Source: Kangiella geojedonensis (GTDB lineage Bacteria > Pseudomonadota > Gammaproteobacteria > Enterobacterales > Kangiellaceae). From it: 64,000 nt of DNA. The translations under genes were made by a program, and so were the position numbers. The stretch spans positions 1,736,001-1,800,000 of the forward strand of contig NZ_CP010975.1 of the NCBI RefSeq assembly GCF_000981765.1, given 5' to 3'. Positions 1-64,000 of this stretch are shown here, piece after piece. Under the pieces are notes generated by a model. That model was not told the DNA's origin, did no database searches, and worked only from the letters and a program-made list of their open reading frames with translations. Position 1 is the stretch's first letter, and each line of letters opens with the position of its first letter.

Positions 1-267
1 AACATCACCCTCAATCACATACTCCAGCGCCGACGTTTCCACCGCAGGCGTCTCCTGACGCACGCTCGAAATCGTCACATTCCCCGCCATCGAGAAATTG
101 CCCGAATCCTCCTCCAGTTCCCCACGGATCAATGCGAACAACGACGACTTACCAGTGCCATTAGCCCCAGTTACACCAACCTTATCTCTCGGATTGATGA
201 TAAAACTCGCGTCTTCAAATAAAACTTTTTTGCCACGGCGAAGCGCCATGTTCTCGAAAAACAGCAT
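1..267 (-). CDS. yheS: ABC-F family ATP-binding protein, N-terminal part only
   Basis: The gene begins at the ATG complementary to 265-267 and runs off the left edge, so only the first 89 residues are visible. They open the first nucleotide-binding domain. The Walker A motif GANGTGKSS lies near residue 35, followed by a segment ending QETPAVETSALEYVIEGD that matches the YheS/Uup subgroup closely. ABC-F proteins have two ATPase domains and no membrane domain and act on the ribosome in translation. Subgroup assignment rests on remembered similarity to E. coli YheS. The rest of the protein lies outside the window. Confidence 0.85.
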   Translation of the reverse strand, partial: MLFFENMALRRGKKVLFEDASFIINPRDKVGVTGANGTGKSSLFALIRGELEEDSGNFSMAGNVTISSVRQETPAVETSALEYVIEGDV

Positions 268-460
268 GGAATTATGGATTGATAAAAGTTGCAAACATTA
301 TAAAGAGAAGTCGTGCGAGTACAATTAGTAATGTGGTTAATACACGGTTATCCACGTTAGAGAAAGATTTCACCTGTTAACAAGGCTTTGGTAGTATTAC
401 CTAAATTACTGGAAGAACTAAAATAAGCACTATTAACAATATGATAATAGAAGGATAGAT

Positions 461-1102
461 ATGAGCCCCGAAATAGTTAATGGAATCTTTGTAGTCGTTG
501 GAGCTTTTATAGGCGTCATAGGAACTGCCATAGTAACGAAAAAGAATAAAGACATATCAAAAATTACAATTTTCCGCTCATCCTCATCGAGACTTTTAGA
601 TGTGGAAGATATGGCAAAGTCAGATATTGAAATTAAGTATAAAGGTAAAATTGTTTCAGAGCTATTTCATGGAGAGGTTGCTATACAAAATTCAGGCACT
701 GAGCACCTTGAGCAAGTTGAAGTAACAATCATACCCGGAAAAAACTCACCTCTATTTGATGTAGAGATTTCATCAACCAACTTTTTTAACGACTTAGAAA
801 CACTAAAGCTAGAAAAATCAGATACAGGTGAAGTAAAAGTATATGTTGACTTTCTTAACTCAAACGACCGGCTTATAGTCTCATATAGAAGCTCTGGAGA
901 TGAAAAGCCTATTGTTGCATGTAGAAAGCTAGGGGTTGATGTCGAATTAAAAGACGAAGCTGTTAACTGGGTTCCAGATATCTATGCAAAGTTATTATTT
1001 GATATTTTTGATCAAGTTCCTTATATGCAATGGTACTTCAAACGTAACTCAAAGCCATACAAACTCTATTTAGAAGCAAAAGAAAAAAGAGAGAAAGACT
1101 AA
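461..1102 (+). CDS. Hypothetical membrane-anchored protein
   Basis: This 213-residue protein has one hydrophobic N-terminal segment at about residues 4-24, followed by basic KKNKD, so a single-pass protein with a cytoplasmic C-terminal domain is the simple reading. The soluble part is rich in Lys, Glu and Ser and ends in a charged tail. I recognise no family. The reading frame is AT-rich compared with the housekeeping genes to the right, which suggests acquired DNA. AGAAGGA lies about 8 bases before the ATG. The stop is one base before the start of the next gene, so the two are probably cotranscribed. Confidence 0.65.
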   Translation: MSPEIVNGIFVVVGAFIGVIGTAIVTKKNKDISKITIFRSSSSRLLDVEDMAKSDIEIKYKGKIVSELFHGEVAIQNSGTEHLEQVEVTIIPGKNSPLFDVEISSTNFFNDLETLKLEKSDTGEVKVYVDFLNSNDRLIVSYRSSGDEKPIVACRKLGVDVELKDEAVNWVPDIYAKLLFDIFDQVPYMQWYFKRNSKPYKLYLEAKEKREKD

Positions 1103-1103
1103 A

Positions 1104-1454
1104 ATGTACAAATATTTTTTAAGCTTAATACTTTGCATGCTTATGACAAACAGTGCAAATACGGCCATACTTTCCAATGACCTACAGAAAATGAAACGGG
1201 AAAATATAAGTATGTACAAGACTTACTTATACGGTGTTGGTGAGGGCATCTACTGGACAAATTCGAGACTGAGAGAATTTAATCGTGATCAGTTGTTTTG
1301 TCTACCCGGCTCTTTACCATTAACACAAGATTTGTTCGTAAGCATGTATGAAGCTGAGTATGAGCGGTTTACCAGGTCAAACAATGGCACAGCTTTTGTC
1401 GAAACAATTATGCTAGACTCATTTATTAGAACATTTCCTTGTGACTCAAAATAA
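1104..1454 (+). CDS. Exported Rap1a/Tai-like small protein
   Basis: This 116-residue protein has a cleavable-looking signal peptide (about residues 1-20, ending SANTA). The mature part contains YLYGVGEG, then LFCLPGSLPLTQD, and ends FIRTFPC. A GxxxG-type helix start, an FC-P motif before a helix and a C-terminal cysteine resemble the Rap1a/Tai4 family of periplasmic immunity proteins, so this is a plausible but unproven member. It starts one base after the stop of the upstream membrane-anchored protein, so the pair is probably one transcript. No matching effector is visible. The gene is AT-rich and followed directly by TGGGGTCAGAG repeats. Confidence 0.6.
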   Translation: MYKYFLSLILCMLMTNSANTAILSNDLQKMKRENISMYKTYLYGVGEGIYWTNSRLREFNRDQLFCLPGSLPLTQDLFVSMYEAEYERFTRSNNGTAFVETIMLDSFIRTFPCDSK

Positions 1455-1472
1455 TAAAAATAAAGGAATTAA

Positions 1473-1547
1473 TGGGGTCAGAGCAAGCGTAGCCTCGAAG
1501 GAACACAATAAATGGAATAAATGGGGTCAGAATAAATGGGGTCAGAG
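1473..1547 (+). repeat. TGGGGTCAGAG repeat cluster, left group
   Basis: Three copies of TGGGGTCAGA(G) occur at 1473-1483, 1522-1531 and 1537-1547, each preceded by AATAAA-like sequence. A GTAGCCTCGAAGGA element is embedded at 1489-1502. The copies lie in the spacer between the Rap1a-like gene and the next lipoprotein gene. The same word recurs at 1929, 1964 and 2081. Spacing is irregular, so this is not a CRISPR array. Confidence 0.85.
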
Positions 1548-1557
1548 TGCTTAACCG

Positions 1558-1905
1558 ATGAATAAATACATCGCACTTTTTATAATAACTGCTTTAACTT
1601 CTGGCTGCTCTACTAGAATCATAAAGCAAAGTTGTGATTATTTTAAAGAATCTAATTGGTCATTAATTACTGAACGTTCAACAATGTTAAAGCAGTTAAG
1701 CAAAGCCTATGAATCCAGAAGCCCTAATAGAAAAGAAGCATGGTTTAGGAGTCAGAATCAAAAGCTTGGGCTTTGCAGATATACACAAAAGCCTCCCTCA
1801 AGCCCCTTTGCTAACAGTTGTAGCTCCTCATATATAGTCTTTATCAAAGAAAATGGTGAGTGGAAAATTGATAACGAAGCGATCACTTTGTGCTCATCGC
1901 ACTAA
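1558..1905 (+). CDS. Hypothetical lipoprotein
   Basis: This 115-residue protein starts with a type II signal peptide; the lipobox LTSGC places the lipidated cysteine at residue 17. The following residues (STRI) do not include Asp at +2, so outer-membrane sorting is expected by the usual Lol rule. The mature domain has several cysteines (for example LGLCRY, FANSCSSS and the C-terminal LCSSH) and resembles a small NTF2-like or DUF4878-type fold (ENGEWKIDNEAI), but that is only an impression. The gene is AT-rich and flanked on both sides by TGGGGTCAGAG repeats, like a cassette. Function unknown. Confidence 0.65.
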   Translation: MNKYIALFIITALTSGCSTRIIKQSCDYFKESNWSLITERSTMLKQLSKAYESRSPNRKEAWFRSQNQKLGLCRYTQKPPSSPFANSCSSSYIVFIKENGEWKIDNEAITLCSSH

Positions 1906-1928
1906 TTGGAAGAATAAATGGGAATAAA

Positions 1929-1975
1929 TGGGGTCAGAGTAAATAAAATCAAAGTAGAATAAATGGGGTCAGAGT
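1929..1975 (+). repeat. TGGGGTCAGAGT repeat pair
   Basis: Two exact copies of TGGGGTCAGAGT occur at 1929-1940 and 1964-1975. Each is followed by AAATAAAATCAAAG (1941-1954 and 1976-1989), so the repeated unit here is about 26 bases. They separate the lipoprotein gene from the 27-codon mini-ORF. They are part of the same series as the repeats at 1473-1547 and 2081-2092. Confidence 0.85.
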
Positions 1976-1996
1976 AAATAAAATCAAAGCGCTAAG

Positions 1997-2080
1997 ATGT
2001 TTGGTTATTTTGTTGGGGCATTCAACCTAGTTTTAATCATTGCCATTACCGGATATCTATCAAGATATTACTTTAATTAA
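1997..2080 (+). CDS. Possible 27-residue membrane micropeptide
   Basis: ATG at 1997 opens 27 codons ending TAA at 2080, immediately before a TGGGGTCAGAG repeat. The peptide is almost entirely hydrophobic (FVGAFNLVLIIAITGYL, then SRYYFN) and could form one transmembrane helix with a positive end. There is no strong Shine-Dalgarno sequence (only AGCGCTAAG upstream). It may be a real micropeptide or the remnant of a longer cassette gene cut by the repeat. Sequence alone cannot decide. Confidence 0.3.
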   Translation: MFGYFVGAFNLVLIIAITGYLSRYYFN

Positions 2081-2092
2081 TGGGGTCAGAGT
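2081..2092 (+). repeat. TGGGGTCAGAGT, rightmost copy
   Basis: This is the last copy of the repeat word. It runs into GAGTACAATTAG (2089-2100), a 12-base word that also occurs at 317-328, just outside the left side of the small-gene array. The two copies of GAGTACAATTAG therefore bracket the array. Confidence 0.75.
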
Positions 2093-2127
2093 ACAATTAG
2101 AATGACAAAAGTAACTCTCGGCTTTTC

Positions 2128-2156
2128 GTGCTTATCTCCGCTATCCCAGCTATAAT
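2128..2156 (+). promoter_or_regulatory. Probable sigma-70 promoter for the VF530-family gene
   Basis: A perfect -10 hexamer TATAAT lies at 2151-2156, about 35 bases before the ATG at 2192. The matching -35 region (GTGCTT at 2128-2133 with a 17-base spacer) is weak. The position and the perfect -10 make it the best candidate promoter in this spacer. Confidence 0.4.
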
Positions 2157-2191
2157 GGGCTTATATCGCCCCTCCTCTGCTGGAAACCTGT

Positions 2192-2755
2192 ATGTCTGAA
2201 GAAGTTAATTATAAGAATAATCCTTTAAACGGCGTTGGCTTAAAAGCCTTGGTCACTGAACTCTCTGAGCATTATGGCTTTGAGATCCTGCACGCTTATT
2301 TAAACTTAAATTGCTTCAAGACCAATCCTAGCGTCGAGTCCAGTGTTAAATTCCTTAAGAAAACCGACTGGGCGCGTGAAAAAGTCGAGGCTTTTTATAT
2401 GTATCAGTATAAAAACCTACCGCCTGTATCGTCCGAGCAGTTCCATATCCCGCCACGCGACCGCATTGTCTCTGATGACGAAAAAGTTGGTGAGCCAGCT
2501 AAATTAAGTTTGGAAGATGCTGAAAAGTTGCAAGAAAAACGCGCTAAGAAAGCCGCGGAGTACAATAAAGGCGGCGGCAAGAAGTTTGGGCGCAACGCTG
2601 GCTATAACAAAAGCTCTGGCGCTCCACGTAGCGGTGGCTATAATAAAAGCAGAGGTGGGCGCTCTGATAATCGGTCTAAGAGCCACCGTTCGAGCAAAAG
2701 CTCATCGAGCAGTAGCGATCCTTGGGGCCAATGGAAAGATAAGTCAGAAGACTAG
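2192..2755 (+). CDS. VF530-family DNA-binding protein with basic Gly/Ser-rich tail
   Basis: Residues 8-75 match the VF530 (DUF2132) family: [20 protein letters not shown], the NCFKTNP segment, and [17 protein letters not shown]. The family is a small helical domain thought to bind DNA. Typical members are about 80 residues. This one is 187 because of a long C-terminal extension, first Glu/Lys helical ([21 protein letters not shown]) and then repetitive [19 protein letters not shown], ending in a Ser run. Such RGG-like tails usually bind nucleic acid, so an RNA or DNA role for the tail is a fair inference. It has its own TATAAT promoter and stands alone. Confidence 0.85.
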
Positions 2756-2839
2756 TTTTAGATAGCGTTACTGGATATAGGATGCTCTGATATCAGTCAG
2801 GACAAGGTTAATAGCTAATCATTAAAAGCGGAGTTTATT

Positions 2840-2986
2840 ATGGGTTTATGGGGATTCTTAAGTATTTGCGTTATTGCAGGCGTCATTTTTGTTATGTATG
2901 CGGCCTATCTCGATCACAAAAAAGAGCTGAGGAAGATGGAATTAGACGCTCAAAACAGAAGTAACGACAATACATTAAACAATTAG
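2840..2986 (+). CDS. Small single-pass membrane protein (48 residues)
   Basis: ATG at 2840 is preceded by GCGGAG at 2828-2833 and opens 48 codons ending TAG at 2986. Residues 3-24 (LWGFLSICVIAGVIFVMYAAYL) form a clear transmembrane helix, followed by a charged helix HKKELRKMELDAQNR. The layout, an N-terminal helix followed by an amphipathic coiled-coil-like tail, is like PspB-type small membrane proteins, but the sequence is too short to assign. It probably forms a transcription unit separate from the VF530 gene. Confidence 0.55.
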   Translation: MGLWGFLSICVIAGVIFVMYAAYLDHKKELRKMELDAQNRSNDNTLNN

Positions 2987-3112
2987 ATTAGCTAGCTGGT
3001 ACTCCGCAAGTCAATCGCGACGATTTTTGGAATATACTCCAATACCTGTATTTCAATAGGCAATAGTTTATGATTTAATTACATCTTAAATAAATCTAAA
3101 GCAAGGATCGCT

Positions 3113-3292
3113 ATGTCTAACTCAGTTCAGACCCACCCCTTAAAACACAAACTAAAAACTAATCGTCATGAAGTTTTCGTCTTATCCATTGATGCTTTTG
3201 ATGCTATTCTCAAAGAATCAGGCGTCCACTTCAAACAGTCCGATAAAAACTCTTGGGAAAAACACAAGAGTAAAATTGGGGGCTGCTGCTAA
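3113..3292 (+). pseudogene. 5' segment of the next gene, in another frame (probable frameshift)
   Basis: ATG at 3113 follows a good ribosome binding site (AAGGATCGCT) and opens 59 codons that stop at TAA 3290-3292. The end runs through a five-G tract (3278-3282) directly into codons that make sense only one frame over. Removing one G gives a continuous protein ...HKSKIGAAANFAPHAQGAAS... joined to the 3168-3980 frame. The ATG at 3168 has no Shine-Dalgarno sequence. The simplest reading is one gene, 3113-3980, broken by one extra G, or a sequencing error in the homopolymer. Confidence 0.55.
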
Positions 3293-3980
3293 CTTTGCAC
3301 CTCACGCTCAAGGAGCAGCCTCAGTTTCGAGGCTAGTAGGTGATCTTGGGGCAGTTGGTGTTAAAGCTTATTACAAAACATACGGCGGAAACACCCACAT
3401 TATTCTTAAAGGTAATCCTAGACTACGAAAAGTTCTAACCGGTACAAAATATGCCGCCAATAACACCAAGGTCGTTACCATGGGCTTAGGTAAGAGTGGA
3501 GCGATTGGTGCGGCAAAAACAGGGGGCTTGTTTTCAGTAGCCATAATGTCGTCGTACAGGGTGGCAGATTACTTCTTGAATGATAGAACAACCTTAAACC
3601 AACTGATAGGCTCACTTGCAACTGACATTACCAAAATAGCAATCTCCACGGGGCTTTCGATCGCATTGGCTACAACCGAAGCTGTTGCTGTTTTTGCTGC
3701 TGGACCATTAATTGCTGTAGTTGCAATCGGCTTTATTGCAACAGTTGGCCTAGATTACCTTGATAAGAAGTATAAAATTACAGAAAAGCTCGTTGCTGCT
3801 TTGGATCAAGCTGAACAAAATTTAAAGAACAATATTGAAGAGAAGAAAAAAGAAGCGCTTAGCGTAACAGGCGAAGCATTAGGCCATGTTGTTGACTACA
3901 CCATAGAATATGGCAAACGCAAAATTATAAACTGGATCAGCGAATCAACTAAAAGATCAGTACCTAGCTTTGGAAGATGA
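3168..3980 (+). CDS. Gly/Ala-rich hydrophobic protein, possible membrane-active effector
   Basis: The open frame gives 270 residues; the true start is probably 3113 with a frameshift at the G5 tract (see the preceding entry), so the first 35 residues of this frame are doubtful. The reliable part starts near GAAANFAPHAQG. It contains a long Gly/Ala-rich hydrophobic stretch from about residue 120 to 205, with two or three possible membrane helices, then YLDKKYKITEKLV and a charged helical C-terminus. Hydrophobic Gly-rich cores of this kind occur in contact-dependent or T6SS pore-forming effectors. The next gene, one base downstream, encodes a membrane protein of immunity-like shape. I name no family. 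The function is an inference from architecture. Confidence 0.55.
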   Translation: MKFSSYPLMLLMLFSKNQASTSNSPIKTLGKNTRVKLGAAANFAPHAQGAASVSRLVGDLGAVGVKAYYKTYGGNTHIILKGNPRLRKVLTGTKYAANNTKVVTMGLGKSGAIGAAKTGGLFSVAIMSSYRVADYFLNDRTTLNQLIGSLATDITKIAISTGLSIALATTEAVAVFAAGPLIAVVAIGFIATVGLDYLDKKYKITEKLVAALDQAEQNLKNNIEEKKKEALSVTGEALGHVVDYTIEYGKRKIINWISESTKRSVPSFGR

Positions 3981-3981
3981 A

Positions 3982-4461
3982 ATGCCCCCACTAAAACAAA
4001 AACTAATTAACTATTTTGGTATTTTAGTGCTCCTTGTTCTATCAGTGCTTTCTGGGTATGCTGCAATATCTTCAGTTGGACTAGCACTTAGACACTTTTC
4101 TGCAACCCCACCAGAGGTTATCATTTTTAACCGCGGTTTTGTCATGAGCTTGGGGGCATTTATTACCCTATCAGCCTTTTTGATTGCATCAATTGCACAC
4201 GAGCTCGGAGCTTTAATAAAGCATCCAAAGCTAGCTAAGGGAATTATGGTATCAGCTGTTAGTGGAATTGCTTTGTTGTTTACTCTAGGTTTTATTAGCC
4301 AATACACATACGATAACTACTTTGTTAAAAGTCGAGATTATACTGTTTGCAAGGACGCATCAAGTCAATGGCTTTTCCTTAAAACTACCGTATATACAAA
4401 AAAAAACCAACCTCTTGCCCAAACGAAGTGCTTTAATTGTTTAAACAGTTTTAGCCCGTAA
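3982..4461 (+). CDS. DUF1240-like inner-membrane protein, possible immunity partner
   Basis: ATG 3982 lies one base after the upstream stop, with GGAAG six bases before it. A TTG at 3970 in the same frame would overlap the upstream gene and is less likely. The product has three transmembrane helices (about residues 12-34, 54-75 and 86-107), then an external tail with DYTVCKDASSQWLFLKTTVY and paired C-terminal cysteines (KCFNC). A three-helix body with a Cys-containing tail and an S-W-L motif resembles DUF1240 proteins. Tight coupling with the hydrophobic upstream protein suggests an immunity role. Moderately sure of the family, unsure of the role. Confidence 0.6.
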   Translation: MPPLKQKLINYFGILVLLVLSVLSGYAAISSVGLALRHFSATPPEVIIFNRGFVMSLGAFITLSAFLIASIAHELGALIKHPKLAKGIMVSAVSGIALLFTLGFISQYTYDNYFVKSRDYTVCKDASSQWLFLKTTVYTKKNQPLAQTKCFNCLNSFSP

Positions 4462-4528
4462 TTTCAAAAGCTATCGTTACCGACAAATGGTATGATGCGC
4501 TATACATTTTGTTGATTAGACGTTTAAT

Positions 4529-4789
4529 ATGAAAATATTGGTTAGAAACCTAGCTCGCACGACCACTGAAGAGCAAGTTACTGAACTATTTGAAGAGTAT
4601 GGTACTGTTCAGTGGTGCAAATTAGTTATGGATAAAGCCACGGGCAAGTCGAAAGGCTTTGGTTTTGTTGAAATGCCTAAGCCTGGTGAAGCCAAGGTGG
4701 CGGTTAAGAACCTTAATGCTCGAAGTGTGGATGGCAATAAGATTCGTGTTAAAAAAGCGGAAGATAATACCGATAAAGCCAGTAACTGA
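4529..4789 (+). CDS. RRM-domain RNA-binding protein
   Basis: The 86-residue protein is a single RNA recognition motif. RNP2 is ILVRNL (residues 3-8) and RNP1 is KGFGFVEM (about residues 43-50), with the expected beta-alpha-beta spacing and a short charged tail. Small bacterial RRM proteins bind single-stranded RNA and are often cold- or stress-related. Nothing in the neighbourhood fixes the target. It is monocistronic, with its own spacer on both sides. Confidence 0.92.
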   Translation: MKILVRNLARTTTEEQVTELFEEYGTVQWCKLVMDKATGKSKGFGFVEMPKPGEAKVAVKNLNARSVDGNKIRVKKAEDNTDKASN

Positions 4790-4825
4790 GTAATCTATAT
4801 GTAAAACAAAGAGACTATAGTTACA

Positions 4826-5122
4826 GTGAATAATAAGCGTAAAACGAGAGCCTTCAACCGCCCGGTTGGAGGTAAGCTCAATCAAGCCCTCTCTCTTAAG
4901 ACTAAAATTATCGTGTTCGTGGTTGTTTTTATCGCCGTAATTATTTTTGGGATTTCCTACCTAGGGTTTCAGAAAGGTGCTTTATTTTCATCGGGGCTAA
5001 TGATAGTTATACTGGCTGTATTATTACGTACGCCACATGACATCAAAACTCGCGAAAAAATACTTAAAGATAAACCATTGTTATCAAAAAAGCCCAAAAG
5101 AAAAAACATTTCTCACCATTAG
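4826..5122 (+). CDS. Hypothetical two-helix membrane protein
   Basis: GTG at 4826 opens 98 codons. Residues 28-46 and 53-67 are hydrophobic and probably form a helical hairpin. Both ends are strongly basic (NKRKTRAFNR at the start, KKPKRKN at the end), which places both in the cytoplasm. No convincing Shine-Dalgarno sequence precedes the GTG, so the start is uncertain. Family unknown to me. Confidence 0.55.
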   Translation: MNNKRKTRAFNRPVGGKLNQALSLKTKIIVFVVVFIAVIIFGISYLGFQKGALFSSGLMIVILAVLLRTPHDIKTREKILKDKPLLSKKPKRKNISHH

Positions 5123-5202
5123 ACTATTACCGACGGGGCCTCAGTTGAAGCTTGCGTAATTAAAGAGTACTCTTATCAGAGTCTAGTTCAAGAGGAGTGA
5201 AC

Positions 5203-6486
5203 ATGGATTCAGAAACTGACTCAACAAATAGCAATGCCGTCAATTTGGATTTTTTAAAAGGTTTTTTTGACCTCAGTCTAAACTCACTTGATGACGATTG
5301 GACTGATCTTGTACAAAAGCTATTAAATTCACTTAGACTTCATCTCAATATGGAAGTGGCATTTCTGAGTGAGTTCGTAAACGGCAAACGACGTTTTAAG
5401 ATTATTAGTCAAGCAAACCACTCAAACATACAGGTTGGGGACGAAGACAGCCTAGAAGACAGTTATTGTTTCCATATAGTGCAAAACCACCTACCGCAAC
5501 TGATTAAAAGTACCACGCAACACAAAATCACTCGTGAACTAGAGGTTACTGAAACCCTTAACATTGGCTCCTATATTGGCGTTCCTGTTGTGCTAACCGA
5601 TGGAAAAACTTATGGAACTTTGTGTGCTTTTAAAGGAGTTTCAGATTCTCGGCTTAACCAGAAAGACTTGGCGTACGTAAAAGTCTTGGCTGATATCAGC
5701 GCCACCATCATTGAGATTCAGAAAAGTCATGCATCTCAAGACTCACAGCTGAAGAGTGAGTTAAAGAAAATTATAGACAGTAATGATGATTTTACGGTCA
5801 AACTCCACCCAATTGTTGATCTCAATACAGGCCAAGTTAGCGGCTATGAAGCATTAAGTCGCATCAAAAGTGGCAGCGAAGAGTGGCCACCAGATAAGTT
5901 TTTTGAGTCTGCCGTTTACGTTGGTCTATCTGAGCAAGCGACACAAAAGGTTCTTCTTGCAGCTAAAAATGCTTTGTCAGTTATCCCTAGGGACACCAAT
6001 TTTTATATCAATATTACTCCTGACTTACTCGCAAAAGAATCATTTGTAGCCTCAATACAGAATTCTGATTTTCCTCTGAATCAGCTTGTTCTGGAAATTA
6101 CTGAACATAGTTTAATTGATGACTACCATGCTGTTTCACAATTATTATCTCCTCTCAGAGAGAAAGGGATGAGAGTTGCTGTTGATGACGCAGGAGCTGG
6201 CTATTCGAGTTTACGTCATGTGATTGCTCTTTCTCCGGACATCGTCAAACTTGATATGACACTCACCCAAAATATTTATCGCAATCAAACAAAGCAGTCT
6301 TTAATTAAGGCGCTAAAGAGCTTCGCCAAAGATAGAAACTTTGAGCTTGTGGCCGAAGGTATCGAAACACCTCAAGAGCTTAAAACTTTACAAAATATAG
6401 GCATTAACTACGGTCAGGGTTACCTATTCGATAAACCACAGTATGCAGATTATTTTATCGGTAAACAGAAATATGATATCAAATGA
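5203..6486 (+). CDS. GAF-EAL cyclic-di-GMP phosphodiesterase
   Basis: ATG 5203 is preferred because AGAGGAG (5191-5197) sits at the right distance; a GTG at 5197 would lie inside that site. Residues about 25-170 form a GAF sensor domain; residues about 190-425 form an EAL domain. The EAL residues needed for metal binding and hydrolysis look intact: YEALSRI, NITPDLL, EITEH, VDDAGAGYSSLRH, KLDMTL, VAEGIET and GQGYLF. A working c-di-GMP hydrolase is therefore expected, controlled by whatever the GAF domain binds. There is no GGDEF domain and no membrane segment, so it is cytoplasmic. Confidence 0.9.
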   Translation: MDSETDSTNSNAVNLDFLKGFFDLSLNSLDDDWTDLVQKLLNSLRLHLNMEVAFLSEFVNGKRRFKIISQANHSNIQVGDEDSLEDSYCFHIVQNHLPQLIKSTTQHKITRELEVTETLNIGSYIGVPVVLTDGKTYGTLCAFKGVSDSRLNQKDLAYVKVLADISATIIEIQKSHASQDSQLKSELKKIIDSNDDFTVKLHPIVDLNTGQVSGYEALSRIKSGSEEWPPDKFFESAVYVGLSEQATQKVLLAAKNALSVIPRDTNFYINITPDLLAKESFVASIQNSDFPLNQLVLEITEHSLIDDYHAVSQLLSPLREKGMRVAVDDAGAGYSSLRHVIALSPDIVKLDMTLTQNIYRNQTKQSLIKALKSFAKDRNFELVAEGIETPQELKTLQNIGINYGQGYLFDKPQYADYFIGKQKYDIK

Positions 6487-6490
6487 GTCG

Positions 6491-7000
6491 TTAGCTAGAT
6501 GATTCGGTCAAGCTCTGTTTTAATTTTTGTGGGGAATCCGTCGTCACCACTAGTGCTCTTTGTCCATTCATAAATTCAATTTTAACTGCGTCAGGCGCTC
6601 TGCCTATATACCCTGTTTGTTTAATCGCAATTCGATAGCCATAACCCAAAAAATCAGCTGCAGGGTTTCCTTCATAGACTTCAATGCTTGATATTGAGTC
6701 TAAAGGGAATTTTCTTTTGCCAATCACCCCTAGGCTCATTGTTAGGGTGTCATTACTGACTCGAGTGGTGATTTTGAGACGCGAAACATAGTAGGTTAAC
6801 AGTGCAGTACCCACAAAAATAACCAAGGCCCATGTCGCAGGAAGTGCATTTTCACCAACTGGTTGCTCAAGAAATTCTTGCGCGATATACATATAGCCAA
6901 ACAATCCCATCACAATAACCAGCAGCACAATAGCAGCGGCAATCATCTTTGGAGGCATCATTGGCTGTATTTCTTGGTAACGATACTTATTTTTTGGCAT
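6491..7000 (-). CDS. Membrane protein with bacterial PH-like domain
   Basis: The 169-residue protein has two transmembrane helices (about residues 17-40 and 58-75) and a C-terminal beta-rich region from about residue 78. The SRLKITTRVSNDTLTM...FPLDSISSIEVYEG pattern is typical of YdbS/YdbT or bPH2 PH-like domains at the inner membrane. Its stop lies 4 bases from the stop of the GAF-EAL gene, so the two genes converge. Function of the family is poorly defined. Confidence 0.65.
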   Translation of the reverse strand: MPKNKYRYQEIQPMMPPKMIAAAIVLLVIVMGLFGYMYIAQEFLEQPVGENALPATWALVIFVGTALLTYYVSRLKITTRVSNDTLTMSLGVIGKRKFPLDSISSIEVYEGNPAADFLGYGYRIAIKQTGYIGRAPDAVKIEFMNGQRALVVTTDSPQKLKQSLTESSS

Positions 7001-7141
7001 AGCGCTTATTCGGCTTCTGTTAAAAGGGGCAGTTTAGTTGATTCTTTTACCTCGGTGCAACCTTTAAGCATTTGCCCTATTCCTATAAAAGTTTTAGACT
7101 CAACGTATATTATTTATACAAAACAATAAGATAGGACTAGC

Positions 7142-7711
7142 ATGAAACGACTCTATGTCATGTATGTATCGTTATTTCTAATATTACTACTGGCCTCACT
7201 TTCAACCGAAGCGGCCGGTACAAATTCTCATATCACGAAAGAAGAAGCCGCTTTATGGGCTGAAGCATTCGGAGAAACGATCACAACAAAGGAACCTAAG
7301 CCAGAATCAGTAGGCAAAGATACATCAGCATTAACCAATATTAGTGGTGTTTGGGTAGGTTATTACGAATATGACAAACCTAAGGGGCAACCAGCAGGTA
7401 TGTTTAATGCGGTGATTCGTGATCTTGGCGAGCAATTTGCAATCAGCTTTTTAGAGCCCCGCAATAGGCAAGATGAATATGTACAGTGGGCAGTAAATAC
7501 CAGCGCCAAAAGGCAAGGAAGGTACATTGAGTTTACCAAGGTGTATGGGCATAACGAAAACACACAAATTCAATACAACCTAACGATTAGGCATGATGGA
7601 GCCATCATGGATGGAACCTGGAAGATTGACGACAGGACGTATGGTCGAGCTTTTTTCTACAAAGTAGACTTACAAGAATTAAAAGAAATTAAGCAACAAG
7701 CTGCTGATTAG
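7142..7711 (+). CDS. Hypothetical secreted protein
   Basis: The 189-residue protein starts with a signal peptide (residues 1-24, KRLYVMY then a leucine-rich core and STEA-A). The mature part from about residue 65 looks like a beta-rich lipocalin or CpcT-like barrel: ISGVWVGYYEYD, FNAVIRDLGEQFAISFLE, IEFTKVYG and DGTWKIDDRTYGRAFF. I recognise no named family. A perfect hairpin terminator follows 31 bases downstream, so it is a single-gene unit. Confidence 0.7.
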   Translation: MKRLYVMYVSLFLILLLASLSTEAAGTNSHITKEEAALWAEAFGETITTKEPKPESVGKDTSALTNISGVWVGYYEYDKPKGQPAGMFNAVIRDLGEQFAISFLEPRNRQDEYVQWAVNTSAKRQGRYIEFTKVYGHNENTQIQYNLTIRHDGAIMDGTWKIDDRTYGRAFFYKVDLQELKEIKQQAAD

Positions 7712-7741
7712 CCGTCAATAATAGTAATAAACATTCATAGA

Positions 7742-7769
7742 AAGCTGCACACTAGGTGCAGCTTTTTTT
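7742..7769 (+). terminator. Intrinsic terminator
   Basis: AAGCTGCAC (7742-7750) pairs perfectly with GTGCAGCTT (7756-7764) across the loop ACTAG, followed by a T run. It ends the transcript of the 7142-7711 gene. On the other strand no T run follows, so it would not stop ruvA transcription efficiently. Confidence 0.9.
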
Positions 7770-8385
7770 ATCCTGCCAATTGTCGTAATGCCAAACGAAT
7801 GAGCTCTTCGCTTTTTAGGCCTTCGCTCTCAACTTGTGCCACAGCTTTACTCGCTTGTTGGGGTTTGTAGCCCAACGCCACAAGAGCGCTTACCGCTTCT
7901 TGAGTAACGTCACCAGTACGAGGAGCGCTGGAAGCAGGCGCGTCGGTTTCTCCTGAACTAGGGAGCCCAGAAACCGACCAGTCTTTTAAGCGATCGGACA
8001 TTTCAACCAATAAGCGTTCGGCCGTTTTCTTGCCAACACCAGGCAGTTTTACCAGTCGATCCACATTACCGTCGTGCACAGTCATCACAAACTCATCCGC
8101 TTCCATACCCGACAAAATCGCTAGCGCTAGTTTTGGCCCAACGCCATTAACTTTGATTAACTCACGAAATAGGGTTTTGTCTTTATTGCTGATAAAGCCA
8201 TAAAGCGCATGAAGATTTTCAGAGATAGAAAGGTGTGTGGCAACAATCGCTTCAGCGCCCTCTTCAGGCAGCTGGTAAAAAGTTGTCATCGGCACCTGGA
8301 TTTCGTAACCCACACCAGCACTGGTTTCAATAATGATAAATGGCGGTGTTTTTTCTATCAGTGTTCCGCGTATTCGACCTATCAA
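7768..8385 (-). CDS. ruvA: Holliday junction branch-migration protein RuvA
   Basis: At 205 residues the length is normal. RuvA tetramers hold the four-way junction and load RuvB. The N-terminal OB domain (1-63), two helix-hairpin-helix motifs ([13 protein letters not shown] near 78 and [13 protein letters not shown] near 113) and the C-terminal RuvB-contacting helices (about 157-205) are all present. Its ATG overlaps the ruvC stop by four bases, so translation is coupled. No ruvB follows: the next gene on this side is convergent and unrelated. Confidence 0.98.
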
Positions 8386-8912
8386 CGTAATCGTCCTCTT
8401 GCTATTGTTTTTGCCCCTTTGAGCTGCGCTAAGCCTTGAGTGGTATTAGCATGACAAAGCGCGATGGCCAGGGCATCTGCGGCGTCAGCTTGTGGGCTTG
8501 AAGATAATTTAAGTAACATTTTAACCATGTGTTGAACTTGTGTTTTATCTGCAGCACCAGTACCAACCACGGATTGCTTCACTTTTCTAGCTGGGTACTC
8601 AAACACTGGCAACGCATAGTGAGAAGCGCTAACAATGGCGGCACCGCGCGCCTGCCCGAGTTTCAATGCTGAGTCCGCATTTTTCGACATGAACACAGAC
8701 TCAATGGCAAACTCATCAGGTTTGAATTCTAGAATCAACTCACACACGCTATCAAAGATCTGTTTTAGCTTAAGATCTAACGATTCATTCTTAATACGAA
8801 TACAGCCGCTGGTTATATAACGTGGTTTATTCGCAGGAATATCACCGCCGACTTCGATAATTCCAAAGCCTGTGATGCGCGAGCCGGGGTCGATTCCTAA
8901 AATTATCGACAT
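8382..8912 (-). CDS. ruvC: Holliday junction resolvase RuvC
   Basis: RuvC cuts the Holliday junction symmetrically as a dimer. The 176 residues contain the RNase H-like carboxylates: Asp7 in [12 protein letters not shown], Glu in IESVFMSKN, and the Asp pair in [13 protein letters not shown]. Length and motifs are standard. It is the first gene of a ruvC-ruvA pair with a 4-base overlap. Upstream, a 409-base repeat-containing spacer separates it from yebC, its usual neighbour. Confidence 0.98.
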
Positions 8913-9054
8913 TTATAATTCCAAAAAGACATGGTCTGGTGCGTTAATGCATGAATTGAAAATATCATACCATGACTAAAAAATATTGCTGTGGGATTTT
9001 GTTTGAAACAACCATAGTGTGGATTAGACTTAAACACCTAACCTTCCCTATGAG

Positions 9055-9086
9055 CTAGAAATGAATTAGATGCCGCTGAGGCGTGG
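9055..9086. repeat. Direct repeat copy 1 in the ruvC-yebC spacer
   Basis: The 32-base unit beginning CTAGAAATGAATTAGATGC and continuing (C/A)GCTGAGGCG(T/C)GG is repeated at 9202-9233 with two mismatches. The 409-base spacer 8913-9321 has no credible coding sequence and consists mainly of these elements. Copy 1 is followed by different, weaker inverted repeats, including GCGTC/GACGC at 9147-9151 and 9166-9170. Confidence 0.8.
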
Positions 9087-9201
9087 GGAAAGCTAGTTAT
9101 TGAGCTAAAACGTTCCAGGTGGTGCTCAGTTGTATTAGAGTTTAAGCGTCAGTTGTAATGACTAGACGCACGGAGTCTTAGTAAAGCTAGCCTATCCAAA
9201 T

Positions 9202-9307
9202 CTAGAAATGAATTAGATGCAGCTGAGGCGCGGCAAAAGTTTTATAAAAAGCGGAGTTTACAAAATGTAAATGAGCACTTTTATACAACTTTTAACAAAG
9301 CCTCAGC
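9202..9307. repeat. Direct repeat copy 2 leading into a long imperfect hairpin
   Basis: Copy 2 of the 32-base unit (9202-9233) leads into an 86-base stem-loop. GCTGAGGC (9222-9229) pairs with GCCTCAGC (9300-9307). AAAAGTTTTATAAAA (9235-9249) pairs with TTTTATACAACTTTT (9279-9293) with one mismatch. GTTTAC (9256-9261) pairs with GTAAAT (9267-9272) around the loop AAAAT. The element ends 14 bases beyond the yebC stop. No T tract follows on either strand, so it is not a plain terminator. A mobile palindromic repeat or an RNA-processing element are both possible. Confidence 0.75.
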
Positions 9308-9321
9308 AAATATAAACATTT

Positions 9322-10065
9322 CTATAGGTTGTCGTAGGATTCCGCTGGTATATCCGCATTCGTATAGACGTTTTGAGTATCGTCCAGTTCTTCCAAACGA
9401 TCAATCAAGCGAATCACTTTAGCACCTTCAGAAACGTCCAGTTCAGCTTGAGTCGACGGCAACATAGTAACTTCGGCATTTTCCGCATCAAAGCCAGCTG
9501 CTTTTAGCGCATCTTTAACGTCTAAGAAATCTTCTGGTGTGGTTAAAACTTCAAATGAACCATCATCGTGAGCAATAAAATCCTCAGCACCAGCTTCCAG
9601 AGCAGCTTCCATCAACTCGTCTTCGTTATAATTATCACCAAAAACAAATTGACCACGCTTATCGAATAGATATGCAACCGAACCACTCGTACCTAAGTTA
9701 CCCCCATGCTTTGTAAAAGCATGGCGCACTTCACCAACGGTGCGGTTTTTGTTATCGGTCATACACTCTACAAGAATAGCGACACCGCCGGGACCATAAC
9801 CTTCGTAGTTTAATTCTTCGTAGTTATCGCCTTCCGCATTACCTGTACCGCGATCAACGGCTTTTTCGATGGTGTCTTTTTTCATGTTAGCGCCAAGCGC
9901 TTTATCCATTGCGGCACGTAGACGAGGATTATCATTAGGATCGCCGCCACCTTCACGAGCAGCTACGACTAGCTCACGAATGATTTTAGTGAATATTTTT
10001 CCACGCTTTGCGTCTTGGGCTGCTTTGCGGTGTTTAATATTAGCCCATTTACTGTGACCCGCCAT
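9322..10065 (-). CDS. yebC: YebC/PmpR family protein (TACO1-type)
   Basis: The 247-residue protein carries the signature start [18 protein letters not shown] followed by [13 protein letters not shown], and the acidic central domain ([13 protein letters not shown]). The family was long listed as transcriptional regulators (PmpR); the mitochondrial relative TACO1 and newer work point to a role in translation. Gene order aspS-yebC-ruvC-ruvA is the classical gammaproteobacterial cluster. Confidence 0.97.
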
Positions 10066-10272
10066 TTTATACTCCTCTCGAACTTTTGGTCGTCACAATT
10101 TCTTTGTTATAAAGTTTGTTCGAGCTTGTCATTTACAGGCTGTAAAATCCGCACTCTCTCAAACTTTATGCCTTGAAATTGTTTAGCCCAAAGCGCTCTC
10201 CTACCTTGAGCCTTCCTAATTCAATCGAACTTAACAACCTTCTTTTCTTTACAATTTACTCTACTTTAAACT

Positions 10273-10300
10273 GTCATTCCGTGCTGCGACACGGAATCTT
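10273..10300. repeat. Palindromic GTCATTCC...GGAATC element
   Basis: ATTCCGTG (10276-10283) pairs with CACGGAAT (10290-10297) around a six-base loop. It lies between yebC and aspS. Similar elements occur at 29341, 31396, 50053 and 50175, so this is a dispersed intergenic repeat. Confidence 0.8.
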
Positions 10301-10310
10301 AAACCTTGAG

Positions 10311-12083
10311 TTACTCGCCTTTCTTCTTAACTTCGATACTCAGCTCATCAAGTAACTTGTCTTCAATATTACTTGGCGCCTGTGTTAATGGGCAGCTGGC
10401 TGTCGTCGTTTTCGGGAACGCGATAACGTCGCGAATAGAGTCGGCACCAACCATCAACATGACTAATCGGTCTAAGCCGAATGCCAAACCACCATGTGGA
10501 GGGCAGCCGAACTTTAAGGCATCGAGCAAGAAACCAAATTTTTCACGTTGCTCTGTTTCATCAATACCTAGGATACCAAATACGGCTTCTTGCATTGCTT
10601 CGCTATGAATACGAACCGAGCCACCACCAACTTCGCTACCGTTTAGAACCATGTCGTAGGCTTTAGATAAAGTCCCTGTCGGGTCCTTTTTCACAGCATC
10701 GACATCGTCTTCCTTCGGCGCGGTGAATGGATGGTGTAATGCATGCACTTGACCATCAATTTCTTCAAACATTGGGAAGTCGACCACCCATAACGGCTTC
10801 CACTCGTCTTTCACTAACTCTAAATCTTGAGCTGTTTTCAGACGAAGCGCGCTCATTGCATCGGCAACCGTCATCTTCGTATCTGAACCGAAGAAGATGA
10901 TATCGCCTTCTTCTGCGCCCACTTTTTCGATGATCTTAAGCGCAACCTCGTCGCCCAAGAACTTTAACACTGGGCTTTGAATACCCTCTGCGCCAGCGCC
11001 ATTAATCTTCATCCACGCCAAGCCTTTAGCGCCATAAACGCCAACAAACTTGGTGTATTCGTCGATCTGTTTACGGCTGAACTGTGCGCCGCCCGGAACA
11101 CGTAACGCGGCTACACGACTCTTTTCGTCGTTAGCAGGGCCAGCGAATACTTTAAACTCGACGTTTTTAACCAATTCATCGACCGTGACTAACTCTGTGT
11201 CCATACGCAAGTCTGGTTTATCAGAACCGTAACGCTCCATGGCTTCCGCATACGGCATACGCGGAAATTCTGGTAGGTCGATATCTTTCAGTTCTTTGAA
11301 CAGGTGACGGATAAGCCCTTCCATCAGCTGCATAATTTCTTCTTGGCTTAGAAATGACGTTTCAATATCCAGTTGAGTGAATTCTGGCTGGCGATCGGCA
11401 CGCAAATCTTCATCACGGAAACACTTAACAATCTGGTAGTAGCGGTCAAAGCCCGACATCATCAACAGCTGTTTAAACAACTGAGGCGATTGTGGCAGCG
11501 CATAAAAAGAGCCTTTATGCACACGACTTGGCACTAAATAGTCACGCGCACCTTCTGGAGTGGCTTTGGTCAAAATAGGCGTTTCAACGTCAATAAAGCC
11601 ATGCTCATCCATGTAACGGCGCATAGCACTAGTCACTTTATGACGGAATATAATCTTCTGCGCCATTTCAGGACGACGCAAATCCAAATAACGGTATTTC
11701 AGGCGTTGCTCTTCCGAAGCTTCTAAATTTTCGTCGATCGGAATGGCTGGTGGCTTAGCACGGTTCAGAATTTCAATCTCTTGCGCTAGCACTTCAATCT
11801 CGCCTGAAGCCATGTTTTTATTAACCATATCATCAGGACGTGCACGCACTTGGCCTTTTACCTGAACCACAAATTCATTGCGTAATTGCTCGGCTAAACT
11901 GAAAAGCTCTTTAAAATCAGGATCTACAACCACTTGGATCACACCCGTACGGTCGCGTAACTGTAAAAAGATTAAGCCACCAAGGTCACGACGGCGATGC
12001 ACCCAGCCTGATAAAGTAACCGATTGATTTTCTTCGTTTTTTGATAATTCACCACAGTAGTGGCTGCGCATTTCAGTTGCCAT
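10311..12083 (-). CDS. aspS: Aspartyl-tRNA synthetase
   Basis: This class II synthetase charges tRNA-Asp. The 590-residue length is typical of the bacterial type with the GAD insertion domain. An N-terminal OB anticodon-binding domain ([13 protein letters not shown] near residue 24), motif 2 ([18 protein letters not shown]) and motif 3 ([10 protein letters not shown]) are evident. Whether it is discriminating for tRNA-Asp alone or also charges tRNA-Asn cannot be decided from this view. It probably heads the aspS-yebC transcript, although a 245-base gap with a palindrome lies between them. Confidence 0.98.
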
Positions 12084-12220
12084 AATTCTAATTTCTGCCT
12101 GATGCTTGATGTCTGATTAATACAATATGATTTAAAACTCTGCTGGGCGCTATTCCATCAAGCGCCCGAAAGACGCCATATAGTACGTGAGACAAGGGTT
12201 TGTCGCAAGTTAGGACTCGA

Positions 12221-12341
12221 CTGTCACCCCATAAATTTTGTCACAAAAGCGTCTTATGTCTGCCATTCCGCTGTCACATTACCCTTAGATAATGCCAGCT
12301 ATGAAGAAATACTTGCAAAGAAACTGTCATAAATCTCTAAC
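12221..12341 (+). promoter_or_regulatory. TGTCA-repeat region upstream of olsF-like gene, possible PhoB-type sites
   Basis: TGTCA occurs four times: CTGTCAC 12221-12227, TTGTCAC 12238-12244, CTGTCAC 12271-12277 and CTGTCAT 12324-12330. The last runs on as CTGTCATAAATCTCTAAC (12324-12341), which resembles a Pho box (two CTGTCAT half-sites in an 11-base period) in its first half and only partly in its second. Spacing between the others is not 11 or 22 bases. A PhoB site here would fit the product, but the evidence is weak. Confidence 0.35.
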
Positions 12342-12368
12342 TAACGACTTCCCTAGGGAGATGACGCC

Positions 12369-14069
12369 ATGATTGACAGCAAAGAAGTGGTAGAACAATT
12401 CCTTCCACAGCTTGATAAATCACCAAAACTTCAATCGGGTGCGACTCGTCTGCTCGCCCGACTGTTTCACCAAGACGAAGTCAATGACTTCATCAAACAA
12501 CACGAGCATATGTCACACGTTGACTTTCTTGAGGTTGTTAATCAGCGACTCGGGCTGAGCTATACCGTTTCTAACTCAAGCTTAGAAAACATACCCGTTT
12601 CAGGCAGGGTGGTCATTATCGCGAATCACCCCCTCGGTTCACTTGATGGACTTGCTCTGCTTGCACTGGTTCACTCAGTTAGAAAAGACGTCAAAATTGT
12701 CGTTAACGAGCTACTTTGGTCAATGTCGCCCTTACGTCCCTTCTTTTTACCCATCAACAATATGACGAAAGGTAAAAACCCCAAAGCAAAACTTCAAAAC
12801 ATTCAGCAAGCTTTAGAAGCAGAGGAAGCTGTTATTTTCTTCCCTGCTGGTGAGGTATCTCGTTTATCCTACAAAGGAATTCGTGATGGCAGATGGCGCT
12901 CCGGATTCTTGAAAATGGCGAAACACACCAAAGCCCCGATATTACCGGTTCATGTGGGTGGCAAGAACTCACGCTTTTTCTATGGCTTTTCTATGATTGC
13001 GAAGCCGCTCAGCGCATTATTCCTAGTTCGTGAAATGTTTAAGAATGTATCGCTGACATTGCCGATCAAGGTTGGAAAAATGATTCCTTACTCATCCTTT
13101 AGCGGTATGTTACCGAGCAGTAAAGAAAGCATTACTCGTTTCAAGCAACACGTATATGGTTTAAAGCGTGAACGTGACGAGCTGTTCGAAACTGAGCGCG
13201 CCATAGCTCACCCTGAAAGTCGCAAAGTGCTGATTGAAGAATTAAAGCAGTGTGCGCAGATTGGCGAAACCTCAGACGGTAAAAGCATTTATCTACTGGA
13301 AGACACCTCAGAGTCGGCGCTGTTGCGAGAAATCGGTCGTTTGAGAGAAATTGCTTTTCGCGCAGTCGGCGAAGGAACTGGAAATCGTCGCGACATGGAC
13401 AAGTTCGATTATTATTACAAACACATCGTCCTGTGGGATAAAAACGATATGGAAGTCGTAGGGAGCTATCGTATCGCCGATATTCATAAACTTGATGAAT
13501 CGCATACTCTGTACTCAGAAACCTTGTTTAGCTATGAAGAAAGCTTACAAAAGAAGTTTCCAACCGCGATGGAGTTAGGCAGAAGCTTTATACAACCCAA
13601 GTATTGGGGCAAGCGAAGCTTGGATTATTTATGGTTCGGAATCGGTGCTTACATCCGCCAGAACCCACATATTCGCTACCTGTTCGGTTCAGTAAGCTTA
13701 AGCAACGACTACCCTGCTTACGCAAAAGACATGCTGGTGTATTACTTTAGTCAATATTATGGCGCGAACATAAACCTAGTCCGCTCTTTTAATCCGTATC
13801 GGATCAAGCCAGTGCAAAAAGCTAAACTTGAACGCCTCTTTAATCATCTTGAACAAGCCGAGGCTTTTAAAGTGTTGAAGCAAGAGCTTTCGAACATGGG
13901 TGTGACTGTACCCACGTTATTCAAACAATACAGCGATCTGTGCGAGCCTGGCGGCGTGACCTTCTATGACTTCGGCATTGATCCCGACTTTGGAGACTGT
14001 GTTGATAGTGTTGTTTGGATTGATATGTTGAAGCTTAAAGAGAAGAAGCGTAAACGTTATATCGATTAA
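12369..14069 (+). CDS. olsF: Bifunctional ornithine lipid synthase (OlsF type: PlsC-like plus GNAT acyltransferase)
   Basis: The 566-residue protein fuses two acyltransferases. Residues about 70-270 are a PlsC/OlsA-like domain with NHPLGSLDG (86-94) and FPAGEVSR (158-165). Residues about 310-500 are an OlsB-like GNAT domain with LREIAFRAVGEGTG followed by DKFDYYYKHIVLWD and VVGSYRI. In characterised OlsF proteins the C-terminal half N-acylates ornithine and the N-terminal half adds the second acyl chain, giving ornithine lipid without phosphate. GGGAG lies 8 bases before the ATG. TGTCA repeats upstream hint at phosphate control. Monocistronic. Confidence 0.87.
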   Translation: MIDSKEVVEQFLPQLDKSPKLQSGATRLLARLFHQDEVNDFIKQHEHMSHVDFLEVVNQRLGLSYTVSNSSLENIPVSGRVVIIANHPLGSLDGLALLALVHSVRKDVKIVVNELLWSMSPLRPFFLPINNMTKGKNPKAKLQNIQQALEAEEAVIFFPAGEVSRLSYKGIRDGRWRSGFLKMAKHTKAPILPVHVGGKNSRFFYGFSMIAKPLSALFLVREMFKNVSLTLPIKVGKMIPYSSFSGMLPSSKESITRFKQHVYGLKRERDELFETERAIAHPESRKVLIEELKQCAQIGETSDGKSIYLLEDTSESALLREIGRLREIAFRAVGEGTGNRRDMDKFDYYYKHIVLWDKNDMEVVGSYRIADIHKLDESHTLYSETLFSYEESLQKKFPTAMELGRSFIQPKYWGKRSLDYLWFGIGAYIRQNPHIRYLFGSVSLSNDYPAYAKDMLVYYFSQYYGANINLVRSFNPYRIKPVQKAKLERLFNHLEQAEAFKVLKQELSNMGVTVPTLFKQYSDLCEPGGVTFYDFGIDPDFGDCVDSVVWIDMLKLKEKKRKRYID

Positions 14070-14108
14070 GCACTATACTCATAACAATAAACTTCTCGTG
14101 ACATATTT

Positions 14109-14150
14109 AGCCTGCGAAGCTCCCTATCAGCCTAGCGGGCTTTTCTTTTC
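14109..14150 (+). terminator. Probable intrinsic terminator after the olsF-like gene
   Basis: AGCCTGC (14109-14115) can pair with GCGGGCT (14135-14141), with one G-U pair, across a 19-base loop. TTTTCTTTTC follows. The long loop makes it weaker than the other terminators here. Confidence 0.5.
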
Positions 14151-14242
14151 ATCGCTTTAACGCTATAACTTTAGTAATCAATTTATACATCAAAGAACGC
14201 TCACAGATGTCTTAACGGATGTCTCAAGATAGGAAGCTCACT

Positions 14243-14593
14243 ATGAGTCATACGCACATCAATTATGTGGAATTTCCGGCAATAAACCTAACCGCCACAC
14301 AGTTATTTTTTGAGAAAGCCTTTGGTTGGAGTTTTACCAGCTATGGTCCTGAGTACCTTGCCTTTAGCGACTCAGGCGTTGAAGGTGGCTTTTACCAATC
14401 AGAACTCAAGTCCCTCACAGATAACGGTAGCGTTTTAGTGGTGCTTTACACCAAGCAATTAGAGGATACGTTAAAAACAGTCGAAGAAAACGGTGGCTCA
14501 ATAGTAAAGCCCATATTTTCATTCCCTGGCGGCAGACGTTTTCACTTCACTGAGCCTAGCGGTAATGAACTGGCAGTTTGGTCCGATCAATAA
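14243..14593 (+). CDS. VOC family protein
   Basis: ATG 14243 is chosen because AGGAAG lies six bases before it; an ATG at 14219 in frame has no such site. The 116-residue product is a single vicinal-oxygen-chelate (glyoxalase/bleomycin-resistance-like) module: INYVEFPAINLTATQLFFEKAFGWSF at the start and FHFTEPSGNELAVWS at the end, with paired beta-alpha-beta-beta-beta units. The metal ligand at the first position is Glu or absent rather than His, so activity cannot be predicted. It converges on another VOC gene. Confidence 0.8.
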   Translation: MSHTHINYVEFPAINLTATQLFFEKAFGWSFTSYGPEYLAFSDSGVEGGFYQSELKSLTDNGSVLVVLYTKQLEDTLKTVEENGGSIVKPIFSFPGGRRFHFTEPSGNELAVWSDQ

Positions 14594-14605
14594 CGATTTT
14601 CAAGA

Positions 14606-15010
14606 CTAAATCTGTGAGCGTAATTCTACCGTATTACCTTGTGGGTCTTGAATATAAAGCGACTGGCCAAAGCCTTGCGCCCCATAGCGCTCATCAAACT
14701 CACCGACATGAACCCCGTGAGATTTTAAGTGCTCTAAAATAGCGCTTTCGGATATAGGCTTGAGCTGTAAACAAAAGTGGTCAAGATTGTTGTCTTTGTC
14801 AGCGGGCGCGTTACCACCAAGCTGTCCCAACTTCCCATCTATGGTCACTAAGTCTATCAATGCTGTTCCCGCTCTCAGTTGAATTAAGCCTAATTCTTTT
14901 GAGGTTTCTCGCTCAATAGTGCAGCCAAGAACGTTACAGTAAAAGTCGAGCATTGCATCAAGCTTGTCTGTACGAAGAACGATATGGTCAATAGCGGCTA
15001 TTTCTAACAT
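14606..15010 (-). CDS. VOC family dioxygenase/glyoxalase-like protein
   Basis: The 134-residue protein has a complete VOC fold: IDHIVLRTDKLDAMLDFYCNVLGC at the start (His9 as first metal ligand), LDHFCLQL in the middle (second His) and YIQDPQGNTVELR at the end (Glu ligand). The ligand set His-His-Glu suggests a metal-dependent enzyme, as in glyoxalase I or extradiol dioxygenase relatives. Substrate unknown. It is convergent with the neighbouring VOC gene, 12 bases apart; the two are not close copies of each other. Confidence 0.83.
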   Translation of the reverse strand: MLEIAAIDHIVLRTDKLDAMLDFYCNVLGCTIERETSKELGLIQLRAGTALIDLVTIDGKLGQLGGNAPADKDNNLDHFCLQLKPISESAILEHLKSHGVHVGEFDERYGAQGFGQSLYIQDPQGNTVELRSQI

Positions 15011-15099
15011 AATTTTGTTTCACAATAAGTCATATAACCACAGCTTAGCGCTGGATGCGCTCTAATTCCAGAGAAGCCCTATTGAATGTATCGATGGTT

Positions 15100-16317
15100 T
15101 TATGAGTTATTTTTTATGAGTAATTCTTCTAACAGCCTAAAATATAAATGACACAGCCTATTGAGTTCGCTGATAGACACTCGCTCATTAGCTTGGTGAA
15201 TAGTTTTGTTGCAGGGCCCTAACTCGATAACCTGTTTCGCTAATTGTTTGATATAACGGCCATCCGAAATACCTCCCCCAGTAGTCAGCTTGGTTTTAAT
15301 CTGAGTTTCTTGCTGTATCACTTTTTGCACGGTTTTTCTGAGCCTACCGCGGCGCGTTAAGTAAGGGGAAGCTTCGTGCTCCCACGCAAATTTTGCTTCT
15401 AAGCCGTATTTATGTGCTTTCTTTTCGACGTATGACTTAATTTTGTCGAATGAATTACGGGGTGAATAGCGGAAGTTAAACACCATCTCCAACGCTGCTG
15501 GTGTCACATTCATAGCGCCACTCTCTGAGTGGACTTTCACTAACTGGAAGCTCGTCGATGGGAAGTATCGACTCGGCATATCCCAGCGCTTAGTCGCTAG
15601 CTTATGGATTAATTTTGAGGCGTTATGTATCGGGTTACTTAATTGCTCAGGGTATCCAACGTGACCTTGCTTTCCTTGAATGGTGATTGTTCCATTAATG
15701 GAACCGCGGCGTCCAATACGTATTGAGTCCCCGAGTTGCTTGTCGGTCGTGGGCTCTCCAACGATGGCATAATCCACGACTTCATGACGAGCCTGAAGCG
15801 ACTGAACAATATGCTGAGTACCGTCAATCGCCTCACCTTCTTCATCACTGGTCAACATGAATCCGATTGCGCCTTTATGCTGTGGGTACTTCTTCACAAA
15901 ACTCTCAACGGCGACGATCATGGCAGCTAAGCTTCCTTTCATATCCGAAGCCCCACGCCCATAAATATAACCATCCTTTATCGTCGGCATAAACGGCTCG
16001 GTTTCCCACTTGGCATTTTGTCCAGGTGGCACGACATCGGTATGCCCAGAGAACACTAGGCTTGGGTGCTTATCACCTGAGTCACCGCGCTTTGCCCAAA
16101 GATTCGTTACCTCGTTTTTATTGAGGTATTCAGTCACAAATCCAATGCTTTCTAATCGACTCAACAGTAGCTCAGTACAGCCACCGTCACTAGGAGTTAT
16201 TGAAGGGCGCTTAATCAGCTCTTGTGCCAATTCTAGAATAGCGCTTTGATATTTAGCCTGCTCTCTTGGCGCAACAGCGTAGGGTAGATCTGGTAAGCCT
16301 CTAAACGATTTAAACAT
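15100..16317 (-). CDS. M20 family peptidase, DapE paralogue
   Basis: Start at 16317 (MFKSFRG) is chosen because AAAGAGGA lies about six bases before it; an ATG at 16341 has no such site. The 405 residues carry all M20 zinc and catalytic motifs: SGHTDVVPPG, GRGASDMKGS, TSDEEGEA, VGEPT and TIHQANERVS. The closest pattern is succinyl-diaminopimelate desuccinylase, with an N-terminal extension of about 25 residues. A second, canonical dapE begins at 63892 beside dapD, so this copy may act on another N-acyl substrate or serve as a backup. It stands alone. Confidence 0.82.
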   Translation of the reverse strand: MFKSFRGLPDLPYAVAPREQAKYQSAILELAQELIKRPSITPSDGGCTELLLSRLESIGFVTEYLNKNEVTNLWAKRGDSGDKHPSLVFSGHTDVVPPGQNAKWETEPFMPTIKDGYIYGRGASDMKGSLAAMIVAVESFVKKYPQHKGAIGFMLTSDEEGEAIDGTQHIVQSLQARHEVVDYAIVGEPTTDKQLGDSIRIGRRGSINGTITIQGKQGHVGYPEQLSNPIHNASKLIHKLATKRWDMPSRYFPSTSFQLVKVHSESGAMNVTPAALEMVFNFRYSPRNSFDKIKSYVEKKAHKYGLEAKFAWEHEASPYLTRRGRLRKTVQKVIQQETQIKTKLTTGGGISDGRYIKQLAKQVIELGPCNKTIHQANERVSISELNRLCHLYFRLLEELLIKNNS

Positions 16318-16507
16318 ACTTATCCTCTTTTGTTTTGTCATTTATATACGAGGCGCATGACAAAGAGAGGACAAAAATATGACAGTTTGATGTTAGCTTA
16401 TGAAAATCAATGGTTTATATCTCAACAAGGTTTCTGGACTAGGTACCTTTATATTGCCAATGACTTGTATTAGAGTATGTCAATCCATCGATAAATGTTT
16501 ATTACAC

Positions 16508-18157
16508 ATGAAAAAAACAATTCAAACCTTCATCTCATTATTATTACTTGGATTACTGTGGGTTGGCTCTGCCAAGGCATTACCAACCCTACTGCATAAC
16601 GTCAAAGGCTACACCTTTGCCGATGGGGAGTTAAAGCAATTTAACAGCATCTTATTTGAAGATGGCGTTATTTTGGCTACTGGTGAGCAGGAAGAACTCT
16701 CAAAGCTGCACAGCTTCAGCATTTCTATTGATGGAAAAGGCAAAACCTTATTACCAGGCTTAATTGATGCACACGGTCATTTACTGGGCTTGGGATTAAA
16801 CCTGATGCGGGTTAATTTACGAGGCATTGAATCCGAAGATGAGACGGTCAAAGCCGTGGTCAGCTATGCAGAGAAAAACCCTGATACACGATGGGTTCTG
16901 GGACGCGGTTGGAACCAAGTACTTTGGCTCAGTAAAGAATTCCCAACGAAATCGTCATTGGATAAGGTGATTGCCGATCGCCCTATTTGGCTCAGTCGTA
17001 TTGATGGACACGCAGGCTGGGCAAACAGTAAAGCACTAAAGCTCGCTGGTATCGATAAGAGCACGCCTGATCCTGAAGGTGGAAAAATCATCCGTGATGA
17101 AAACGGCGAAGCGACCGGCGTCTTGATTGATGCGGCGATGAGCTTGGTAGAAAATAAAATACCGCCTCTGAATAAGAAAGAGCGCAAAACAGCGCTAAAA
17201 CTGGCCTTTGACCACCTCATCAGTCTTGGCATCACTTCCGTTCACGACGCTGGCGTTGACTTTGAAACCTATAAATTAATGCTAGAACTTTCGGACAAGA
17301 ACCGTATTCCGCTTAGAGTCTATGCCATGCTTAGTGGCGCCGATCCTCGGCTAGAAGCCATGCTGAAATTCGGCAGAGTGAATCAGCCATTTTTAAAGAT
17401 TCAATCCGTGAAGTTATATACTGACGGCGCGCTAGGTAGTCGTGGCGCAGCCCTACTAGAGCCGTACTCAGACGAGCCTGACAACAAAGGATTACTATTA
17501 ACCACGGCGGACAAGTTAGGCCAGTACTTAGCACTCATCACTAAGTATGGTTTCCAAACCAACATTCATGCCATTGGTGATGCCGCCAACCATATGGTGC
17601 TAGAAGAATTGTCAAAACTGGACGAAGACCGTTCAGCCAAAAAACTTCGTCACCGCATTGAGCACGCCCAAGTAGTGGTTCCAGAAGAAATCCCAATGTT
17701 CGCAAAGCTTGGCGTTATCGCTTCAATGCAACCCACTCATGCCACCAGCGATATGAATATGGCTGGTGATCGACTCGGTGAAGAAAGACTGGAAGGCGCG
17801 TACGCTTGGCGCACCTTCCTTGATAACGATGTGGTTATTGCTTCAGGCTCAGACTTCCCCGTCGAAAAAGCTAACCCTTTCCTTGGACTTCACGCTGCTG
17901 TAACGCGACAAGATTCTGATAATTTGCCAGAAGATGGATGGTTACCGACGCAAAAGCTAACGGTAGCTGAAGCACTAAAAAGCTTCACTATAGACGCGGC
18001 TTACGCCAGTTTCTGGGAAAACAAAATTGGGTCTTTAGAAGAAGGGAAACAAGCAGATTTTATCCTAATCGATAAAGACATTTTTACAGTTTCAGAAGAC
18101 CAAATAGATGACGTCCAAGTGCTAGAAACTTGGATTGAGGGGAAGCGAGTCCACTAA
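16508..18157 (+). CDS. Exported amidohydrolase (YtcJ-like)
   Basis: The start at 16508 (MKKTIQTFISLLLL, ending ...SAKA) gives a clean signal peptide; an upstream ATG at 16400 in frame would bury it behind 36 residues. The mature protein is a metal-dependent amidohydrolase of the YtcJ group: LLPGLIDAHGHL (metal-binding HxH), a long insert with RPIWLSRIDGHAGWAN, NIHAIGDAAN, HRIEHAQVV and ASGSDFPVEKANPFLGL. YtcJ-like enzymes hydrolyse amide or related bonds of unknown substrates. Export to the periplasm is the distinctive point. A hairpin terminator follows. Confidence 0.86.
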   Translation: MKKTIQTFISLLLLGLLWVGSAKALPTLLHNVKGYTFADGELKQFNSILFEDGVILATGEQEELSKLHSFSISIDGKGKTLLPGLIDAHGHLLGLGLNLMRVNLRGIESEDETVKAVVSYAEKNPDTRWVLGRGWNQVLWLSKEFPTKSSLDKVIADRPIWLSRIDGHAGWANSKALKLAGIDKSTPDPEGGKIIRDENGEATGVLIDAAMSLVENKIPPLNKKERKTALKLAFDHLISLGITSVHDAGVDFETYKLMLELSDKNRIPLRVYAMLSGADPRLEAMLKFGRVNQPFLKIQSVKLYTDGALGSRGAALLEPYSDEPDNKGLLLTTADKLGQYLALITKYGFQTNIHAIGDAANHMVLEELSKLDEDRSAKKLRHRIEHAQVVVPEEIPMFAKLGVIASMQPTHATSDMNMAGDRLGEERLEGAYAWRTFLDNDVVIASGSDFPVEKANPFLGLHAAVTRQDSDNLPEDGWLPTQKLTVAEALKSFTIDAAYASFWENKIGSLEEGKQADFILIDKDIFTVSEDQIDDVQVLETWIEGKRVH

Positions 18158-18176
18158 GGGGCTCTTACTTCACAGT

Positions 18177-18214
18177 AGCAATAAGTCTGGTAAACGCTGG
18201 ACTTATTGCTTTTG
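18177..18214 (+). terminator. Intrinsic terminator after the amidohydrolase gene
   Basis: AGCAATAAGTC (18177-18187) pairs perfectly with GACTTATTGCT (18200-18210) across a 12-base loop, followed by a short TTTTG. The 3' arm overlaps the stop of the convergent lipoprotein gene. The opposite strand has no T tract. Confidence 0.7.
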
Positions 18215-18454
18215 CATTGCCTCTAATTCGCTACGTTTAATACGCTTAACAGGAGGGTTAACCCAGTAGGTATCAAGGTTATGAAGCGAATCTTTTCTGG
18301 CCTGCTCAACTAAAGCGACCTTTTCATAATCAATAATATAAACGTACTCATCATCAGCAGAAGATTTAACAATGTAATCTCTTTCTGACGTGGTGCTACA
18401 GCCAAAAATCACTGCAGTCGATACAGCAGCTACTAGCATTTTAAAATTAGTCAT
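18203..18454 (-). CDS. Small hypothetical lipoprotein
   Basis: ATG at 18454 follows a strong GGAGGAT site, so the extra 27 codons upstream are not used. The 83-residue product has a lipobox ending FGC (Cys19) then STTSERD. The mature part is charged and helical, with VALVEQARKDSLHNLDTYWVNPPVKRIKRSELEAMQKQ. It is the sort of small lipoprotein often seen in marine gammaproteobacteria. Function unknown. It converges on the amidohydrolase gene. Confidence 0.75.
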   Translation of the reverse strand: MTNFKMLVAAVSTAVIFGCSTTSERDYIVKSSADDEYVYIIDYEKVALVEQARKDSLHNLDTYWVNPPVKRIKRSELEAMQKQ

Positions 18455-18578
18455 ATATCCTCCAGGTAAAAGAATAAAAAACCATTTCAACGATACTTTT
18501 GTCACGTAGACACAACCATTGTACAAAATTTGCACAATAAAATCTTCAAAATGAGCCCATTTATACGATTTACCAGCT

Positions 18579-18606
18579 TTGTAGCAAATTTAAACCTTGC
18601 TACAAT
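18579..18606 (+). promoter_or_regulatory. proS promoter overlapped by a perfect inverted repeat
   Basis: TTGTAG (18579-18584) and TACAAT (18601-18606) form a -35/-10 pair with a 16-base spacer, 44 bases before the proS ATG. The same bases form a perfect inverted repeat, TTGTAGCAA (18579-18587) and TTGCTACAA (18597-18605), nine bases apart. An operator covering the promoter is the natural reading. The regulator is not identifiable here. Confidence 0.55.
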
Positions 18607-18649
18607 AGCCCACAATTTTGATAATTTAGACCAATAACTAGGGACTCCA

Positions 18650-20368
18650 ATGCGTAGCAGTCAATACTTACTTTCTACCCTAAAAGAAGAGCCAAGCGAT
18701 GCTGAACTGATCAGTCATAAGCTGATGTTGCGAGCAGGTATGATTCGCAAAGTAGCTTCAGGTTTATATACATGGCTGCCGACTGGATTAAGAGTTCTCC
18801 GCAAAGTGGAAAACATTGTTCGTGAAGAAATGAATAAAGCTGGCTCAGTTGAAATGCTAATGCCTTCAGTTCAACCTTCAGACTTGTGGGAAGAGTCAGG
18901 TCGCTGGGATCAGTTTGGGCCAGAATTACTGCGCTTCCACGATCGTCATGACCGTGACTTCTGCTTGGGCCCAACCCATGAAGAAATCATCACGGCAGTT
19001 ATTCGTGATGAACTCAGCAGCTACAAACAGTTACCTGCTAATTTTTATCAAATACAAACTAAGTTCCGTGACGAAGTACGCCCTCGCTTTGGCGTCATGC
19101 GCTCACGCGAATTCATTATGAAGGACGCTTACTCATTCCATATCGATGAAGAGTCCCTTAATGACACCTATCAGAAAATGCACCAGGCCTACTGTAATGT
19201 GTTTGACCGCATAGGGTTGGATTACCGCCCTGTTCTAGCCGACACAGGAGCTATTGGTGGTAGTGGCTCACACGAATTCCATGTATTAGCTGAGTCTGGT
19301 GAAGACGCAATTGCCTTTAGTACAGAAAGCGACTATGCCGCCAATATTGAAAAAGCTGAAAGTTTGGCTCCAGAAGGTGATGCACCGGCTCCAACCAAAG
19401 AGGTGGAAAAAGTCGCTACGCCAAACTGTCGCACAGTTAAACAAGCGGCGGAATCCATGGGCATTGAAACAAGCCAAGTATTAAAAACCTTGTTTGTCCA
19501 AGGCAGCACTGAAGAGCAACCGGTGGTCGCCCTTTGTTTACGTGGCGATCACGACCTTAATGAGATCAAAGCGGCCAAACATAACCTTATCGAAGAACCT
19601 TTAGTGCTAGTCAGCGACGATCAAGTCAAAGAGGCTGCAGGTTGCGCGCCAGGCTCTTGTGGTCCTCAAGGTCTCAATATTCCAGTCATTGTTGATCGTG
19701 ATGCCGCAGTAATGAGTGATTTTGCCTGTGGCGCTAACGAAGACGGCTTCCACCTTACCGGCGTTAACTGGAAACGTGATGCCGAATACACCGACGTTTT
19801 CGACTTAAGAAATATTGTTGCTGGCGATAAGAGTCCTGATGGAAAAGGTGTTCTTGAAGTTAAACGTGGTATCGAAGTGGGTCATATTTTCCAGCTTGGG
19901 GATAAATACTCACAATCGATGAACTGCACTGTATTGGATCAAAACGGCAAAGCAAAGCACTTATCCATGGGGTGTTATGGCATCGGTGTTTCAAGAATAG
20001 TAGCCGCGGCCATTGAACAAAATCATGATGATAGCGGTATTATTTGGCCAGAAGCGATTGCGCCCTTTAAAGTCGCAATTATTCCAATGAATATGCACAA
20101 ATCTGAAAGTGTGCAGCAGGTGGCCGAAGCTTTATACCAGCGTCTTGAGTCTCTAGGTATAGAAACATTGTTCCTTGATCAAAAAGAAAGCCCTGGAGTC
20201 ATGTTTGCCAATACTGAGCTTGTTGGGATTCCACACCGCTTGGTGGTCAGCGACCGTGGCTTGAAGAACAATACCATTGAATATAAAAACCGTGACAACA
20301 GTGCGAAGGCAGATCTTGAAGTTGAAAATGTTGTCGATTATATTCAAGAAACTCTTAATCAGAATTAA
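18650..20368 (+). CDS. proS: Prolyl-tRNA synthetase, bacterial type with editing domain
   Basis: At 572 residues this is the long bacterial ProRS. Class II motifs are clear: motif 2 ([19 protein letters not shown]) and motif 3 ([16 protein letters not shown]). The INS/YbaK-type editing domain that clears Ala-tRNA-Pro lies at about residues 225-400 ([20 protein letters not shown]...). The C-terminal anticodon-binding domain follows. It begins with a promoter-operator region and is followed after 14 bases by a transglycosylase gene, so readthrough into 20383-23199 is likely. Confidence 0.98.
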
Positions 20369-20382
20369 GCAATAGATTCAGG

Positions 20383-20949
20383 ATGTTACGGCTCGTACTC
20401 ACGACATTAGTGCTGATACTTTGGGTTGCGACTGCATACGCTCAGGAGCGCCCAGATGAAACTTTTGCTGCGCAACTTAAACAGTTGATGGAGCAAGAAA
20501 ACCACTTTGTCGATAAGTACGATGCTACGGTCTGGATGAAGGATATGGAGGGCCGGCTAAAACGCCGTGCGCCGCATATTCCAGCAGAAGAACGCTTGAA
20601 GATTTTAAGCCTAGTTCATCGTTATGCCAATGAAGCGCAAGTTGATCCACAACTTGTGCTCGCCATCATGGAAGTCGAAAGCAACTTTGATCGTTACGCG
20701 CTTTCCGTCGCTAACGCGCGCGGGCTGATGCAGATCATGCCATTTTGGAAGAAGGAAATTGGCCACCCTGATGACTCGTTGTTTGATATGGAAACCAACA
20801 TTCGTTATGGCTGCTATATTTTAAAACTGTATATTGATAGAGAGAAAAACAACCTGACTTACGCTCTAGGTCGCTATAATGGCTCAAGAGGTCGTGCTAA
20901 GTACCCGAATAAGGTCTACGCCGCTTTACGCAAACGCTGGGCTCTGTAG
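20383..20949 (+). CDS. Lytic transglycosylase (SLT domain)
   Basis: The 188-residue protein has a signal peptide (residues 1-20, ending AYA) and a C-terminal SLT domain from about residue 75. The catalytic Glu is about residue 99 in MEVESNFDRYALS; ARGLMQIMP and the ALGRYNG motif complete the family pattern. It cleaves peptidoglycan glycan strands with 1,6-anhydro product formation in the periplasm. It follows proS by 14 bases and precedes the patatin gene by 2 bases, so the three are probably cotranscribed. Confidence 0.9.
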   Translation: MLRLVLTTLVLILWVATAYAQERPDETFAAQLKQLMEQENHFVDKYDATVWMKDMEGRLKRRAPHIPAEERLKILSLVHRYANEAQVDPQLVLAIMEVESNFDRYALSVANARGLMQIMPFWKKEIGHPDDSLFDMETNIRYGCYILKLYIDREKNNLTYALGRYNGSRGRAKYPNKVYAALRKRWAL

Positions 20950-20951
20950 AC

Positions 20952-22112
20952 ATGACAGACAGCAAAATCGCGAATGATGAAGTCGGTGATAACTCAGCGG
21001 GGCTCATTCTTTCTGGAGGCGGTGCTCGAGCTGCCTACCAAGCTGGCGTGTTGAAAGCCGTCAATCATATATTAAAGTCACCAAAACGCTCTCCTTTCAG
21101 CATTGTCACAGGCACATCAGCCGGAGCCATTAACGCCGCTGCAGTCGCCAGCAATAGCCATCAATTCGATTATGGTGCTAGACGCTTAGAAGACATTTGG
21201 GGAAACTTTTCACCAGAGCAAGTGTATAAAACCAGTTTATCGACGCTGACTCAATCGGCGCTACGTTGGTTGTGGAGCATTATTCGGTCAAAACAAAATT
21301 TAAAGCAGCCACTATCCCTCCTAGATAACACGCCTCTAAAAACCTTGCTCGAAAAAGTTATCCGTTTTGATGATATTGAAAAAAACCATGAAGCCGGCCT
21401 CCTGAAAGCCGTTTGCACCACCTGCTATAACTATAATACGGGTAACTCTGTCAGCTTTTTTCAGGGGCACCCCGATCTTGTTGAGTGGAAGCGTTTTCGT
21501 CGCTATGGGCGTAAAGATAAGCTCACCGTTGAACACTTATTAGCTTCATCAGCAATTCCTATGGTGTTTCCTTCCCAAAAAATTGGCGAGGAACACTTTG
21601 GCGATGGCTCACTACGCTTTTTGACACCACTGAGTCCAGCATTACACCTAGGTGCCGATAAGCTTTTTGTGGTGACTGTAAAGCCTCTTCGCGGGGAACC
21701 GGAACATAAGTCTACCATTCCTTCGGTGGGTGATATTAGTGGGCATTTATTCGACAGTATTTTTATTGATAGTTTAGAAAGCGATATTGAGCGCTTGATG
21801 CGAGTCAATTCTCTGCTGGCACATATTCCAGAGTCTGATGCTGTTCGTGAGCAGCTACCCTTGAAGACAGTTGACACCTTTATTATCTCTCCTAGTATCG
21901 AACCAGGAGAGCTGGCGGGCCAATACTTCAATAATCTCCCACGAGGCTTACGCTTTTTCTTTAAGCGTATTGGCGTTGATGGCGACGATGGTAAAGGCAT
22001 TCTAAGTTATCTATTATTTGATAAAGGCTTTACCCAAAGTCTTATCGAGCTTGGTTATAAAGACGCGATGAATCAAAAGGCTAATATACAGGCCTTTTTC
22101 GACCAACCCTGA
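20952..22112 (+). CDS. Patatin-like phospholipase
   Basis: The 386-residue protein has the patatin catalytic features: oxyanion loop SGGGARAAYQ (about 21-30), nucleophile motif GTSAG (54-58, Ser56), and the Asp of the dyad in FGDGSLR near residue 218. There is no signal peptide, so it is expected to be a cytoplasmic or peripheral lipid acyl hydrolase. Start two bases after the transglycosylase stop. Substrate unknown; proximity to an envelope enzyme is suggestive only. Confidence 0.9.
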   Translation: MTDSKIANDEVGDNSAGLILSGGGARAAYQAGVLKAVNHILKSPKRSPFSIVTGTSAGAINAAAVASNSHQFDYGARRLEDIWGNFSPEQVYKTSLSTLTQSALRWLWSIIRSKQNLKQPLSLLDNTPLKTLLEKVIRFDDIEKNHEAGLLKAVCTTCYNYNTGNSVSFFQGHPDLVEWKRFRRYGRKDKLTVEHLLASSAIPMVFPSQKIGEEHFGDGSLRFLTPLSPALHLGADKLFVVTVKPLRGEPEHKSTIPSVGDISGHLFDSIFIDSLESDIERLMRVNSLLAHIPESDAVREQLPLKTVDTFIISPSIEPGELAGQYFNNLPRGLRFFFKRIGVDGDDGKGILSYLLFDKGFTQSLIELGYKDAMNQKANIQAFFDQP

Positions 22113-22143
22113 ATTAAAGAGCAAACCTCCCGCAAACGAGACC

Positions 22144-23199
22144 ATGACAAACTTCCAGTATTTTTTCGAGCAATACCCTGTGAACTCGGCTCCTTTTATG
22201 CACAAGATGCTGGAAGATTACCAGTTCAGAAAACCTTTCGCTGGCATGACCATTGCTCATAATGTCCCCTTGACACGAACCACCTTACTCAAAATTGCTT
22301 GCTTAAAAGCATCTGGCGCATCGGTTACCGTCACCAACCCAAGCTTCATCAAAGATTCCACTCAGTGCATCGACGCTTTATCCCGTGAAGGGATTCAATT
22401 CACACCATTACATAGTTTGAAAGGTTCATTCGACTTTTTGCTGGACTGTGGAGCCGAACTTATTGAGCAGTGCCAAGCAACTCAAGGGATCGTTGAACTC
22501 ACTCGTACTGGCGCCATTCGTTATGAGCAACTTAGTGACAGCCAAGTTCCTATTGTTTCTGTTGATGACACACGACTCAAATCTCTCGAAACCTGTCTCG
22601 GCACTGGAGAAGGCGTTTACCGAGCAGTTACAGAGCTATCGTCAGAAGCAATAGAGAACAAACGCATACTTATTTTTGGCTTTGGAAAAGTGGGCACTGG
22701 AATTGCCTATTATTTTTCTCAAAAAACAGATCATATCTCGGTGGTCGATATGTTGCCGGAGCGATTATCAATCATTGAGTCCAGAGGATATCGAGCCATT
22801 TCAGCCGAGTTACCAAAGCAGGTTGAGCAGGCTATAAAACAAGCTGATGTCATCATTACCGCAACAGGTATTAAAGACATACTGAGCCATAGTTATGAAC
22901 ATGAGTGGTTTACGGGTAAAATTCTCGCGAATGCTGGGGCTGAAGATGAATTTGGTTTTAAGTTTTCAGACAATGAAGTCTTAGCGGATAAAAAGCCTGT
23001 CAATTTTGCACTTGATGAACCAACCCTAATGCCCTTTTTAGATCCCATTTTTTATGCTCACAATCTCGCGATTGAAGATGCCTTAAGTAATCAAACCGCT
23101 GGATTTAGGGCTCTCGCTAAGGCGCACGATCAGGCTATTATAAAAACTTGGGCGCAACACCATCAATGGACGATAGATCAATTAAACGACATATTCTAA
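22144..23199 (+). CDS. Divergent adenosylhomocysteinase-like protein
   Basis: The 351-residue protein has the S-adenosylhomocysteine hydrolase layout in shortened form. The N-terminal half contains AHNVPLTRTTLLKIACLKASGA, and the NAD-binding Rossmann motif GFGKVGTG starts near residue 179. The segment VSVDDTRLKSLETCLGTGEG lies where true enzymes have the catalytic Lys-...-Asp-Asn stretch; a Lys aligns but the Asp-Asn does not. True AHCY proteins exceed 430 residues. It may be a non-hydrolytic NAD-dependent relative. The gene is in line with proS, transglycosylase and patatin, 31 bases after the latter. Confidence 0.65.
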   Translation: MTNFQYFFEQYPVNSAPFMHKMLEDYQFRKPFAGMTIAHNVPLTRTTLLKIACLKASGASVTVTNPSFIKDSTQCIDALSREGIQFTPLHSLKGSFDFLLDCGAELIEQCQATQGIVELTRTGAIRYEQLSDSQVPIVSVDDTRLKSLETCLGTGEGVYRAVTELSSEAIENKRILIFGFGKVGTGIAYYFSQKTDHISVVDMLPERLSIIESRGYRAISAELPKQVEQAIKQADVIITATGIKDILSHSYEHEWFTGKILANAGAEDEFGFKFSDNEVLADKKPVNFALDEPTLMPFLDPIFYAHNLAIEDALSNQTAGFRALAKAHDQAIIKTWAQHHQWTIDQLNDIF

Positions 23200-23210
23200 C
23201 TTTCTGTTGA

Positions 23211-24476
23211 TCAACCCTGTTGTAAGTGCTCCGTAAATACGGCTCTGACCTCACCTTTGAAAAGAATCAACAGCGCTCTGTCTCTTTGCCAAGGTCGGAC
23301 GCCCTCTTCTTGGAAATAATTTTTAAGGCTAGTGGTATGCTCTGCATTCCGTTTCCGAAAGCGCTCACCACCTTGACGAGTTTTTACCTGTAACGGTTTT
23401 CCAACCAGCTCTGGAGAGTCTTGTTTCAACCAATTGAGGGAGATTTTCACGCCGCACCTTAATTCAAGATCACTATCAGCCGTCCATGTTTCATGCACAG
23501 GCTCAAGCTCATCAATCACATCATTGACCCAGATGAGATAGCCCTGGAATCGCTTAATAGCCCCATGACCAAATGATACTGAAGGCTGAGCATCAAGATC
23601 TGAACGTAACATTTGTTGCAAAACCTGGTCCATAACTTTCTGGCTTGGCATATCCTGATCGAGCTGTTGTAACCAATACCGTAATACATGAGTTTGACGC
23701 ACCGGACTTAACGCCACGAGAGACGAAATAGACAGTCCCTTGTCTAGGTCAAAACATCGAGCAAAATCAGTCGAGGCGACCTCTTCTATTAACTCCTGAG
23801 TAGAAGCTTGGATATCACTTGCACGAGCTAGAGTTGCCTTAACTTCTGGCCACTCAGTTTCCATCAAAGGAATGACTTTTTTGCGTAAGAAATTGCGGCG
23901 ATATTGAGTATCTTGATTCGAAGGGTCTTCAACAAATGGTAAGTTATAATGTTCACAATAGTCTAAGATATCACGCTTAGATACCTGCAACATCGGTCGC
24001 GCATGAACGCCTTTACCAAAAGCAGCTTGTTCAGGCATTGCCGATAACCCTTTAGGGCCAGCACCTCTAAAAAGCTGCAATAACAAGGTTTCTGCTTGAT
24101 CGTCTTGATGATGGCCGGTCAATAAACATTCATCCCGACCAATAATTCCAGCAAAGGCTTTGTAACGCGCTTTGCGAGCCTCAGCCTCTAGACTTGCTGC
24201 ATCTGCAACCTTAACCTTGATGACATCAAATTTTAAGCCAAGTTTTTTGCATAAGTCTTGATTGAATGTGGCCCACTGTGATGAGGCTTCCTGCAATTGA
24301 TGATCAATATAAACGGCTCTTAACGACGCTTTTTTCAATTGCTGAGCAAAAGCGTGCAGCAATGCGACTGAGTCGGCACCACCACTGAGAGCAATCACAT
24401 ACGAAGAAAAAGACTGGGATGAATCTTGAGCCAGAAAACGACTGACTGCCGCAGCAACTGGCTCTTGATTATTCAT
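23211..24476 (-). CDS. tilS: tRNA(Ile)-lysidine synthase
   Basis: TilS converts C34 of tRNA-Ile(CAU) to lysidine with ATP, changing both amino-acid and codon specificity. The 421 residues include the PP-loop SGGADS (about 30-35), LTGHHQDDQAETLLLQLFRG, RRNFLRKKVIPLM, and the C-terminal TilS domain (GGERFRKRNAEHTTSLKN...). Length is normal. It lies 7 bases downstream of accA, as in enteric bacteria, and shares its transcript. Confidence 0.97.
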   Translation of the reverse strand: MNNQEPVAAAVSRFLAQDSSQSFSSYVIALSGGADSVALLHAFAQQLKKASLRAVYIDHQLQEASSQWATFNQDLCKKLGLKFDVIKVKVADAASLEAEARKARYKAFAGIIGRDECLLTGHHQDDQAETLLLQLFRGAGPKGLSAMPEQAAFGKGVHARPMLQVSKRDILDYCEHYNLPFVEDPSNQDTQYRRNFLRKKVIPLMETEWPEVKATLARASDIQASTQELIEEVASTDFARCFDLDKGLSISSLVALSPVRQTHVLRYWLQQLDQDMPSQKVMDQVLQQMLRSDLDAQPSVSFGHGAIKRFQGYLIWVNDVIDELEPVHETWTADSDLELRCGVKISLNWLKQDSPELVGKPLQVKTRQGGERFRKRNAEHTTSLKNYFQEEGVRPWQRDRALLILFKGEVRAVFTEHLQQG

Positions 24477-24483
24477 GAAAGGA

Positions 24484-25443
24484 TTAACCTTCGGTTACTT
24501 CACCGAAAGCCATCAATTTTGCGTAACGACGGTCGAGTAGCTTATCCGTCTCCATACCTTCAAGACTATCTAAATCTTTAATCAGTTGGGACTTCAAGTT
24601 TTTAGCCATATCGATGTAGTTGCGGTGCGCACCACCAAGCGGCTCCTCAACAATATTATCAATCAAGCCTAGCTCTTTAATACGACCAGCGGTAATACCC
24701 ATGGCATCAGCTGCTTCTTCAGCTTTTTCAGCGCTTTTCCATAGAATCGAAGCACAGCCTTCAGGTGAAATCACCGAGTAAGTCGAGTATTGCAACATAT
24801 TAACTTTATCGCCGACACCAATTGCCAGAGCACCACCCGAGCCGCCTTCGCCGATAACTGTAGCAATGATAGGTGATTTAAGGGTCGCCATCACCTTTAA
24901 GTTACGAGCAATCGCTTCACTTTGACCACGCTCTTCAGCACCAACTCCTGGGAAAGCACCTGGCGTATCGATAAAAGTAAAGACTGGTAACTTAAAACGC
25001 TCCGCCATTTCCATCAAACGCTTGGCTTTACGGTAACCTTCAGGACGAGACATACCAAAGTTGTGCTTGATTTTCGCTTTAGTATCACGGCCCTTTTGGT
25101 GGCCAATTACCACACATGGCTTACCTTCTAAACGAGCTAAGCCGCCTACAATAGACGCATCGTCTGAGAAAGCACGATCACCGGCAAGCTCATCAAAATC
25201 TTCAAACACGTGCTCAATATAGTCACGCGTATAGGGTCGCTGCGGATGGCGCGCTAATTGCGCAACCTGCCATGCTGATAAGTCTGAAAAGATTTTCTTA
25301 GTTAAGTCTTTAGACTTTTTTTGCAAACGCTCAACTTCTTCACTGATGTTGATATTAGAATCTTCACCGGTTAAGCGTAATTCATCAATCTGCGCCTCAA
25401 GCTCTGCAATCGGGCGCTCAAAATCCAAAAAGTTTAAACTCAT
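24484..25443 (-). CDS. accA: Acetyl-CoA carboxylase carboxyltransferase subunit alpha
   Basis: AccA pairs with AccD to transfer carboxyl from carboxybiotin to acetyl-CoA, the first committed step of fatty-acid synthesis. The 319-residue length is standard; [33 protein letters not shown] and the N-terminal [15 protein letters not shown] are diagnostic. In E. coli it follows dnaE directly; here about 6 kb of other genes intervene. tilS follows at 7 bases. Confidence 0.98.
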
Positions 25444-25576
25444 GCCTATTCAACTAATATATTTATGGCGTAATTTCTCTATTCTAACCCAAAATCATGG
25501 CCTTATAAAAGGTAACTTTACTCTCTATTGCCACTGGTCTGTACTCTGTATTAATTTTGCTCAAACACTTGTTTAC

Positions 25577-26194
25577 CTATTGGCTAGTGAGTTCAGCTGA
25601 ACTCGGCAGGTAGCGGTAGTGCCCAACCACTCTATAACTGAACAAAACATCTTCTAGTTTAGGCCCTAGACCAATGTTATGTACTATCATCAGGTTATCG
25701 CTGTTGTCCGATTTTTTATTGGTCACAATACCAATATGAGGGAAACCTCCCTCAAGACGCCAGCTAACGATATCTCCAGCTTGATAGTCTTCAGCTTTAT
25801 CACTTATCGCTAAAACTTGCCCATGACGTTCAAAATAGCGCTCTAGATTAGGCACGCGCCGATGGTCGATATTGGTATCAGGCCTGGTTAACCCCCAGTT
25901 TTTTGGGTATTGATTAAAGTTAGCCTTCATATCCTCATGAACCAATTGCTGGAGATCGATGCCCAGCTGACGATAACTTCGAATGATAACATCAGTGCAG
26001 ACGCCAATATTCTCTGGAACATCCCCCATTGGGTAGTCAATCTTGCGGTACGAACCGTCATAGACGACAAAGTGCTTGGTTCTTTCATGCGCGGCTTCAA
26101 CCAACTGCTGTGACATGACTGATGCTTGCAGGTCTTTGCTGAATAACGCTAAAGCTAGGATAACGATCTTAGTCACGAATGCTTGTTTAACCAT
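25577..26194 (-). CDS. DUF1287 exported protein (YijF-like)
   Basis: The 205-residue protein has a signal peptide (residues 1-24, ending LQA). The rest matches DUF1287: GVCTDVIIRSYRQLGIDLQQL near residue 65 with a likely catalytic Cys, YQAGDIVSWRLEGGFPHIGIV with a likely His, and VHNIGLGPKLED. The Cys-His arrangement and the GDIV-W pattern are those of the NlpC/P60-like superfamily, so a periplasmic peptidase or amidase is plausible but unproven. It lies upstream of accA with a 133-base gap. Confidence 0.85.
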   Translation of the reverse strand: MVKQAFVTKIVILALALFSKDLQASVMSQQLVEAAHERTKHFVVYDGSYRKIDYPMGDVPENIGVCTDVIIRSYRQLGIDLQQLVHEDMKANFNQYPKNWGLTRPDTNIDHRRVPNLERYFERHGQVLAISDKAEDYQAGDIVSWRLEGGFPHIGIVTNKKSDNSDNLMIVHNIGLGPKLEDVLFSYRVVGHYRYLPSSAELTSQ

Positions 26195-26332
26195 TGTGGC
26201 TCCAGAAGATGGTTTAATTATTCAGACTGCGCTAGCGACAGCTGGTTCCCTAACCAGTAGCCAATCATTTAGTTCCGAATATGGCTAGTGTTATCACAAT
26301 AAAGTGATAGCATAAACATAACGTTAACTACT

Positions 26333-27712
26333 GTGACACAACTCATGCAGAGCTACCAAAAAGCACGACTGGCCCGAGACTCCCGCTACGATGGGAAATT
26401 CTTTGTCGCGGTAAAAACCACCAAAATCTACTGTCGACCAATCTGTCCGGCCAACCCGCCCAAAGAACATAACGTAGTTTATTATCAAAGCGCAGCTCAA
26501 GCACAGGAAGCTGGTTTTAGGCCTTGCTTACGCTGCAGGCCCGAATCGGCTCCACACTCTTCCGCTTGGCTTGGAAATGAAGCCATATTACATAAAGCCA
26601 TGCAGCGGATTCAGTCCGGAGCCTTGAATCACCAAACTATCCAAGTGTTTAGCGAATCGCTTGGTATAAGTGATCGTTACTTAAGAAAAATATTTGAGCA
26701 GCACCTTGGCATGTCGCCGCAAAGCTATGCCAATCATCACAGGCTAATGTTGGCCAAGCAGCTACTTCAACAAACCAAACTGTCGATTACAGACATTGCG
26801 CTAAGCTCTGGTTTTAACAGCGTCCGTCGTTTTAACGATAGCTTTAAAGCGACCATGAGGTTATCGCCCAGTGAGTTACGAAAAAAATCCCACAAAGGTC
26901 AGACACAAGGCGTTAATATTGCACTGCACCTCTCCTACCGACCACCTTATAACTGGCAACAAATGCAGCAGTTTCTAAAACTTCGTGAGCTCTCTTTGAT
27001 CGAATCCGTTGATGACAATAGTTACTGTAGAAGCTTCACCATAAATCAAAGCCATGGCTGGTTTAAAGCGACTCATCAGCCTAGCAAGAATCGATTCTCC
27101 GTAGAAATAGAGTTACAAGATAATGCACAACTGATGCCTGCTATTGCTCAAATTAAACAAGTTTTGGATCTCGACAGCGACGTCAGCACTATTGAGCAGC
27201 ACTTAGCCAAAGACAGAAAACTAAAACCCATCATGACCAAAGGCTTGAGGCTTCCAGCGTGCTGGAACACCTTCGAAGCTGGTATCAAAGCAATCTTAGG
27301 GCAGCAAGTTTCTGTCAAAGCCGCCTACGGTCATACTCACCAACTTATTGAGCGAGTGGGTAGTGCTTATAACGACCACTACAAGCTTTTCCCAACCCCT
27401 GAGGAGGTCATGAATGCGGACTTGAACTTCCTAAAAATGCCTAATCGCAGGAAACAGACCTTGACCGATTTCGCCACTTGGTTTGTAAAAACAGAACAAC
27501 AAGACGTAAACCTGGCTGACATGCTTGATATCAAAGGCATAGGCCCTTGGAGTTACGAATACATCAAACTTCGTAGTGGCCAAGATACAGATGCCTTCCC
27601 TGAAAAAGATTTAGGCGTACTCAAAGCGCTGGAAGCACACAACATAACTGATACCGACAGCTGGAGCCCTTGGCGTAGTTACGCCACGCTTCATTTGTGG
27701 CACTCGCTATAA
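26333..27712 (+). CDS. Ada-type regulator fused to AlkA DNA glycosylase
   Basis: The 459-residue protein has three parts. Residues 1-75 form the Ada methyl-phosphotriester zinc domain with cysteines 34, 38, 65 and 68 (YCRPICPA, PCLRCRP); residues about 85-185 form an AraC helix-turn-helix pair; residues about 190-459 form an AlkA 3-methyladenine glycosylase with HhH-GPD LDIKGIGPWSYEYIKLRS and an Asp in FPEKDLGV. It both senses alkylation and excises bases. It uses GTG 26333, or possibly ATG 26345. ogt follows at 18 bases as a separate gene. Confidence 0.93.
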   Translation: MTQLMQSYQKARLARDSRYDGKFFVAVKTTKIYCRPICPANPPKEHNVVYYQSAAQAQEAGFRPCLRCRPESAPHSSAWLGNEAILHKAMQRIQSGALNHQTIQVFSESLGISDRYLRKIFEQHLGMSPQSYANHHRLMLAKQLLQQTKLSITDIALSSGFNSVRRFNDSFKATMRLSPSELRKKSHKGQTQGVNIALHLSYRPPYNWQQMQQFLKLRELSLIESVDDNSYCRSFTINQSHGWFKATHQPSKNRFSVEIELQDNAQLMPAIAQIKQVLDLDSDVSTIEQHLAKDRKLKPIMTKGLRLPACWNTFEAGIKAILGQQVSVKAAYGHTHQLIERVGSAYNDHYKLFPTPEEVMNADLNFLKMPNRRKQTLTDFATWFVKTEQQDVNLADMLDIKGIGPWSYEYIKLRSGQDTDAFPEKDLGVLKALEAHNITDTDSWSPWRSYATLHLWHSL

Positions 27713-27730
27713 GAGGCAATAAAATAAATT

Positions 27731-28204
27731 ATGACGATGTATTATCAACAGATGAGCTGCCCTTTTGGCACCGTCCACCTTTACGCTACTGAGCAACACT
27801 TAAAAGCCTTGTTATTTAAGCCGTGGGCAAAGGTTGAGAAATCGACGTTAACCCAACAGTCAAACGCGGTATTGGAGCAAACAAAGTCACAACTGAACGA
27901 GTACTTTGAGGGGACGCGCCAAACGTTTTCAATCCCCTTAGAATCACAGGGTACAGACTTCCAGAAGCAAGTCTGGCAAACCTTAATCACCATTCCTTTT
28001 GGTACAACATGGAATTATGGTCAGCTGGCAGTGGCCATCGGCAACAAAAATGCCAGTCGCGCTGTTGGCGCTGCCAATGGTAAAAACCCGATTTCCATAA
28101 TCGTGCCCTGCCACCGCGTGATTGGCGCTAACGGCACATTAACCGGCTATGCTGGAGGGCTAAAAGCTAAAGAATGGTTGCTCAAACATGAAGGCGTGCT
28201 ATAA
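27731..28204 (+). CDS. ogt: Methylated-DNA--protein-cysteine methyltransferase
   Basis: The 157-residue protein removes O6-alkyl groups from guanine by suicide transfer to Cys. The active site [19 protein letters not shown] is intact, with [21 protein letters not shown] and the arginine-finger segment [11 protein letters not shown]. Length is typical for Ogt-type proteins without an Ada domain. It sits 18 bases after the ada-alkA fusion, giving a compact alkylation-repair operon that is probably self-regulated by the Ada domain. Confidence 0.95.
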
Positions 28205-28235
28205 ATAAGAAACCTCTATAATCACAAGGTTAAGC

Positions 28236-28619
28236 ATGGCACTGATCGTTGAAGCGACTGTATGGCTTTTCGCCTTAGGACTCATAGCCTTTGAGTTCGT
28301 CATCTTACTTGCTAAGCCCAAGGCTATTCAGTTCCTCAAGGCTTTCGTCAAAACCCCATGGCACCACTTCCTCGAACAAACACTACGCTTAATAATTGGC
28401 GCCTCTATCGTCGTCCACGCACCGGACATGGCCTTCAGCGATCTTTTCGGCATCTTCGGCTGGATCATCATTATCACCTCGCTCATGCTAGTCGGTTTAC
28501 CTTGGCGTTGGCATCACACTTTTGCCAAAAAAGTCATTCCCACCGTCATTAAATTCATCCAACTTTACGGCATTCTGTGCTTAGCCCTTGGCAGTTTCAC
28601 CATTTACAGCCTTGCCTAA
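28236..28619 (+). CDS. Hypothetical four-helix membrane protein
   Basis: The 127-residue protein is mostly hydrophobic, with helices at about residues 5-25, 48-62, 66-86 and 102-125 and short loops (KFVKTPWHHFLEQTLR, PWRWHHTFAKK). I recognise no family. It begins 31 bases after ogt, so it may be the third gene of the alkylation-repair transcript. A function in repair is not implied. Confidence 0.6.
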   Translation: MALIVEATVWLFALGLIAFEFVILLAKPKAIQFLKAFVKTPWHHFLEQTLRLIIGASIVVHAPDMAFSDLFGIFGWIIIITSLMLVGLPWRWHHTFAKKVIPTVIKFIQLYGILCLALGSFTIYSLA

Positions 28620-28799
28620 CGCACCTATAACTCATTGATTTATATAGACTGTCGCCTTAATGTCAGGTGACATCAACGCTACTGTCCCCTTTATGGCGTG
28701 GTATACTCAACACAGTATTTTAATAATACAGGCTCACTCGATAGCCACTACAACAACGGCTTTAAAGCTTAACTCAATACTGATATTAGGATTGGAAAC

Positions 28800-29333
28800 A
28801 TGATTGTAAGAAAACTACGATTACGTAACGGATGGTCACAAGAACAACTCGCCGAAATGACCGGACTCAGCGTCCGCACCATTCAGCGTATTGAACGCGG
28901 CCAACCCGCCAGCCTAGAAAGTCAAAAAGCTCTCGCTGCTGTATTTGAAGTGGATATCGCCACGTTTCAACCTCCTGAGTTAAAACACACTCAAGCTCAG
29001 GAACAGCAAACCAAGGAGCCTGTTATGAACGCAACTAACACTAACGAAACTAGTGAGCTAGAAAAACGTCCGGTAGAAAAAGTGTCCGACGAAGAAGCTG
29101 ATGCCATGGAATACGTCAAAGGCATTAAAGACTTCTATGGACATATAGCGTTTTACATCATCTTCACTGTAATCTTTATTTTTACAGGAAAAATTTCAGA
29201 GATGCTTATCCCATGGGGAGCTTGGACGCTAGGTCTAATCTTCCACGGCCTACAAGCCTATGAGGTTATGAATATCTTCAACATCAACTGGGAAAAGAAA
29301 ATGGTCGAAAAGCGACTGAAGAAAAAGCTTTAA
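28800..29333 (+). CDS. XRE-type HTH protein with C-terminal 2TM domain
   Basis: Residues 1-62 form an XRE helix-turn-helix (LRNGWSQEQLAEMTGLSVRTIQRIERG). After a Gln/Thr/Glu-rich linker (about 63-105) a 2TM domain follows: MEYVKGIKDFYGHIAFYIIFTVIFIF..., two helices at about 117-135 and 143-160, ending VEKRLKKKL. This combination is a known architecture of membrane-tethered regulators with unknown signals. It has its own upstream spacer of 180 bases containing TATACT (28702-28707) but no clear -35. Confidence 0.85.
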   Translation: MIVRKLRLRNGWSQEQLAEMTGLSVRTIQRIERGQPASLESQKALAAVFEVDIATFQPPELKHTQAQEQQTKEPVMNATNTNETSELEKRPVEKVSDEEADAMEYVKGIKDFYGHIAFYIIFTVIFIFTGKISEMLIPWGAWTLGLIFHGLQAYEVMNIFNINWEKKMVEKRLKKKL

Positions 29334-29340
29334 TACTCCT

Positions 29341-29368
29341 GTCATCCCGCGGTCTGACCGCGGGATTC
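29341..29368. repeat. GC-rich palindrome of the GTCAT(T/C)CC family
   Basis: ATCCCGCGGT (29344-29353) pairs perfectly with ACCGCGGGAT (29357-29366) over a three-base loop. It lies 8 bases after the HTH-2TM stop and may also help end that transcript, although no T tract follows. Confidence 0.8.
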
Positions 29369-29411
29369 AATGTCTTTAAAGTCTATAGATCCACCTTAAA
29401 AAGGAGCCAAC

Positions 29412-30083
29412 TTGCGCCCACATCACATCGCTTGGAGTGTTTGCTTGATCCCTATCATTGCTGCGCATGGGGCGTTTTTTCTTGGGTTATGGGAAGGTGT
29501 GGCTAGAGAATGTATACCTTACTTCCAAGGTTGCACTTCAATTAGTCGAGCTGCTCGCGAAGGTAACGCTATCTTTATATTTCGCGGCCTAATGATGCCA
29601 ACCACTGCTTTGTTGGTGTTTTTCTGGTATCTACAAAGTATTTGGTTAAAACAAATAACAGACAAAACAAATCGAGCTATATTTACCCTTGGCAGTATCG
29701 GCGCACTGTTTTTAATCCTCTACGTCAATTTCCTCGGTACTGAAGGCGACTTCTACCAATTTATGCGCCGCTACGGCATCACCTTCTACTTCGCCCTCAC
29801 AGTCCTCGCCCAGATGCTCAGCATCCGAAGCCTTCAAAAAGTCAAAAACTCATTACACAAACGAACCAGACAGTTCCTCAAAGCACAATTTATTCTAATG
29901 ATACTCTACTGGTGCCTTGGCATTGCCAACGTCACCATCAAAGCCACCGGCGTCAGCTGGGCCGATCAAGCCGAAAACATCATCGAATGGCACTTCGCCC
30001 TATACATGTCGCTTTACTTCGGCTTAACCGCCATGATGTGGACGCGGAGTCAGCTTAATTGGCGGTTTACAGTTAACGATTAA
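29412..30083 (+). CDS. Hypothetical six-helix membrane protein (Frag1/DRAM-like?)
   Basis: The start is TTG at 29412, supported by AAGGAG at 29401-29406, five bases before it. The 223-residue protein has about six transmembrane helices. The exoplasmic loop FQGCTSISRAAREGNAIFIFRGLMMP resembles the Frag1/DRAM/Sfk1 superfamily, where an S-I-S segment and Arg precede the second helix; this is only an impression. Its 3' end overlaps the convergent MAPEG gene by 11 bases. Confidence 0.65.
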   Translation: MRPHHIAWSVCLIPIIAAHGAFFLGLWEGVARECIPYFQGCTSISRAAREGNAIFIFRGLMMPTTALLVFFWYLQSIWLKQITDKTNRAIFTLGSIGALFLILYVNFLGTEGDFYQFMRRYGITFYFALTVLAQMLSIRSLQKVKNSLHKRTRQFLKAQFILMILYWCLGIANVTIKATGVSWADQAENIIEWHFALYMSLYFGLTAMMWTRSQLNWRFTVND

Positions 30084-30471
30084 AAATAAATAAAAACCAC
30101 ATAGCTAACACAGCTAAAAAGTTAATTGTGAACACAAGTCCTCTCAAACGTACATTCTTAGTCAAAATCTGAACACAGCTATGAAATAAACGCCCAGCGA
30201 CAAACACCCAAGCGAGCCAAACCTGCACAGAGTCAACCGCACTCCCCTGACTAACTAACAATACACACACCACATAAAAGAATAACGGCCACTCAAACTG
30301 ATTCGACAAATTCGCACTAATTCGTGGCTCAACCTCGCCCCAAGGCTCCTTCTTAGACTGAATAAGACCCCACACCGAAGGAGCGCGCACTAGTGTAAGT
30401 AAAACATAGAGAAAAGCCACCCACAGAACGTGAGCAAGCATTGGGTAAAGTAATAAATTACTTGGTAACAT
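30073..30471 (-). CDS. MAPEG family membrane protein
   Basis: The start at 30471 (MLPSNLLLYPML) gives 132 residues with four helices, which fits MAPEG proteins (membrane-associated glutathione and eicosanoid metabolism family). The characteristic segment is EVEPRISANLSNQFEWPLFFYV. A longer frame to 30627 would only be antisense overlap into the NERD coding region and is not used. The ATG lies inside the last codons of the NERD gene, overlapping by 14 bases, so translation is probably coupled. It converges on and overlaps the 29412-30083 gene by 11 bases. Confidence 0.8.
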   Translation of the reverse strand: MLPSNLLLYPMLAHVLWVAFLYVLLTLVRAPSVWGLIQSKKEPWGEVEPRISANLSNQFEWPLFFYVVCVLLVSQGSAVDSVQVWLAWVFVAGRLFHSCVQILTKNVRLRGLVFTINFLAVLAMWFLFIFNR

Positions 30472-31234
30472 TTTGCACCGTTTTGCACTTCGGGTAAGCA
30501 GAACACCCCCAGAACTCATTACCCGCAGTCGCTCCTCTTTTGGCAATACGAAGAACCATGCTCCCTCCACATTTGGGACACTGACGGTTAGCTGCTGAAT
30601 CATAGCGTGCTCTAAGGTTCTGGACATGCTGATAATCTGTCTTCCAAGATGATTTTAGTCGAAGCGAACCAATTTTTGACAAAATATTGTGTATACTCGC
30701 CTCACTCAACACTGGCTTAGTAAATGATTTGATGTAGGTTATGTAGCCACCACCACAGGTTACGTTGGCAGGCATCGGCGACTTGAAAGTACTGTCACCA
30801 GCAAAAACAATAACCGAGTGTATAACGTCAGGCGACAAACCGAGCGCGGACTCAAGAGCTTTTAAGTGTTTGTAATTCTGACGAAGTGGGTTCTGAAATT
30901 TGTATGATTTTCTGTAGAGCTTCTGGGTCCATTGTGATTGTTTTTCTCCCCCAAAAACCCACCCTTTCATATACTTCGTTTCTACTACAAAGATGCCGTA
31001 TCGTGATACAAAAATGTGGTCAATCTGAGTAGTTCCATCAGCCGCAGGTAAGGTAACATTGTGAACACGATGGTAAGTATTTGCTGGCAGCCTGAGCTTC
31101 GCGGTCAACTTAACTAGAAACTCACCGAGAAGCCCTTTAAACCAAGGGGATTGAGAAAAGCTGATTATCAATACAACCGGAACTAGCCACCAATACACCG
31201 CAAATCCACCGATAATCTGCGAAAAGTAGTCCAT
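30458..31234 (-). CDS. NERD-domain protein with C-terminal zinc ribbon
   Basis: The 258-residue protein has an N-terminal membrane helix (about 12-28), a NERD domain (about 36-155; GEFLVKLTAKL, IDHIFVSRYGIFVVETKYMKGWVFG) and a topoisomerase-type C4 zinc finger (CPKCGGSMVLRIAKRG...FWGCSAYPKCK). The D-H-I...E-T-K core is the PD-(D/E)XK-like nuclease arrangement, so DNA or RNA processing near the membrane is a reasonable inference. It overlaps a MAPEG gene downstream. dnaE lies upstream, 197 bases away. Confidence 0.9.
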   Translation of the reverse strand: MDYFSQIIGGFAVYWWLVPVVLIISFSQSPWFKGLLGEFLVKLTAKLRLPANTYHRVHNVTLPAADGTTQIDHIFVSRYGIFVVETKYMKGWVFGGEKQSQWTQKLYRKSYKFQNPLRQNYKHLKALESALGLSPDVIHSVIVFAGDSTFKSPMPANVTCGGGYITYIKSFTKPVLSEASIHNILSKIGSLRLKSSWKTDYQHVQNLRARYDSAANRQCPKCGGSMVLRIAKRGATAGNEFWGCSAYPKCKTVQNVTK

Positions 31235-31350
31235 AAAGCACTGTCTCCCTGCAACTTTACTCTAAGAATTCTTAAGTTACATACTAACTTCGAAGGATAT
31301 TTTTACAAGTGTGGCTAACTTTAAGAGCGAAAACTAGACTAAAAAGCTAG

Positions 31351-31371
31351 ATCCTGAATCTAGTTCAGGAT
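31351..31371. repeat. Palindrome ATCCTGAA/TTCAGGAT
   Basis: ATCCTGAA (31351-31358) and TTCAGGAT (31364-31371) flank TCTAG in the spacer between dnaE and the NERD gene. With the palindrome at 31396-31420 it makes a pair of stem-loops just beyond the dnaE stop, which could slow or end the dnaE transcript. Confidence 0.75.
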
Positions 31372-31395
31372 GAAAAGAGTAAAAAAGTCTCTCTA

Positions 31396-31420
31396 GATTC
31401 CGTATCAAGTACGGAATGAC
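31396..31420. repeat. GATTCC...GGAATGAC palindromic element
   Basis: ATTCCGTA (31397-31404) pairs with TACGGAAT (31410-31417) around TCAAG. Its reverse complement matches the element at 50175-50202 at 26 of 28 positions when flanking CTAG is included, showing a dispersed repeat. It ends 12 bases from the dnaE stop. Confidence 0.85.
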
Positions 31421-31431
31421 AAAAGGTGGAG

Positions 31432-34400
31432 CTAATACTCCACCCTAGCCTCAACACACCCCGGAATATGCTTCAAGGCAAAAACCAGTGCGTCAGCGGG
31501 CTGCACAGCCCACTCTGGAGACAGTTTATAGTCTGCGGATAATTTCGCTTGTTGGTATTGTAAGTTAACCACAACTGGGCAAGCTCCATCTTTATGCTGA
31601 TTAAGCTTTTCGTGCAGTTCCGTCATGGTATCAGGGCCAGTCACGGTGTCAGAGACAGTAATAACAATTTTCTTGCAGTATTGTTCACGCGCCTGCTCAA
31701 AGGATAAGACGCTGTTGGCGCTAACGCTAGTACCACCAGAGTAATCGTCATGACGTGCTTCGCCGTCAATCACCACCACGCTGTCTTTGGTGAGGACATC
31801 ACGATAACGCTCGAACGTTTCGGCATAAACCGTGACATCACAACGTCCTGACTTATCGTCGATGGTTAGAATACCCATCTTATCGCCACGCTTGGTCGTC
31901 ATCACGCGCATAGCAATAATCAATCCAGCCACACGAGCGGTTCTGCCGCGTCCCGTTGGTTGTAAGTCACGCAAGCGAGTGACACTCATCTGTCTAATTT
32001 CGGGCACGTAACGATCAATTGGATGCCCCGTTAAATAAAGACCTAATGTGTCCTTCTCGCCTTGCAATACTTGCTCATCAGTCCAAGGTCTGACTCGGAC
32101 GTATTGATGCTGTTCGCTGGCAGTGGTCGCGACAACACTACCAAATAAATCATCCTGCCCCACTTCCTGGCTTTTATTGAACTGCTCGGCTGCTTTAATC
32201 GCTTCATCAAGCGATGCCATTAGAGTCGCACGGTTTGGGCCAAGTTCATCCAAGGCTCCAGCACGAATCAATGACTCAAGCACTCGGCGGTTAGCTTTCT
32301 TCAGATCCACGCGGCTACAGAAGTCGAATAAATCTTCATAAGGGCCGTTAGCTTCCCGTTCATTGACAAGGCTTTCGATTGCGCCTTCACCAACACCTTT
32401 AATCGCTCCGATGCCGTAAACGATGCGGCCTTCTTCATCCACCGAGAAACGATACTGACCTTTGTTAACGTCAGGCGGGGTAATGGTAATACCCTGCATT
32501 TCAGCATCTTCGACATATGTAACAACCTTATCGGTATTGTCCATATCCGACGACATCACTGCCGCCATAAAGGATGCTGGGTGATGCGTTTTTAACCACG
32601 CGGTTTGATAAGCGACCAAGGCATAAGCAGCCGAGTGTGATTTGTTAAAACCATAACCGGCGAATTTTTCTACCAAGTCAAAGATCTTCATGGCGAGATC
32701 ACCATCAACGCCATTCTTCTCCGCGCCTTCTTTAAAGATACTCCGCTGCTTTTCCATCTCCTCGGCTTTTTTCTTACCCATCGCACGACGCAAAATATCA
32801 GCGCCACCTAGCGAGTAACCCGCTAAAACCTGTGCGATCTGCATCACCTGCTCTTGGTACAAAATAATGCCGTAGGTTGGCTCTAAGATTTCCTTTAACC
32901 ATTCATGTTGATAATCGGGATGTGGGTAAGACACCTTATCCAAACCGTGCTTACGGCGAATAAAGTCATCGACCATGCCTGACTGCAAAGGTCCCGGGCG
33001 GAATAAAGCCACCAAAGCGATAATATCTTCAAAACGGTTTGGCTTAAGACGCTTAATCAAGTCTTTCATACCACGCGACTCTAGCTGGAAGACAGCTGTA
33101 GTATTAGCGGCTTGCAGCATTTTAAACACTTCCGGATCTTCCGTATCAATGCGTGTGATATCGACCGGATCTTCCCCTTTTTTCTGCAAAATGCCGTTGG
33201 CAGTTTCAAGCGCCCAATCGATGATGGTAAGTGTTCGCAAACCCAAGAAGTCAAACTTCACAAGACCCGCGCTTTCAACATCATCCTTATCGAACTGGGT
33301 CACGACATTCGCACCAGTTTCATCACAATAAAGCGGGGCAAATTCCTCCAAGTCTCCTGGTGCAATGACCACACCACCTGCGTGCTTACCGGCGTTACGT
33401 TTCACACCTTCTAGCTTGCGGGCCAAATCCCAAACTTCACGAAAGTCTTCGTCTTCCTCGTACATTCGAGGTAACTCAGGCTCTTGCTCGTAAGCTTTTT
33501 CGAGCGTCATACCCACTTCAAAGGGAATCAGTTTAGCAATCTTATCGACGAAGCCATAAGGGTGACTTAATACACGCCCCACATCACGTATTACAGCTTT
33601 TGCTGCCATAGTACCGAAAGTAATAATCTGCGATACGCTGTTACGACCGTAGCGCTCTGCAACATAATCAATGACCCGATCTCGCCCTTCCATACAGAAG
33701 TCGACGTCAAAGTCAGGCATCGATACACGCTCTGGATTCAAGAATCTCTCGAAAAGAAGGTCAAACTCCAACGGATCAAGATCGGTAATTTTCATGGCGT
33801 AAGCCACTAATGAACCGGCACCAGAACCACGGCCTGGACCAACTGGGACACCGTTATCCTTAGACCATTGGATGAAGTCACCAACGATAAGGAAGTAACC
33901 CGGAAAACCCATGGAATTAATAACGTCTAACTCAATCTGTAATCGTTCGTCGTACGGTTTACGTATTTCAGCAAAATTTTCAGCATTGCGATCATACAGA
34001 TGATCAAGTCGCTCTTCTAAACCATCTTTTGATACTTGCTCAAAATACTGATCAATCGTCATTCCCTCAGGAATAGGGAATTCTGGTAAGAAATATTCAC
34101 CTAAGCGCAGATCCATATTACAGCGCTTAGCAATTTCCACCGTATTCTCAATAGCTTCGGGGATATCATCGAACAGCTCAACCATTTCATCTTCAGTGCG
34201 AAGATATTGCTGGTCAGAGTAATCACGCGGACGGCGAGGGTCGGCTAACACTCGTCCTTGGTTAATACACACTCTAGCTTCATGGGCATCGAAATCCTCT
34301 TTCTGCAAAAACCTTACGTCGTTAGTAGCGACGACTGGCGTACCGGAGCCTTGGGCTAAACCGATGACTTGATGAATGTATTCATTCTCATAAGGACGAC

Positions 34401-34917
34401 CAGTTCTATGAAGCTCTAGGTAAAACCGGTTGGAAAAGTGATGGTTCCAAAAACCCAAATACTCGGCTGCAAGATCCATCTTGCCTGCCAGTACGGCTTT
34501 ACCAATATCACCTTCCCTGCCCCCCGAAAGAATGATAATTCCTTGGTTGAGTTCCGCCATCCATTCCTTTTTAACTAATGGAAAGCCCCGGTGTTGGTTT
34601 TTCAAATAGGCTCTGGAAATTAAATACTTAAGATTGAGGTAGCCGTCGGTATTCATGCACAAAGCTGTGACACGAAAAAAACTATCTTCATCGTCAGGGT
34701 CTTGGATCAGTAAGTCAGCGCCTGCTATCGGCTTCACTGCTGACTTCACGGCGGTAGAGTAGAACTTAACGAGACCACACATGTTCATTTGATCCGTCAT
34801 GGCTATAGCCGGAACTTCTCGTTTTTCACACTCAGCCAGCATAGGCTTAACTCTAACTAGGCTATCAACCATAGAGTATTCGGTATGAACTTTTAAATGA
34901 ACAAAGCGAGGTGCCAT
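31432..34917 (-). CDS. dnaE: DNA polymerase III alpha subunit
   Basis: This is the replicative polymerase, 1161 residues, the usual length of DnaE1. The N-terminal PHP domain (FVHLKVHTEYSMVDSLVR), catalytic aspartates in MPDFDVDFCMEGRDRVI, the KSHSAAYALVAYQTAWLKTHHP segment, the HhH tandem and the OB fold (VAGLIIAMRVMTTKRGDKMG) are all recognisable. It is the last gene of the uppS-to-dnaE block, 192 bases after rnhB. Palindromes follow. The usual partner accA is about 6 kb away. Confidence 0.98.
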   Translation of the reverse strand: MAPRFVHLKVHTEYSMVDSLVRVKPMLAECEKREVPAIAMTDQMNMCGLVKFYSTAVKSAVKPIAGADLLIQDPDDEDSFFRVTALCMNTDGYLNLKYLISRAYLKNQHRGFPLVKKEWMAELNQGIIILSGGREGDIGKAVLAGKMDLAAEYLGFWNHHFSNRFYLELHRTGRPYENEYIHQVIGLAQGSGTPVVATNDVRFLQKEDFDAHEARVCINQGRVLADPRRPRDYSDQQYLRTEDEMVELFDDIPEAIENTVEIAKRCNMDLRLGEYFLPEFPIPEGMTIDQYFEQVSKDGLEERLDHLYDRNAENFAEIRKPYDERLQIELDVINSMGFPGYFLIVGDFIQWSKDNGVPVGPGRGSGAGSLVAYAMKITDLDPLEFDLLFERFLNPERVSMPDFDVDFCMEGRDRVIDYVAERYGRNSVSQIITFGTMAAKAVIRDVGRVLSHPYGFVDKIAKLIPFEVGMTLEKAYEQEPELPRMYEEDEDFREVWDLARKLEGVKRNAGKHAGGVVIAPGDLEEFAPLYCDETGANVVTQFDKDDVESAGLVKFDFLGLRTLTIIDWALETANGILQKKGEDPVDITRIDTEDPEVFKMLQAANTTAVFQLESRGMKDLIKRLKPNRFEDIIALVALFRPGPLQSGMVDDFIRRKHGLDKVSYPHPDYQHEWLKEILEPTYGIILYQEQVMQIAQVLAGYSLGGADILRRAMGKKKAEEMEKQRSIFKEGAEKNGVDGDLAMKIFDLVEKFAGYGFNKSHSAAYALVAYQTAWLKTHHPASFMAAVMSSDMDNTDKVVTYVEDAEMQGITITPPDVNKGQYRFSVDEEGRIVYGIGAIKGVGEGAIESLVNEREANGPYEDLFDFCSRVDLKKANRRVLESLIRAGALDELGPNRATLMASLDEAIKAAEQFNKSQEVGQDDLFGSVVATTASEQHQYVRVRPWTDEQVLQGEKDTLGLYLTGHPIDRYVPEIRQMSVTRLRDLQPTGRGRTARVAGLIIAMRVMTTKRGDKMGILTIDDKSGRCDVTVYAETFERYRDVLTKDSVVVIDGEARHDDYSGGTSVSANSVLSFEQAREQYCKKIVITVSDTVTGPDTMTELHEKLNQHKDGACPVVVNLQYQQAKLSADYKLSPEWAVQPADALVFALKHIPGCVEARVEY

Positions 34918-35109
34918 ATTTAAGGTGCCGTCATGTTTTGATATGTATTGTTTAATATATCGCTATGGTGTCGCCAAACCGGCCTAACCACCACAGTCAC
35001 TGAATGTTCTCACCTCCATTATAAGGAGGTCGAAACAGCTTTGCAGTAAGATTATTTGCTCAATCTTTTGTCAAAAGTCTCAAAGTAGAGACATCCTCAG
35101 AACTCAAGC

Positions 35110-35700
35110 CTATAAGTTGAGCTGTTGTTGTACTGGTGCGTATGACTTCCGGTGTATCTCTGTAATTCCAAGCTTTATGATAGCTTCACGATGTTGCTTG
35201 GTTGGATAGCCCTTATGTTTGGCAAAACCATAACCAGGGTATTTTTCTTCCATCTCAACCATTTCATTGTCACGCGCCACTTTTGCCAATATAGACGCCG
35301 CACTAATCGCTGGCTCTTTGCTGTCGCCTTTAATAATGGCTTCCATAGCACAGTCTAATTCGGGGCAATGATTGCCATCAATTAACGCTAACTCTGGCTG
35401 TTGCGAGAGACTTTCGACACTACGTTTCATGGCCAATAAACTGGCCTGCAGGATATTGATCTGATCAATTTCTTCAACCTCAGCGCGACATATAGACCAA
35501 GCCAGAGCTTTCTCTTTAATTTCTAAAGCGAGCGATTCACGACGCTTTTCCGTCAATTTCTTTGAGTCAGCAAGCCCATCGATTGGGTTTTCAGGATCTA
35601 AAATCACCGCTGCCGCAACCACAGGTCCTGCTAAAGGACCGCGCCCTACTTCATCCACACCAGCGACTAGCAAAGGTCTTTGTTGCAAAGTATCAATCAT
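35110..35700 (-). CDS. rnhB: Ribonuclease HII
   Basis: The start at 35700 ([14 protein letters not shown]) is set by AGGAGT seven bases before it and by the ATGATTGA overlap of eight bases with the lpxB stop; a longer frame to 35736 would overlap lpxB further without reason. The 196 residues hold the RNase H-like acidic sites [13 protein letters not shown] (Asp-Glu), LIDGNH and the [12 protein letters not shown] motif. It removes single ribonucleotides from DNA. lpxB-rnhB-dnaE is the standard order. Confidence 0.96.
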
Positions 35701-36910
35701 GTTCCAGACTCCTTTGTTGGCGGATACCATTTTCACTCCACCAATGCTCTATGGAGTTAGCGGCATAGACGTTGGCGTCTTTTTTTAGAGAGTGGTGTAA
35801 CTCAACAAATGCATCATGAACATCCTGCCAGCGTTGGCCTTGGTTATGTTCATCATCGCCAACCCAGGCTCTAACCTCTGCAAATAGATTGTCTGGTGTG
35901 CAGTCCTCCTGAATCAGCTCAGGTAGTAGTGATTGCTTTGACAATAAATTAGGAATGGCGAAAGTATCTATTGTTAATAACCGCTTAAAAATTTTATAAC
36001 TAATCGGCCCTACTTTGTAAGCAACAACCGTCGGGCGCTTTATCAGCATGGCCTCTAAAGTAGCGGTTCCTGAAGCCATAACAACATAATCCGCTGCAGC
36101 CATTGCTTTACGAGAGTCACCATCAATAAGCTCAATCTGCGGTAATGTCAGGTGTTTAACTTTTGCGTCTAATAACTGTTGTTCAAACTGAGCGCGTCGC
36201 TTGGAATTAGCCATCGGAACGACGAAGCCCATGTCGGGATAAAACTGTCTTAGCAGGACCGCCATATCAATAAAGTCAGGCCCCAGCATCTTCATTTCTG
36301 AGCCACGACTACCAGGCATAAGACACACGAGTTGCTTATTATGCACCAAACCTAATTCAACACGAGCGTCATTTTTGTGAGACTCGATTGGTACCTCGTC
36401 TGCCAAAGGGTGACCTACACAGAAGTTATCAATAGCATGATGCTGGTAAATATCTTGCTCAAAGGGAAAGAGACAAAGCATCAAGTCGACCGCTTTTTTT
36501 ATCTTATGAATACGTTTAGGACGCCACGCCCAAACGGATGGGCTAACGTAATGAACCGTTTTAATGCCCTTATTTTTAAGCTTTTGCTCTAAACCAATAT
36601 TAAATTCGGGGGCATCGATACCAATAAACAAGTCTGGTTTTGTATCGATCCAATAACGCGCCAAATCCGCACGCATTTTAAGTAATTCAGGAAGCTTTTT
36701 GAGGATTGGTAAGATGCCCATGACCGATAGAGATTCCATCGGGTATAAGCTGGCGCAGCCTTCTTGTTGCATCAAAGGGCCAGCTACGCCTTCAAATACT
36801 GCATTGGGATACTTTTTTTTAAGCTCAGAAATTAATCCTGCACCTAAAATATCGCCGGAGGCTTCCCCGGCGACAATAGCAATTCTTTGGATAGACTTTA
36901 CAGGCAACAT
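35693..36910 (-). CDS. lpxB: Lipid-A-disaccharide synthase
   Basis: LpxB joins UDP-diacylglucosamine and lipid X to make the lipid A disaccharide. The 405 residues show the GT19 hallmarks: [38 protein letters not shown] and [13 protein letters not shown]. Length is slightly above the usual 380. It lies 10 bases after lpxA and overlaps rnhB. It acts peripherally at the inner membrane. Confidence 0.97.
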
Positions 36911-36920
36911 GGAAAAGCCA

Positions 36921-37679
36921 CTACCTTAAAATACCGCGCTCTACAGACTCTAAGAAATTGATGAGATGATTAACATTGTCATCTTCAAGCTGAAACATTT
37001 CAGCAATGGCTTCATCCATCTTTAAAGATTTACGGTATAACAGTCGATAAGCTTTTTTTAAAGCGCTAATGGTTTCTGGAGAGAAGCCACGACGCTTCAA
37101 GCCTTCGGCATTTAAGCCATAAGGTGCATTTTCCGCAACCAATACAAATGGCGGGATATCCTTGCTAATGGCGCAGTCCATTCCAACAAAGGCATGATCA
37201 CCAATTTTGCAAAACTGATGAATTTTCGCGAAGCCAGACATTATAACGAAGTCACCTACTTTAACATGACCAGCGAGAGTGGCGTTGTTAGACATGATGA
37301 TGTTATCGCCCAAGAAACAATCATGCGCAATGTGCGTGTAAGCCATAAACCAGCCATTGTTTCCAATACGAGTTTCACCACGGTCTTGAACCGTGCCTCG
37401 ATGAACAGTGCAGCATTCTCGGAAAACGTTTCCGTCACCAATAATCGTTTTTGTTGGCTCACCAGAATATTTTTTATCCTGATTTTCTTCACCAATCGAC
37501 GAAAACTGGTAGAAGCGGTTGTTCTTACCAATTTCTGTATGTGAGCCGATCACCACATGTGGCCCAACGACCGTACCTTCACCAATCGAAGTATCTGCTC
37601 CAATAATGGAGTATGGGCCAATTTCAACGTTATCCGCAATGGTTGCGGTTGAGTCAATAATAGCGGTCTGATGAATCAC
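36921..37679 (-). CDS. lpxA: UDP-N-acetylglucosamine acyltransferase
   Basis: LpxA adds a 3-hydroxyacyl chain to UDP-GlcNAc, the first step of lipid A synthesis. The 252 residues form the left-handed hexapeptide helix (repeats such as VEIGPYSIIG and TVVGPHVVIG), with the catalytic His in MAYTHIAHDCFLGDN, and a C-terminal helical domain (GLNAEGLKRRGFSPETISALK). It lies 9 bases after fabZ. Confidence 0.98.
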   Translation of the reverse strand: MIHQTAIIDSTATIADNVEIGPYSIIGADTSIGEGTVVGPHVVIGSHTEIGKNNRFYQFSSIGEENQDKKYSGEPTKTIIGDGNVFRECCTVHRGTVQDRGETRIGNNGWFMAYTHIAHDCFLGDNIIMSNNATLAGHVKVGDFVIMSGFAKIHQFCKIGDHAFVGMDCAISKDIPPFVLVAENAPYGLNAEGLKRRGFSPETISALKKAYRLLYRKSLKMDEAIAEMFQLEDDNVNHLINFLESVERGILR

Positions 37680-37688
37680 ACTAAATCC

Positions 37689-38162
37689 TTACGCGATATC
37701 TTTGCGAGCACACATCAATTCAGCTGAGCATACGACCTTTCCGTCGACACTCGCTTTTGCGCTAAACTTCCACATGTCACGCTTACGCTTAATGACTTCC
37801 ACTTCCATCAACAACTGATCGCCTGGCTCTACGGGCTTCTTGAAACGCGCGCTGTCAATACCAACGAAGTAGTACAAAGAGTCATCACTTGGCAAGTCTT
37901 CTGTGGTTTTAAAGGCTAGAATTCCTGTCGCTTGCGCAAGTGCTTCCAGCATCAAAACCCCTGGGAATACTGGGCGGTGCGGGAAATGCCCAGGGAAAAA
38001 TGGTTCATTCACCGTTACATTCTTTATTGCCGTTAATTTTTCGCCAGCAGTGTAGTCAAGAACACGGTCAATTAACAAAAACGGGTAGCGATGAGGCAAG
38101 TGCTTCATCACTTCATAAATATCCATACTATTCATTTCATTCGGCTGGTTGTCATTACTCAT
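37689..38162 (-). CDS. fabZ: 3-hydroxyacyl-ACP dehydratase
   Basis: FabZ dehydrates 3-hydroxyacyl-ACP in fatty-acid elongation and competes with LpxA/LpxD for substrate. [17 protein letters not shown], the catalytic [23 protein letters not shown] and the C-terminal CSAELMCA are diagnostic. The start at 38162 (MSNDNQ) overlaps the lpxD stop by eight bases; a start at 38180 is possible and would overlap by 26. It lies between lpxD and lpxA as in most gammaproteobacteria. Confidence 0.96.
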
Positions 38163-39201
38163 CTTCAATATCTCTGTCATTTTTCAGTTGAAGCACTTCT
38201 TTTTCTAACTGCTTCATTTTACGCCACATCGAATCCAGTTGGCGGAATCGTATCGCGCTTTTTTGCCATTCTTTATTATCTTGATGGGTCGTACCCGAAG
38301 AGTACGCACCCGGCTTAGTAATTGATTTATTTACAAAAGTTGTCGCTGTGATATGCGCTTTATCGCAAATACTCAAGTGCCCCAGAATACTAACGCGGCC
38401 TGCAATTGTACAATATTTTCCAATAACGGCACTACCTGCTATCGCAGTGCAGCCTGCAACTGCAGTGAAATCACCGATAATTACATTATGAGCTACATGA
38501 ATATGATTATCCAGTATAACCCCGTTGCCAATCACCGTATCCTCTAAAGCACCTCGATCAATAGCAGTATGCGCGCCAATTTCCACATTGTTACCGATGG
38601 TAACACCGCCAACTTGGGGGATTTTGACCCATTCACCTTGGTCATTAGCGTAACCAAAACCATCCGAACCAATCACCACATTAGCGTGAATGATACAGTT
38701 CTCTCCTATGGTCACATCATGGTACAGCACGGTATTAGGGTAAACTCGAGTGTGCGCTCCTATCACGCTACTATGACCGATATAGACTCCAGCCTCTATC
38801 ACAGAATAGTCACCAACCGTGACATCATCAGCAATAACAACATTAGGACCGATATAAACATCTTTCCCTAAGGAAACATTGTCACCAATGTGAGCGGTTG
38901 GATGGATAGCGGCCTTTGGACATGGCGTCGTGTCAAATATTTGTGCAGCTTTAGCGAATCCTAAGTAAGGGTTTGCCATAACCAGCAAGTTTCCTGTTGC
39001 TTCTTTTGCGACCTCAGGCGTCACAATCAAAGCGCCAGCTTTACACTCACTGATTCGGTTAAGGTATTTAGTATCACTGACAAAGCTGATGTGATTTTTT
39101 TCAGCCTTATCTAACGGCAAAACCGCAGTAATGGTTAACTGCGGTTCCCCTTGAAGCTCAGCGCCTAGATGCTGAGCTAACTCTTGAAGTGTTTTTTCCA
39201 A
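38155..39201 (-). CDS. lpxD: UDP-3-O-(3-hydroxyacyl)glucosamine N-acyltransferase
   Basis: LpxD adds the second acyl chain in lipid A synthesis. The 348 residues have an N-terminal uridine-binding domain ([21 protein letters not shown]), many hexapeptide repeats, the catalytic His in [10 protein letters not shown], and a C-terminal helix ([19 protein letters not shown]). It overlaps fabZ and lies 18 bases after skp. Confidence 0.97.
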
Positions 39202-39219
39202 AACAACTCCTCAATATGA

Positions 39220-39720
39220 TTACTTAGACATTTCTTGCAGTACTTGATCTGAAACATCTGTTACTTTTGGTCCCATGTAAGGAACTGCTCGACGGTCTAC
39301 TAACATATCGTAGCCACCTTGCTTCGCAATTTTTTCAACTGCATCTTGTAACTTCTTACCAACTTCACGCATTTCTTGCTGAGTGCGACGTTGAAAATCT
39401 TCTTTATACGCATCTTCTTTCAATTTAAAGTCTGACGCACGCTTTTTTAAGTCGCGCTCAGTCGTAGTGCGCTGTGTTTCAGACATGGTTTTCGCGTTGT
39501 TCATATAAGCAGTTCTGTCATCTTCTAGCTTTTTGAACTCTCTTTCAAGCTGACTTTTACGGCCTTCAAACTCCTTACTTAAAGTTTGTCTTACCGTATC
39601 ACGCTCTGGGCTTTTTGCCATGATGTAGTTTGTATCAATAACTGCCACTTTCATTTCTGCACTTGCCAAAGCAGGAAGCATCATCAAACCTACTAAAAAT
39701 GTAAATACTAACTTTTTCAA
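39220..39720 (-). CDS. skp: Periplasmic chaperone Skp/OmpH
   Basis: The 166-residue protein has a signal peptide (residues 1-21, ending ASA) and then the OmpH/Skp start MKVAVIDTNYIM, a long coiled coil (SKEFEGRKSQLEREFKKLED...) and the C-terminal VAKQGGYDMLVDRRAVPY-like segment. Skp trimers hold unfolded outer-membrane proteins in the periplasm for delivery to BamA, encoded immediately upstream in the operon (17 bases). Confidence 0.95.
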   Translation of the reverse strand: MKKLVFTFLVGLMMLPALASAEMKVAVIDTNYIMAKSPERDTVRQTLSKEFEGRKSQLEREFKKLEDDRTAYMNNAKTMSETQRTTTERDLKKRASDFKLKEDAYKEDFQRRTQQEMREVGKKLQDAVEKIAKQGGYDMLVDRRAVPYMGPKVTDVSDQVLQEMSK

Positions 39721-39737
39721 AATAAATCTCCAATTAA

Positions 39738-42212
39738 TTAAAATGTCTTACCAATGGTAAAGGTAAAAGTTTCTGTGTCGTCATAAGGTTCACTTTTCAG
39801 AGGACGAGACAAGCTAAACTGTAAAGGTGCGAATGGCGAATACCACTGCAAAGATACACCGTATGAGGCTCTATAATTTCCAGCATCACCAAAGTCAGGC
39901 ACATTACCTAAAACACTGTTAGGGTCAATCTGCAAACCTTCAAATCGGCTTTGATCAAACTGAGTATCCCATACATTACCCGCGTCAACAAAAATACTTG
40001 TTCTCACATTTGAGTTATCATCCAAAAACGGAGTTGGGAAAATCAGCTCGAAGGTATTGATAGCTTTTGCATTACCACCTATAGAATAACGACTGACAGC
40101 AATCCTATCAAACTCTTCTGGTAAATATACGGTAGTATTACCTGCACCAGGAATAGGACCAGGAACGCTAATCGAAGTCCTAATTCTCTGTATGTCTCTC
40201 GGCCCTACAGTATTACCCTCGAACCCTCTTAAAGAGTTGCTACCTCCAGCGTAAAAGTTGGAGAAGTATGGAAGGGCAGGAGTATCCCCTAAGCCGTCTC
40301 CATAAGCTAAGCTTCCTCTCCAAGAGAAAATCCAATCATTATCGTTATTTAATGGTAAATAAAGACCATAATTATAGGTCGCTTTATAAAATTCTAGATC
40401 TCCGATATCAGTTGCGACTTCGAGATTCCACTGGTGATCAACACCTTTTGAAGGAAAAATCGCTCTATTTAAACTGTTATATCTAAAGCCGAAGTTTACG
40501 GAAAAAATATCAAAGTCAACATCAGAGTCCTGCCTAGCATTAGCTCCTAGAATACTGAAAAAGTCTATCACTCGCTGAGAACTCGTCAATGGTGAGGTTA
40601 AAGAGTTCTGAGAAATTCTAGCTCCAGCACTAAAGTTGGAAAATTCACCAGTAGGGAAGTATAACGTTGAACCTAGAGCAATAGTGTCTAAACTCTGGGC
40701 TATAAGGTTCAGTTTTCCGTAATCAGTTTCACTATAATTTAATGACGTATTTAAGCCAATTCCACTTTGTGTAAAATAGTTATCGGTATAACTAATGTTG
40801 GCACTCTTTATAGCTTTATTTGAGCTAATACCAATTGATGCAGAATTACCTGTTCCCATGAAGTTTTGGTGAGACAGCTCACCATTAAGACTAAATCCAT
40901 AAAAGTCGTTATAACCAAAGCCACCACTAATTTGTGCTGCGTTTCTTTCTTTAACTTCAAAATTCACATCTGCTCTATCGGTAGTCCCTTCTTTCTTAAC
41001 CGTATCAACTTCAACTGTTTCAATAAATGGTAATCGCTGCAATCGTAATTTAGAGCGCTCAACAAGCGCTGAAGACAAGGCTCCACCCTCTTGTACACGG
41101 GTTTCACGACGTAAAACATTCTCATCGGTTGTGACATTACCTTTGAATGACACGTTATCAACATAGTAACGCTCACCGGGGTCTACAAAAACTGTTAATT
41201 TAGCTTCAGCTGTATCTTCTAGTACTTCTGGAATTGTCCTTACTTCAGCAAAAGCATAACCGTATAACCCTAATACTTGCTTAATTTGCTCTTCAGCAAA
41301 GGTGATTGCAGCAGCTGAATAGACGTCACCACTTTTCAAAGGAATTAATCCACGAATAATACTTTCATCTATCGTGAAATCTCCCAAAATATCAATCTCA
41401 GACACATTGTATATTTCGCCTTCTGACATGCCGATCGTAATGTATATATCTTCAGCATTTTCAGACAAAGAAATATCAGTAGCGTTGATATTAAACTTCA
41501 AATAGCCTCTATCTTTATAATAGGAGGTCAGTGTTTCTAAATCTTGCTCTAATTTAGTACTAGAATATTTGTTATCGTCAGTAATAAATGTAAACAGGCC
41601 ACCTGTACTTAACTCAAACTGGGAAATAAGTTCTTCGTCGTTATAGACATTATTTCCGATAAGGTTGAACTCTTTAATTCGGGCTGACCCACCTTCTTTA
41701 ATCGTGATTCTAAGCTGGATTCTATTACGTGATAGCTCAACTAACTTCTTCTCTACAGTAAGGTGATAGTGTCCGTTGGAATAATATTGGTTGGAGATCT
41801 CTTGCTCGATTTTGTCCAGAACAAAGCTATCCAGGACCTCACCTTTTGCAATGCCGGCATTTTTCATGCCTTCTTCTAACTGCTCACTCTTTAGAACCTT
41901 GTTACCTTCGAGAATGATATCCGAAATAATAGGGCGCTCAACAACAACCACCTTTAATACCGAACCGTCTTTCTCTAACTTTACAAAGTCAAAGTTACCA
42001 GTGCTATAAACGGCACGAATAACAGAAGGAGCTCGAGCATCATCAATCGTCTCACCAACGCGAATTGGCAAATCAGTAAAGAAGGTACCGAGGGAAACAC
42101 GTTGTAATCCTTCAACTTGGATATCCTTAACTACAAAGGGCTCTATGGCCTGAGCTTTGGAGAATAACCCCGCTAAAACTAATGCAGTTACCGTTTTTCT
42201 TATCAAATGCAT
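39738..42212 (-). CDS. bamA: Outer membrane protein assembly factor BamA
   Basis: BamA is the essential insertase for beta-barrel proteins. The 824 residues comprise a signal peptide (ending AQA), five POTRA domains (first: PFVVKDIQVEGLQRVSLGTFF) and a C-terminal 16-strand barrel with the loop-6 motif SLRGFEGN in place of the usual VRGF/Y, and a terminal FTIGKTF. The substitution of V by L before RGF is conservative. It is flanked by rseP and skp as usual. Confidence 0.98.
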   Translation of the reverse strand: MHLIRKTVTALVLAGLFSKAQAIEPFVVKDIQVEGLQRVSLGTFFTDLPIRVGETIDDARAPSVIRAVYSTGNFDFVKLEKDGSVLKVVVVERPIISDIILEGNKVLKSEQLEEGMKNAGIAKGEVLDSFVLDKIEQEISNQYYSNGHYHLTVEKKLVELSRNRIQLRITIKEGGSARIKEFNLIGNNVYNDEELISQFELSTGGLFTFITDDNKYSSTKLEQDLETLTSYYKDRGYLKFNINATDISLSENAEDIYITIGMSEGEIYNVSEIDILGDFTIDESIIRGLIPLKSGDVYSAAAITFAEEQIKQVLGLYGYAFAEVRTIPEVLEDTAEAKLTVFVDPGERYYVDNVSFKGNVTTDENVLRRETRVQEGGALSSALVERSKLRLQRLPFIETVEVDTVKKEGTTDRADVNFEVKERNAAQISGGFGYNDFYGFSLNGELSHQNFMGTGNSASIGISSNKAIKSANISYTDNYFTQSGIGLNTSLNYSETDYGKLNLIAQSLDTIALGSTLYFPTGEFSNFSAGARISQNSLTSPLTSSQRVIDFFSILGANARQDSDVDFDIFSVNFGFRYNSLNRAIFPSKGVDHQWNLEVATDIGDLEFYKATYNYGLYLPLNNDNDWIFSWRGSLAYGDGLGDTPALPYFSNFYAGGSNSLRGFEGNTVGPRDIQRIRTSISVPGPIPGAGNTTVYLPEEFDRIAVSRYSIGGNAKAINTFELIFPTPFLDDNSNVRTSIFVDAGNVWDTQFDQSRFEGLQIDPNSVLGNVPDFGDAGNYRASYGVSLQWYSPFAPLQFSLSRPLKSEPYDDTETFTFTIGKTF

Positions 42213-42224
42213 CTAATCTTGTCT

Positions 42225-43565
42225 CTATTGGTTTAATCGGTCTATGTCAAAAAATAGCGCTACAGCCATTAACGTAAGCAATAATATGATGCCAACACGC
42301 ATCCCAAGTTCCATAATTCTTTCAGAAACTGGTTTTCCACGTACCAACTCGGCTAAATAATACATCAGATGCCCACCATCGAGCATGGGGATAGGGAGTA
42401 GATTAACGAAGCCTAAGTTGACGCTTATCATAGCGAGATAAAGCAAGAATGCAACCATCCCTGCTTCAGCTGTCTGGCCTGCCCCTTGTGCGATTCCGAC
42501 TGGCCCGCCAATGTTTTTTACTGACAGCTTACCGGTAACCAACTTCCCAAGGAAGCTCGTTATCCGCTCAACCATTTGCCATGTCTCTTCTGAGCCCTTG
42601 CCTATAGCCTCAAAAAAACCATAATCAATGGTATTAAAACTCTGGAAACCCGCTCCAATACCGATAACACCGGCACCATCCGAGCCGCCTCGTCGCTCAG
42701 GAGTAACCCTAATAGACACAGTTTCCTGATCGCGTAGAACCTCAAGCTCTAGCGGTTTATCCGCACTTTGCTCAATAATAGCACCCATGGTGCTCCAGTA
42801 AGGAGTAGCCACGCCATCAATGCTCAGTATGGTATCACCTTGTTTAAGCCCCGCTTTCGCTGCAGGCATGTTTTCAGCAACCACTCCAATTAAAGCTGGA
42901 CCGTCATAGGCACCGAAATCAACGCCTAACGCCTTGAATAAGTCTCTTTGCTCTTCAGGCTCCTGCCATTCACTAATATTTAACGTGACCGTTTGTGGCT
43001 CTTGTCCGACAGGCTTCACTAAAACGTCTAGTTGAGTGTCATCGCCAATATGATCTAAAAATGCAAAAAGAGTGTCTTGGGTACTTTTTACCGACTCTCC
43101 CCCGACTTCCAGAATCTCACTTTTCGCTGGAAAGTTTGCGTCAGCCGCAGGTGTATTGGGGTACACATCAGTCACAAACGGCTTACTCACAGCGATACCC
43201 AGCATAAAGACGAAGGCATAAATGAGTATAGCTAGCAAGAAATTAGCCATTGGTCCTGCTAATACAATCAGTATTCGTTTCCAAACAGGTTGTCGATTAA
43301 AGGCATAAGGTAAATCCTCTTCAGGTACTGAACCTTCTCGCTCATCCACAAACTTGACGTACCCGCCTAATGGAATAGGAGCAACACAAAACTCAGTTCC
43401 ATGCTTGTTATAACGACTCCAAATAGGTTTACCAAAACCAACAGAAAAGCGCAGCGCTTTTACGCCTAGCTTTTTAGCGACCCAATAGTGCCCCCATTCA
43501 TGGAAAGTCACCAGAATGCCAAGCAATATTAATAAACCAAAAATACTCCAAAGAGCTGTGGTCAC
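42225..43565 (-). CDS. rseP: Site-2 intramembrane zinc protease RseP
   Basis: RseP cleaves anti-sigma factors inside the membrane and clears signal-peptide remnants. The 446 residues include the zinc site HEWGH in VTFHEWGHYWVAKKLGV, the second motif NLLPIPMLDGGHLMYY, two PDZ domains (GVVAENMPAAKAGLKQGD in the second), and four helices. It may act on the regulator of an ECF sigma factor, though nothing in the sequence links it to the sigma gene at 56.0 kb. Confidence 0.97.
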   Translation of the reverse strand: MTTALWSIFGLLILLGILVTFHEWGHYWVAKKLGVKALRFSVGFGKPIWSRYNKHGTEFCVAPIPLGGYVKFVDEREGSVPEEDLPYAFNRQPVWKRILIVLAGPMANFLLAILIYAFVFMLGIAVSKPFVTDVYPNTPAADANFPAKSEILEVGGESVKSTQDTLFAFLDHIGDDTQLDVLVKPVGQEPQTVTLNISEWQEPEEQRDLFKALGVDFGAYDGPALIGVVAENMPAAKAGLKQGDTILSIDGVATPYWSTMGAIIEQSADKPLELEVLRDQETVSIRVTPERRGGSDGAGVIGIGAGFQSFNTIDYGFFEAIGKGSEETWQMVERITSFLGKLVTGKLSVKNIGGPVGIAQGAGQTAEAGMVAFLLYLAMISVNLGFVNLLPIPMLDGGHLMYYLAELVRGKPVSERIMELGMRVGIILLLTLMAVALFFDIDRLNQ

Positions 43566-43595
43566 TATGTCATCTCCAATAATTACTGTTTAGGA

Positions 43596-44804
43596 TTAAG
43601 CCGTCATCTCTTCAACAAGCTGCTGCGCACGCTCACGTGCTTCTTTATCGGCAGCTAACACTGATTCCAAGGTCGATACCTCAGCATACTCGGTAGATGT
43701 TAACGTCTGCTGAATTAGCTCTGCGATTTGAGTAAAGCCTAATTTTTCATCAAGAAAAGCCTGAACCGCCACTTCATTGGCCGCATTTAAACGCGTTGGG
43801 CTATTGCCTCCCTGCTTCATGGCCTCACTTGCTAGCGCGAGGCAAGGGTAACGCTCTTTGCTAGGACGATCAAAGGTTAACTGCGAAATTTCCATAAAGT
43901 CCAATGGCGCCACACCGGCGTCAACCCTGTCTGGAAACGCCATGGCATGCGCGATTGGCGTGCGCATGTCTGGATTTCCCATCTGCGCCAACACTGAGCC
44001 ATCGTTATAACGCACCATAGAGTGAATAATACTTTGTGGGTGTAGCACTACCTCAATCTGCTCAGGCTTAACATCAAACAGCCAGCAAGCCTCGATAAGC
44101 TCAAGCCCTTTATTCATCATCGTTGCCGAATCAACTGAAATCTTGCGCCCCATATCCCAATTGGGGTGTGCGCAAGCTTCATCAGGCGTTATGGCAGGGA
44201 ACTCTGCTAAGGTTTTCTTTAAAAAAGGACCACCCGAGCCGGTCAATACGATATTGTGAATGCCACACTCTTCAATGCCTTTTTCAACAAAGTGTTCAGG
44301 TAGGCATTGGAATATCGCGTTATGCTCACTGTCGATGGGAAGCAAAGTAGCGCCATGCTTTTTCACTGCATCCATAAAAATAGCGCCCGACATCACCAAG
44401 GCTTCTTTATTAGCTAACAGGACCTTCTTACCCGCTTTAGCTGCGGCTAATGTTGGTAATAACCCTGCAGCGCCAACAATAGCGGCCATGACGGTATCCA
44501 CGCTCTCATGGCTGGCCACAAAGTCTAAACTATCAACTCCGTGTAAAACCGTAATATCTAGCTCTTTATATTCGACAAAAGACTGTAGTTCTTGCGCTAG
44601 TTCTGCTTCAGGCAATACCGCATATTTCGGCTTAAACTCCACACATTGAAGCTTTAACTGCTCAATGTTTCGATGAGCCGTCAGTGCAAATACTTGATAT
44701 TTATCAGGGTGACGTCGAATAACATCTAAGGTGTTGGTCCCTATAGAACCCGTAGCACCTAAGATACAAACGTCTTCAGGCTTAATATTCACGATTTCTT
44801 TCAT
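43596..44804 (-). CDS. dxr: 1-deoxy-D-xylulose 5-phosphate reductoisomerase
   Basis: Dxr makes 2-C-methylerythritol 4-phosphate, the committed step of the non-mevalonate isoprenoid pathway that feeds UppS two genes upstream. The 402 residues show the NADPH motif ILGATGSIGTNTLDVI, metal-site segment LPIDSEHNAIFQ, and GSGGPF with SVDSATMMNKGLE. Length is normal. Confidence 0.98.
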   Translation of the reverse strand: MKEIVNIKPEDVCILGATGSIGTNTLDVIRRHPDKYQVFALTAHRNIEQLKLQCVEFKPKYAVLPEAELAQELQSFVEYKELDITVLHGVDSLDFVASHESVDTVMAAIVGAAGLLPTLAAAKAGKKVLLANKEALVMSGAIFMDAVKKHGATLLPIDSEHNAIFQCLPEHFVEKGIEECGIHNIVLTGSGGPFLKKTLAEFPAITPDEACAHPNWDMGRKISVDSATMMNKGLELIEACWLFDVKPEQIEVVLHPQSIIHSMVRYNDGSVLAQMGNPDMRTPIAHAMAFPDRVDAGVAPLDFMEISQLTFDRPSKERYPCLALASEAMKQGGNSPTRLNAANEVAVQAFLDEKLGFTQIAELIQQTLTSTEYAEVSTLESVLAADKEARERAQQLVEEMTA

Positions 44805-44822
44805 CTAACTCAGCCTAAAGCG

Positions 44823-45701
44823 TTACGCTAATAATTCCAACCACAAGACGCCAGCGACGAAAAATGGTGCAACTGATAAGGTACTATCTAAACGGTCCAA
44901 TAAACCGCCATGGCCGGGCAAAATATTGCTACTATCTTTAATATTGGCTTGACGTTTTAACATGCTTTCAAAAAGATCACCAAAGACCGACAAAACCACC
45001 ATCACAATCACAAACACCGTAAACTTGAGCCAGTCTAATTCCAGCGATAACAAAGATGCGACACCCATACCTACGGCAACCGCTAACACTAACCCGCCGA
45101 AAGCGCCTTCCCAGGTTTTGTTCGGGCTAACTACTGGGGCTAACTTAGTCTTACCCCAAGTCTTACCGGCAAAATAAGCACCAACATCAGCCCCCCAGAT
45201 GACGACCAACATCAGCAGTAGCATCCAAGCACCTAAGGAATAATCCACGTTGATCAACAAACTTCTGATAACCACAATCGCTAACCAAGCTGCAGCCAGG
45301 ATAACGATGCCAAACAAGCCTCTAAGCCAAGGCCCACGGAATAAAGTTTTAGTAGTCTTTGGATAAAGTAGAACGAATATTGACGCAATAACCCATACCA
45401 GCAAAGCCACAATCAGCAACTTAAAAGGATAAGCGTCATACCAGAGCAATGGCAAACTGGCTTCATTAAAGAAGTTTTGCTGATACAGCTGATAAAACAA
45501 GCCGCCGACAGCTGCTAACGACAGCACAATAAAGATACTTTGGCCTGCTTTACTGGTTTGTAGTAAACGCGACCATTCCCATGCCAGAATACCGAAAATA
45601 GGGACTAGAATTGCCGAAAACGTCAATAAATCGGGCAAAAACAGTAAGCAGCCAACCAGTGGCAACAATAATACAGCTGTAATAATTCTTTGTTTTAACA
45701 C
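44823..45701 (-). CDS. cdsA: Phosphatidate cytidylyltransferase
   Basis: CdsA makes CDP-diacylglycerol for all phospholipids. The 292-residue protein has about eight transmembrane helices and the family signature near the C-terminus: GDLFESMLKRQANIKDSSN followed by LPGHGGLLDRLDS. WGADVGAYFAGKTWGKTKL is the upstream catalytic loop. It lies between uppS and dxr with short gaps (9 and 18 bases). Confidence 0.97.
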   Translation of the reverse strand: MLKQRIITAVLLLPLVGCLLFLPDLLTFSAILVPIFGILAWEWSRLLQTSKAGQSIFIVLSLAAVGGLFYQLYQQNFFNEASLPLLWYDAYPFKLLIVALLVWVIASIFVLLYPKTTKTLFRGPWLRGLFGIVILAAAWLAIVVIRSLLINVDYSLGAWMLLLMLVVIWGADVGAYFAGKTWGKTKLAPVVSPNKTWEGAFGGLVLAVAVGMGVASLLSLELDWLKFTVFVIVMVVLSVFGDLFESMLKRQANIKDSSNILPGHGGLLDRLDSTLSVAPFFVAGVLWLELLA

Positions 45702-45710
45702 ATTATTCCC

Positions 45711-46457
45711 CTAATGACTCTCTGAAGCGACCTGCTCGCCTGTTTTCCCAAAACGACGCTGGCGCTGATTAAAGTCGGCAATAGCACCTTTTAAGGCATC
45801 GCCATCAAAGTCTGGCCACAGTCGATCGCTAAAGTATAATTCTGAATACGCAGCCTGCCATAACAAGAAGTTACTAATACGTTGCTCACCGCCAGTTCGA
45901 ATAAGCAAATCAGGCTCAGAGCCATCCGCAGTCACTAATTCAGACTGTAGCGCCTGCTCCGTAATCTCCCGCCCCTTTACAGCCAATGCCTGCGCAGCTT
46001 GGACAATATCCCAACGCCCACCATAGTTTGCAGCAATTTGTAGATACAGCCCATTGTTGTTTGCCGTTAACGCTTCCGCTTTATCAATCGCCTTGCGCAA
46101 CTTACTATCAAAACCATCTTTGTCGCCAACTATGGTCAGCTTTACATTATTCTTGTTAAGTTTTTTCGACTCATTGTTGAGGCTAGTCGCAAATAACTCC
46201 ATCAAAAAACTGACTTCATCTTTTGGCCGGTTCCAGTTTTCACTGCTAAAAGCGAATAACGTCAAATACTTGACCCCTAACTCACCACAAACCTCAGCCA
46301 TTTCGCGAGCACGCTCCATCCCAGCCTTATGCCCCATGACACGCTTTTTACCGCGCGCCTGGGCCCATCGACCGTTACCATCCATAATAATAGCTATATG
46401 CTGCGGAACACTCTGGTTAGACTTGTTCTGCTCTGAAACATTCTTTTTTAACACCAA
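45711..46457 (-). CDS. uppS: Undecaprenyl diphosphate synthase
   Basis: UppS makes the C55 lipid carrier for peptidoglycan and O-antigen. The 248 residues include IAIIMDGNGRWAQARGK (catalytic Asp), FAFSSENWNRP and the C-terminal DLLIRTGGEQRISNFLLWQ signature. No ATG lies in the right place: the start is TTG 46457, with GTG 46454 next in frame, and GAGTAGG just upstream. It begins a new unit, because a terminator separates it from frr. Confidence 0.96.
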   Translation of the reverse strand: MVLKKNVSEQNKSNQSVPQHIAIIMDGNGRWAQARGKKRVMGHKAGMERAREMAEVCGELGVKYLTLFAFSSENWNRPKDEVSFLMELFATSLNNESKKLNKNNVKLTIVGDKDGFDSKLRKAIDKAEALTANNNGLYLQIAANYGGRWDIVQAAQALAVKGREITEQALQSELVTADGSEPDLLIRTGGEQRISNFLLWQAAYSELYFSDRLWPDFDGDALKGAIADFNQRQRRFGKTGEQVASESH

Positions 46458-46493
46458 CCCAACCTACTCATTAATCTGCCATACATTATATAC

Positions 46494-46524
46494 GAAAACG
46501 CCGTGATAAGTTTCACGGCGTTTC
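46494..46524 (-). terminator. Intrinsic terminator after frr
   Basis: AAACGCCGTGA (46496-46506) pairs perfectly with TCACGGCGTTT (46513-46523) around a six-base loop. Read on the minus strand the second arm ends in TTTTC, downstream of the frr stop. It splits the rpsB-frr unit from the uppS-dnaE unit. Confidence 0.75.
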
Positions 46525-46551
46525 AGCACAATTCACACTAAGCGTATTGAA

Positions 46552-47109
46552 TTAAATTTCAATTAACTCTTTCTCTTTCTCTTCTAAAAGCTCATCGATT
46601 CGAGCTACTTTAGTGTCTGTAAGCTTTTGAATTTGCTCTTCCGCACGACGCAAATCATCTTCAGAGATTTCTTTTTCTTTTTCCAGCTCTTTCGCTGAGT
46701 TATTAGCGTCACGACGAATATTACGAACCGCTACCTTAGCATTTTCAGCTTCACCACGAACGACTTTGATTAGCTCTTTACGACGCTCTTCATTCAAAGG
46801 CGGCATGGTGATACGAATCACTTGCCCAGCAACGTTTGGCGTTAAGCCGAGGTCTGACTTAAGAATCGCTTTTTCAGTATCTTCAATCGCGCCTTTATCA
46901 AAAATTTGCAGTACTAAAGTTCGTCCTTCCTGTACGCTGATACTTGCAACCTGATTGATTGGCGTATCAGAACCATAGTATGGGACGGTAATATGCTCAA
47001 GCAAGCTAGGATGTGCGCGACCTGTGCGAACTTTAGCAAGATCATGCCTAAATGACTCAATGGTCTTATCCATACGCTGATCGGCATCTTTTTGAATGTC
47101 ATTAATCAC
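46552..47109 (-). CDS. frr: Ribosome recycling factor
   Basis: RRF, with EF-G, splits the post-termination ribosome. The 185-residue length is standard and the family blocks are present: KVRTGRAHPSLLEHITVPYYG, TLVLQIFDKGAIEDTEKAI and TMPPLNEERRKELIKVVR. It is the last gene of the rpsB-tsf-pyrH-frr unit, followed by a strong hairpin terminator. Confidence 0.98.
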   Translation of the reverse strand: MINDIQKDADQRMDKTIESFRHDLAKVRTGRAHPSLLEHITVPYYGSDTPINQVASISVQEGRTLVLQIFDKGAIEDTEKAILKSDLGLTPNVAGQVIRITMPPLNEERRKELIKVVRGEAENAKVAVRNIRRDANNSAKELEKEKEISEDDLRRAEEQIQKLTDTKVARIDELLEEKEKELIEI

Positions 47110-47196
47110 AGAGATATCTCCTACAATTGCTTGTTATAATCTTAATCTGGCTATTATGCCTAATTATTCGACTGATTCAATCTTAAGCTCAACAAC

Positions 47197-47913
47197 TCAA
47201 GGGTGAATCAAGGTGCCTTCGTCGTTGCCCAATACCGCTTTTTCTAAAGAGCCAGCTTGGGTCATGTCGAATACACGAATATTCTTTTTGTGGTCACGGG
47301 CTAAACAGAACGCCGTAAGGTCCATCACTGCCAGCTCTTTATCCAAAGCTTCTTTGTAGCTCAAACGCTCATACTTCACAGCGTCCTTGTCTTTCGAAGG
47401 ATCTGCGGAATAAACACCGTCCACTTTAGTCGCTTTTAGAATCAGCTCAGCATCGATCTCAATACCGCGCAAACAAGCAGCCGTATCGGTGGTGAAAAAT
47501 GGGTTACCCGTTCCAGCGCAGAAAATCACGATCCGTCCTTTCTCTAGAGCATTAATAGCTCCACGACGAGAAAAGCCCTGACAAACACCGTCGATGGGCA
47601 TAGCTGACAACACCTTTGCAGGTTGTTCAATGCGCTCGAAAGCATCTTGTAGGGCTAGAGAATTCATCACAGTCGCCAGCATGCCCATGTGATCACCGGT
47701 CACACGGTTCATGCCAGCTTCTGATAATTTCTGGCCACGGTAAATATTACCGCCACCAATCACTACGCCGACTTCAACACCTTGCTTACTTAACGATTTG
47801 ATTTCATGAGCGATTCTTTCCAGAACCTGAGGGTCAATACCAAACGCCTCACGCCCCATCAAAGCCTCGCCACTCAATTTCAATAAAATACGCTTATAAG
47901 CTAAGTCGGCCAT
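47197..47913 (-). CDS. pyrH: Uridylate kinase
   Basis: PyrH phosphorylates UMP to UDP. The 238 residues have the amino-acid-kinase fold motifs KLSGEALMG at the start, [25 protein letters not shown]-like [11 protein letters not shown] and the hexamer/UTP region [19 protein letters not shown]. It lies between tsf and frr in the conserved order, 55 bases after tsf. Confidence 0.98.
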
Positions 47914-47968
47914 AGTGTTTCCTTCTTGTAATCTAAAAAGTCAGTTTGTCTAAGGGTTGCTTAGCCAA

Positions 47969-48835
47969 TTACTTTTTCATTTGAGCAGCTACTTCAGACG
48001 CAAAGTCTTCTTCTTTCTTCTCAATACCTTCGCCTACTTCAAAGCGAGTGTAAGAGATAACTTTTGCATTCTTTTCTTTAAGCAACTGGCCAACCGTCGT
48101 TGAAGGGTCTTTTACAAAGCTTTGACCTTCCAAAGTAATCTCGCCAACGAACTTCTTAATACGACCACCCATCATTTTCTCAACAATCTCAGCAGGCTTG
48201 CCTTCCATATCAGGTTGAGCTTTAATGATTTCTTTCTCTTTTTCGATAACTGCTGGGTCAACGTCGTCAGCCGTATTGAACTGAGGGTTACTCGCAGCAA
48301 CGTGCATCGCAACGTCTTTCGCTAAATCTTCGTCACCACCGTCTAAAGAAACGATAACACCGATACGACCGCCGTGGATGTATGCACCAAGCGTATCGCC
48401 GTCAACTTTAGCAACGCGACGTACTGTGATGTTCTCACCGATTTTAGCAACCAAGTTAGCGCGTGCTTCTTCAACAGACTCGCCAGAAGGCATAGACGCA
48501 GCGTTTAAAGCTTCAACGTCAGCAGTGCCGTTTGAAAGAGCAACATCTACCACTTCGCTAGAGAACTTCTTGAAGTTGTCGTCACGAGCAACGAAGTCAG
48601 TTTCAGAGTTAACTTCAACTAAAACACCTGTATTGTCGCCTGATTTCGCTAAGATAACACCTTCTGCAGCGATACGACCCGCTTTCTTAGCCGCTTTCGC
48701 TTGGCCAGATTTACGCATGTTATCGATTGCAGTTTCGATGTTACCGTCAGCCTCAACCAACGCCTTTTTACATTCCATCATGCCAGCGCCAGTGCGCTCA
48801 CGTAATTCTTTAACTAATGCAGCAGTAATTGCCAT
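47969..48835 (-). CDS. tsf: Elongation factor Ts
   Basis: EF-Ts exchanges the nucleotide on EF-Tu. The 288 residues show the signature [21 protein letters not shown] near the start and [16 protein letters not shown]. Length is normal. It follows rpsB after a 233-base spacer with a strong hairpin terminator/attenuator, which probably lowers tsf expression relative to rpsB. Confidence 0.98.
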
Positions 48836-49020
48836 GATAGTATCTCCGATAGATTCCTCTGCTTTTTAGAACAGCAGAATATATAAACTAGAATAGTATA
48901 AACGTATGTTTTTAAACCTTTATGAAGCTTAGTAGCTCATTGATAGTAAAGGTTTATTTTGCAAAGTGCTGTGATTTAGATGTTGTAAAGCCAAATATGA
49001 CCTAAACCTAAGTATCTTTC

Positions 49021-49046
49021 AAAAAAGGGGGCCTCGCCCCCTTTTT
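49021..49046. terminator. Hairpin terminator/attenuator between rpsB and tsf
   Basis: GGGGGC (49027-49032) pairs with GCCCCC (49036-49041) around CTC, flanked by A6 on the left and T5 on the right, so it can act on both strands. Read on the minus strand it lies just after the rpsB stop and is followed by TTTTTT. In E. coli a similar partial terminator sits between rpsB and tsf. Confidence 0.85.
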
Positions 49047-49068
49047 CAACACTTTGCGAGATTAGCGA

Positions 49069-49803
49069 TTACTCTTCGCCAGCCTCTTCAACAAACTCGT
49101 CGCCTTTATCAGCAACTGTGTTGCTTTGCTTACCGTCAAGCACTGCGTCCGCTACTGCACCGCAGTATAAACGAATCGCACGGATCGCATCATCGTTACC
49201 TGGGATGATGTAATCAACGCCTTTCGGGTTAGAGTTTGTATCAACAACAGCAACAACTGGGATGCCCATTTTGTTTGCTTCTGCAATTGCGATGGCTTCA
49301 TGATCAGCGTCAATCACAAACAATACGTCTGGAAGACCGCCCATGTTCTTGATACCGCCGATAGACGCTTCAAGCTTGTCCATCTCACGAGTACGCATCA
49401 ACGCTTCTTTCTTAGTCAAACGCTCGAAAGTGCCGTCTTCAGACTGTTTTTCTAAGTCTTTCAAACGGTTAATAGAACCACGAATCGTTTTGTAGTTAGT
49501 CAACATACCGCCTAACCAACGCTTATCAACGAAGAACTGACCACAACGAGTCGCTTCTTCTTTAACGATTTCAGCAGCTGCACGCTTCGTACCAACAAAA
49601 AGGATTTTACCTTTGTTAGAAGCGATTTTACCTAAGTAATTCAACGCACCGTTGAACATAGGTACTGTTTCTTCAAGGTTGATGATGTGAATCTTGTTAC
49701 GCGCACCAAAGATATATGGACGCATTTGAGGGTTCCAGAAACGAGTTTTGTGACCGAAGTGCACACCCGCCTGTAGCATGTCACGCATACTAACTTTAGA
49801 CAT
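49069..49803 (-). CDS. rpsB: 30S ribosomal protein S2
   Basis: S2 joins late in small-subunit assembly and helps S1 to bind. The start is ATG 49803 ([20 protein letters not shown]), with GGAG eight bases before it; the frame is open for 12 more codons but they are leader. [17 protein letters not shown] and the core [11 protein letters not shown] are diagnostic. Residue count 244 is normal. It is preceded by a promoter and a long leader. Confidence 0.98.
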
Positions 49804-49988
49804 AATAAATTCTCCGAATTTCGGGTTAAGCCTCCGCAAATCCCATTTCCCGACCCCAACCAGTCTCTTAAAAGAGTGTCTTTCTGGTGGAGCACCCCGG
49901 CAAATGTGTCGATCTGCGTGTGGATTTTAAGTAAATATCGTATTTGTAGCTCAATAATTGTACGGGTTTAAACGCACTTTCGAGCCAC
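49804..49988 (-). promoter_or_regulatory. rpsB leader, probable S2 autoregulatory region
   Basis: From the predicted transcription start near 49988 there are about 185 untranslated bases before rpsB. Read on the minus strand they contain GCCGGGGTGCTC, an AAAAGAG stem element, and GGAGGCTTAACCC before the Shine-Dalgarno GGAG. Many gammaproteobacteria have a structured rpsB leader to which S2 binds to repress rpsB-tsf. Identity is inferred from position and these words, not from a structure search. Confidence 0.5.
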
Positions 49989-49995
49989 GGCGCGC

Positions 49996-50024
49996 TTTAT
50001 ACCATTTTTCAGGGGTTGAGGCAA
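49996..50024 (-). promoter_or_regulatory. rpsB promoter
   Basis: On the minus strand TTGCCT (complement of 50019-50024) and TATAAA (complement of 49996-50001) are separated by exactly 17 bases. The bases after the -10 are GCGCGCC, a GC-rich discriminator of the kind found in stringently controlled ribosomal promoters. It drives rpsB-tsf-pyrH-frr. Confidence 0.75.
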
Positions 50025-50052
50025 TGTTTTTGGGTGATTTAGGTGGTTTTTC

Positions 50053-50078
50053 GTCATTCCTGAAAAATCGGGAATCCC
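50053..50078. repeat. GTCATTCC...GGAATC repeat copy
   Basis: GTCATTCC (50053-50060) and GGGAATCCC (50070-50078) flank a short AT-rich loop. The 49989-50336 spacer has no credible gene; it holds the rpsB promoter and two copies of this dispersed palindrome. Confidence 0.7.
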
Positions 50079-50174
50079 GGCCTATTTTGCTTGTCACTTT
50101 AGACCTTGAACCGATAGGACTCAGGATCTAACCCGTTTCATGTTATTCCGATTCAAAACCCTACCAACAGTCGT

Positions 50175-50202
50175 GTCATTCCGCACTTGATAAGGAATCT
50201 AG
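50175..50202. repeat. GTCATTCC...GGAATCTAG repeat copy
   Basis: It begins GTCATTCCGCACTTGATA and ends GGAATCTAG. It matches the reverse complement of 31393-31420 at 26 of 28 positions. It lies about 134 bases before the next gene, on the left edge of the small-gene island. Confidence 0.85.
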
Positions 50203-50336
50203 CGACTTTTTACAACTGGAGGTATTACTGTTACTCCTGCACTGATTCCCCATGACTATATGTCAATTTCTAGGTAGTATGTGTCTCGAGTATCAGCTCA
50301 AAACTAAAAATAATCTATAAACATAGGGATTTTCAA

Positions 50337-50948
50337 ATGAAAAACAGATTACTCTTATTGGCTCTTATCGCATCTTTTATAGCCTCTTGCACAAGTATTA
50401 AAGTACAAGAGTTAGATCCAGAGCATGAAATCAGCCATGTCTGCATCCAAAAAAACCCAAAAGTAATTGTTGGCGACTTTTTGCCAGTTGTGCAAAGGGG
50501 GTTCATGAAACACGGAATAACCACTGAGGTGTTTGATGATGAAATGCCTTTCTATTGCGATTACTACCTCACTTATACTGCACTAAAAACATGGGATATT
50601 GGAATGTATATGCACCATGCGGAGCTATCACTGTTTAAGAATCATAAGATGTTAGGCTACGCTGAATATCACCTAAACGGTAAAGGTGGCTTGGCTCTAA
50701 ATAAATGGGCAAGTGTTGAATCAAAGATGATGCCAGTTATCGATAAACTACTTGTGGGCTATACGCCAGAAAAGGTGAAACTGTTTAAAAGCAATCAAAA
50801 ACATGTCAAATCTAATGAAGTAAATAATCAACCTCCTGGGAACAACACCACAGAGGAAGAGTTGAAAAAATTAAGAAAGTGGTTCGAAGAAGGCTTGATT
50901 AGTAAAGAGGAATACAAAGCAGAAAAAGAAAAGCTTTTAAACCAATAG
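50337..50948 (+). CDS. Sbal_3080-type lipoprotein with C-terminal SHOCT domain
   Basis: The 203-residue protein has a lipobox SFIASC (Cys18). The mature domain shows VCIQKNPKVIVGDFLPVVQRGF, CDYYLTYTALKTWDIGMY and KMLGYAEYHLNGKGGLALNKW, the pattern of Sbal_3080-family lipoproteins. The last 30 residues (EELKKLRKWFEEGLISKEEY...) are a SHOCT oligomerisation helix pair after a Pro/Asn-rich linker. Function unknown. It is followed by a hairpin terminator and starts the island between rpsB and map. Confidence 0.8.
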   Translation: MKNRLLLLALIASFIASCTSIKVQELDPEHEISHVCIQKNPKVIVGDFLPVVQRGFMKHGITTEVFDDEMPFYCDYYLTYTALKTWDIGMYMHHAELSLFKNHKMLGYAEYHLNGKGGLALNKWASVESKMMPVIDKLLVGYTPEKVKLFKSNQKHVKSNEVNNQPPGNNTTEEELKKLRKWFEEGLISKEEYKAEKEKLLNQ

Positions 50949-50957
50949 CAGACGTAG

Positions 50958-50989
50958 CCTCGAAGGAGCATCAGTGACTTCGAGGTTTT
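50958..50989 (+). terminator. Probable terminator/REP hairpin
   Basis: CCTCGAAG (50958-50965) pairs with CTTCGAGG (50978-50985) over a 12-base loop, followed by TTTTATG, nine bases beyond the lipoprotein stop. The arm is part of CGTAGCCTCGAAGGA, which recurs at 1488-1502, so the terminator appears to be built from a REP-like repeat. Confidence 0.65.
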
Positions 50990-51010
50990 ATGTTTATAAT
51001 CTACTATTCC

Positions 51011-51044
51011 CCTCGATTACGCTTTCGCTAATCGAGGCTACGTT
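51011..51044. repeat. REP-like palindrome
   Basis: CCTCGATTA (51011-51019) pairs perfectly with TAATCGAGG (51029-51037) around CGCTTTCGC. TCGAGGCTACGT (51033-51044) is the exact inverted copy of ACGTAGCCTCGA at 50952-50963, giving an inverted pair of REP-type units 70 bases apart. Such pairs are the usual product of REP-associated tyrosine transposases, none of which is in the window. Confidence 0.75.
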
Positions 51045-51080
51045 AACTAAAACATATTAGACGTAAGTCGAGCCATATCA

Positions 51081-51335
51081 ATGAGTAACTACTTCTTAGT
51101 TTTTGGAATTGTATTAGCTGTTCTACTCAATATTATTGCTTGTTATCATGTATTAAAAACCGATTACTTTGACAAGCATCAAAAAATATTCCAAATTATT
51201 TTAACTTGGCTCATACCCTTCATTGCTTCAGTTGGTATAGTCCTTTTTTTATTCAATGAGAATAATCCTTCACAAGAGCCTACTGACTTTGGGGGTGGAG
51301 CTAATGATAGCATCGGTGGAGTAGCAGATGATTAA
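51081..51335 (+). CDS. Hypothetical small membrane protein
   Basis: The 84-residue protein has two transmembrane helices (about residues 4-24 and 37-58) joined by a charged loop (KTDYFDKHQKIF), and ends in an acidic Gly-rich tail (DFGGGANDSIGGVADD). It follows the REP-like palindrome. No Shine-Dalgarno of strength is present. Family unknown. Confidence 0.6.
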   Translation: MSNYFLVFGIVLAVLLNIIACYHVLKTDYFDKHQKIFQIILTWLIPFIASVGIVLFLFNENNPSQEPTDFGGGANDSIGGVADD

Positions 51336-51490
51336 CAAGCGATCTTGTGATTTTAGAAATCCTATTTAGGGTAAAACTGGAAACTTCAAAGTTTCTTATT
51401 CCAGTAACTCAACCCATTAAAGAATAACTTGCATTTATATGTGTCACAAAGCACCCTAGCCCTCATGCACCATTAAACATACAAGATGGA

Positions 51491-51838
51491 ATGACTAAAA
51501 CCGATAAGAAAACGGAAAAGCTCATAGTTAAGACCTTAACGGATGCCTGTCATGTACTGACGGACTCGGTTGAGGGTTTTGAGTGGCTGACGCACTTTGT
51601 GGATTACGATGCGTTTCCGCAGTCTTTAGAAATCGTTTGTATCTTTGATACGGAAGATTCTTTATCCAAAGCTTTGCAAGAACACCAAGATAGTTTTATT
51701 GGCTCGGTTATTAGCGATAAGCTTCAATCGATCAATGTCCCTTTAAAAAATCATGCAAAACAGATTAACTTCGACTCCGAAGAAGCTTGCGAGAAAGAGC
51801 ACAAAGGTAACTGGGCTAGACGTTTCTTATCGCAGTAA
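51491..51838 (+). CDS. Conserved hypothetical protein
   Basis: The 115-residue protein is soluble. EGFEWLTHFVDYDAFPQSLEIVCIFDTEDSLSKAL is a distinctive conserved-looking block, and the C-terminal NFDSEEACEKEHKGNWARRFL is charged. Similar proteins are sometimes labelled Fis-family regulators in databases, but I see no helix-turn-helix that would justify that name. Standing alone just upstream of the cold-shock gene. Confidence 0.65.
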   Translation: MTKTDKKTEKLIVKTLTDACHVLTDSVEGFEWLTHFVDYDAFPQSLEIVCIFDTEDSLSKALQEHQDSFIGSVISDKLQSINVPLKNHAKQINFDSEEACEKEHKGNWARRFLSQ

Positions 51839-51861
51839 GATAAAAAATAAATGAAATATAA

Positions 51862-51889
51862 GTAGACAGGGGACAAAAAAGCCTATACT
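51862..51889 (+). promoter_or_regulatory. Probable promoter and start of the cold-shock mRNA leader
   Basis: A TATACT -10 lies at 51884-51889 with TAGACA at 51863-51868 (15-base spacer, or GTAGAC at 16). It would give a 5' untranslated region of about 145 bases before the cold-shock ATG at 52043, the long leader typical of cspA-type mRNAs whose structure changes with temperature. Confidence 0.45.
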
Positions 51890-52042
51890 CTGCTCTCAGC
51901 TAGAAAGAAGTCTCTATTTTCATCCTACATTTCATCGTTTTAGTATTAATTCTTTGTCCTGCAGTTTCTAAATATCAGTCTACATTTACAGCTATTCAAG
52001 CCTCTTGAAGGCAACCTTATATTTAAATTACAGGATATTATT

Positions 52043-52252
52043 ATGTCTAATACAGTTACAGGAACCGTTAAATGGTTCAACGAAGCAAAAGGTTTTGGTT
52101 TTATCGAGCAGCAAGAAGGTCCTGACGTGTTTGCACACTACAGTTCAATCAGCAACTCAGGTTTCAAAACTTTAGCTGAAGGCCAAAAAGTTGAGTTCAC
52201 GGTTACTGACGGTCAAAAAGGCCCTCAGGCTGAAAATATTGTTGCTGTTTAA
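52043..52252 (+). CDS. Cold-shock protein (CspA family)
   Basis: The 69-residue protein is a single cold-shock domain with RNP1 KGFGFIEQ (about residues 16-23) and RNP2-like DVFAHYSSI. It binds single-stranded RNA and DNA and melts RNA structure. [14 protein letters not shown] and the C-terminal [10 protein letters not shown] are standard. AGGA lies 9 bases before the ATG. The gene has a long leader and its own terminator. Which csp paralogue cannot be told. Confidence 0.95.
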
Positions 52253-52270
52253 TTACTAGCACTCTATTTC

Positions 52271-52305
52271 AAAGGGCAGATCTTTCGGGGTCTGCCCTTT
52301 TTTTA
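52271..52305 (+). terminator. Intrinsic terminator after the cold-shock gene
   Basis: AAAGGGCAGA (52271-52280) pairs perfectly with TCTGCCCTTT (52291-52300) over a ten-base loop, followed by TTTTATT. It starts 19 bases after the stop. Confidence 0.93.
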
Positions 52306-52431
52306 TTCTCTATATTCAGCCAACCCAATAAAAATACCCACTGATATAACCTTTAAACTTTGAAGTATCTACTTCAAATCTTTTGAGCGCCATATTAAAC
52401 TTAGAAATCGATTATTGCCAAAGGAAGGTTT

Positions 52432-52779
52432 ATGTCACTCACCGTTTTAATCATTGGCTGCTTCTTACAGTTTATGTTTGCAGGCTTCCAGATGATGTTC
52501 GTTATTTTTAGTGCGTCTGGCGCTGTAAATACTCACGCCATAAAAGGGTTCAAACTCACCCTGTTAAATTCATCCATCTTTATTTTACCGCTGTCGAGCG
52601 TGGCCACAGTCATTCTATTGATCACCCTTTACAACAGCGACTCACCGTATCTGTCCAACTGGTGGCATGCTATCCCGGTTGCACTATCAATTCTTTACTT
52701 AGTTTATGTCACGGCACTAACTAAGGGCGAACCGACAGGTATAAAGACGGATATGAGTAAAAGTTCTAGCGATGCCTAG
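52432..52779 (+). CDS. Hypothetical membrane protein
   Basis: The 115-residue protein has three hydrophobic segments (about residues 3-29, 46-66 and 77-93) and a polar tail (KGEPTGIKTDMSKSSSDA). GGAAGG lies just before the ATG. I recognise no family. Its stop overlaps the start of the next gene by eight bases (ATGCCTAG), so the two are translationally coupled. Confidence 0.65.
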   Translation: MSLTVLIIGCFLQFMFAGFQMMFVIFSASGAVNTHAIKGFKLTLLNSSIFILPLSSVATVILLITLYNSDSPYLSNWWHAIPVALSILYLVYVTALTKGEPTGIKTDMSKSSSDA

Positions 52780-53029
52780 TAAAAACATTTCTGAAGGCGT
52801 GGTTCACCGCCTACCAAATGACTTGCGTAAGACGCTTTTAGCTGATGAAAACACTTTAGAACTCTGGGAAAATATCACACCTTTAGCCCGTAACGAGTGG
52901 ATTTGCTGGGTAGAAGATGCCAAAAGAGAAGATACTCGCCTGAAGCGCATTAACAGAGTCAGCTCTGACCTTAAAGCTGGCAAGCGCAGACCATGCTGCT
53001 GGCCTGGCTGCCCTCATCGTAAAAAGTAA
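52772..53029 (+). CDS. YdeI/OmpD-associated family protein
   Basis: The 85-residue protein matches the short YdeI/OmpD-associated (OmdA, bacteriocin-protection) domain: VVHRLPNDLRKTLLADENTLELWENITPLARNEWICWV followed by KREDTRLKRINRVSSDLKAGKRRPCCW. The role of the family is poorly known; in some enterics it is linked to resistance to cationic peptides. A C-terminal cysteine cluster (PCCWPGCPHRKK) could bind metal. Its stop abuts the stop of the convergent GST gene with no base between. Confidence 0.8.
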   Translation: MPSKNISEGVVHRLPNDLRKTLLADENTLELWENITPLARNEWICWVEDAKREDTRLKRINRVSSDLKAGKRRPCCWPGCPHRKK

Positions 53030-53671
53030 CTACTTTTCTCTTTCAGCTATCAATTCTTCATCTATCAGTTTAGCGGCTTTATACGCTTGTCGCTCAGAAA
53101 CACGCGCGGCATATTCTTCAAAACCAGGCCGCATGTCCATACTGCCAAAATGCAAGCCCCATAAAACGTGCGAACCCACATAGACGTCAGCTGCAGTGAA
53201 ATGTTCGCCAGCAACATAGGGCGAATCTAACAATTGCTGTGACAAAGTATCTAGAACCAACTCGTAATTACCGTAACCCACCATTCTTTCCTGATCAGCT
53301 TTAACCTCGACTCCTAGGGAACGGTTGACGATAGCCGCTTCGAGTGGCCCCGCACTAAAAAACAGCCAGCGGTAATAATCTGCGCGATTATCAAGACTCG
53401 GCGCTAGACCTTTTTCAGGAAAAGCATCAGCGAGGTAAGCACAAATCGCTGCACACTCAGTAATGACTTTACCGCCATGGACAATGGTCGGAACCTTTCC
53501 CATGGGATTGATTTTGAGGAACTCTTGGGATTTCATCCCAGCGCCATACTCCAGTATTTCCTGACGATAGTCTGCGCCAACTTCTTCCAACATCCAACGA
53601 GCAATTTGACCTCGTGACTGTGGGTTGGTGTAAAAAATAGTGTTGCAATCAGTGGACTGAGATAACGGCAT
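53030..53671 (-). CDS. Glutathione S-transferase family protein
   Basis: The 213-residue protein has the thioredoxin-like N-terminal domain (TIFYTNPQSRGQIARWMLEEVGADYR...NPMGKVPTIVHGGKVITECAAICAYLADAFP) and the helical C-terminal domain (YVAGEHFTAADVYVGSHVLWG). The cis-Pro in GKVPT and the E-C-A motif bind glutathione. Substrate unknown. Convergent with the YdeI-like gene. Confidence 0.9.
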   Translation of the reverse strand: MPLSQSTDCNTIFYTNPQSRGQIARWMLEEVGADYRQEILEYGAGMKSQEFLKINPMGKVPTIVHGGKVITECAAICAYLADAFPEKGLAPSLDNRADYYRWLFFSAGPLEAAIVNRSLGVEVKADQERMVGYGNYELVLDTLSQQLLDSPYVAGEHFTAADVYVGSHVLWGLHFGSMDMRPGFEEYAARVSERQAYKAAKLIDEELIAEREK

Positions 53672-53789
53672 AACTTCTCCTGCATATTCTTGTCTTTGTC
53701 TTTAAGGCTACCAGTATGGAAGAACTAATAGCAATATTTTTCATACAGAGCTAATATGATTAAAAAATACACAAGGCATCAGTCATCAA

Positions 53790-54422
53790 ATGAAATCTAT
53801 TTATACGCTAATCACTGTCTTTGTTTTATCCTATTTAATGAGTTTTTCAAGCATCGCAGCAGCTCCAAAGGCCTTTGACTATACACAGGTTAAGCCTGAG
53901 CATTACGCTAAACTTGAGCATAAGTCTCAGTTTACCGACAAACAGGGCGATACTTATAAAATTCACAACACTAATTACAGCAAAGGTCTCTACATCCAAA
54001 TTACTGAAAACGGACGTAGCAAATGGAAAAAACATGGCCGATTTTATTCAATATCATCAAGTAGTGGAAAAACAACAGGCTTTGTAACCTATCATTACGG
54101 TACTAAAGAGGGTCCAGCAGAATCCTACAATAGTAAAGGACAAGTAAAATTCAAAAAACTTTTTAAGGACGGAGTGCTTGAAGGTCCATGGCAACAATTC
54201 ACCGACAAAGGGAAGCTTTTCGAGGAATGTGTCTATGTCGCCGGGAAAAAACATGGTCAGCAGATAACCTATCACTCAAATGGACAGCCACAATTCACAT
54301 CAACTTATGTTGAAGGTAAAAGAGAAGGAGAAACCCTCCAATATAATGACAAGGGTAAAGTGGTCTCTAAAAAAATCTACAAAAACGGCAAGCAGATAGG
54401 AAAAACCCAATGGTTCCATTAG
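53790..54422 (+). CDS. Exported MORN/YwqK-type repeat protein
   Basis: The 210-residue protein has a signal peptide (about 1-24, ending SIAAA). From about residue 95 it holds at least four copies of a YxxGxxxGxxxxYxxxGxxxxxxxF-like motif (GTKEGPAESYNSKGQ, DGVLEGPWQQFTDKG, GKKHGQQITYHSNG, EGKREGETLQYNDKG). This is the toxin-antitoxin YwqK / MORN-variant repeat pattern found in many secreted bacterial proteins. The annotation as an antitoxin elsewhere does not fit an exported protein. Confidence 0.75.
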   Translation: MKSIYTLITVFVLSYLMSFSSIAAAPKAFDYTQVKPEHYAKLEHKSQFTDKQGDTYKIHNTNYSKGLYIQITENGRSKWKKHGRFYSISSSSGKTTGFVTYHYGTKEGPAESYNSKGQVKFKKLFKDGVLEGPWQQFTDKGKLFEECVYVAGKKHGQQITYHSNGQPQFTSTYVEGKREGETLQYNDKGKVVSKKIYKNGKQIGKTQWFH

Positions 54423-54444
54423 TTAGGGCTATTTACTCTGGATC

Positions 54445-54651
54445 ATGAAGCAATCAATAAAGGACTACCACAAAGATGAACATGATGACTGGGTGGCTGA
54501 GTTGGCCTGTGGTCACTTCCAGCATGTCCGTCATAAGCCCCCTTTCTTCAATCGACCTTGGGTCGTTACGCAAGCAGGCCGAGAGTCTATGCTTGGCGAA
54601 GAGCTTAACTGCAAAAAATGTGACGAAGGCGCGCCCAGAGACACTAAGTAA
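54445..54651 (+). CDS. DUF3565 family protein
   Basis: The 68-residue protein matches DUF3565 throughout: DYHKDEHDDWVAELACGHFQHVRHKPPF, NRPWVVTQAGRESMLGEELNCKKCDEG. The conserved CGH and CKKC cysteines could hold a metal. It starts 22 bases after the MORN-type gene. Function unknown. Confidence 0.85.
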   Translation: MKQSIKDYHKDEHDDWVAELACGHFQHVRHKPPFFNRPWVVTQAGRESMLGEELNCKKCDEGAPRDTK

Positions 54652-54732
54652 ATTAACACTCAGCAAATTAAGTCCTACCTAAAGTAAGCGAATTCACTAT
54701 AATGACCCAAATTTTAAAACAGGCGTTCCATC

Positions 54733-55065
54733 ATGAGCACACTACCTAACTGTCCGCAATGCGACTCAACTTATACCTACGAAGATCAGGCTATGTTCGT
54801 GTGTCCTGAGTGTGGCCACGAATGGTCTAAAGACGCGCCTGAGCAGAGTGAGTCGTCAATAAAAGACGCTAACGGTAATCCACTCGAAGACGGAGACACG
54901 GTGACTGTGATTAAAGATCTAAAAATCAAGGGTTCGTCACAAGTGGTTAAAGTTGGCACCAAGGTTAAAAATATTCGGTTAGTTGAAGGCGATCATGATA
55001 TCGACTGCAAAATCCCTGGTATCGGCGCCATGAAACTGAAGTCTGAGTTTGTAAAAAAAGTATAG
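54733..55065 (+). CDS. yjdM: Zinc-ribbon protein YjdM (PhnA family)
   Basis: The 110-residue protein has an N-terminal zinc ribbon ([25 protein letters not shown]) and a C-terminal PhnA/SH3-like domain ([39 protein letters not shown]). YjdM lies beside but apart from the E. coli phosphonate operon and is not itself a phosphonate hydrolase; the historical name PhnA is misleading. Monocistronic. Confidence 0.93.
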
Positions 55066-55071
55066 CTAATT

Positions 55072-55104
55072 AAAAAAAAGGTAGTGGCAACAATACCACT
55101 ACCT
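55072..55104 (-). terminator. Intrinsic terminator after the sigma/LolA-like operon
   Basis: AGGTAGTGG (55079-55087) pairs perfectly with CCACTACCT (55096-55104) over eight bases. Read on the minus strand the hairpin is followed by TTTTTTTT. It lies 38 bases after the stop of the 55142-55966 gene. It is also close after the convergent yjdM gene. Confidence 0.88.
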
Positions 55105-55141
55105 CGACTTACGAGTTGATGTCGATGAACATCATTAGTGA

Positions 55142-55966
55142 TTAATTCAACTCGAATAAGTTATCATCAAAGCGCTGGTTATATTCAACATCAGCTTTCA
55201 TCTCAAACCCAACACTGCCGTCATCAAAAGTCTGGCTGACATTGATCTTTACTGGTAACTGGCTTTTAGGGTCAACCCAAACTCGAGTTTCGATACCAGT
55301 CTCCTCAAGTAAGAACCCTGTTAACTCAACGCCTGAAAAGGTTTGTGTACCCATCGGCTTAGCCTTCTCTGGATCGACTTCCAAGATCAGCTTGCGCCAA
55401 TACAAAGGGTCTTCTTGCGCACTGTGAGAAGTGTCGCCGGCATCAAAACTAAAAGGTACCGTTTGATTAGTATCCGACAACTTCATAACGCCTTTACCTT
55501 GACTAACATCCATGATGTTTACGAATGTTGGTTGGTCTTTATGTTCTAAAGCATAGCTTTCCATCCGTAGCTGCCCAGGCTCTCGGTAATACACCCTGAT
55601 ATCCATCAAGTGCTGGCCTGACGTTGTCATGGTTGCGCTGTAGAAAAAGTTGCGGGCCTTCTTAAAGTTTTCCACCATACTGGCGAAAGACGTTTGCGGT
55701 GACGCAGAGAATATAAAAATGGCTAAAGCAAAACTGGCAGCAGCGCCCATAGAGCCTGCAAGCTTGTAACCAGAAAAATTCATTGTGTCCTTCCACCAAG
55801 CAGATAGTTTCTGAAAAACACCTAACTCTTCACTATGCTTCTCTGCTTCTATCGCAACCGCTTTTAATAAACGGTTTTGTGCTCGTTCAATATCCTCTGA
55901 CAAAGGCTCTTGGGTTTTAAGACTATCAACCGCGTTGTTCAAGGTGTGATCAGCTGCGTGCTTCAT
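55142..55966 (-). CDS. Membrane anti-sigma-like protein with LolA-fold periplasmic domain
   Basis: The 274-residue protein has a soluble N-terminal region (1-70), a transmembrane helix (about 67-88, LAGSMGAAASFALAIFIFS) and a periplasmic domain from about 93 with the LolA/LppX-like layout: SMVENFKKARNFFYSATM, GQLRMESYALEHKDQPTFV and VWVDPKSQLPVKINVSQTF. It overlaps the ECF sigma gene by 17 bases. Such membrane partners normally hold the sigma factor; the N-terminal part lacks the zinc HxxxCxxC motif, so the contact mode is unknown. Confidence 0.75.
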   Translation of the reverse strand: MKHAADHTLNNAVDSLKTQEPLSEDIERAQNRLLKAVAIEAEKHSEELGVFQKLSAWWKDTMNFSGYKLAGSMGAAASFALAIFIFSASPQTSFASMVENFKKARNFFYSATMTTSGQHLMDIRVYYREPGQLRMESYALEHKDQPTFVNIMDVSQGKGVMKLSDTNQTVPFSFDAGDTSHSAQEDPLYWRKLILEVDPEKAKPMGTQTFSGVELTGFLLEETGIETRVWVDPKSQLPVKINVSQTFDDGSVGFEMKADVEYNQRFDDNLFELN

Positions 55967-56510
55967 ACTTCTCTCCTGTATTCTGACTGTGACTAAGTAA
56001 GCGGGCCAATTTTTGCCGAGTTCTATTAAGAATGATGCCGACGTTACCGGACGTTAATGCTAGGTGTTGTGCAATATCGTCGTAAGACAACTCCTCCACA
56101 AAACGTAAAACAAAAACCTTTGCCTCTTGTTCCGTGACCTTTGTCAGAGCATCTCGAAGTTGCTGAATATCCTGCGTTAAAGCAAACTGCTTTTCAGGCG
56201 TTGGCTCTGGGTTGCTATGGATAGATACAACCGTTTCAGCACCATCATCAGTAATACTTTGCTCCGACAAACGGTGTTTCTTTCTTAATAAATCAAGGCT
56301 GGCAGAAGTTGCCATAGTCGTCAGATAGGCAGCCCAATTATTCACTTTGTCGAACGCCTTAGGTGTCTTTTTAAATAGCTTCATGTAAATATCTTGAGTG
56401 ATATCTTCAGCATGATGACTATCCCCTACTATGCGATAAGCTGTAGCGAACACCTGTCGTCCATATTGATTTGCTAGTTCAGCAATAAGCTGCTTCTGTT
56501 TCTTCTTCAA
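55950..56510 (-). CDS. ECF-type RNA polymerase sigma factor
   Basis: The 186-residue protein has region 2 (YGRQVFATAYRIVGDSHHAEDITQDIYMKLFKK, about 15-47) and region 4 (FVLRFVEELSYDDIAQHLALTSGNVGIILNRTRQKLARLL, about 133-172) with a linker. No extracytoplasmic sensor domain is fused. It is coupled to a membrane partner with a LolA-like periplasmic domain, so it probably answers envelope or lipid stress. The ATG at 56510 has only a weak site (GGGGAAG). Confidence 0.93.
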   Translation of the reverse strand: MKKKQKQLIAELANQYGRQVFATAYRIVGDSHHAEDITQDIYMKLFKKTPKAFDKVNNWAAYLTTMATSASLDLLRKKHRLSEQSITDDGAETVVSIHSNPEPTPEKQFALTQDIQQLRDALTKVTEQEAKVFVLRFVEELSYDDIAQHLALTSGNVGIILNRTRQKLARLLSHSQNTGEKYEARS

Positions 56511-56663
56511 CGTTCTTCCCCGTTATATGACCTCACTACTATAGACGAAAACAAACCAAAGTTTCTTACATAAAACTTTACTGAATTTTAATATCGATAA
56601 GTTTTAGTCACCCCAGAGTTTCTGATAGGATAAATAAAGCTCTGACTAATACAGGAAGAAAAA

Positions 56664-56927
56664 ATGAAGTATCTTACTCTAATTCTTACCAGCTTATTGG
56701 CCATCGTGTTTACTGGTTGTTCTAGTGATTCAGACCGAACACACAAAGCCGACCGTGAGCCTATTAGGGGCAGTCTGGAATGGTGTCATATGTATTATGA
56801 CCCAGCTAGCTCAGGTGAGCGCAAGCCCAATGCCGCTAAGTACTGTAAGTCAGCTTTAGAAAAAAAAGATGATCGCGAACGAAATGAATCCATTCTAAAT
56901 GATGGTGCTAAAGTAGAGATCAAATAA
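56664..56927 (+). CDS. Small lipoprotein, DUF3012-like
   Basis: The 87-residue protein has a lipobox VFTGC (Cys19). The mature part contains GSLEWCHMYYDP then AKYCKSALEKK, which resembles the DUF3012 pattern of W-C and A-C spacing. AGGAAG lies seven bases before the ATG. It is transcribed divergently from the ECF sigma gene, across a spacer that holds an AAAGTTT/AAACTTT inverted repeat (56558-56579). Function unknown. Confidence 0.6.
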   Translation: MKYLTLILTSLLAIVFTGCSSDSDRTHKADREPIRGSLEWCHMYYDPASSGERKPNAAKYCKSALEKKDDRERNESILNDGAKVEIK

Positions 56928-56953
56928 CACTCAAATCATAGGTATAAAAAGCA

Positions 56954-57373
56954 ATGCCACAACCATTCCATCTAGCTATCCCCATCCATGACTTAGACAA
57001 AGCTCGTCAATTTTACGGGGAGCTACTCGGTTTTGACGAAGGTCGTTCTAGTGATCATTGGATTGATTATGATTGCTACGGGCATCAGCTCGTGGTTCAT
57101 TTGGACGAATCAATGAAAGCTAAAACTGCCAACACCTCTAAAGTAGATGGTCATGGCGTGCCGATTCCACACTTTGGGGTTGTGTTAGATATGCAGCAGT
57201 GGCGCCAGTTGGCAGAGCACCTGACCAAACATCGAGTGGAGTTTGTGATAGAACCTTACATCCGTTTTGAAGGAAAACCAGGTGAGCAAGCCACGATGTT
57301 CTTTAATGACCCTTCAGGAAATGCCCTTGAGTTTAAAGGATTCAATAACATGAATGATTTATTCAAGAAATAA
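56954..57373 (+). CDS. VOC family protein
   Basis: The 139-residue protein is a glyoxalase-fold enzyme: HLAIPIHDLDKARQFYGELLGFDEGR (His6), HGVPIPHFGVVL and MFFNDPSGNALEFKGF (Glu). The His-His-Glu ligand set and length resemble putative dioxygenases of the VOC group. Start 26 bases after the lipoprotein gene, so perhaps cotranscribed. Confidence 0.85.
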   Translation: MPQPFHLAIPIHDLDKARQFYGELLGFDEGRSSDHWIDYDCYGHQLVVHLDESMKAKTANTSKVDGHGVPIPHFGVVLDMQQWRQLAEHLTKHRVEFVIEPYIRFEGKPGEQATMFFNDPSGNALEFKGFNNMNDLFKK

Positions 57374-57501
57374 CGATTACAACAATTGTTCCTGATGACA
57401 TCAACTAGGGGAAAACCCTTACTTCTTATTTTTCAATAAGTTGCATTACTCATACCCAATCGTTATATTGAAAGTGAACCTTACAATTGACGAGGTAAAA
57501 C

Positions 57502-58017
57502 ATGAAAGCATTATATTTAGTTTGTATCTCAGCTTGCTTAGTACTTGCCGGTTGTGCCAGCACTACTGCTTACGCACCAGCAGAATCAGCGGAAGACTAT
57601 GGTTACTACAGCACTAAGCTTGGAGAAGACAGATACCGCATTAGCTTTAATGGTAATACGTCAACCAGTCAAAACACGGTTAAAGACTATGCATTGCTAA
57701 GAGCTGCAGAGTTAACCCTTCAAGAAGGTGGCACTTGGTTTCAAGTGGTAGATCGGGGCTCAGATAAAAAAACTCGTCATACTCCCCGCACAGAAGTTCG
57801 CAGAACAGATGTCATTGAGCGTGACTGTGGACTACTCGGCTGTGAAACACGCCGTCGCCCTGCTTACATAACAACCATTGGTGTCGAGTCTGGAACGGAG
57901 CGTAGCAAGTACAGCAGTTCTCTTGAGATTTTAATTGGTAGCGGTGAAATGCCGAGTGATGACGGGCGTTACTATGACGCTAAAGACATAGCATCTACCC
58001 TTCGCTCAGCGATGTAA
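57502..58017 (+). CDS. CC0125/CC1285-type lipoprotein
   Basis: The 171-residue protein has a lipobox VLAGC (Cys18). GYYSTKLGEDRYRISFNGNTSTSQNTVKDYALLRAAELTL is characteristic of the CC0125/CC1285 lipoprotein group: a substrate-binding-free alpha/beta domain with R-Y-x-I-x-F-x-G-N and Y-x-L-x-R-A-A-E-L motifs. A Cys pair (RDCGLLGCETRRR) may form a disulfide. A hairpin terminator follows. Function unknown. Confidence 0.83.
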   Translation: MKALYLVCISACLVLAGCASTTAYAPAESAEDYGYYSTKLGEDRYRISFNGNTSTSQNTVKDYALLRAAELTLQEGGTWFQVVDRGSDKKTRHTPRTEVRRTDVIERDCGLLGCETRRRPAYITTIGVESGTERSKYSSSLEILIGSGEMPSDDGRYYDAKDIASTLRSAM

Positions 58018-58042
58018 GCTCTTATAGATTAACAGGTACTCT

Positions 58043-58069
58043 AAAAACGCGGCGTTTGGCGCGTTTTTT
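58043..58069 (+). terminator. Intrinsic terminator
   Basis: AAAAACGCG (58043-58051) pairs with CGCGTTTTT (58060-58068) over eight bases, with the T tract continuing. It ends the CC0125-type lipoprotein gene and lies before the next ATG at 58134, which argues against a longer 5' extension of that gene. Confidence 0.8.
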
Positions 58070-58133
58070 CTGCATTGATTTTTTGATTCAGAGGTCTATT
58101 ATTGAGGGAACAGTCAATCACTCTTTTCAAACT

Positions 58134-58334
58134 ATGCAAAACAAACAACCAGAAGGTAACCACGGCACCACCTATGTTGGCGCTTATATCGCCATCGGCG
58201 TAGGTATTGGCGCAGCTCTTGGTGTGGCAATGAGCAATATGATTTTAGGCATGGGAATTGGTGTCGCCATCGGCTTAGTGATGGGCGTCGGTACCGAAGT
58301 CAAAAAGCGCAAGTCGTCTCGCAAAGACTCTTAA
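58134..58334 (+). CDS. Small Gly-rich membrane protein
   Basis: ATG 58134 gives 66 residues; an upstream frame would begin inside the terminator. Residues 16-57 are one or two Gly-rich helices (YIAIGVGIGAALGVAMSNMILGMGIGVAIGLVMGVG), then basic KKRKSSRKDS. GxxxG-rich helices pack tightly, as in glycine-zipper proteins. It starts 13 bases before the LprI-MliC gene region end and is probably cotranscribed with it. Function unknown. Confidence 0.65.
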   Translation: MQNKQPEGNHGTTYVGAYIAIGVGIGAALGVAMSNMILGMGIGVAIGLVMGVGTEVKKRKSSRKDS

Positions 58335-58346
58335 AAGGTTCTTCGT

Positions 58347-59018
58347 ATGCGCCATGTGGCTACTTATATAGCTATTGCTAGCTTGACCTTAGCGATAGTG
58401 TCATGTGGTGACTCTAACAATAATTCCACTAACCATACTGCCAACATTGAGGCCAATGAAAAGGGTACTGAACAAGAGACTTTATCCCCATCGTTTGATT
58501 GTTCAGCAGACTCAAACGCTCGTATCGAGTCCATGATTTGCCAACAGCCAGAGCTCGCTCAGCTTGATAATCAGCTCAACAAAGTCTATCAACAAGCATT
58601 AAACAAGGCAGGTAACACCTCGACGGAGTTAAAGGCAACGCAACGGGGCTGGCTTAAAGGTCGTAACGACTGCTGGAAAAATAACAATAAACGGCAGTGC
58701 ATTAAGAAAAGCTATCAACGACGCATCGCCGAACTTCAAGCACGCTACCGCTTAGTCGACTCGGACGGCCCGCTACGATTTATTTGTGACAACAATCCCA
58801 AAAATGAATTTATCGTCACTTTTTTCAACACGGAGCCTAGAACTCTCATCGCAGAGCGAGGCGACCAAGTATCCTTGATGTATAACGTTGTTAGCGGCAG
58901 CGGCGCTAAATACCAAGGACAAAACGAAATCTTTTGGGAACACCAAGGCGAAGTCCGCATCACATGGGGTTATCAAGCACCAGAGCTTACCTGCCAAAAG
59001 TCTAGTTTTACTCATTAA
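58347..59018 (+). CDS. Lipoprotein with LprI and MliC lysozyme-inhibitor domains
   Basis: The 223-residue protein has a lipobox IVSC (Cys20). Residues about 50-130 form an LprI/DUF1311 domain (FDCSADSNARIESMICQQPELAQLDNQLNKVYQQAL...GWLKGRNDCW). Residues about 137-220 form an MliC/PliC-like domain (LRFICDNNPKNEFIVTFFN...YNVVSGSGAKYQGQNEIFW...LTCQ). Each domain alone is a known inhibitor or binder of host lysozyme, or a related small fold; having both in one lipoprotein is unusual. It is the last gene of the island before map. Confidence 0.85.
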   Translation: MRHVATYIAIASLTLAIVSCGDSNNNSTNHTANIEANEKGTEQETLSPSFDCSADSNARIESMICQQPELAQLDNQLNKVYQQALNKAGNTSTELKATQRGWLKGRNDCWKNNNKRQCIKKSYQRRIAELQARYRLVDSDGPLRFICDNNPKNEFIVTFFNTEPRTLIAERGDQVSLMYNVVSGSGAKYQGQNEIFWEHQGEVRITWGYQAPELTCQKSSFTH

Positions 59019-59157
59019 GCCATACTATTAAGTTCTAACGAGGAAGCCTATCAAGTTTCCCTTGTTGCATACAATTCGTTAGAATAGACGCCTATTTTGC
59101 TAGCCCTCCATTAGGTTAGGGTAGCTAAAACACATTAAGGTACTAACCGGATATTGT

Positions 59158-59994
59158 ATGGGTATTCAGATAAAGACTCCTGAAGAAATTGAAAAAATGC
59201 GCATTGCAGGTCGTTTGGCAGCGGAAGTTCTGGAAATGATTGGTGAACACGTCAAAAAAGGCGTCACCACAGAAGAGCTGGACCAAATCTGCCATGACCA
59301 TATAGTTCATAAACAAGGCGGTTACCCTGCGACCTTAAACTATGGTGGCTCAGTCTATCCCGTCACATTAGACAGCGACGGTAAAGCCACTCAACCTGTG
59401 GCAACTGATGGCGGTTTTCCAAAGTCTATTTGCACTTCCGTAAACGACGTGGTGTGTCACGGTATTCCTAATAAAAAACCATTGCGTAACGGTGATATCT
59501 TTAACCTAGATGTCACTGTCATTAAAGATGGTTATCACGGTGATACCAGTAAAATGTTCGTGGTTGGTGAACCGACTCCGCAGGCAAAAAAGTTGATTAA
59601 GACGACGCAAGACAGTTTATACTTAGCCATAGATATGGTTAAGCCAGGTGTTAGGTTGGGTGATATCGGTTATGCCATCCAAAAATATGCTGAAGGTAAA
59701 GGATACTCTATCGTTAAAGAATATTGCGGACATGGTATCGGCGCCAAGTTTCATGAAGAGCCTCAAGTCACTCACTATGGTCGTCCAGGTACTGGTGTCG
59801 AGTTGCAAGAAGGCATGACCTTTACTATTGAACCCATGGTGAACTTTGGCAAACGTCACGTTAAGCACAACAAAAAAGATGGCTGGACCGTACTCACTAA
59901 AGACCGCTCGCTATCAGCACAGTGGGAACACACGCTGCTAGTGACTTCTACTGGCGTTGAAGTTCTGACCCGTCGCGAAGAAGAACCTTTCTAG
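59158..59994 (+). CDS. map: Methionine aminopeptidase type I
   Basis: Map removes the initiator Met. The 278 residues carry the metal ligands of the pita-bread fold: VCHGIPN (His), LDVTVIKDGYHGDTSKMF (two Asp), GHGIGAKFHEEPQ (two His) and FTIEPM and the last Glu. Length is slightly longer than the E. coli enzyme because of a C-terminal tail. A weak promoter with TAGAAT (59080-59085) is upstream. glnD follows 14 bases later. Confidence 0.98.
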   Translation: MGIQIKTPEEIEKMRIAGRLAAEVLEMIGEHVKKGVTTEELDQICHDHIVHKQGGYPATLNYGGSVYPVTLDSDGKATQPVATDGGFPKSICTSVNDVVCHGIPNKKPLRNGDIFNLDVTVIKDGYHGDTSKMFVVGEPTPQAKKLIKTTQDSLYLAIDMVKPGVRLGDIGYAIQKYAEGKGYSIVKEYCGHGIGAKFHEEPQVTHYGRPGTGVELQEGMTFTIEPMVNFGKRHVKHNKKDGWTVLTKDRSLSAQWEHTLLVTSTGVEVLTRREEEPF

Positions 59995-60008
59995 CACTGG
60001 AATCCTGA

Positions 60009-62669
60009 GTGGCAAGTCCTGATAAATTTAACTATCTTCCCAAAGCAGCCGACTTACTCAAAAAGAGTCAGTCGGCTGAAGGGCCTGATCGACTTAAAGT
60101 CTATAAAGATTACCTGCAAGCTGGTTTAGATGCGCTGACAAAACAGTTCCAAAAAGGAACCAGTATCATTCAGCTCCTCAGAGCTCGCAGCGCTTTGATG
60201 GATCATATCCTGATCACTAGTTGGTCACAGTTTTCCGTCAATAGTGGCTCGGCCTTAATCGCTGTGGGTGGATATGGTCGAGAAGAGCTGCAACCTTATT
60301 CCGATATCGACATTTTGGTACTGCTCACCGAAGAAGATAGTCATGATGACAACCAAGAAAAAAACCTTGAGCTTGAAGCATGGCTCGCTTTCTTATGGGA
60401 TATAGGATTAGAAGTTGGTCATAGCGTTCGAACCATAGCTCATTGCGAGTCACTCGCCCTTGAAGATATTTCAGTTGCCACAAACCTCATTGAGTCACGT
60501 TTTCTTTGCGGGGATCGTCTACTGCTAAAAGAGCTGAATAGCAGAATGAAGGAAGCTGGGTTCTGGCCTTCGGAAAAGTTTTTCCGAGCTAAGCTCGACG
60601 AACAAACGGCTCGCCATATTAAGTTCAAAGAAACCTCTTTCAACCTTGAGCCTAATATTAAGTCTAATCCTGGTGGATTACGTGATTTACAAGTTATCCA
60701 GTGGATTACATTAAAGCATTTCAAGAGTAGCAGCTTACACGACCTGATCAAGTACGGTATCTTCACTCGACGTGAGTACAGAAGTTTATTGAACGGACAA
60801 CAGTTTTTGCATCGCGTCCGTTTTGCACTGCATGTATTAAGTGGCAAGCGTGAAGATCGATTGCTGTTTGAACACCAGAAGAAAGTTGCTGAGTGGATGG
60901 GCTTTGAAGATCATGACAACAAATTAGCCGTTGAGCATTTGATGCAGCGTTATTACCGCGCGGTCATGATCATTCGCAATCTTAATGAACTGTTTTTGCA
61001 GATCTTTGAGCAAGAATATTTGCAGGTTAATCAAGATACTGAATACGTAGAACTGGATGATGACTTTTACCTTCATAACCAACGCATTGGTATCAAAGAA
61101 CCCGACTTATTTTTAAGAAAGCCTCACGCCTTAATAAAAATCTTTAGGCACATCGCTTTAAATCCTGAAATCATTCAGATTGAAGCTAAGACCATGCGTA
61201 AGATTCGCTCTAGCCAGCAAATGGTGAATCGCAAATACCGTCGTGATCCGATAAACATCAGTTATTTCAAAGAGTTTTTATCGACAAAACAACTCACGAG
61301 CCGTGGCTTTGCATTGATGAAGCGCACCAACATCCTTGGCGCCATGATTCCAAAGTTTGCGCAAATCGAAGGCCAGATGCAGTTTGATCTCTTTCACGCT
61401 TACACCGTGGACGAGCACACCCTATTCTTACTTCGGTACATCATTCGATATAACAAACCCGAGTTCCAACATGAGTTTCCGCTCTGCCGAAAAATCATGA
61501 AAACCTTGGTCGATCCCACCCCCTTGTACCTAGCCGCGATTTTCCATGATATCGGTAAAGGTCGAGGTGGAGACCATTCAGAGCTCGGCGCAGTAGATGC
61601 CTTGGAATACGCGAACTCCATAGGCCTTGAAAAGCATATTGCAAAACTGATTTCATGGTTAGTTAAAAACCACTTAATTATGTCGCTAGTGGCTCAGCGT
61701 AAAGATATCAGCGATCCAGATGTGATCGAAAGCTTTGCCAATAACATTCCCTCGATCTTACATTTGGAACTGCTGTACGTTTTAACAGTCTCTGACATCC
61801 GAGCGACCAACCCCACTTTGTGGAACTCTTGGAAAGAATCGTTGCTTAAAGAATTATTTTTAGCAACTAAGCATTACCTCACTCAGTCCACGCCTCGCGC
61901 CAACCAGACTGAAATGATGGAGGACACCCGTCAACAGGTGTTAGAGCAATTTACTAAAACCGGGGACTCCATTGAGCCGGTAAGAGAGTTGTTGGTCGAG
62001 TTGGGCGATGATTACTTGCTTCGCTACCATCCAGAACAAATTATTTGGCAAACCGAACAACTACTATCGCAGCCAGAATTACCTTATGTCGCAATAAAGA
62101 ACCATCGCTCACAAGCCGGAACCGAAGTGTTTATCGCAGTAGAAGATCAGCCGGATCTTTTTGCTGCCATTACAGCCTTGCTAAGCCAGAACCACTTAAA
62201 CATTCAGGCTGCGACCTTGTTCACCTCTCCAAAAGGCTTATGCTTGGATACATTCATTGTACTAGACGAACAAGGCCACCCGCTCTCATACGAGCAGCGT
62301 ATTCAGGAAATCCAAGACAATCTCATTGATGGTTTAGGCGATATTAAAAACCGTGGCATATCGGTCAGTAGAGCGGTACCAACACGCTTGAAATACTTTA
62401 CCGTAAAAACACGAATTGAGTTTATTAATCACGACAACAGCCCGTTTACCACGTTGGAAATAACAGCTCTCGATAGACCTGCGCTACTGGCTAATATAGG
62501 GCAAGCATTCCGTGATTGCGAAATAGAGATTCATTCTGCAAAAATCGTCACCCTCGGCGAAAGAGTAGAAGACACATTTACCATCAGTGATCGGGACAAC
62601 CGCCCTATTACTGATAAGGCAAGAATTAAAGAAATTAAACAACATATTGAAGAAGCGATTAACGCTTAA
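60009..62669 (+). CDS. glnD: Bifunctional uridylyltransferase/uridylyl-removing enzyme
   Basis: GlnD senses glutamine and controls PII by adding or removing UMP. The 886 residues have a nucleotidyltransferase domain ([20 protein letters not shown] near 88), an HD phosphohydrolase ([17 protein letters not shown] near 512) and two C-terminal ACT domains ([19 protein letters not shown] and [20 protein letters not shown]). Start is GTG 60009. It lies between map and dapD, the classical order. Confidence 0.98.
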
Positions 62670-62694
62670 TTCAAACCAAGTTAAAGGAACAGTT

Positions 62695-63525
62695 ATGTCT
62701 TTACAAAATATAATCGAACAAGCTTTTGAGAATAGAGATACCCTGTCGGTAAGCTCAGCACCGGCTGAAATAAAAGATGCAGTTGCAGAAGCTATAAATT
62801 TACTCGACACAGGCGAAGCACGTGTTGCAGAGAAAAAAGATGGCGACTGGGTTGTTAATCAGTGGCTTAAGAAAGCGGTCTTACTCTCCTTTCGCCTAAA
62901 CGACAACAAAGTCATCAATACTGAACTGGCGCAATTTTACGACAAGGTGCCAATGAAATATCAGGGCATGAGCGAAGAAGAGTTCAAAGCTGGGGGTACA
63001 CGTGTTGTACCACACGCTATTGCTCGTCATGGCTCTTACATTGCAAAAAACGTGGTGCTGATGCCAAGCTACACGAATATTGGTGCGTATATTGATGAAG
63101 GTACTATGGTCGACACATGGGCAACCGTTGGTTCTTGTGCTCAGATTGGTAAAAACGTTCACCTTTCTGGCGGCGCAGGAATTGGTGGCGTCTTAGAGCC
63201 ATTGCAAGCTGGTCCTACTATTATCGAAGATAATTGCTTTATTGGCGCACGCTCAGAAGTTGTCGAAGGCGTTATTGTTGAAGAAGGTGCCGTATTGTCG
63301 ATGGGTGTTTTCATCGGTCAAAGCACCAAAATTTATAACCGCTTAACCGATGAAGTCACTTATGGTCGCGTACCTGCTGGCTCCGTAGTGGTACCCGGTA
63401 GCTTGCCATCAAAGTGCGGCAAGTACAGCTTAAGCTGTGCCGTAATCGTCAAGCAGGTTGATGCCAAAACTCGTGCAAAAACGAGCGTCAACGAACTTCT
63501 GCGTTTAGGTAAAGAACAAGCATAA
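62695..63525 (+). CDS. dapD: Tetrahydrodipicolinate N-succinyltransferase
   Basis: The start is ATG 62695, with AAAGGAAC at 62683-62690; a longer frame overlapping glnD is not used. The 276 residues show the trimeric hexapeptide fold ([33 protein letters not shown]...) and the catalytic region [11 protein letters not shown]. It succinylates tetrahydrodipicolinate in the lysine/diaminopimelate pathway. dapE starts 366 bases later, with one gene between. Confidence 0.98.
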
Positions 63526-63537
63526 TCAGAGGTTAAC

Positions 63538-63882
63538 ATGGTTAAAATCTACGGCATTCCAAACTGTGACACGGTTCGAAAAGCAATCAAATGGCTTGAA
63601 GCAAAAGATATCGAGCACGAATTTATTGATTATCGCAAGAACGGAATTGAGCGCTCGACATTAGAAAGTTGGGATAACGCCATTGGCTGGGAGAAGTTAC
63701 TTAACAAAAGAAGCACTGCTTGGCGTCCTCTCGATCAATCCATTAAAGACAATATTGATCGCGACTCAGCAATTGACTTGATGAAAGACAAGGTAACGCT
63801 TATCAAGCGACCAGTCTTGGTCAAAGGCAGTGACGTTCATTTGAGTTTTAAACCTGAACAATACGAATCTATTTTTAGTTAA
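63538..63882 (+). CDS. ArsC/Spx family reductase-like protein (YffB-like)
   Basis: The 114-residue protein has the ArsC/Spx thioredoxin-like fold with a single Cys at residue 10 in GIPNCDTVRKAIKWLE, HEFIDYRKNGI and LIKRPVLV. It lacks the second cysteines of arsenate reductase and matches YffB/Spx-like proteins, which are found beside dapE in many gammaproteobacteria. Role unknown, perhaps glutathione-dependent. It lies between dapD (12 bases) and dapE (9 bases). Confidence 0.9.
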   Translation: MVKIYGIPNCDTVRKAIKWLEAKDIEHEFIDYRKNGIERSTLESWDNAIGWEKLLNKRSTAWRPLDQSIKDNIDRDSAIDLMKDKVTLIKRPVLVKGSDVHLSFKPEQYESIFS

Positions 63883-63891
63883 GGTAACACT

Positions 63892-64000
63892 ATGAGCACT
63901 GACGTTATCACATTAGCGAAAAACCTCATTAATCGAGAGTCTGTGACACCGATAGATGCTGGTTGCCAAAAGTTTATGATGGAGCTGCTAGGTCGACAAG
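63892..64000 (+). CDS. dapE: Succinyl-diaminopimelate desuccinylase, N-terminus only
   Basis: ATG 63892 follows AAGGTAAC and opens a frame that leaves the window after 36 codons. The visible residues MSTDVITLAKNLINRESVTP and IDAGCQKFMMELLG match the start of canonical DapE. The dapD-yffB-dapE order supports it. It is the second M20/DapE-type gene in the window. Confidence 0.93.
   Translation, partial: MSTDVITLAKNLINRESVTPIDAGCQKFMMELLGRQ

What the first reader, a model, noticed from the sequence alone, without database searches (positions are those of the whole stretch)
55142..56510. ECF sigma factor with a LolA-fold membrane partner
The partner has no zinc anti-sigma motif but has a membrane helix and a periplasmic domain like lipoprotein carriers. 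This suggests direct sensing of lipoproteins or lipids in the periplasm, with signal passed to a sigma factor. The operon ends with a strong terminator, and an AAAGTTT/AAACTTT inverted repeat lies in the divergent upstream spacer (56558-56579).
Basis: inference. Interest (0 to 1): 0.5.

Follow-up and report, generated by a model that had tools for sequence, protein, structure and literature searches.

The report
Sigma factor with lipid-carrier-fold membrane partner
A marine bacterium pairs a gene-switching protein with a membrane protein whose outer half is predicted to fold like carriers of fatty molecules, so the pair probably senses something in the cell envelope and switches on its own genes.

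Summary
Window 55950-56510(-) is an ECF sigma factor. The overlapping gene 55142-55966(-) encodes a single-span membrane protein without a zinc motif. Its periplasmic part is predicted, in the best of five models, as a LolA fold; matching solved folds include LolA, LprG and RseB. The two genes are neighbours in 10 of the 11 genomes, of 40 searched in this bacterial family, that hold the partner, so an anti-sigma role is likely but not shown.

Two corrections. The AAAGTTT/AAACTTT repeat is in 1 of 10 upstream regions, so it is no conserved operator. What is conserved is an ECF-type promoter, TGTAAGA-N16-CGTC, 59-62 bases before the sigma start: exact in 9 of 10, near-exact in the tenth. It marks the operon in 6 of 6 Kangiella genomes with the pair; one-mismatch sites do not exceed control. 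This implies autoregulation and shows no wider regulon.

Lipoprotein or lipid sensing is untested; LolA folds also bind proteins. One lead: an invariant Phe-Ala in a signal-peptidase-like motif between membrane helix and LolA domain, recalling RsiV. Verdict: a new variant of membrane anti-sigma factor, moderately interesting.

The parts
55950..56510 (-). ECF sigma factor, 186 aa, TTG start
   Evidence: Pfam Sigma70_r2/Sigma70_r4_2; NCBIfam sigma70-ECF; relatives 31-93% identical beside the partner in nine other loci
55142..55966 (-). membrane partner, 274 aa, probable anti-sigma factor; overlaps the sigma gene by 17 nt
   Evidence: family alignment of 10; neighbour of the sigma gene in 10 of 11 family genomes with a match
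55769..55966 (-). cytoplasmic N-terminal region (residues 1-66), three predicted helices; presumed sigma-binding domain
   Evidence: AF2 helices 3-18, 23-43, 48-64 at mean pLDDT 63.9, pTM 0.29; N-terminal profile scores the membrane partner of a related ECF (L085) above 387 of 387 control ORF starts; no Pfam anti-sigma match
55706..55762 (-). single transmembrane span (residues 69-87)
   Evidence: Kyte-Doolittle 19-residue maximum 1.82; comparable span in 10 of 10 members
55682..55690 (-). S-F-A (residues 93-95), signal-peptidase-like motif between the span and the LolA domain; F and A invariant in 10 of 10
   Evidence: invariant F94, A95; S/A/T, F, A in 10 of 10; but 3 of 6 other anti-sigma proteins also have some [AST]xA nearby
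55145..55705 (-). periplasmic LolA-fold domain (residues 88-274), predicted
   Evidence: AF2 model, 11 strands, helices at 90-103 and 189-196; VIA-align Z 13.2 (4mxt), 12.7 (LprG), 10.7 (RseB 3m4w); Foldseek E 1.6e-9 to LolA
56544..56570 (-). ECF-type promoter TGTAAGA-N16-CGTC, presumed autoregulated
   Evidence: exact in 9 of 10 loci, 59-62 nt before the sigma start; TGTAAGG-N15-CGTC at 58 nt in the tenth; 0 of 20000 mononucleotide shuffles; alignment of nine
56515..56521 (-). ribosome-binding-site-like GGGGAAG before the TTG start
   Evidence: read from the sequence; GGRGA conserved in the nine aligned upstream regions
56558..56579 (.).
55078..55105 (-). intrinsic terminator of the operon

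Best explanation
A two-gene, self-controlled envelope-sensing unit. The partner is most likely a single-pass anti-sigma factor: its N-terminal helices hold the ECF sigma factor at the inner membrane, and its periplasmic LolA-fold domain is the sensor. When the LolA domain takes up a lipophilic or protein ligand, the partner is probably cut just outside the membrane and then within it (regulated proteolysis), freeing the sigma factor, which transcribes its own operon from TGTAAGA-N16-CGTC and so amplifies and then resets the response. Shown here: gene pair, conservation in part of the bacterial family, single span, conserved promoter sequence, terminator. Predicted: LolA fold. Inferred: sigma binding, inhibition, ligand, proteolysis, and that this sigma reads the promoter. 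It works like RseA and RseB merged in one chain, but is a member of neither family.
For: Sigma and partner are neighbours in 10 of 11 family genomes with a partner match, and the sigma is the more conserved (93-31% against 83-19% identity to the window's copy). No zinc motif, one span. Predicted LolA fold; weak DUF2092 and RseB sequence matches. The N-terminal region resembles that of the membrane protein beside the best sigma hit outside the family (L085), whose C-terminal part differs: a shared sigma-side module with exchangeable sensor parts. Conserved ECF-type promoter at the operon. Stable locus: about 24-27 kb from rseA in 5 of 5 genus genomes where both lie on one contig.
Against: No binding or activity data. 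The N-terminal model is weak (pLDDT 63.9, pTM 0.29; under 50 in the full-length model; three of the five full-length models average under 55). No anti-sigma family is hit, and the N-terminus does not resemble the RseA or zinc-type anti-sigma N-termini of the same genome. The L085 match rests on one sequence, both start at Met, the lead over the next control is modest (20.7 against 16.6), and L085 has no such promoter upstream even with 3 substitutions allowed. No further convincing promoter copies were found, so no target gene points to the signal.
Confidence: 0.7

Rival explanations
1. Signal-peptidase-gated version: the span plus S/A/T-F-A is a retained signal-peptide-like cleavage site, hidden by the first helix of the LolA domain. 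Ligand binding in the LolA cavity exposes it, signal peptidase makes the first cut, and a site-2 protease finishes, as RsiV does with lysozyme.
For: F94 and A95 are invariant in 10 of 10, with S/A/T before them in 10 of 10, although identity to the window protein falls to 19%; the predicted helix 90-103 spans the site (residues 81-90 are of low confidence). In RsiV the cut is between residues 66 and 67 and amphipathic helices after it protect it (PMC6066255, passages read); RsiP is cut by signal peptidase too (PMC8844934, passages read). RseP of Kangiella koreensis, a site-2 protease, has been structurally characterised (PMC10202637, passages read); whether this genome has it was not searched.
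Against: The -2 Phe is also invariant, which signal peptidase does not require (recalled), so F-A may be a structural start of helix 1. Some [AST]xA near the span occurs in 3 of 6 other anti-sigma proteins. No cleavage predictor was available.
Confidence: 0.2
2. RseB-like shield in cis: the LolA domain masks a first-cut site for a DegS/HtrA-type protease and is lifted by LPS or another lipid; the partner does in one chain what RseA and RseB do in two.
For: RseB is the only PDB sequence match of the profile (E 0.22-0.23, not significant) and a structural match (Z 10.7). MucB binds lipid A, and RseB/MucB hold back cleavage of RseA/MucA (PMC7400510; PMC8103513; passages read). A trypsin-PDZ protease gene lies in the rpoE region of this genome.
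Against: The matched RseB range ends at residue 205; RseB's separate C-terminal domain is absent. Between the span and the LolA domain there are only a few residues, leaving little room for a masked site there.
Confidence: 0.25
3. The LolA domain senses a protein or peptide, or has an enzymatic or carrier role, rather than sensing lipid; the partner still controls sigma.
For: LolA folds bind proteins (GerS-CwlD, PMC8496864) or catalyse (VioE, PMC6363788) as well as lipids (passages read). VioE (Z 11.4) and ependymin-related proteins are among the structural matches.
Against: Many of the top structural matches are lipid or lipoprotein carriers, though a shared fold shows no function.
Confidence: 0.25
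4. The partner is not an anti-sigma factor; it is a co-transcribed envelope protein, or a positive regulator that sigma needs.
For: No recognised anti-sigma domain.
Against: Conserved adjacency, single span with a helical cytoplasmic region, and the L085 resemblance.
Confidence: 0.12

Closest known systems
RseA-RseB (E. coli) / MucA-MucB (P. aeruginosa) with sigma-E / AlgU
   Same: ECF sigma, membrane partner, LolA-fold periplasmic domain linked to sigma control
   Different: There the LolA fold sits on a separate soluble protein with an extra C-terminal domain; here it is fused to the membrane protein, without that domain and without RseA_N. The same genome has its own rpoE-rseA-rseC elsewhere.
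DUF2092 (PF09865), described as LolA-related (PMC4520260, passages read)
   Same: weak sequence match in 7 of 10 members, 2 of 10 over the curated cut-off; predicted same fold
   Different: The window protein itself has no hit. Of 28 DUF2092 places in 398 phylum genomes, none had an ECF gene within about 1.5 kb.
RsiV / sigma-V (Bacillus)
   Same: single-span anti-sigma factor with an extracytoplasmic sensor next to a signal-peptidase site
   Different: RsiV's sensor binds lysozyme; no sequence or fold relation was tested; cleavage is not shown here
LolA / LprG / LppX lipid carriers
   Same: predicted 11-strand half-barrel fold
   Different: from general knowledge: no N-terminal cytoplasmic domain, not paired with a sigma factor

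Membership tests
ECF sigma factors | sigma-70 regions 2 and 4 only, about 20 kDa | tested here: met
   Pfam and NCBIfam hits; 186 aa
Membrane-bound anti-sigma factors | co-encoded with its ECF gene, one transmembrane span, cytoplasmic N-terminus | tested here: met
   (orientation inferred from hydropathy and the LolA domain, not measured)
Membrane-bound anti-sigma factors | N-terminal domain binds and inhibits the cognate sigma | not testable with these tools
   needs binding and reporter assays
Membrane-bound anti-sigma factors | recognisable class I/II/III anti-sigma domain | tested here: inconclusive
   no Pfam or NCBIfam anti-sigma hit; weak helical model; of eight tested partners only L085 stands out
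Zinc anti-sigma (ZAS) factors | HxxxCxxC motif | tested here: not met
   0 of 10 members
RseA | RseA_N domain (PF03872) | tested here: not met
   no hit in the partner; the genome's one RseA_N match is at 1815 kb
RseB/MucB | MucB_RseB domain (PF03888) | tested here: not met
   no hit in the partner or in the genome
RseB/MucB | LolA-fold domain followed by a separate C-terminal domain | tested here: not met
   aligned RseB range ends at residues 204-205, where the partner ends
LolA-fold superfamily | 11-strand half barrel with helices at the open face | tested here: met
   predicted model and structural matches; a prediction, not a solved structure
DUF2092 | score over Pfam cut-off 21.2 bits | tested here: not met
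   window protein no hit; 2 of 9 relatives are over it
Signal-peptidase-cut anti-sigma factors (RsiV, RsiP) | cleavage at a signal-peptidase site after the span | tested here: inconclusive
   S/A/T-F-A conserved in 10 of 10, but [AST]xA also near the span in 3 of 6 other anti-sigma proteins; cleavage not testable here

The most novel reading that the evidence does not exclude
A one-protein lipid-responsive anti-sigma factor in which the LolA cavity gates a signal-peptidase cut: filling the cavity moves the first helix off a conserved S/A/T-F-A site, signal peptidase and RseP destroy the partner, and sigma is released to drive only its own operon, a self-contained lipid-triggered switch in Gram-negatives.
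Probability: 0.13. Interest if true: 0.68.

Novelty: new variant of a known kind. Interest (0 to 1): 0.42.

Why it matters
If the partner is an anti-sigma factor, a LolA-fold sensor fused directly to it would let the open question of how lipophilic envelope signals reach a sigma factor (RseB/MucB) be studied in one chain with one promoter as readout. The absence of rseB from the rpoE operon in nearly all genomes of this bacterial family makes the comparison sharper. The lack of any convincing second promoter copy raises the question of what the sigma controls.

Tried and rejected
Inverted repeat as operator: rejected, 1 of 10 loci.

Replacement of lost RseB: considered because rseB is missing from most of the family, but rejected as a general account. 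RseA_N is in 40 of 40 family genomes. MucB_RseB is found in 3 of 40, over its cut-off in 1 of 40; the two weak matches lie beside a transporter-like ORF and look LolA-like by eye (no family search made). The partner is in only 11 of 40, and the one genome with rseB (G015) also has the pair. So there is no complementary pattern.

Wider regulon: exact motif with spacer 15-17 in 14 genus genomes, six with the pair and eight without: 15 sites, of which 6 are the operon sites (6 of 6). The other 9 were read and none looked like a conserved promoter. One mismatch, fixed spacer, 6 genomes: 7-23 sites per genome against 15-48 for the reversed pattern, 112 rows including the 6 operon sites. 24 of the other 106 were read: 21 inside ORFs of 70 aa or more, 3 outside, none convincing. 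Six more stretches were fetched but not analysed; the rest were not read.

Relatives further away: the profile in 197 order genomes hits 4, all of the genus, G000 among them; in 369 class genomes it hits G000 and one DUF2092 protein (L022; secreted by eye) with no ECF ORF found beside it. A profile of ten sequences may miss diverged members. Genome contigs: 7 loci, in Kangiella, Aliikangiella or an unnamed gammaproteobacterium. Plasmids: none. Sigma profile in 369 class genomes: four hits outside the family at E <= 1e-20; their neighbours, read by eye, are not LolA-like. The sigma profile was not run over the family itself, so a sigma without partner there is not excluded.

N-terminal comparison: an earlier control pool still held family loci; they were dropped before the count of 387. 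The controls are six-frame ORFs of 150 aa or more, not all of them real genes.

NCBIfam hits of single family members at E 0.011 and 0.032 (a beta-lactamase and a diacylglycerol kinase model) and Pfam NUDIX_2 and Fib_alpha (E 0.14, 0.22) were taken as chance.

Literature: searches for ECF/anti-sigma with LolA, RseB, DUF2092, Kangiella found no report of an ECF paired with a LolA-fold membrane protein; passages of three listed papers that name LolA or match the letters were seen and are unrelated. The library lacks most subscription papers, and the 2021 ECF re-classification paper (recalled, not seen) is not held, so novelty of the architecture is not established.

LolA Arg43 equivalence: not decided, no residue-level superposition was available.

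Full report
What is there. The window lies in a 2.5-Mb Kangiella-like genome (G000:C1:1736001-1800000; closest named relatives of the partner are from Kangiella). On the minus strand a TTG-started ECF sigma gene (55950-56510) overlaps by 17 nt a 274-aa gene (55142-55966). The sigma factor has regions 2 and 4 and little else. The genome has ten Sigma70_r2 matches.

The partner. Alone it has no Pfam, NCBIfam or PDB match. It and nine intact relatives from the same bacterial family were aligned (identity to the window protein 83 to 19%). One more match, in G038, is a remnant in one frame with an IS110 transposase and was left out. Seven of ten members show DUF2092 at E up to 1, two over its cut-off. 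The profile's only PDB matches are RseB entries at E 0.22-0.23, not significant alone. AlphaFold2 with this alignment gives block pLDDT means of 69-93 from residue 91 on and leaves 1-87 under 50; the five models average 69.2, 65.2, 54.0, 53.3 and 44.3, and only the best was used. Foldseek's best matches are LolA structures (E 1.6e-9). VIA-align gives Z 13.2 over 165 residues at 3.4 A (4mxt, LolA-type), 12.7 LprG, 12.2 LppX, 10.7 RseB, at 5-13% identity in the rows shown. All ten members have one hydrophobic span and no HxxxCxxC.

Is it an anti-sigma factor? A sigma gene is next to the partner in 10 of 11 family genomes with a match; 40 were searched. In the genus, the locus lies about 24-27 kb from rseA in 5 of 5 genomes where both are on one contig, so it seems inherited at one place and lost from many: 6 of 20 genus genomes have the partner. 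The N-terminal region is predicted as three helices at low confidence (mean pLDDT 63.9, pTM 0.29). Its profile was compared with N-termini of eight proteins encoded beside other ECF genes. L085, beside the best sigma hit outside the family, scored 19.8, above all 40 of its shuffles. L039 scored 9.0, also above all 40 of its own shuffles, but within the range of chance scores in the whole test (up to 10.6). The other six, RseA and zinc types included, did not stand out. Against the starts of 387 ORFs from other loci, family loci dropped, L085 ranked first (20.7, next 16.6). L085's C-terminal half is different, and L085 has no copy of the promoter upstream even with 3 substitutions allowed. This suggests a shared sigma-side module with exchangeable sensor parts; it is suggestive, not proof.

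The control region. Aligning nine upstream regions showed TGTAAGA and CGTC standing out. Scanning ten, TGTAAGA-N16-CGTC is exact in nine at 59-62 nt before the sigma start (the TTG aligned with the window's), and the tenth (L012, sigma 31% identical) has TGTAAGG-N15-CGTC at 58 nt; 0 of 20000 mononucleotide-shuffled regions had the exact motif. The motif occurs at the operon in 6 of 6 genus genomes with the pair; 9 further sites in 14 genomes, read one by one, do not look like promoters of a common gene. One-mismatch sites are fewer than for the reversed pattern in 6 of 6 genomes; 24 of 106 of them were read. The simplest reading is an autoregulated promoter read by this sigma; that the sigma reads it is inferred from position and conservation. 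The terminator is strong.

Distribution and novelty. Profile searches of 197 order and 369 class genomes found no second case outside the family, with limited sensitivity. DUF2092 proteins elsewhere have no ECF gene within about 1.5 kb (0 of 28; the search did find the RpoE gene in L045, fetched with them). Paper searches found no report of such a pair, but the library is partial and the main ECF classification is not held.

Mechanism. Membrane anti-sigma factors act by titration and are most often removed by proteolysis (PMC8103513, section 7, part 1 of 2 read). MucB senses lipid A with its LolA-like N-terminal domain and holds back cleavage of MucA (PMC7400510 passages); RseB does the like for RseA (PMC4598750 passages). 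The partner has this fold but not RseB's C-terminal domain, and tethers it directly to the membrane helix. The S/A/T-F-A motif at residues 93-95 invites comparison with RsiV, cut between residues 66 and 67 by signal peptidase and guarded by helices after the site (PMC6066255 passages). Against that, -2 Phe is invariant too and may be structural, and 3 of 6 other anti-sigma proteins have some such motif nearby. The ligand is unknown: lipids are the natural guess from the fold, but GerS (PMC8496864) and VioE (PMC6363788) show other uses (passages read).

Side finding. The rpoE region here reads rpoE-rseA-rseC-trypsin/PDZ protease without rseB. In eight of eight family regions read there is no ORF of 100 aa or more between rseA and rseC (own, listed from 110 aa; seven; RseC confirmed by Pfam in three). 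MucB_RseB passes its cut-off in 1 of 40 family genomes while RseA_N is in 40 of 40.

Verdict. A real, conserved ECF unit with a predicted LolA-fold membrane partner; a new variant of a known kind; signal and mechanism open. Interest 0.42.

Noticed in passing
L037 (G000:C1:1812000-1817500), and L077-L083: The rpoE-rseA-rseC operon of this bacterial family lacks rseB: no ORF of about 100 aa or more between rseA and rseC in 8 of 8 regions read, MucB_RseB over cut-off in 1 of 40 genomes, RseA_N in 40 of 40.
   Followed up: partly
L009:1492-2985(-) (genome G038): An IS110-type transposase N-terminal part runs in frame into the LolA domain of the partner; no sigma gene is seen among the ORFs listed around it, so the pair seems broken there.
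   Followed up: partly
window 55950-56510: The sigma gene starts with TTG after GGGGAAG, and a TTG is at the aligned place in 9 of 9 upstream regions of the alignment; perhaps it keeps sigma levels low.
   Followed up: no
L085:1462-2480 (genome G495): An ECF gene related to this one, followed by a short membrane protein with no Pfam match whose N-terminus resembles that of the partner.
   Followed up: partly
window 56664-56927(+): Divergent small lipoprotein-like gene with no significant family match; a similar ORF lies in the same place in L005 but not in all loci.
   Followed up: no
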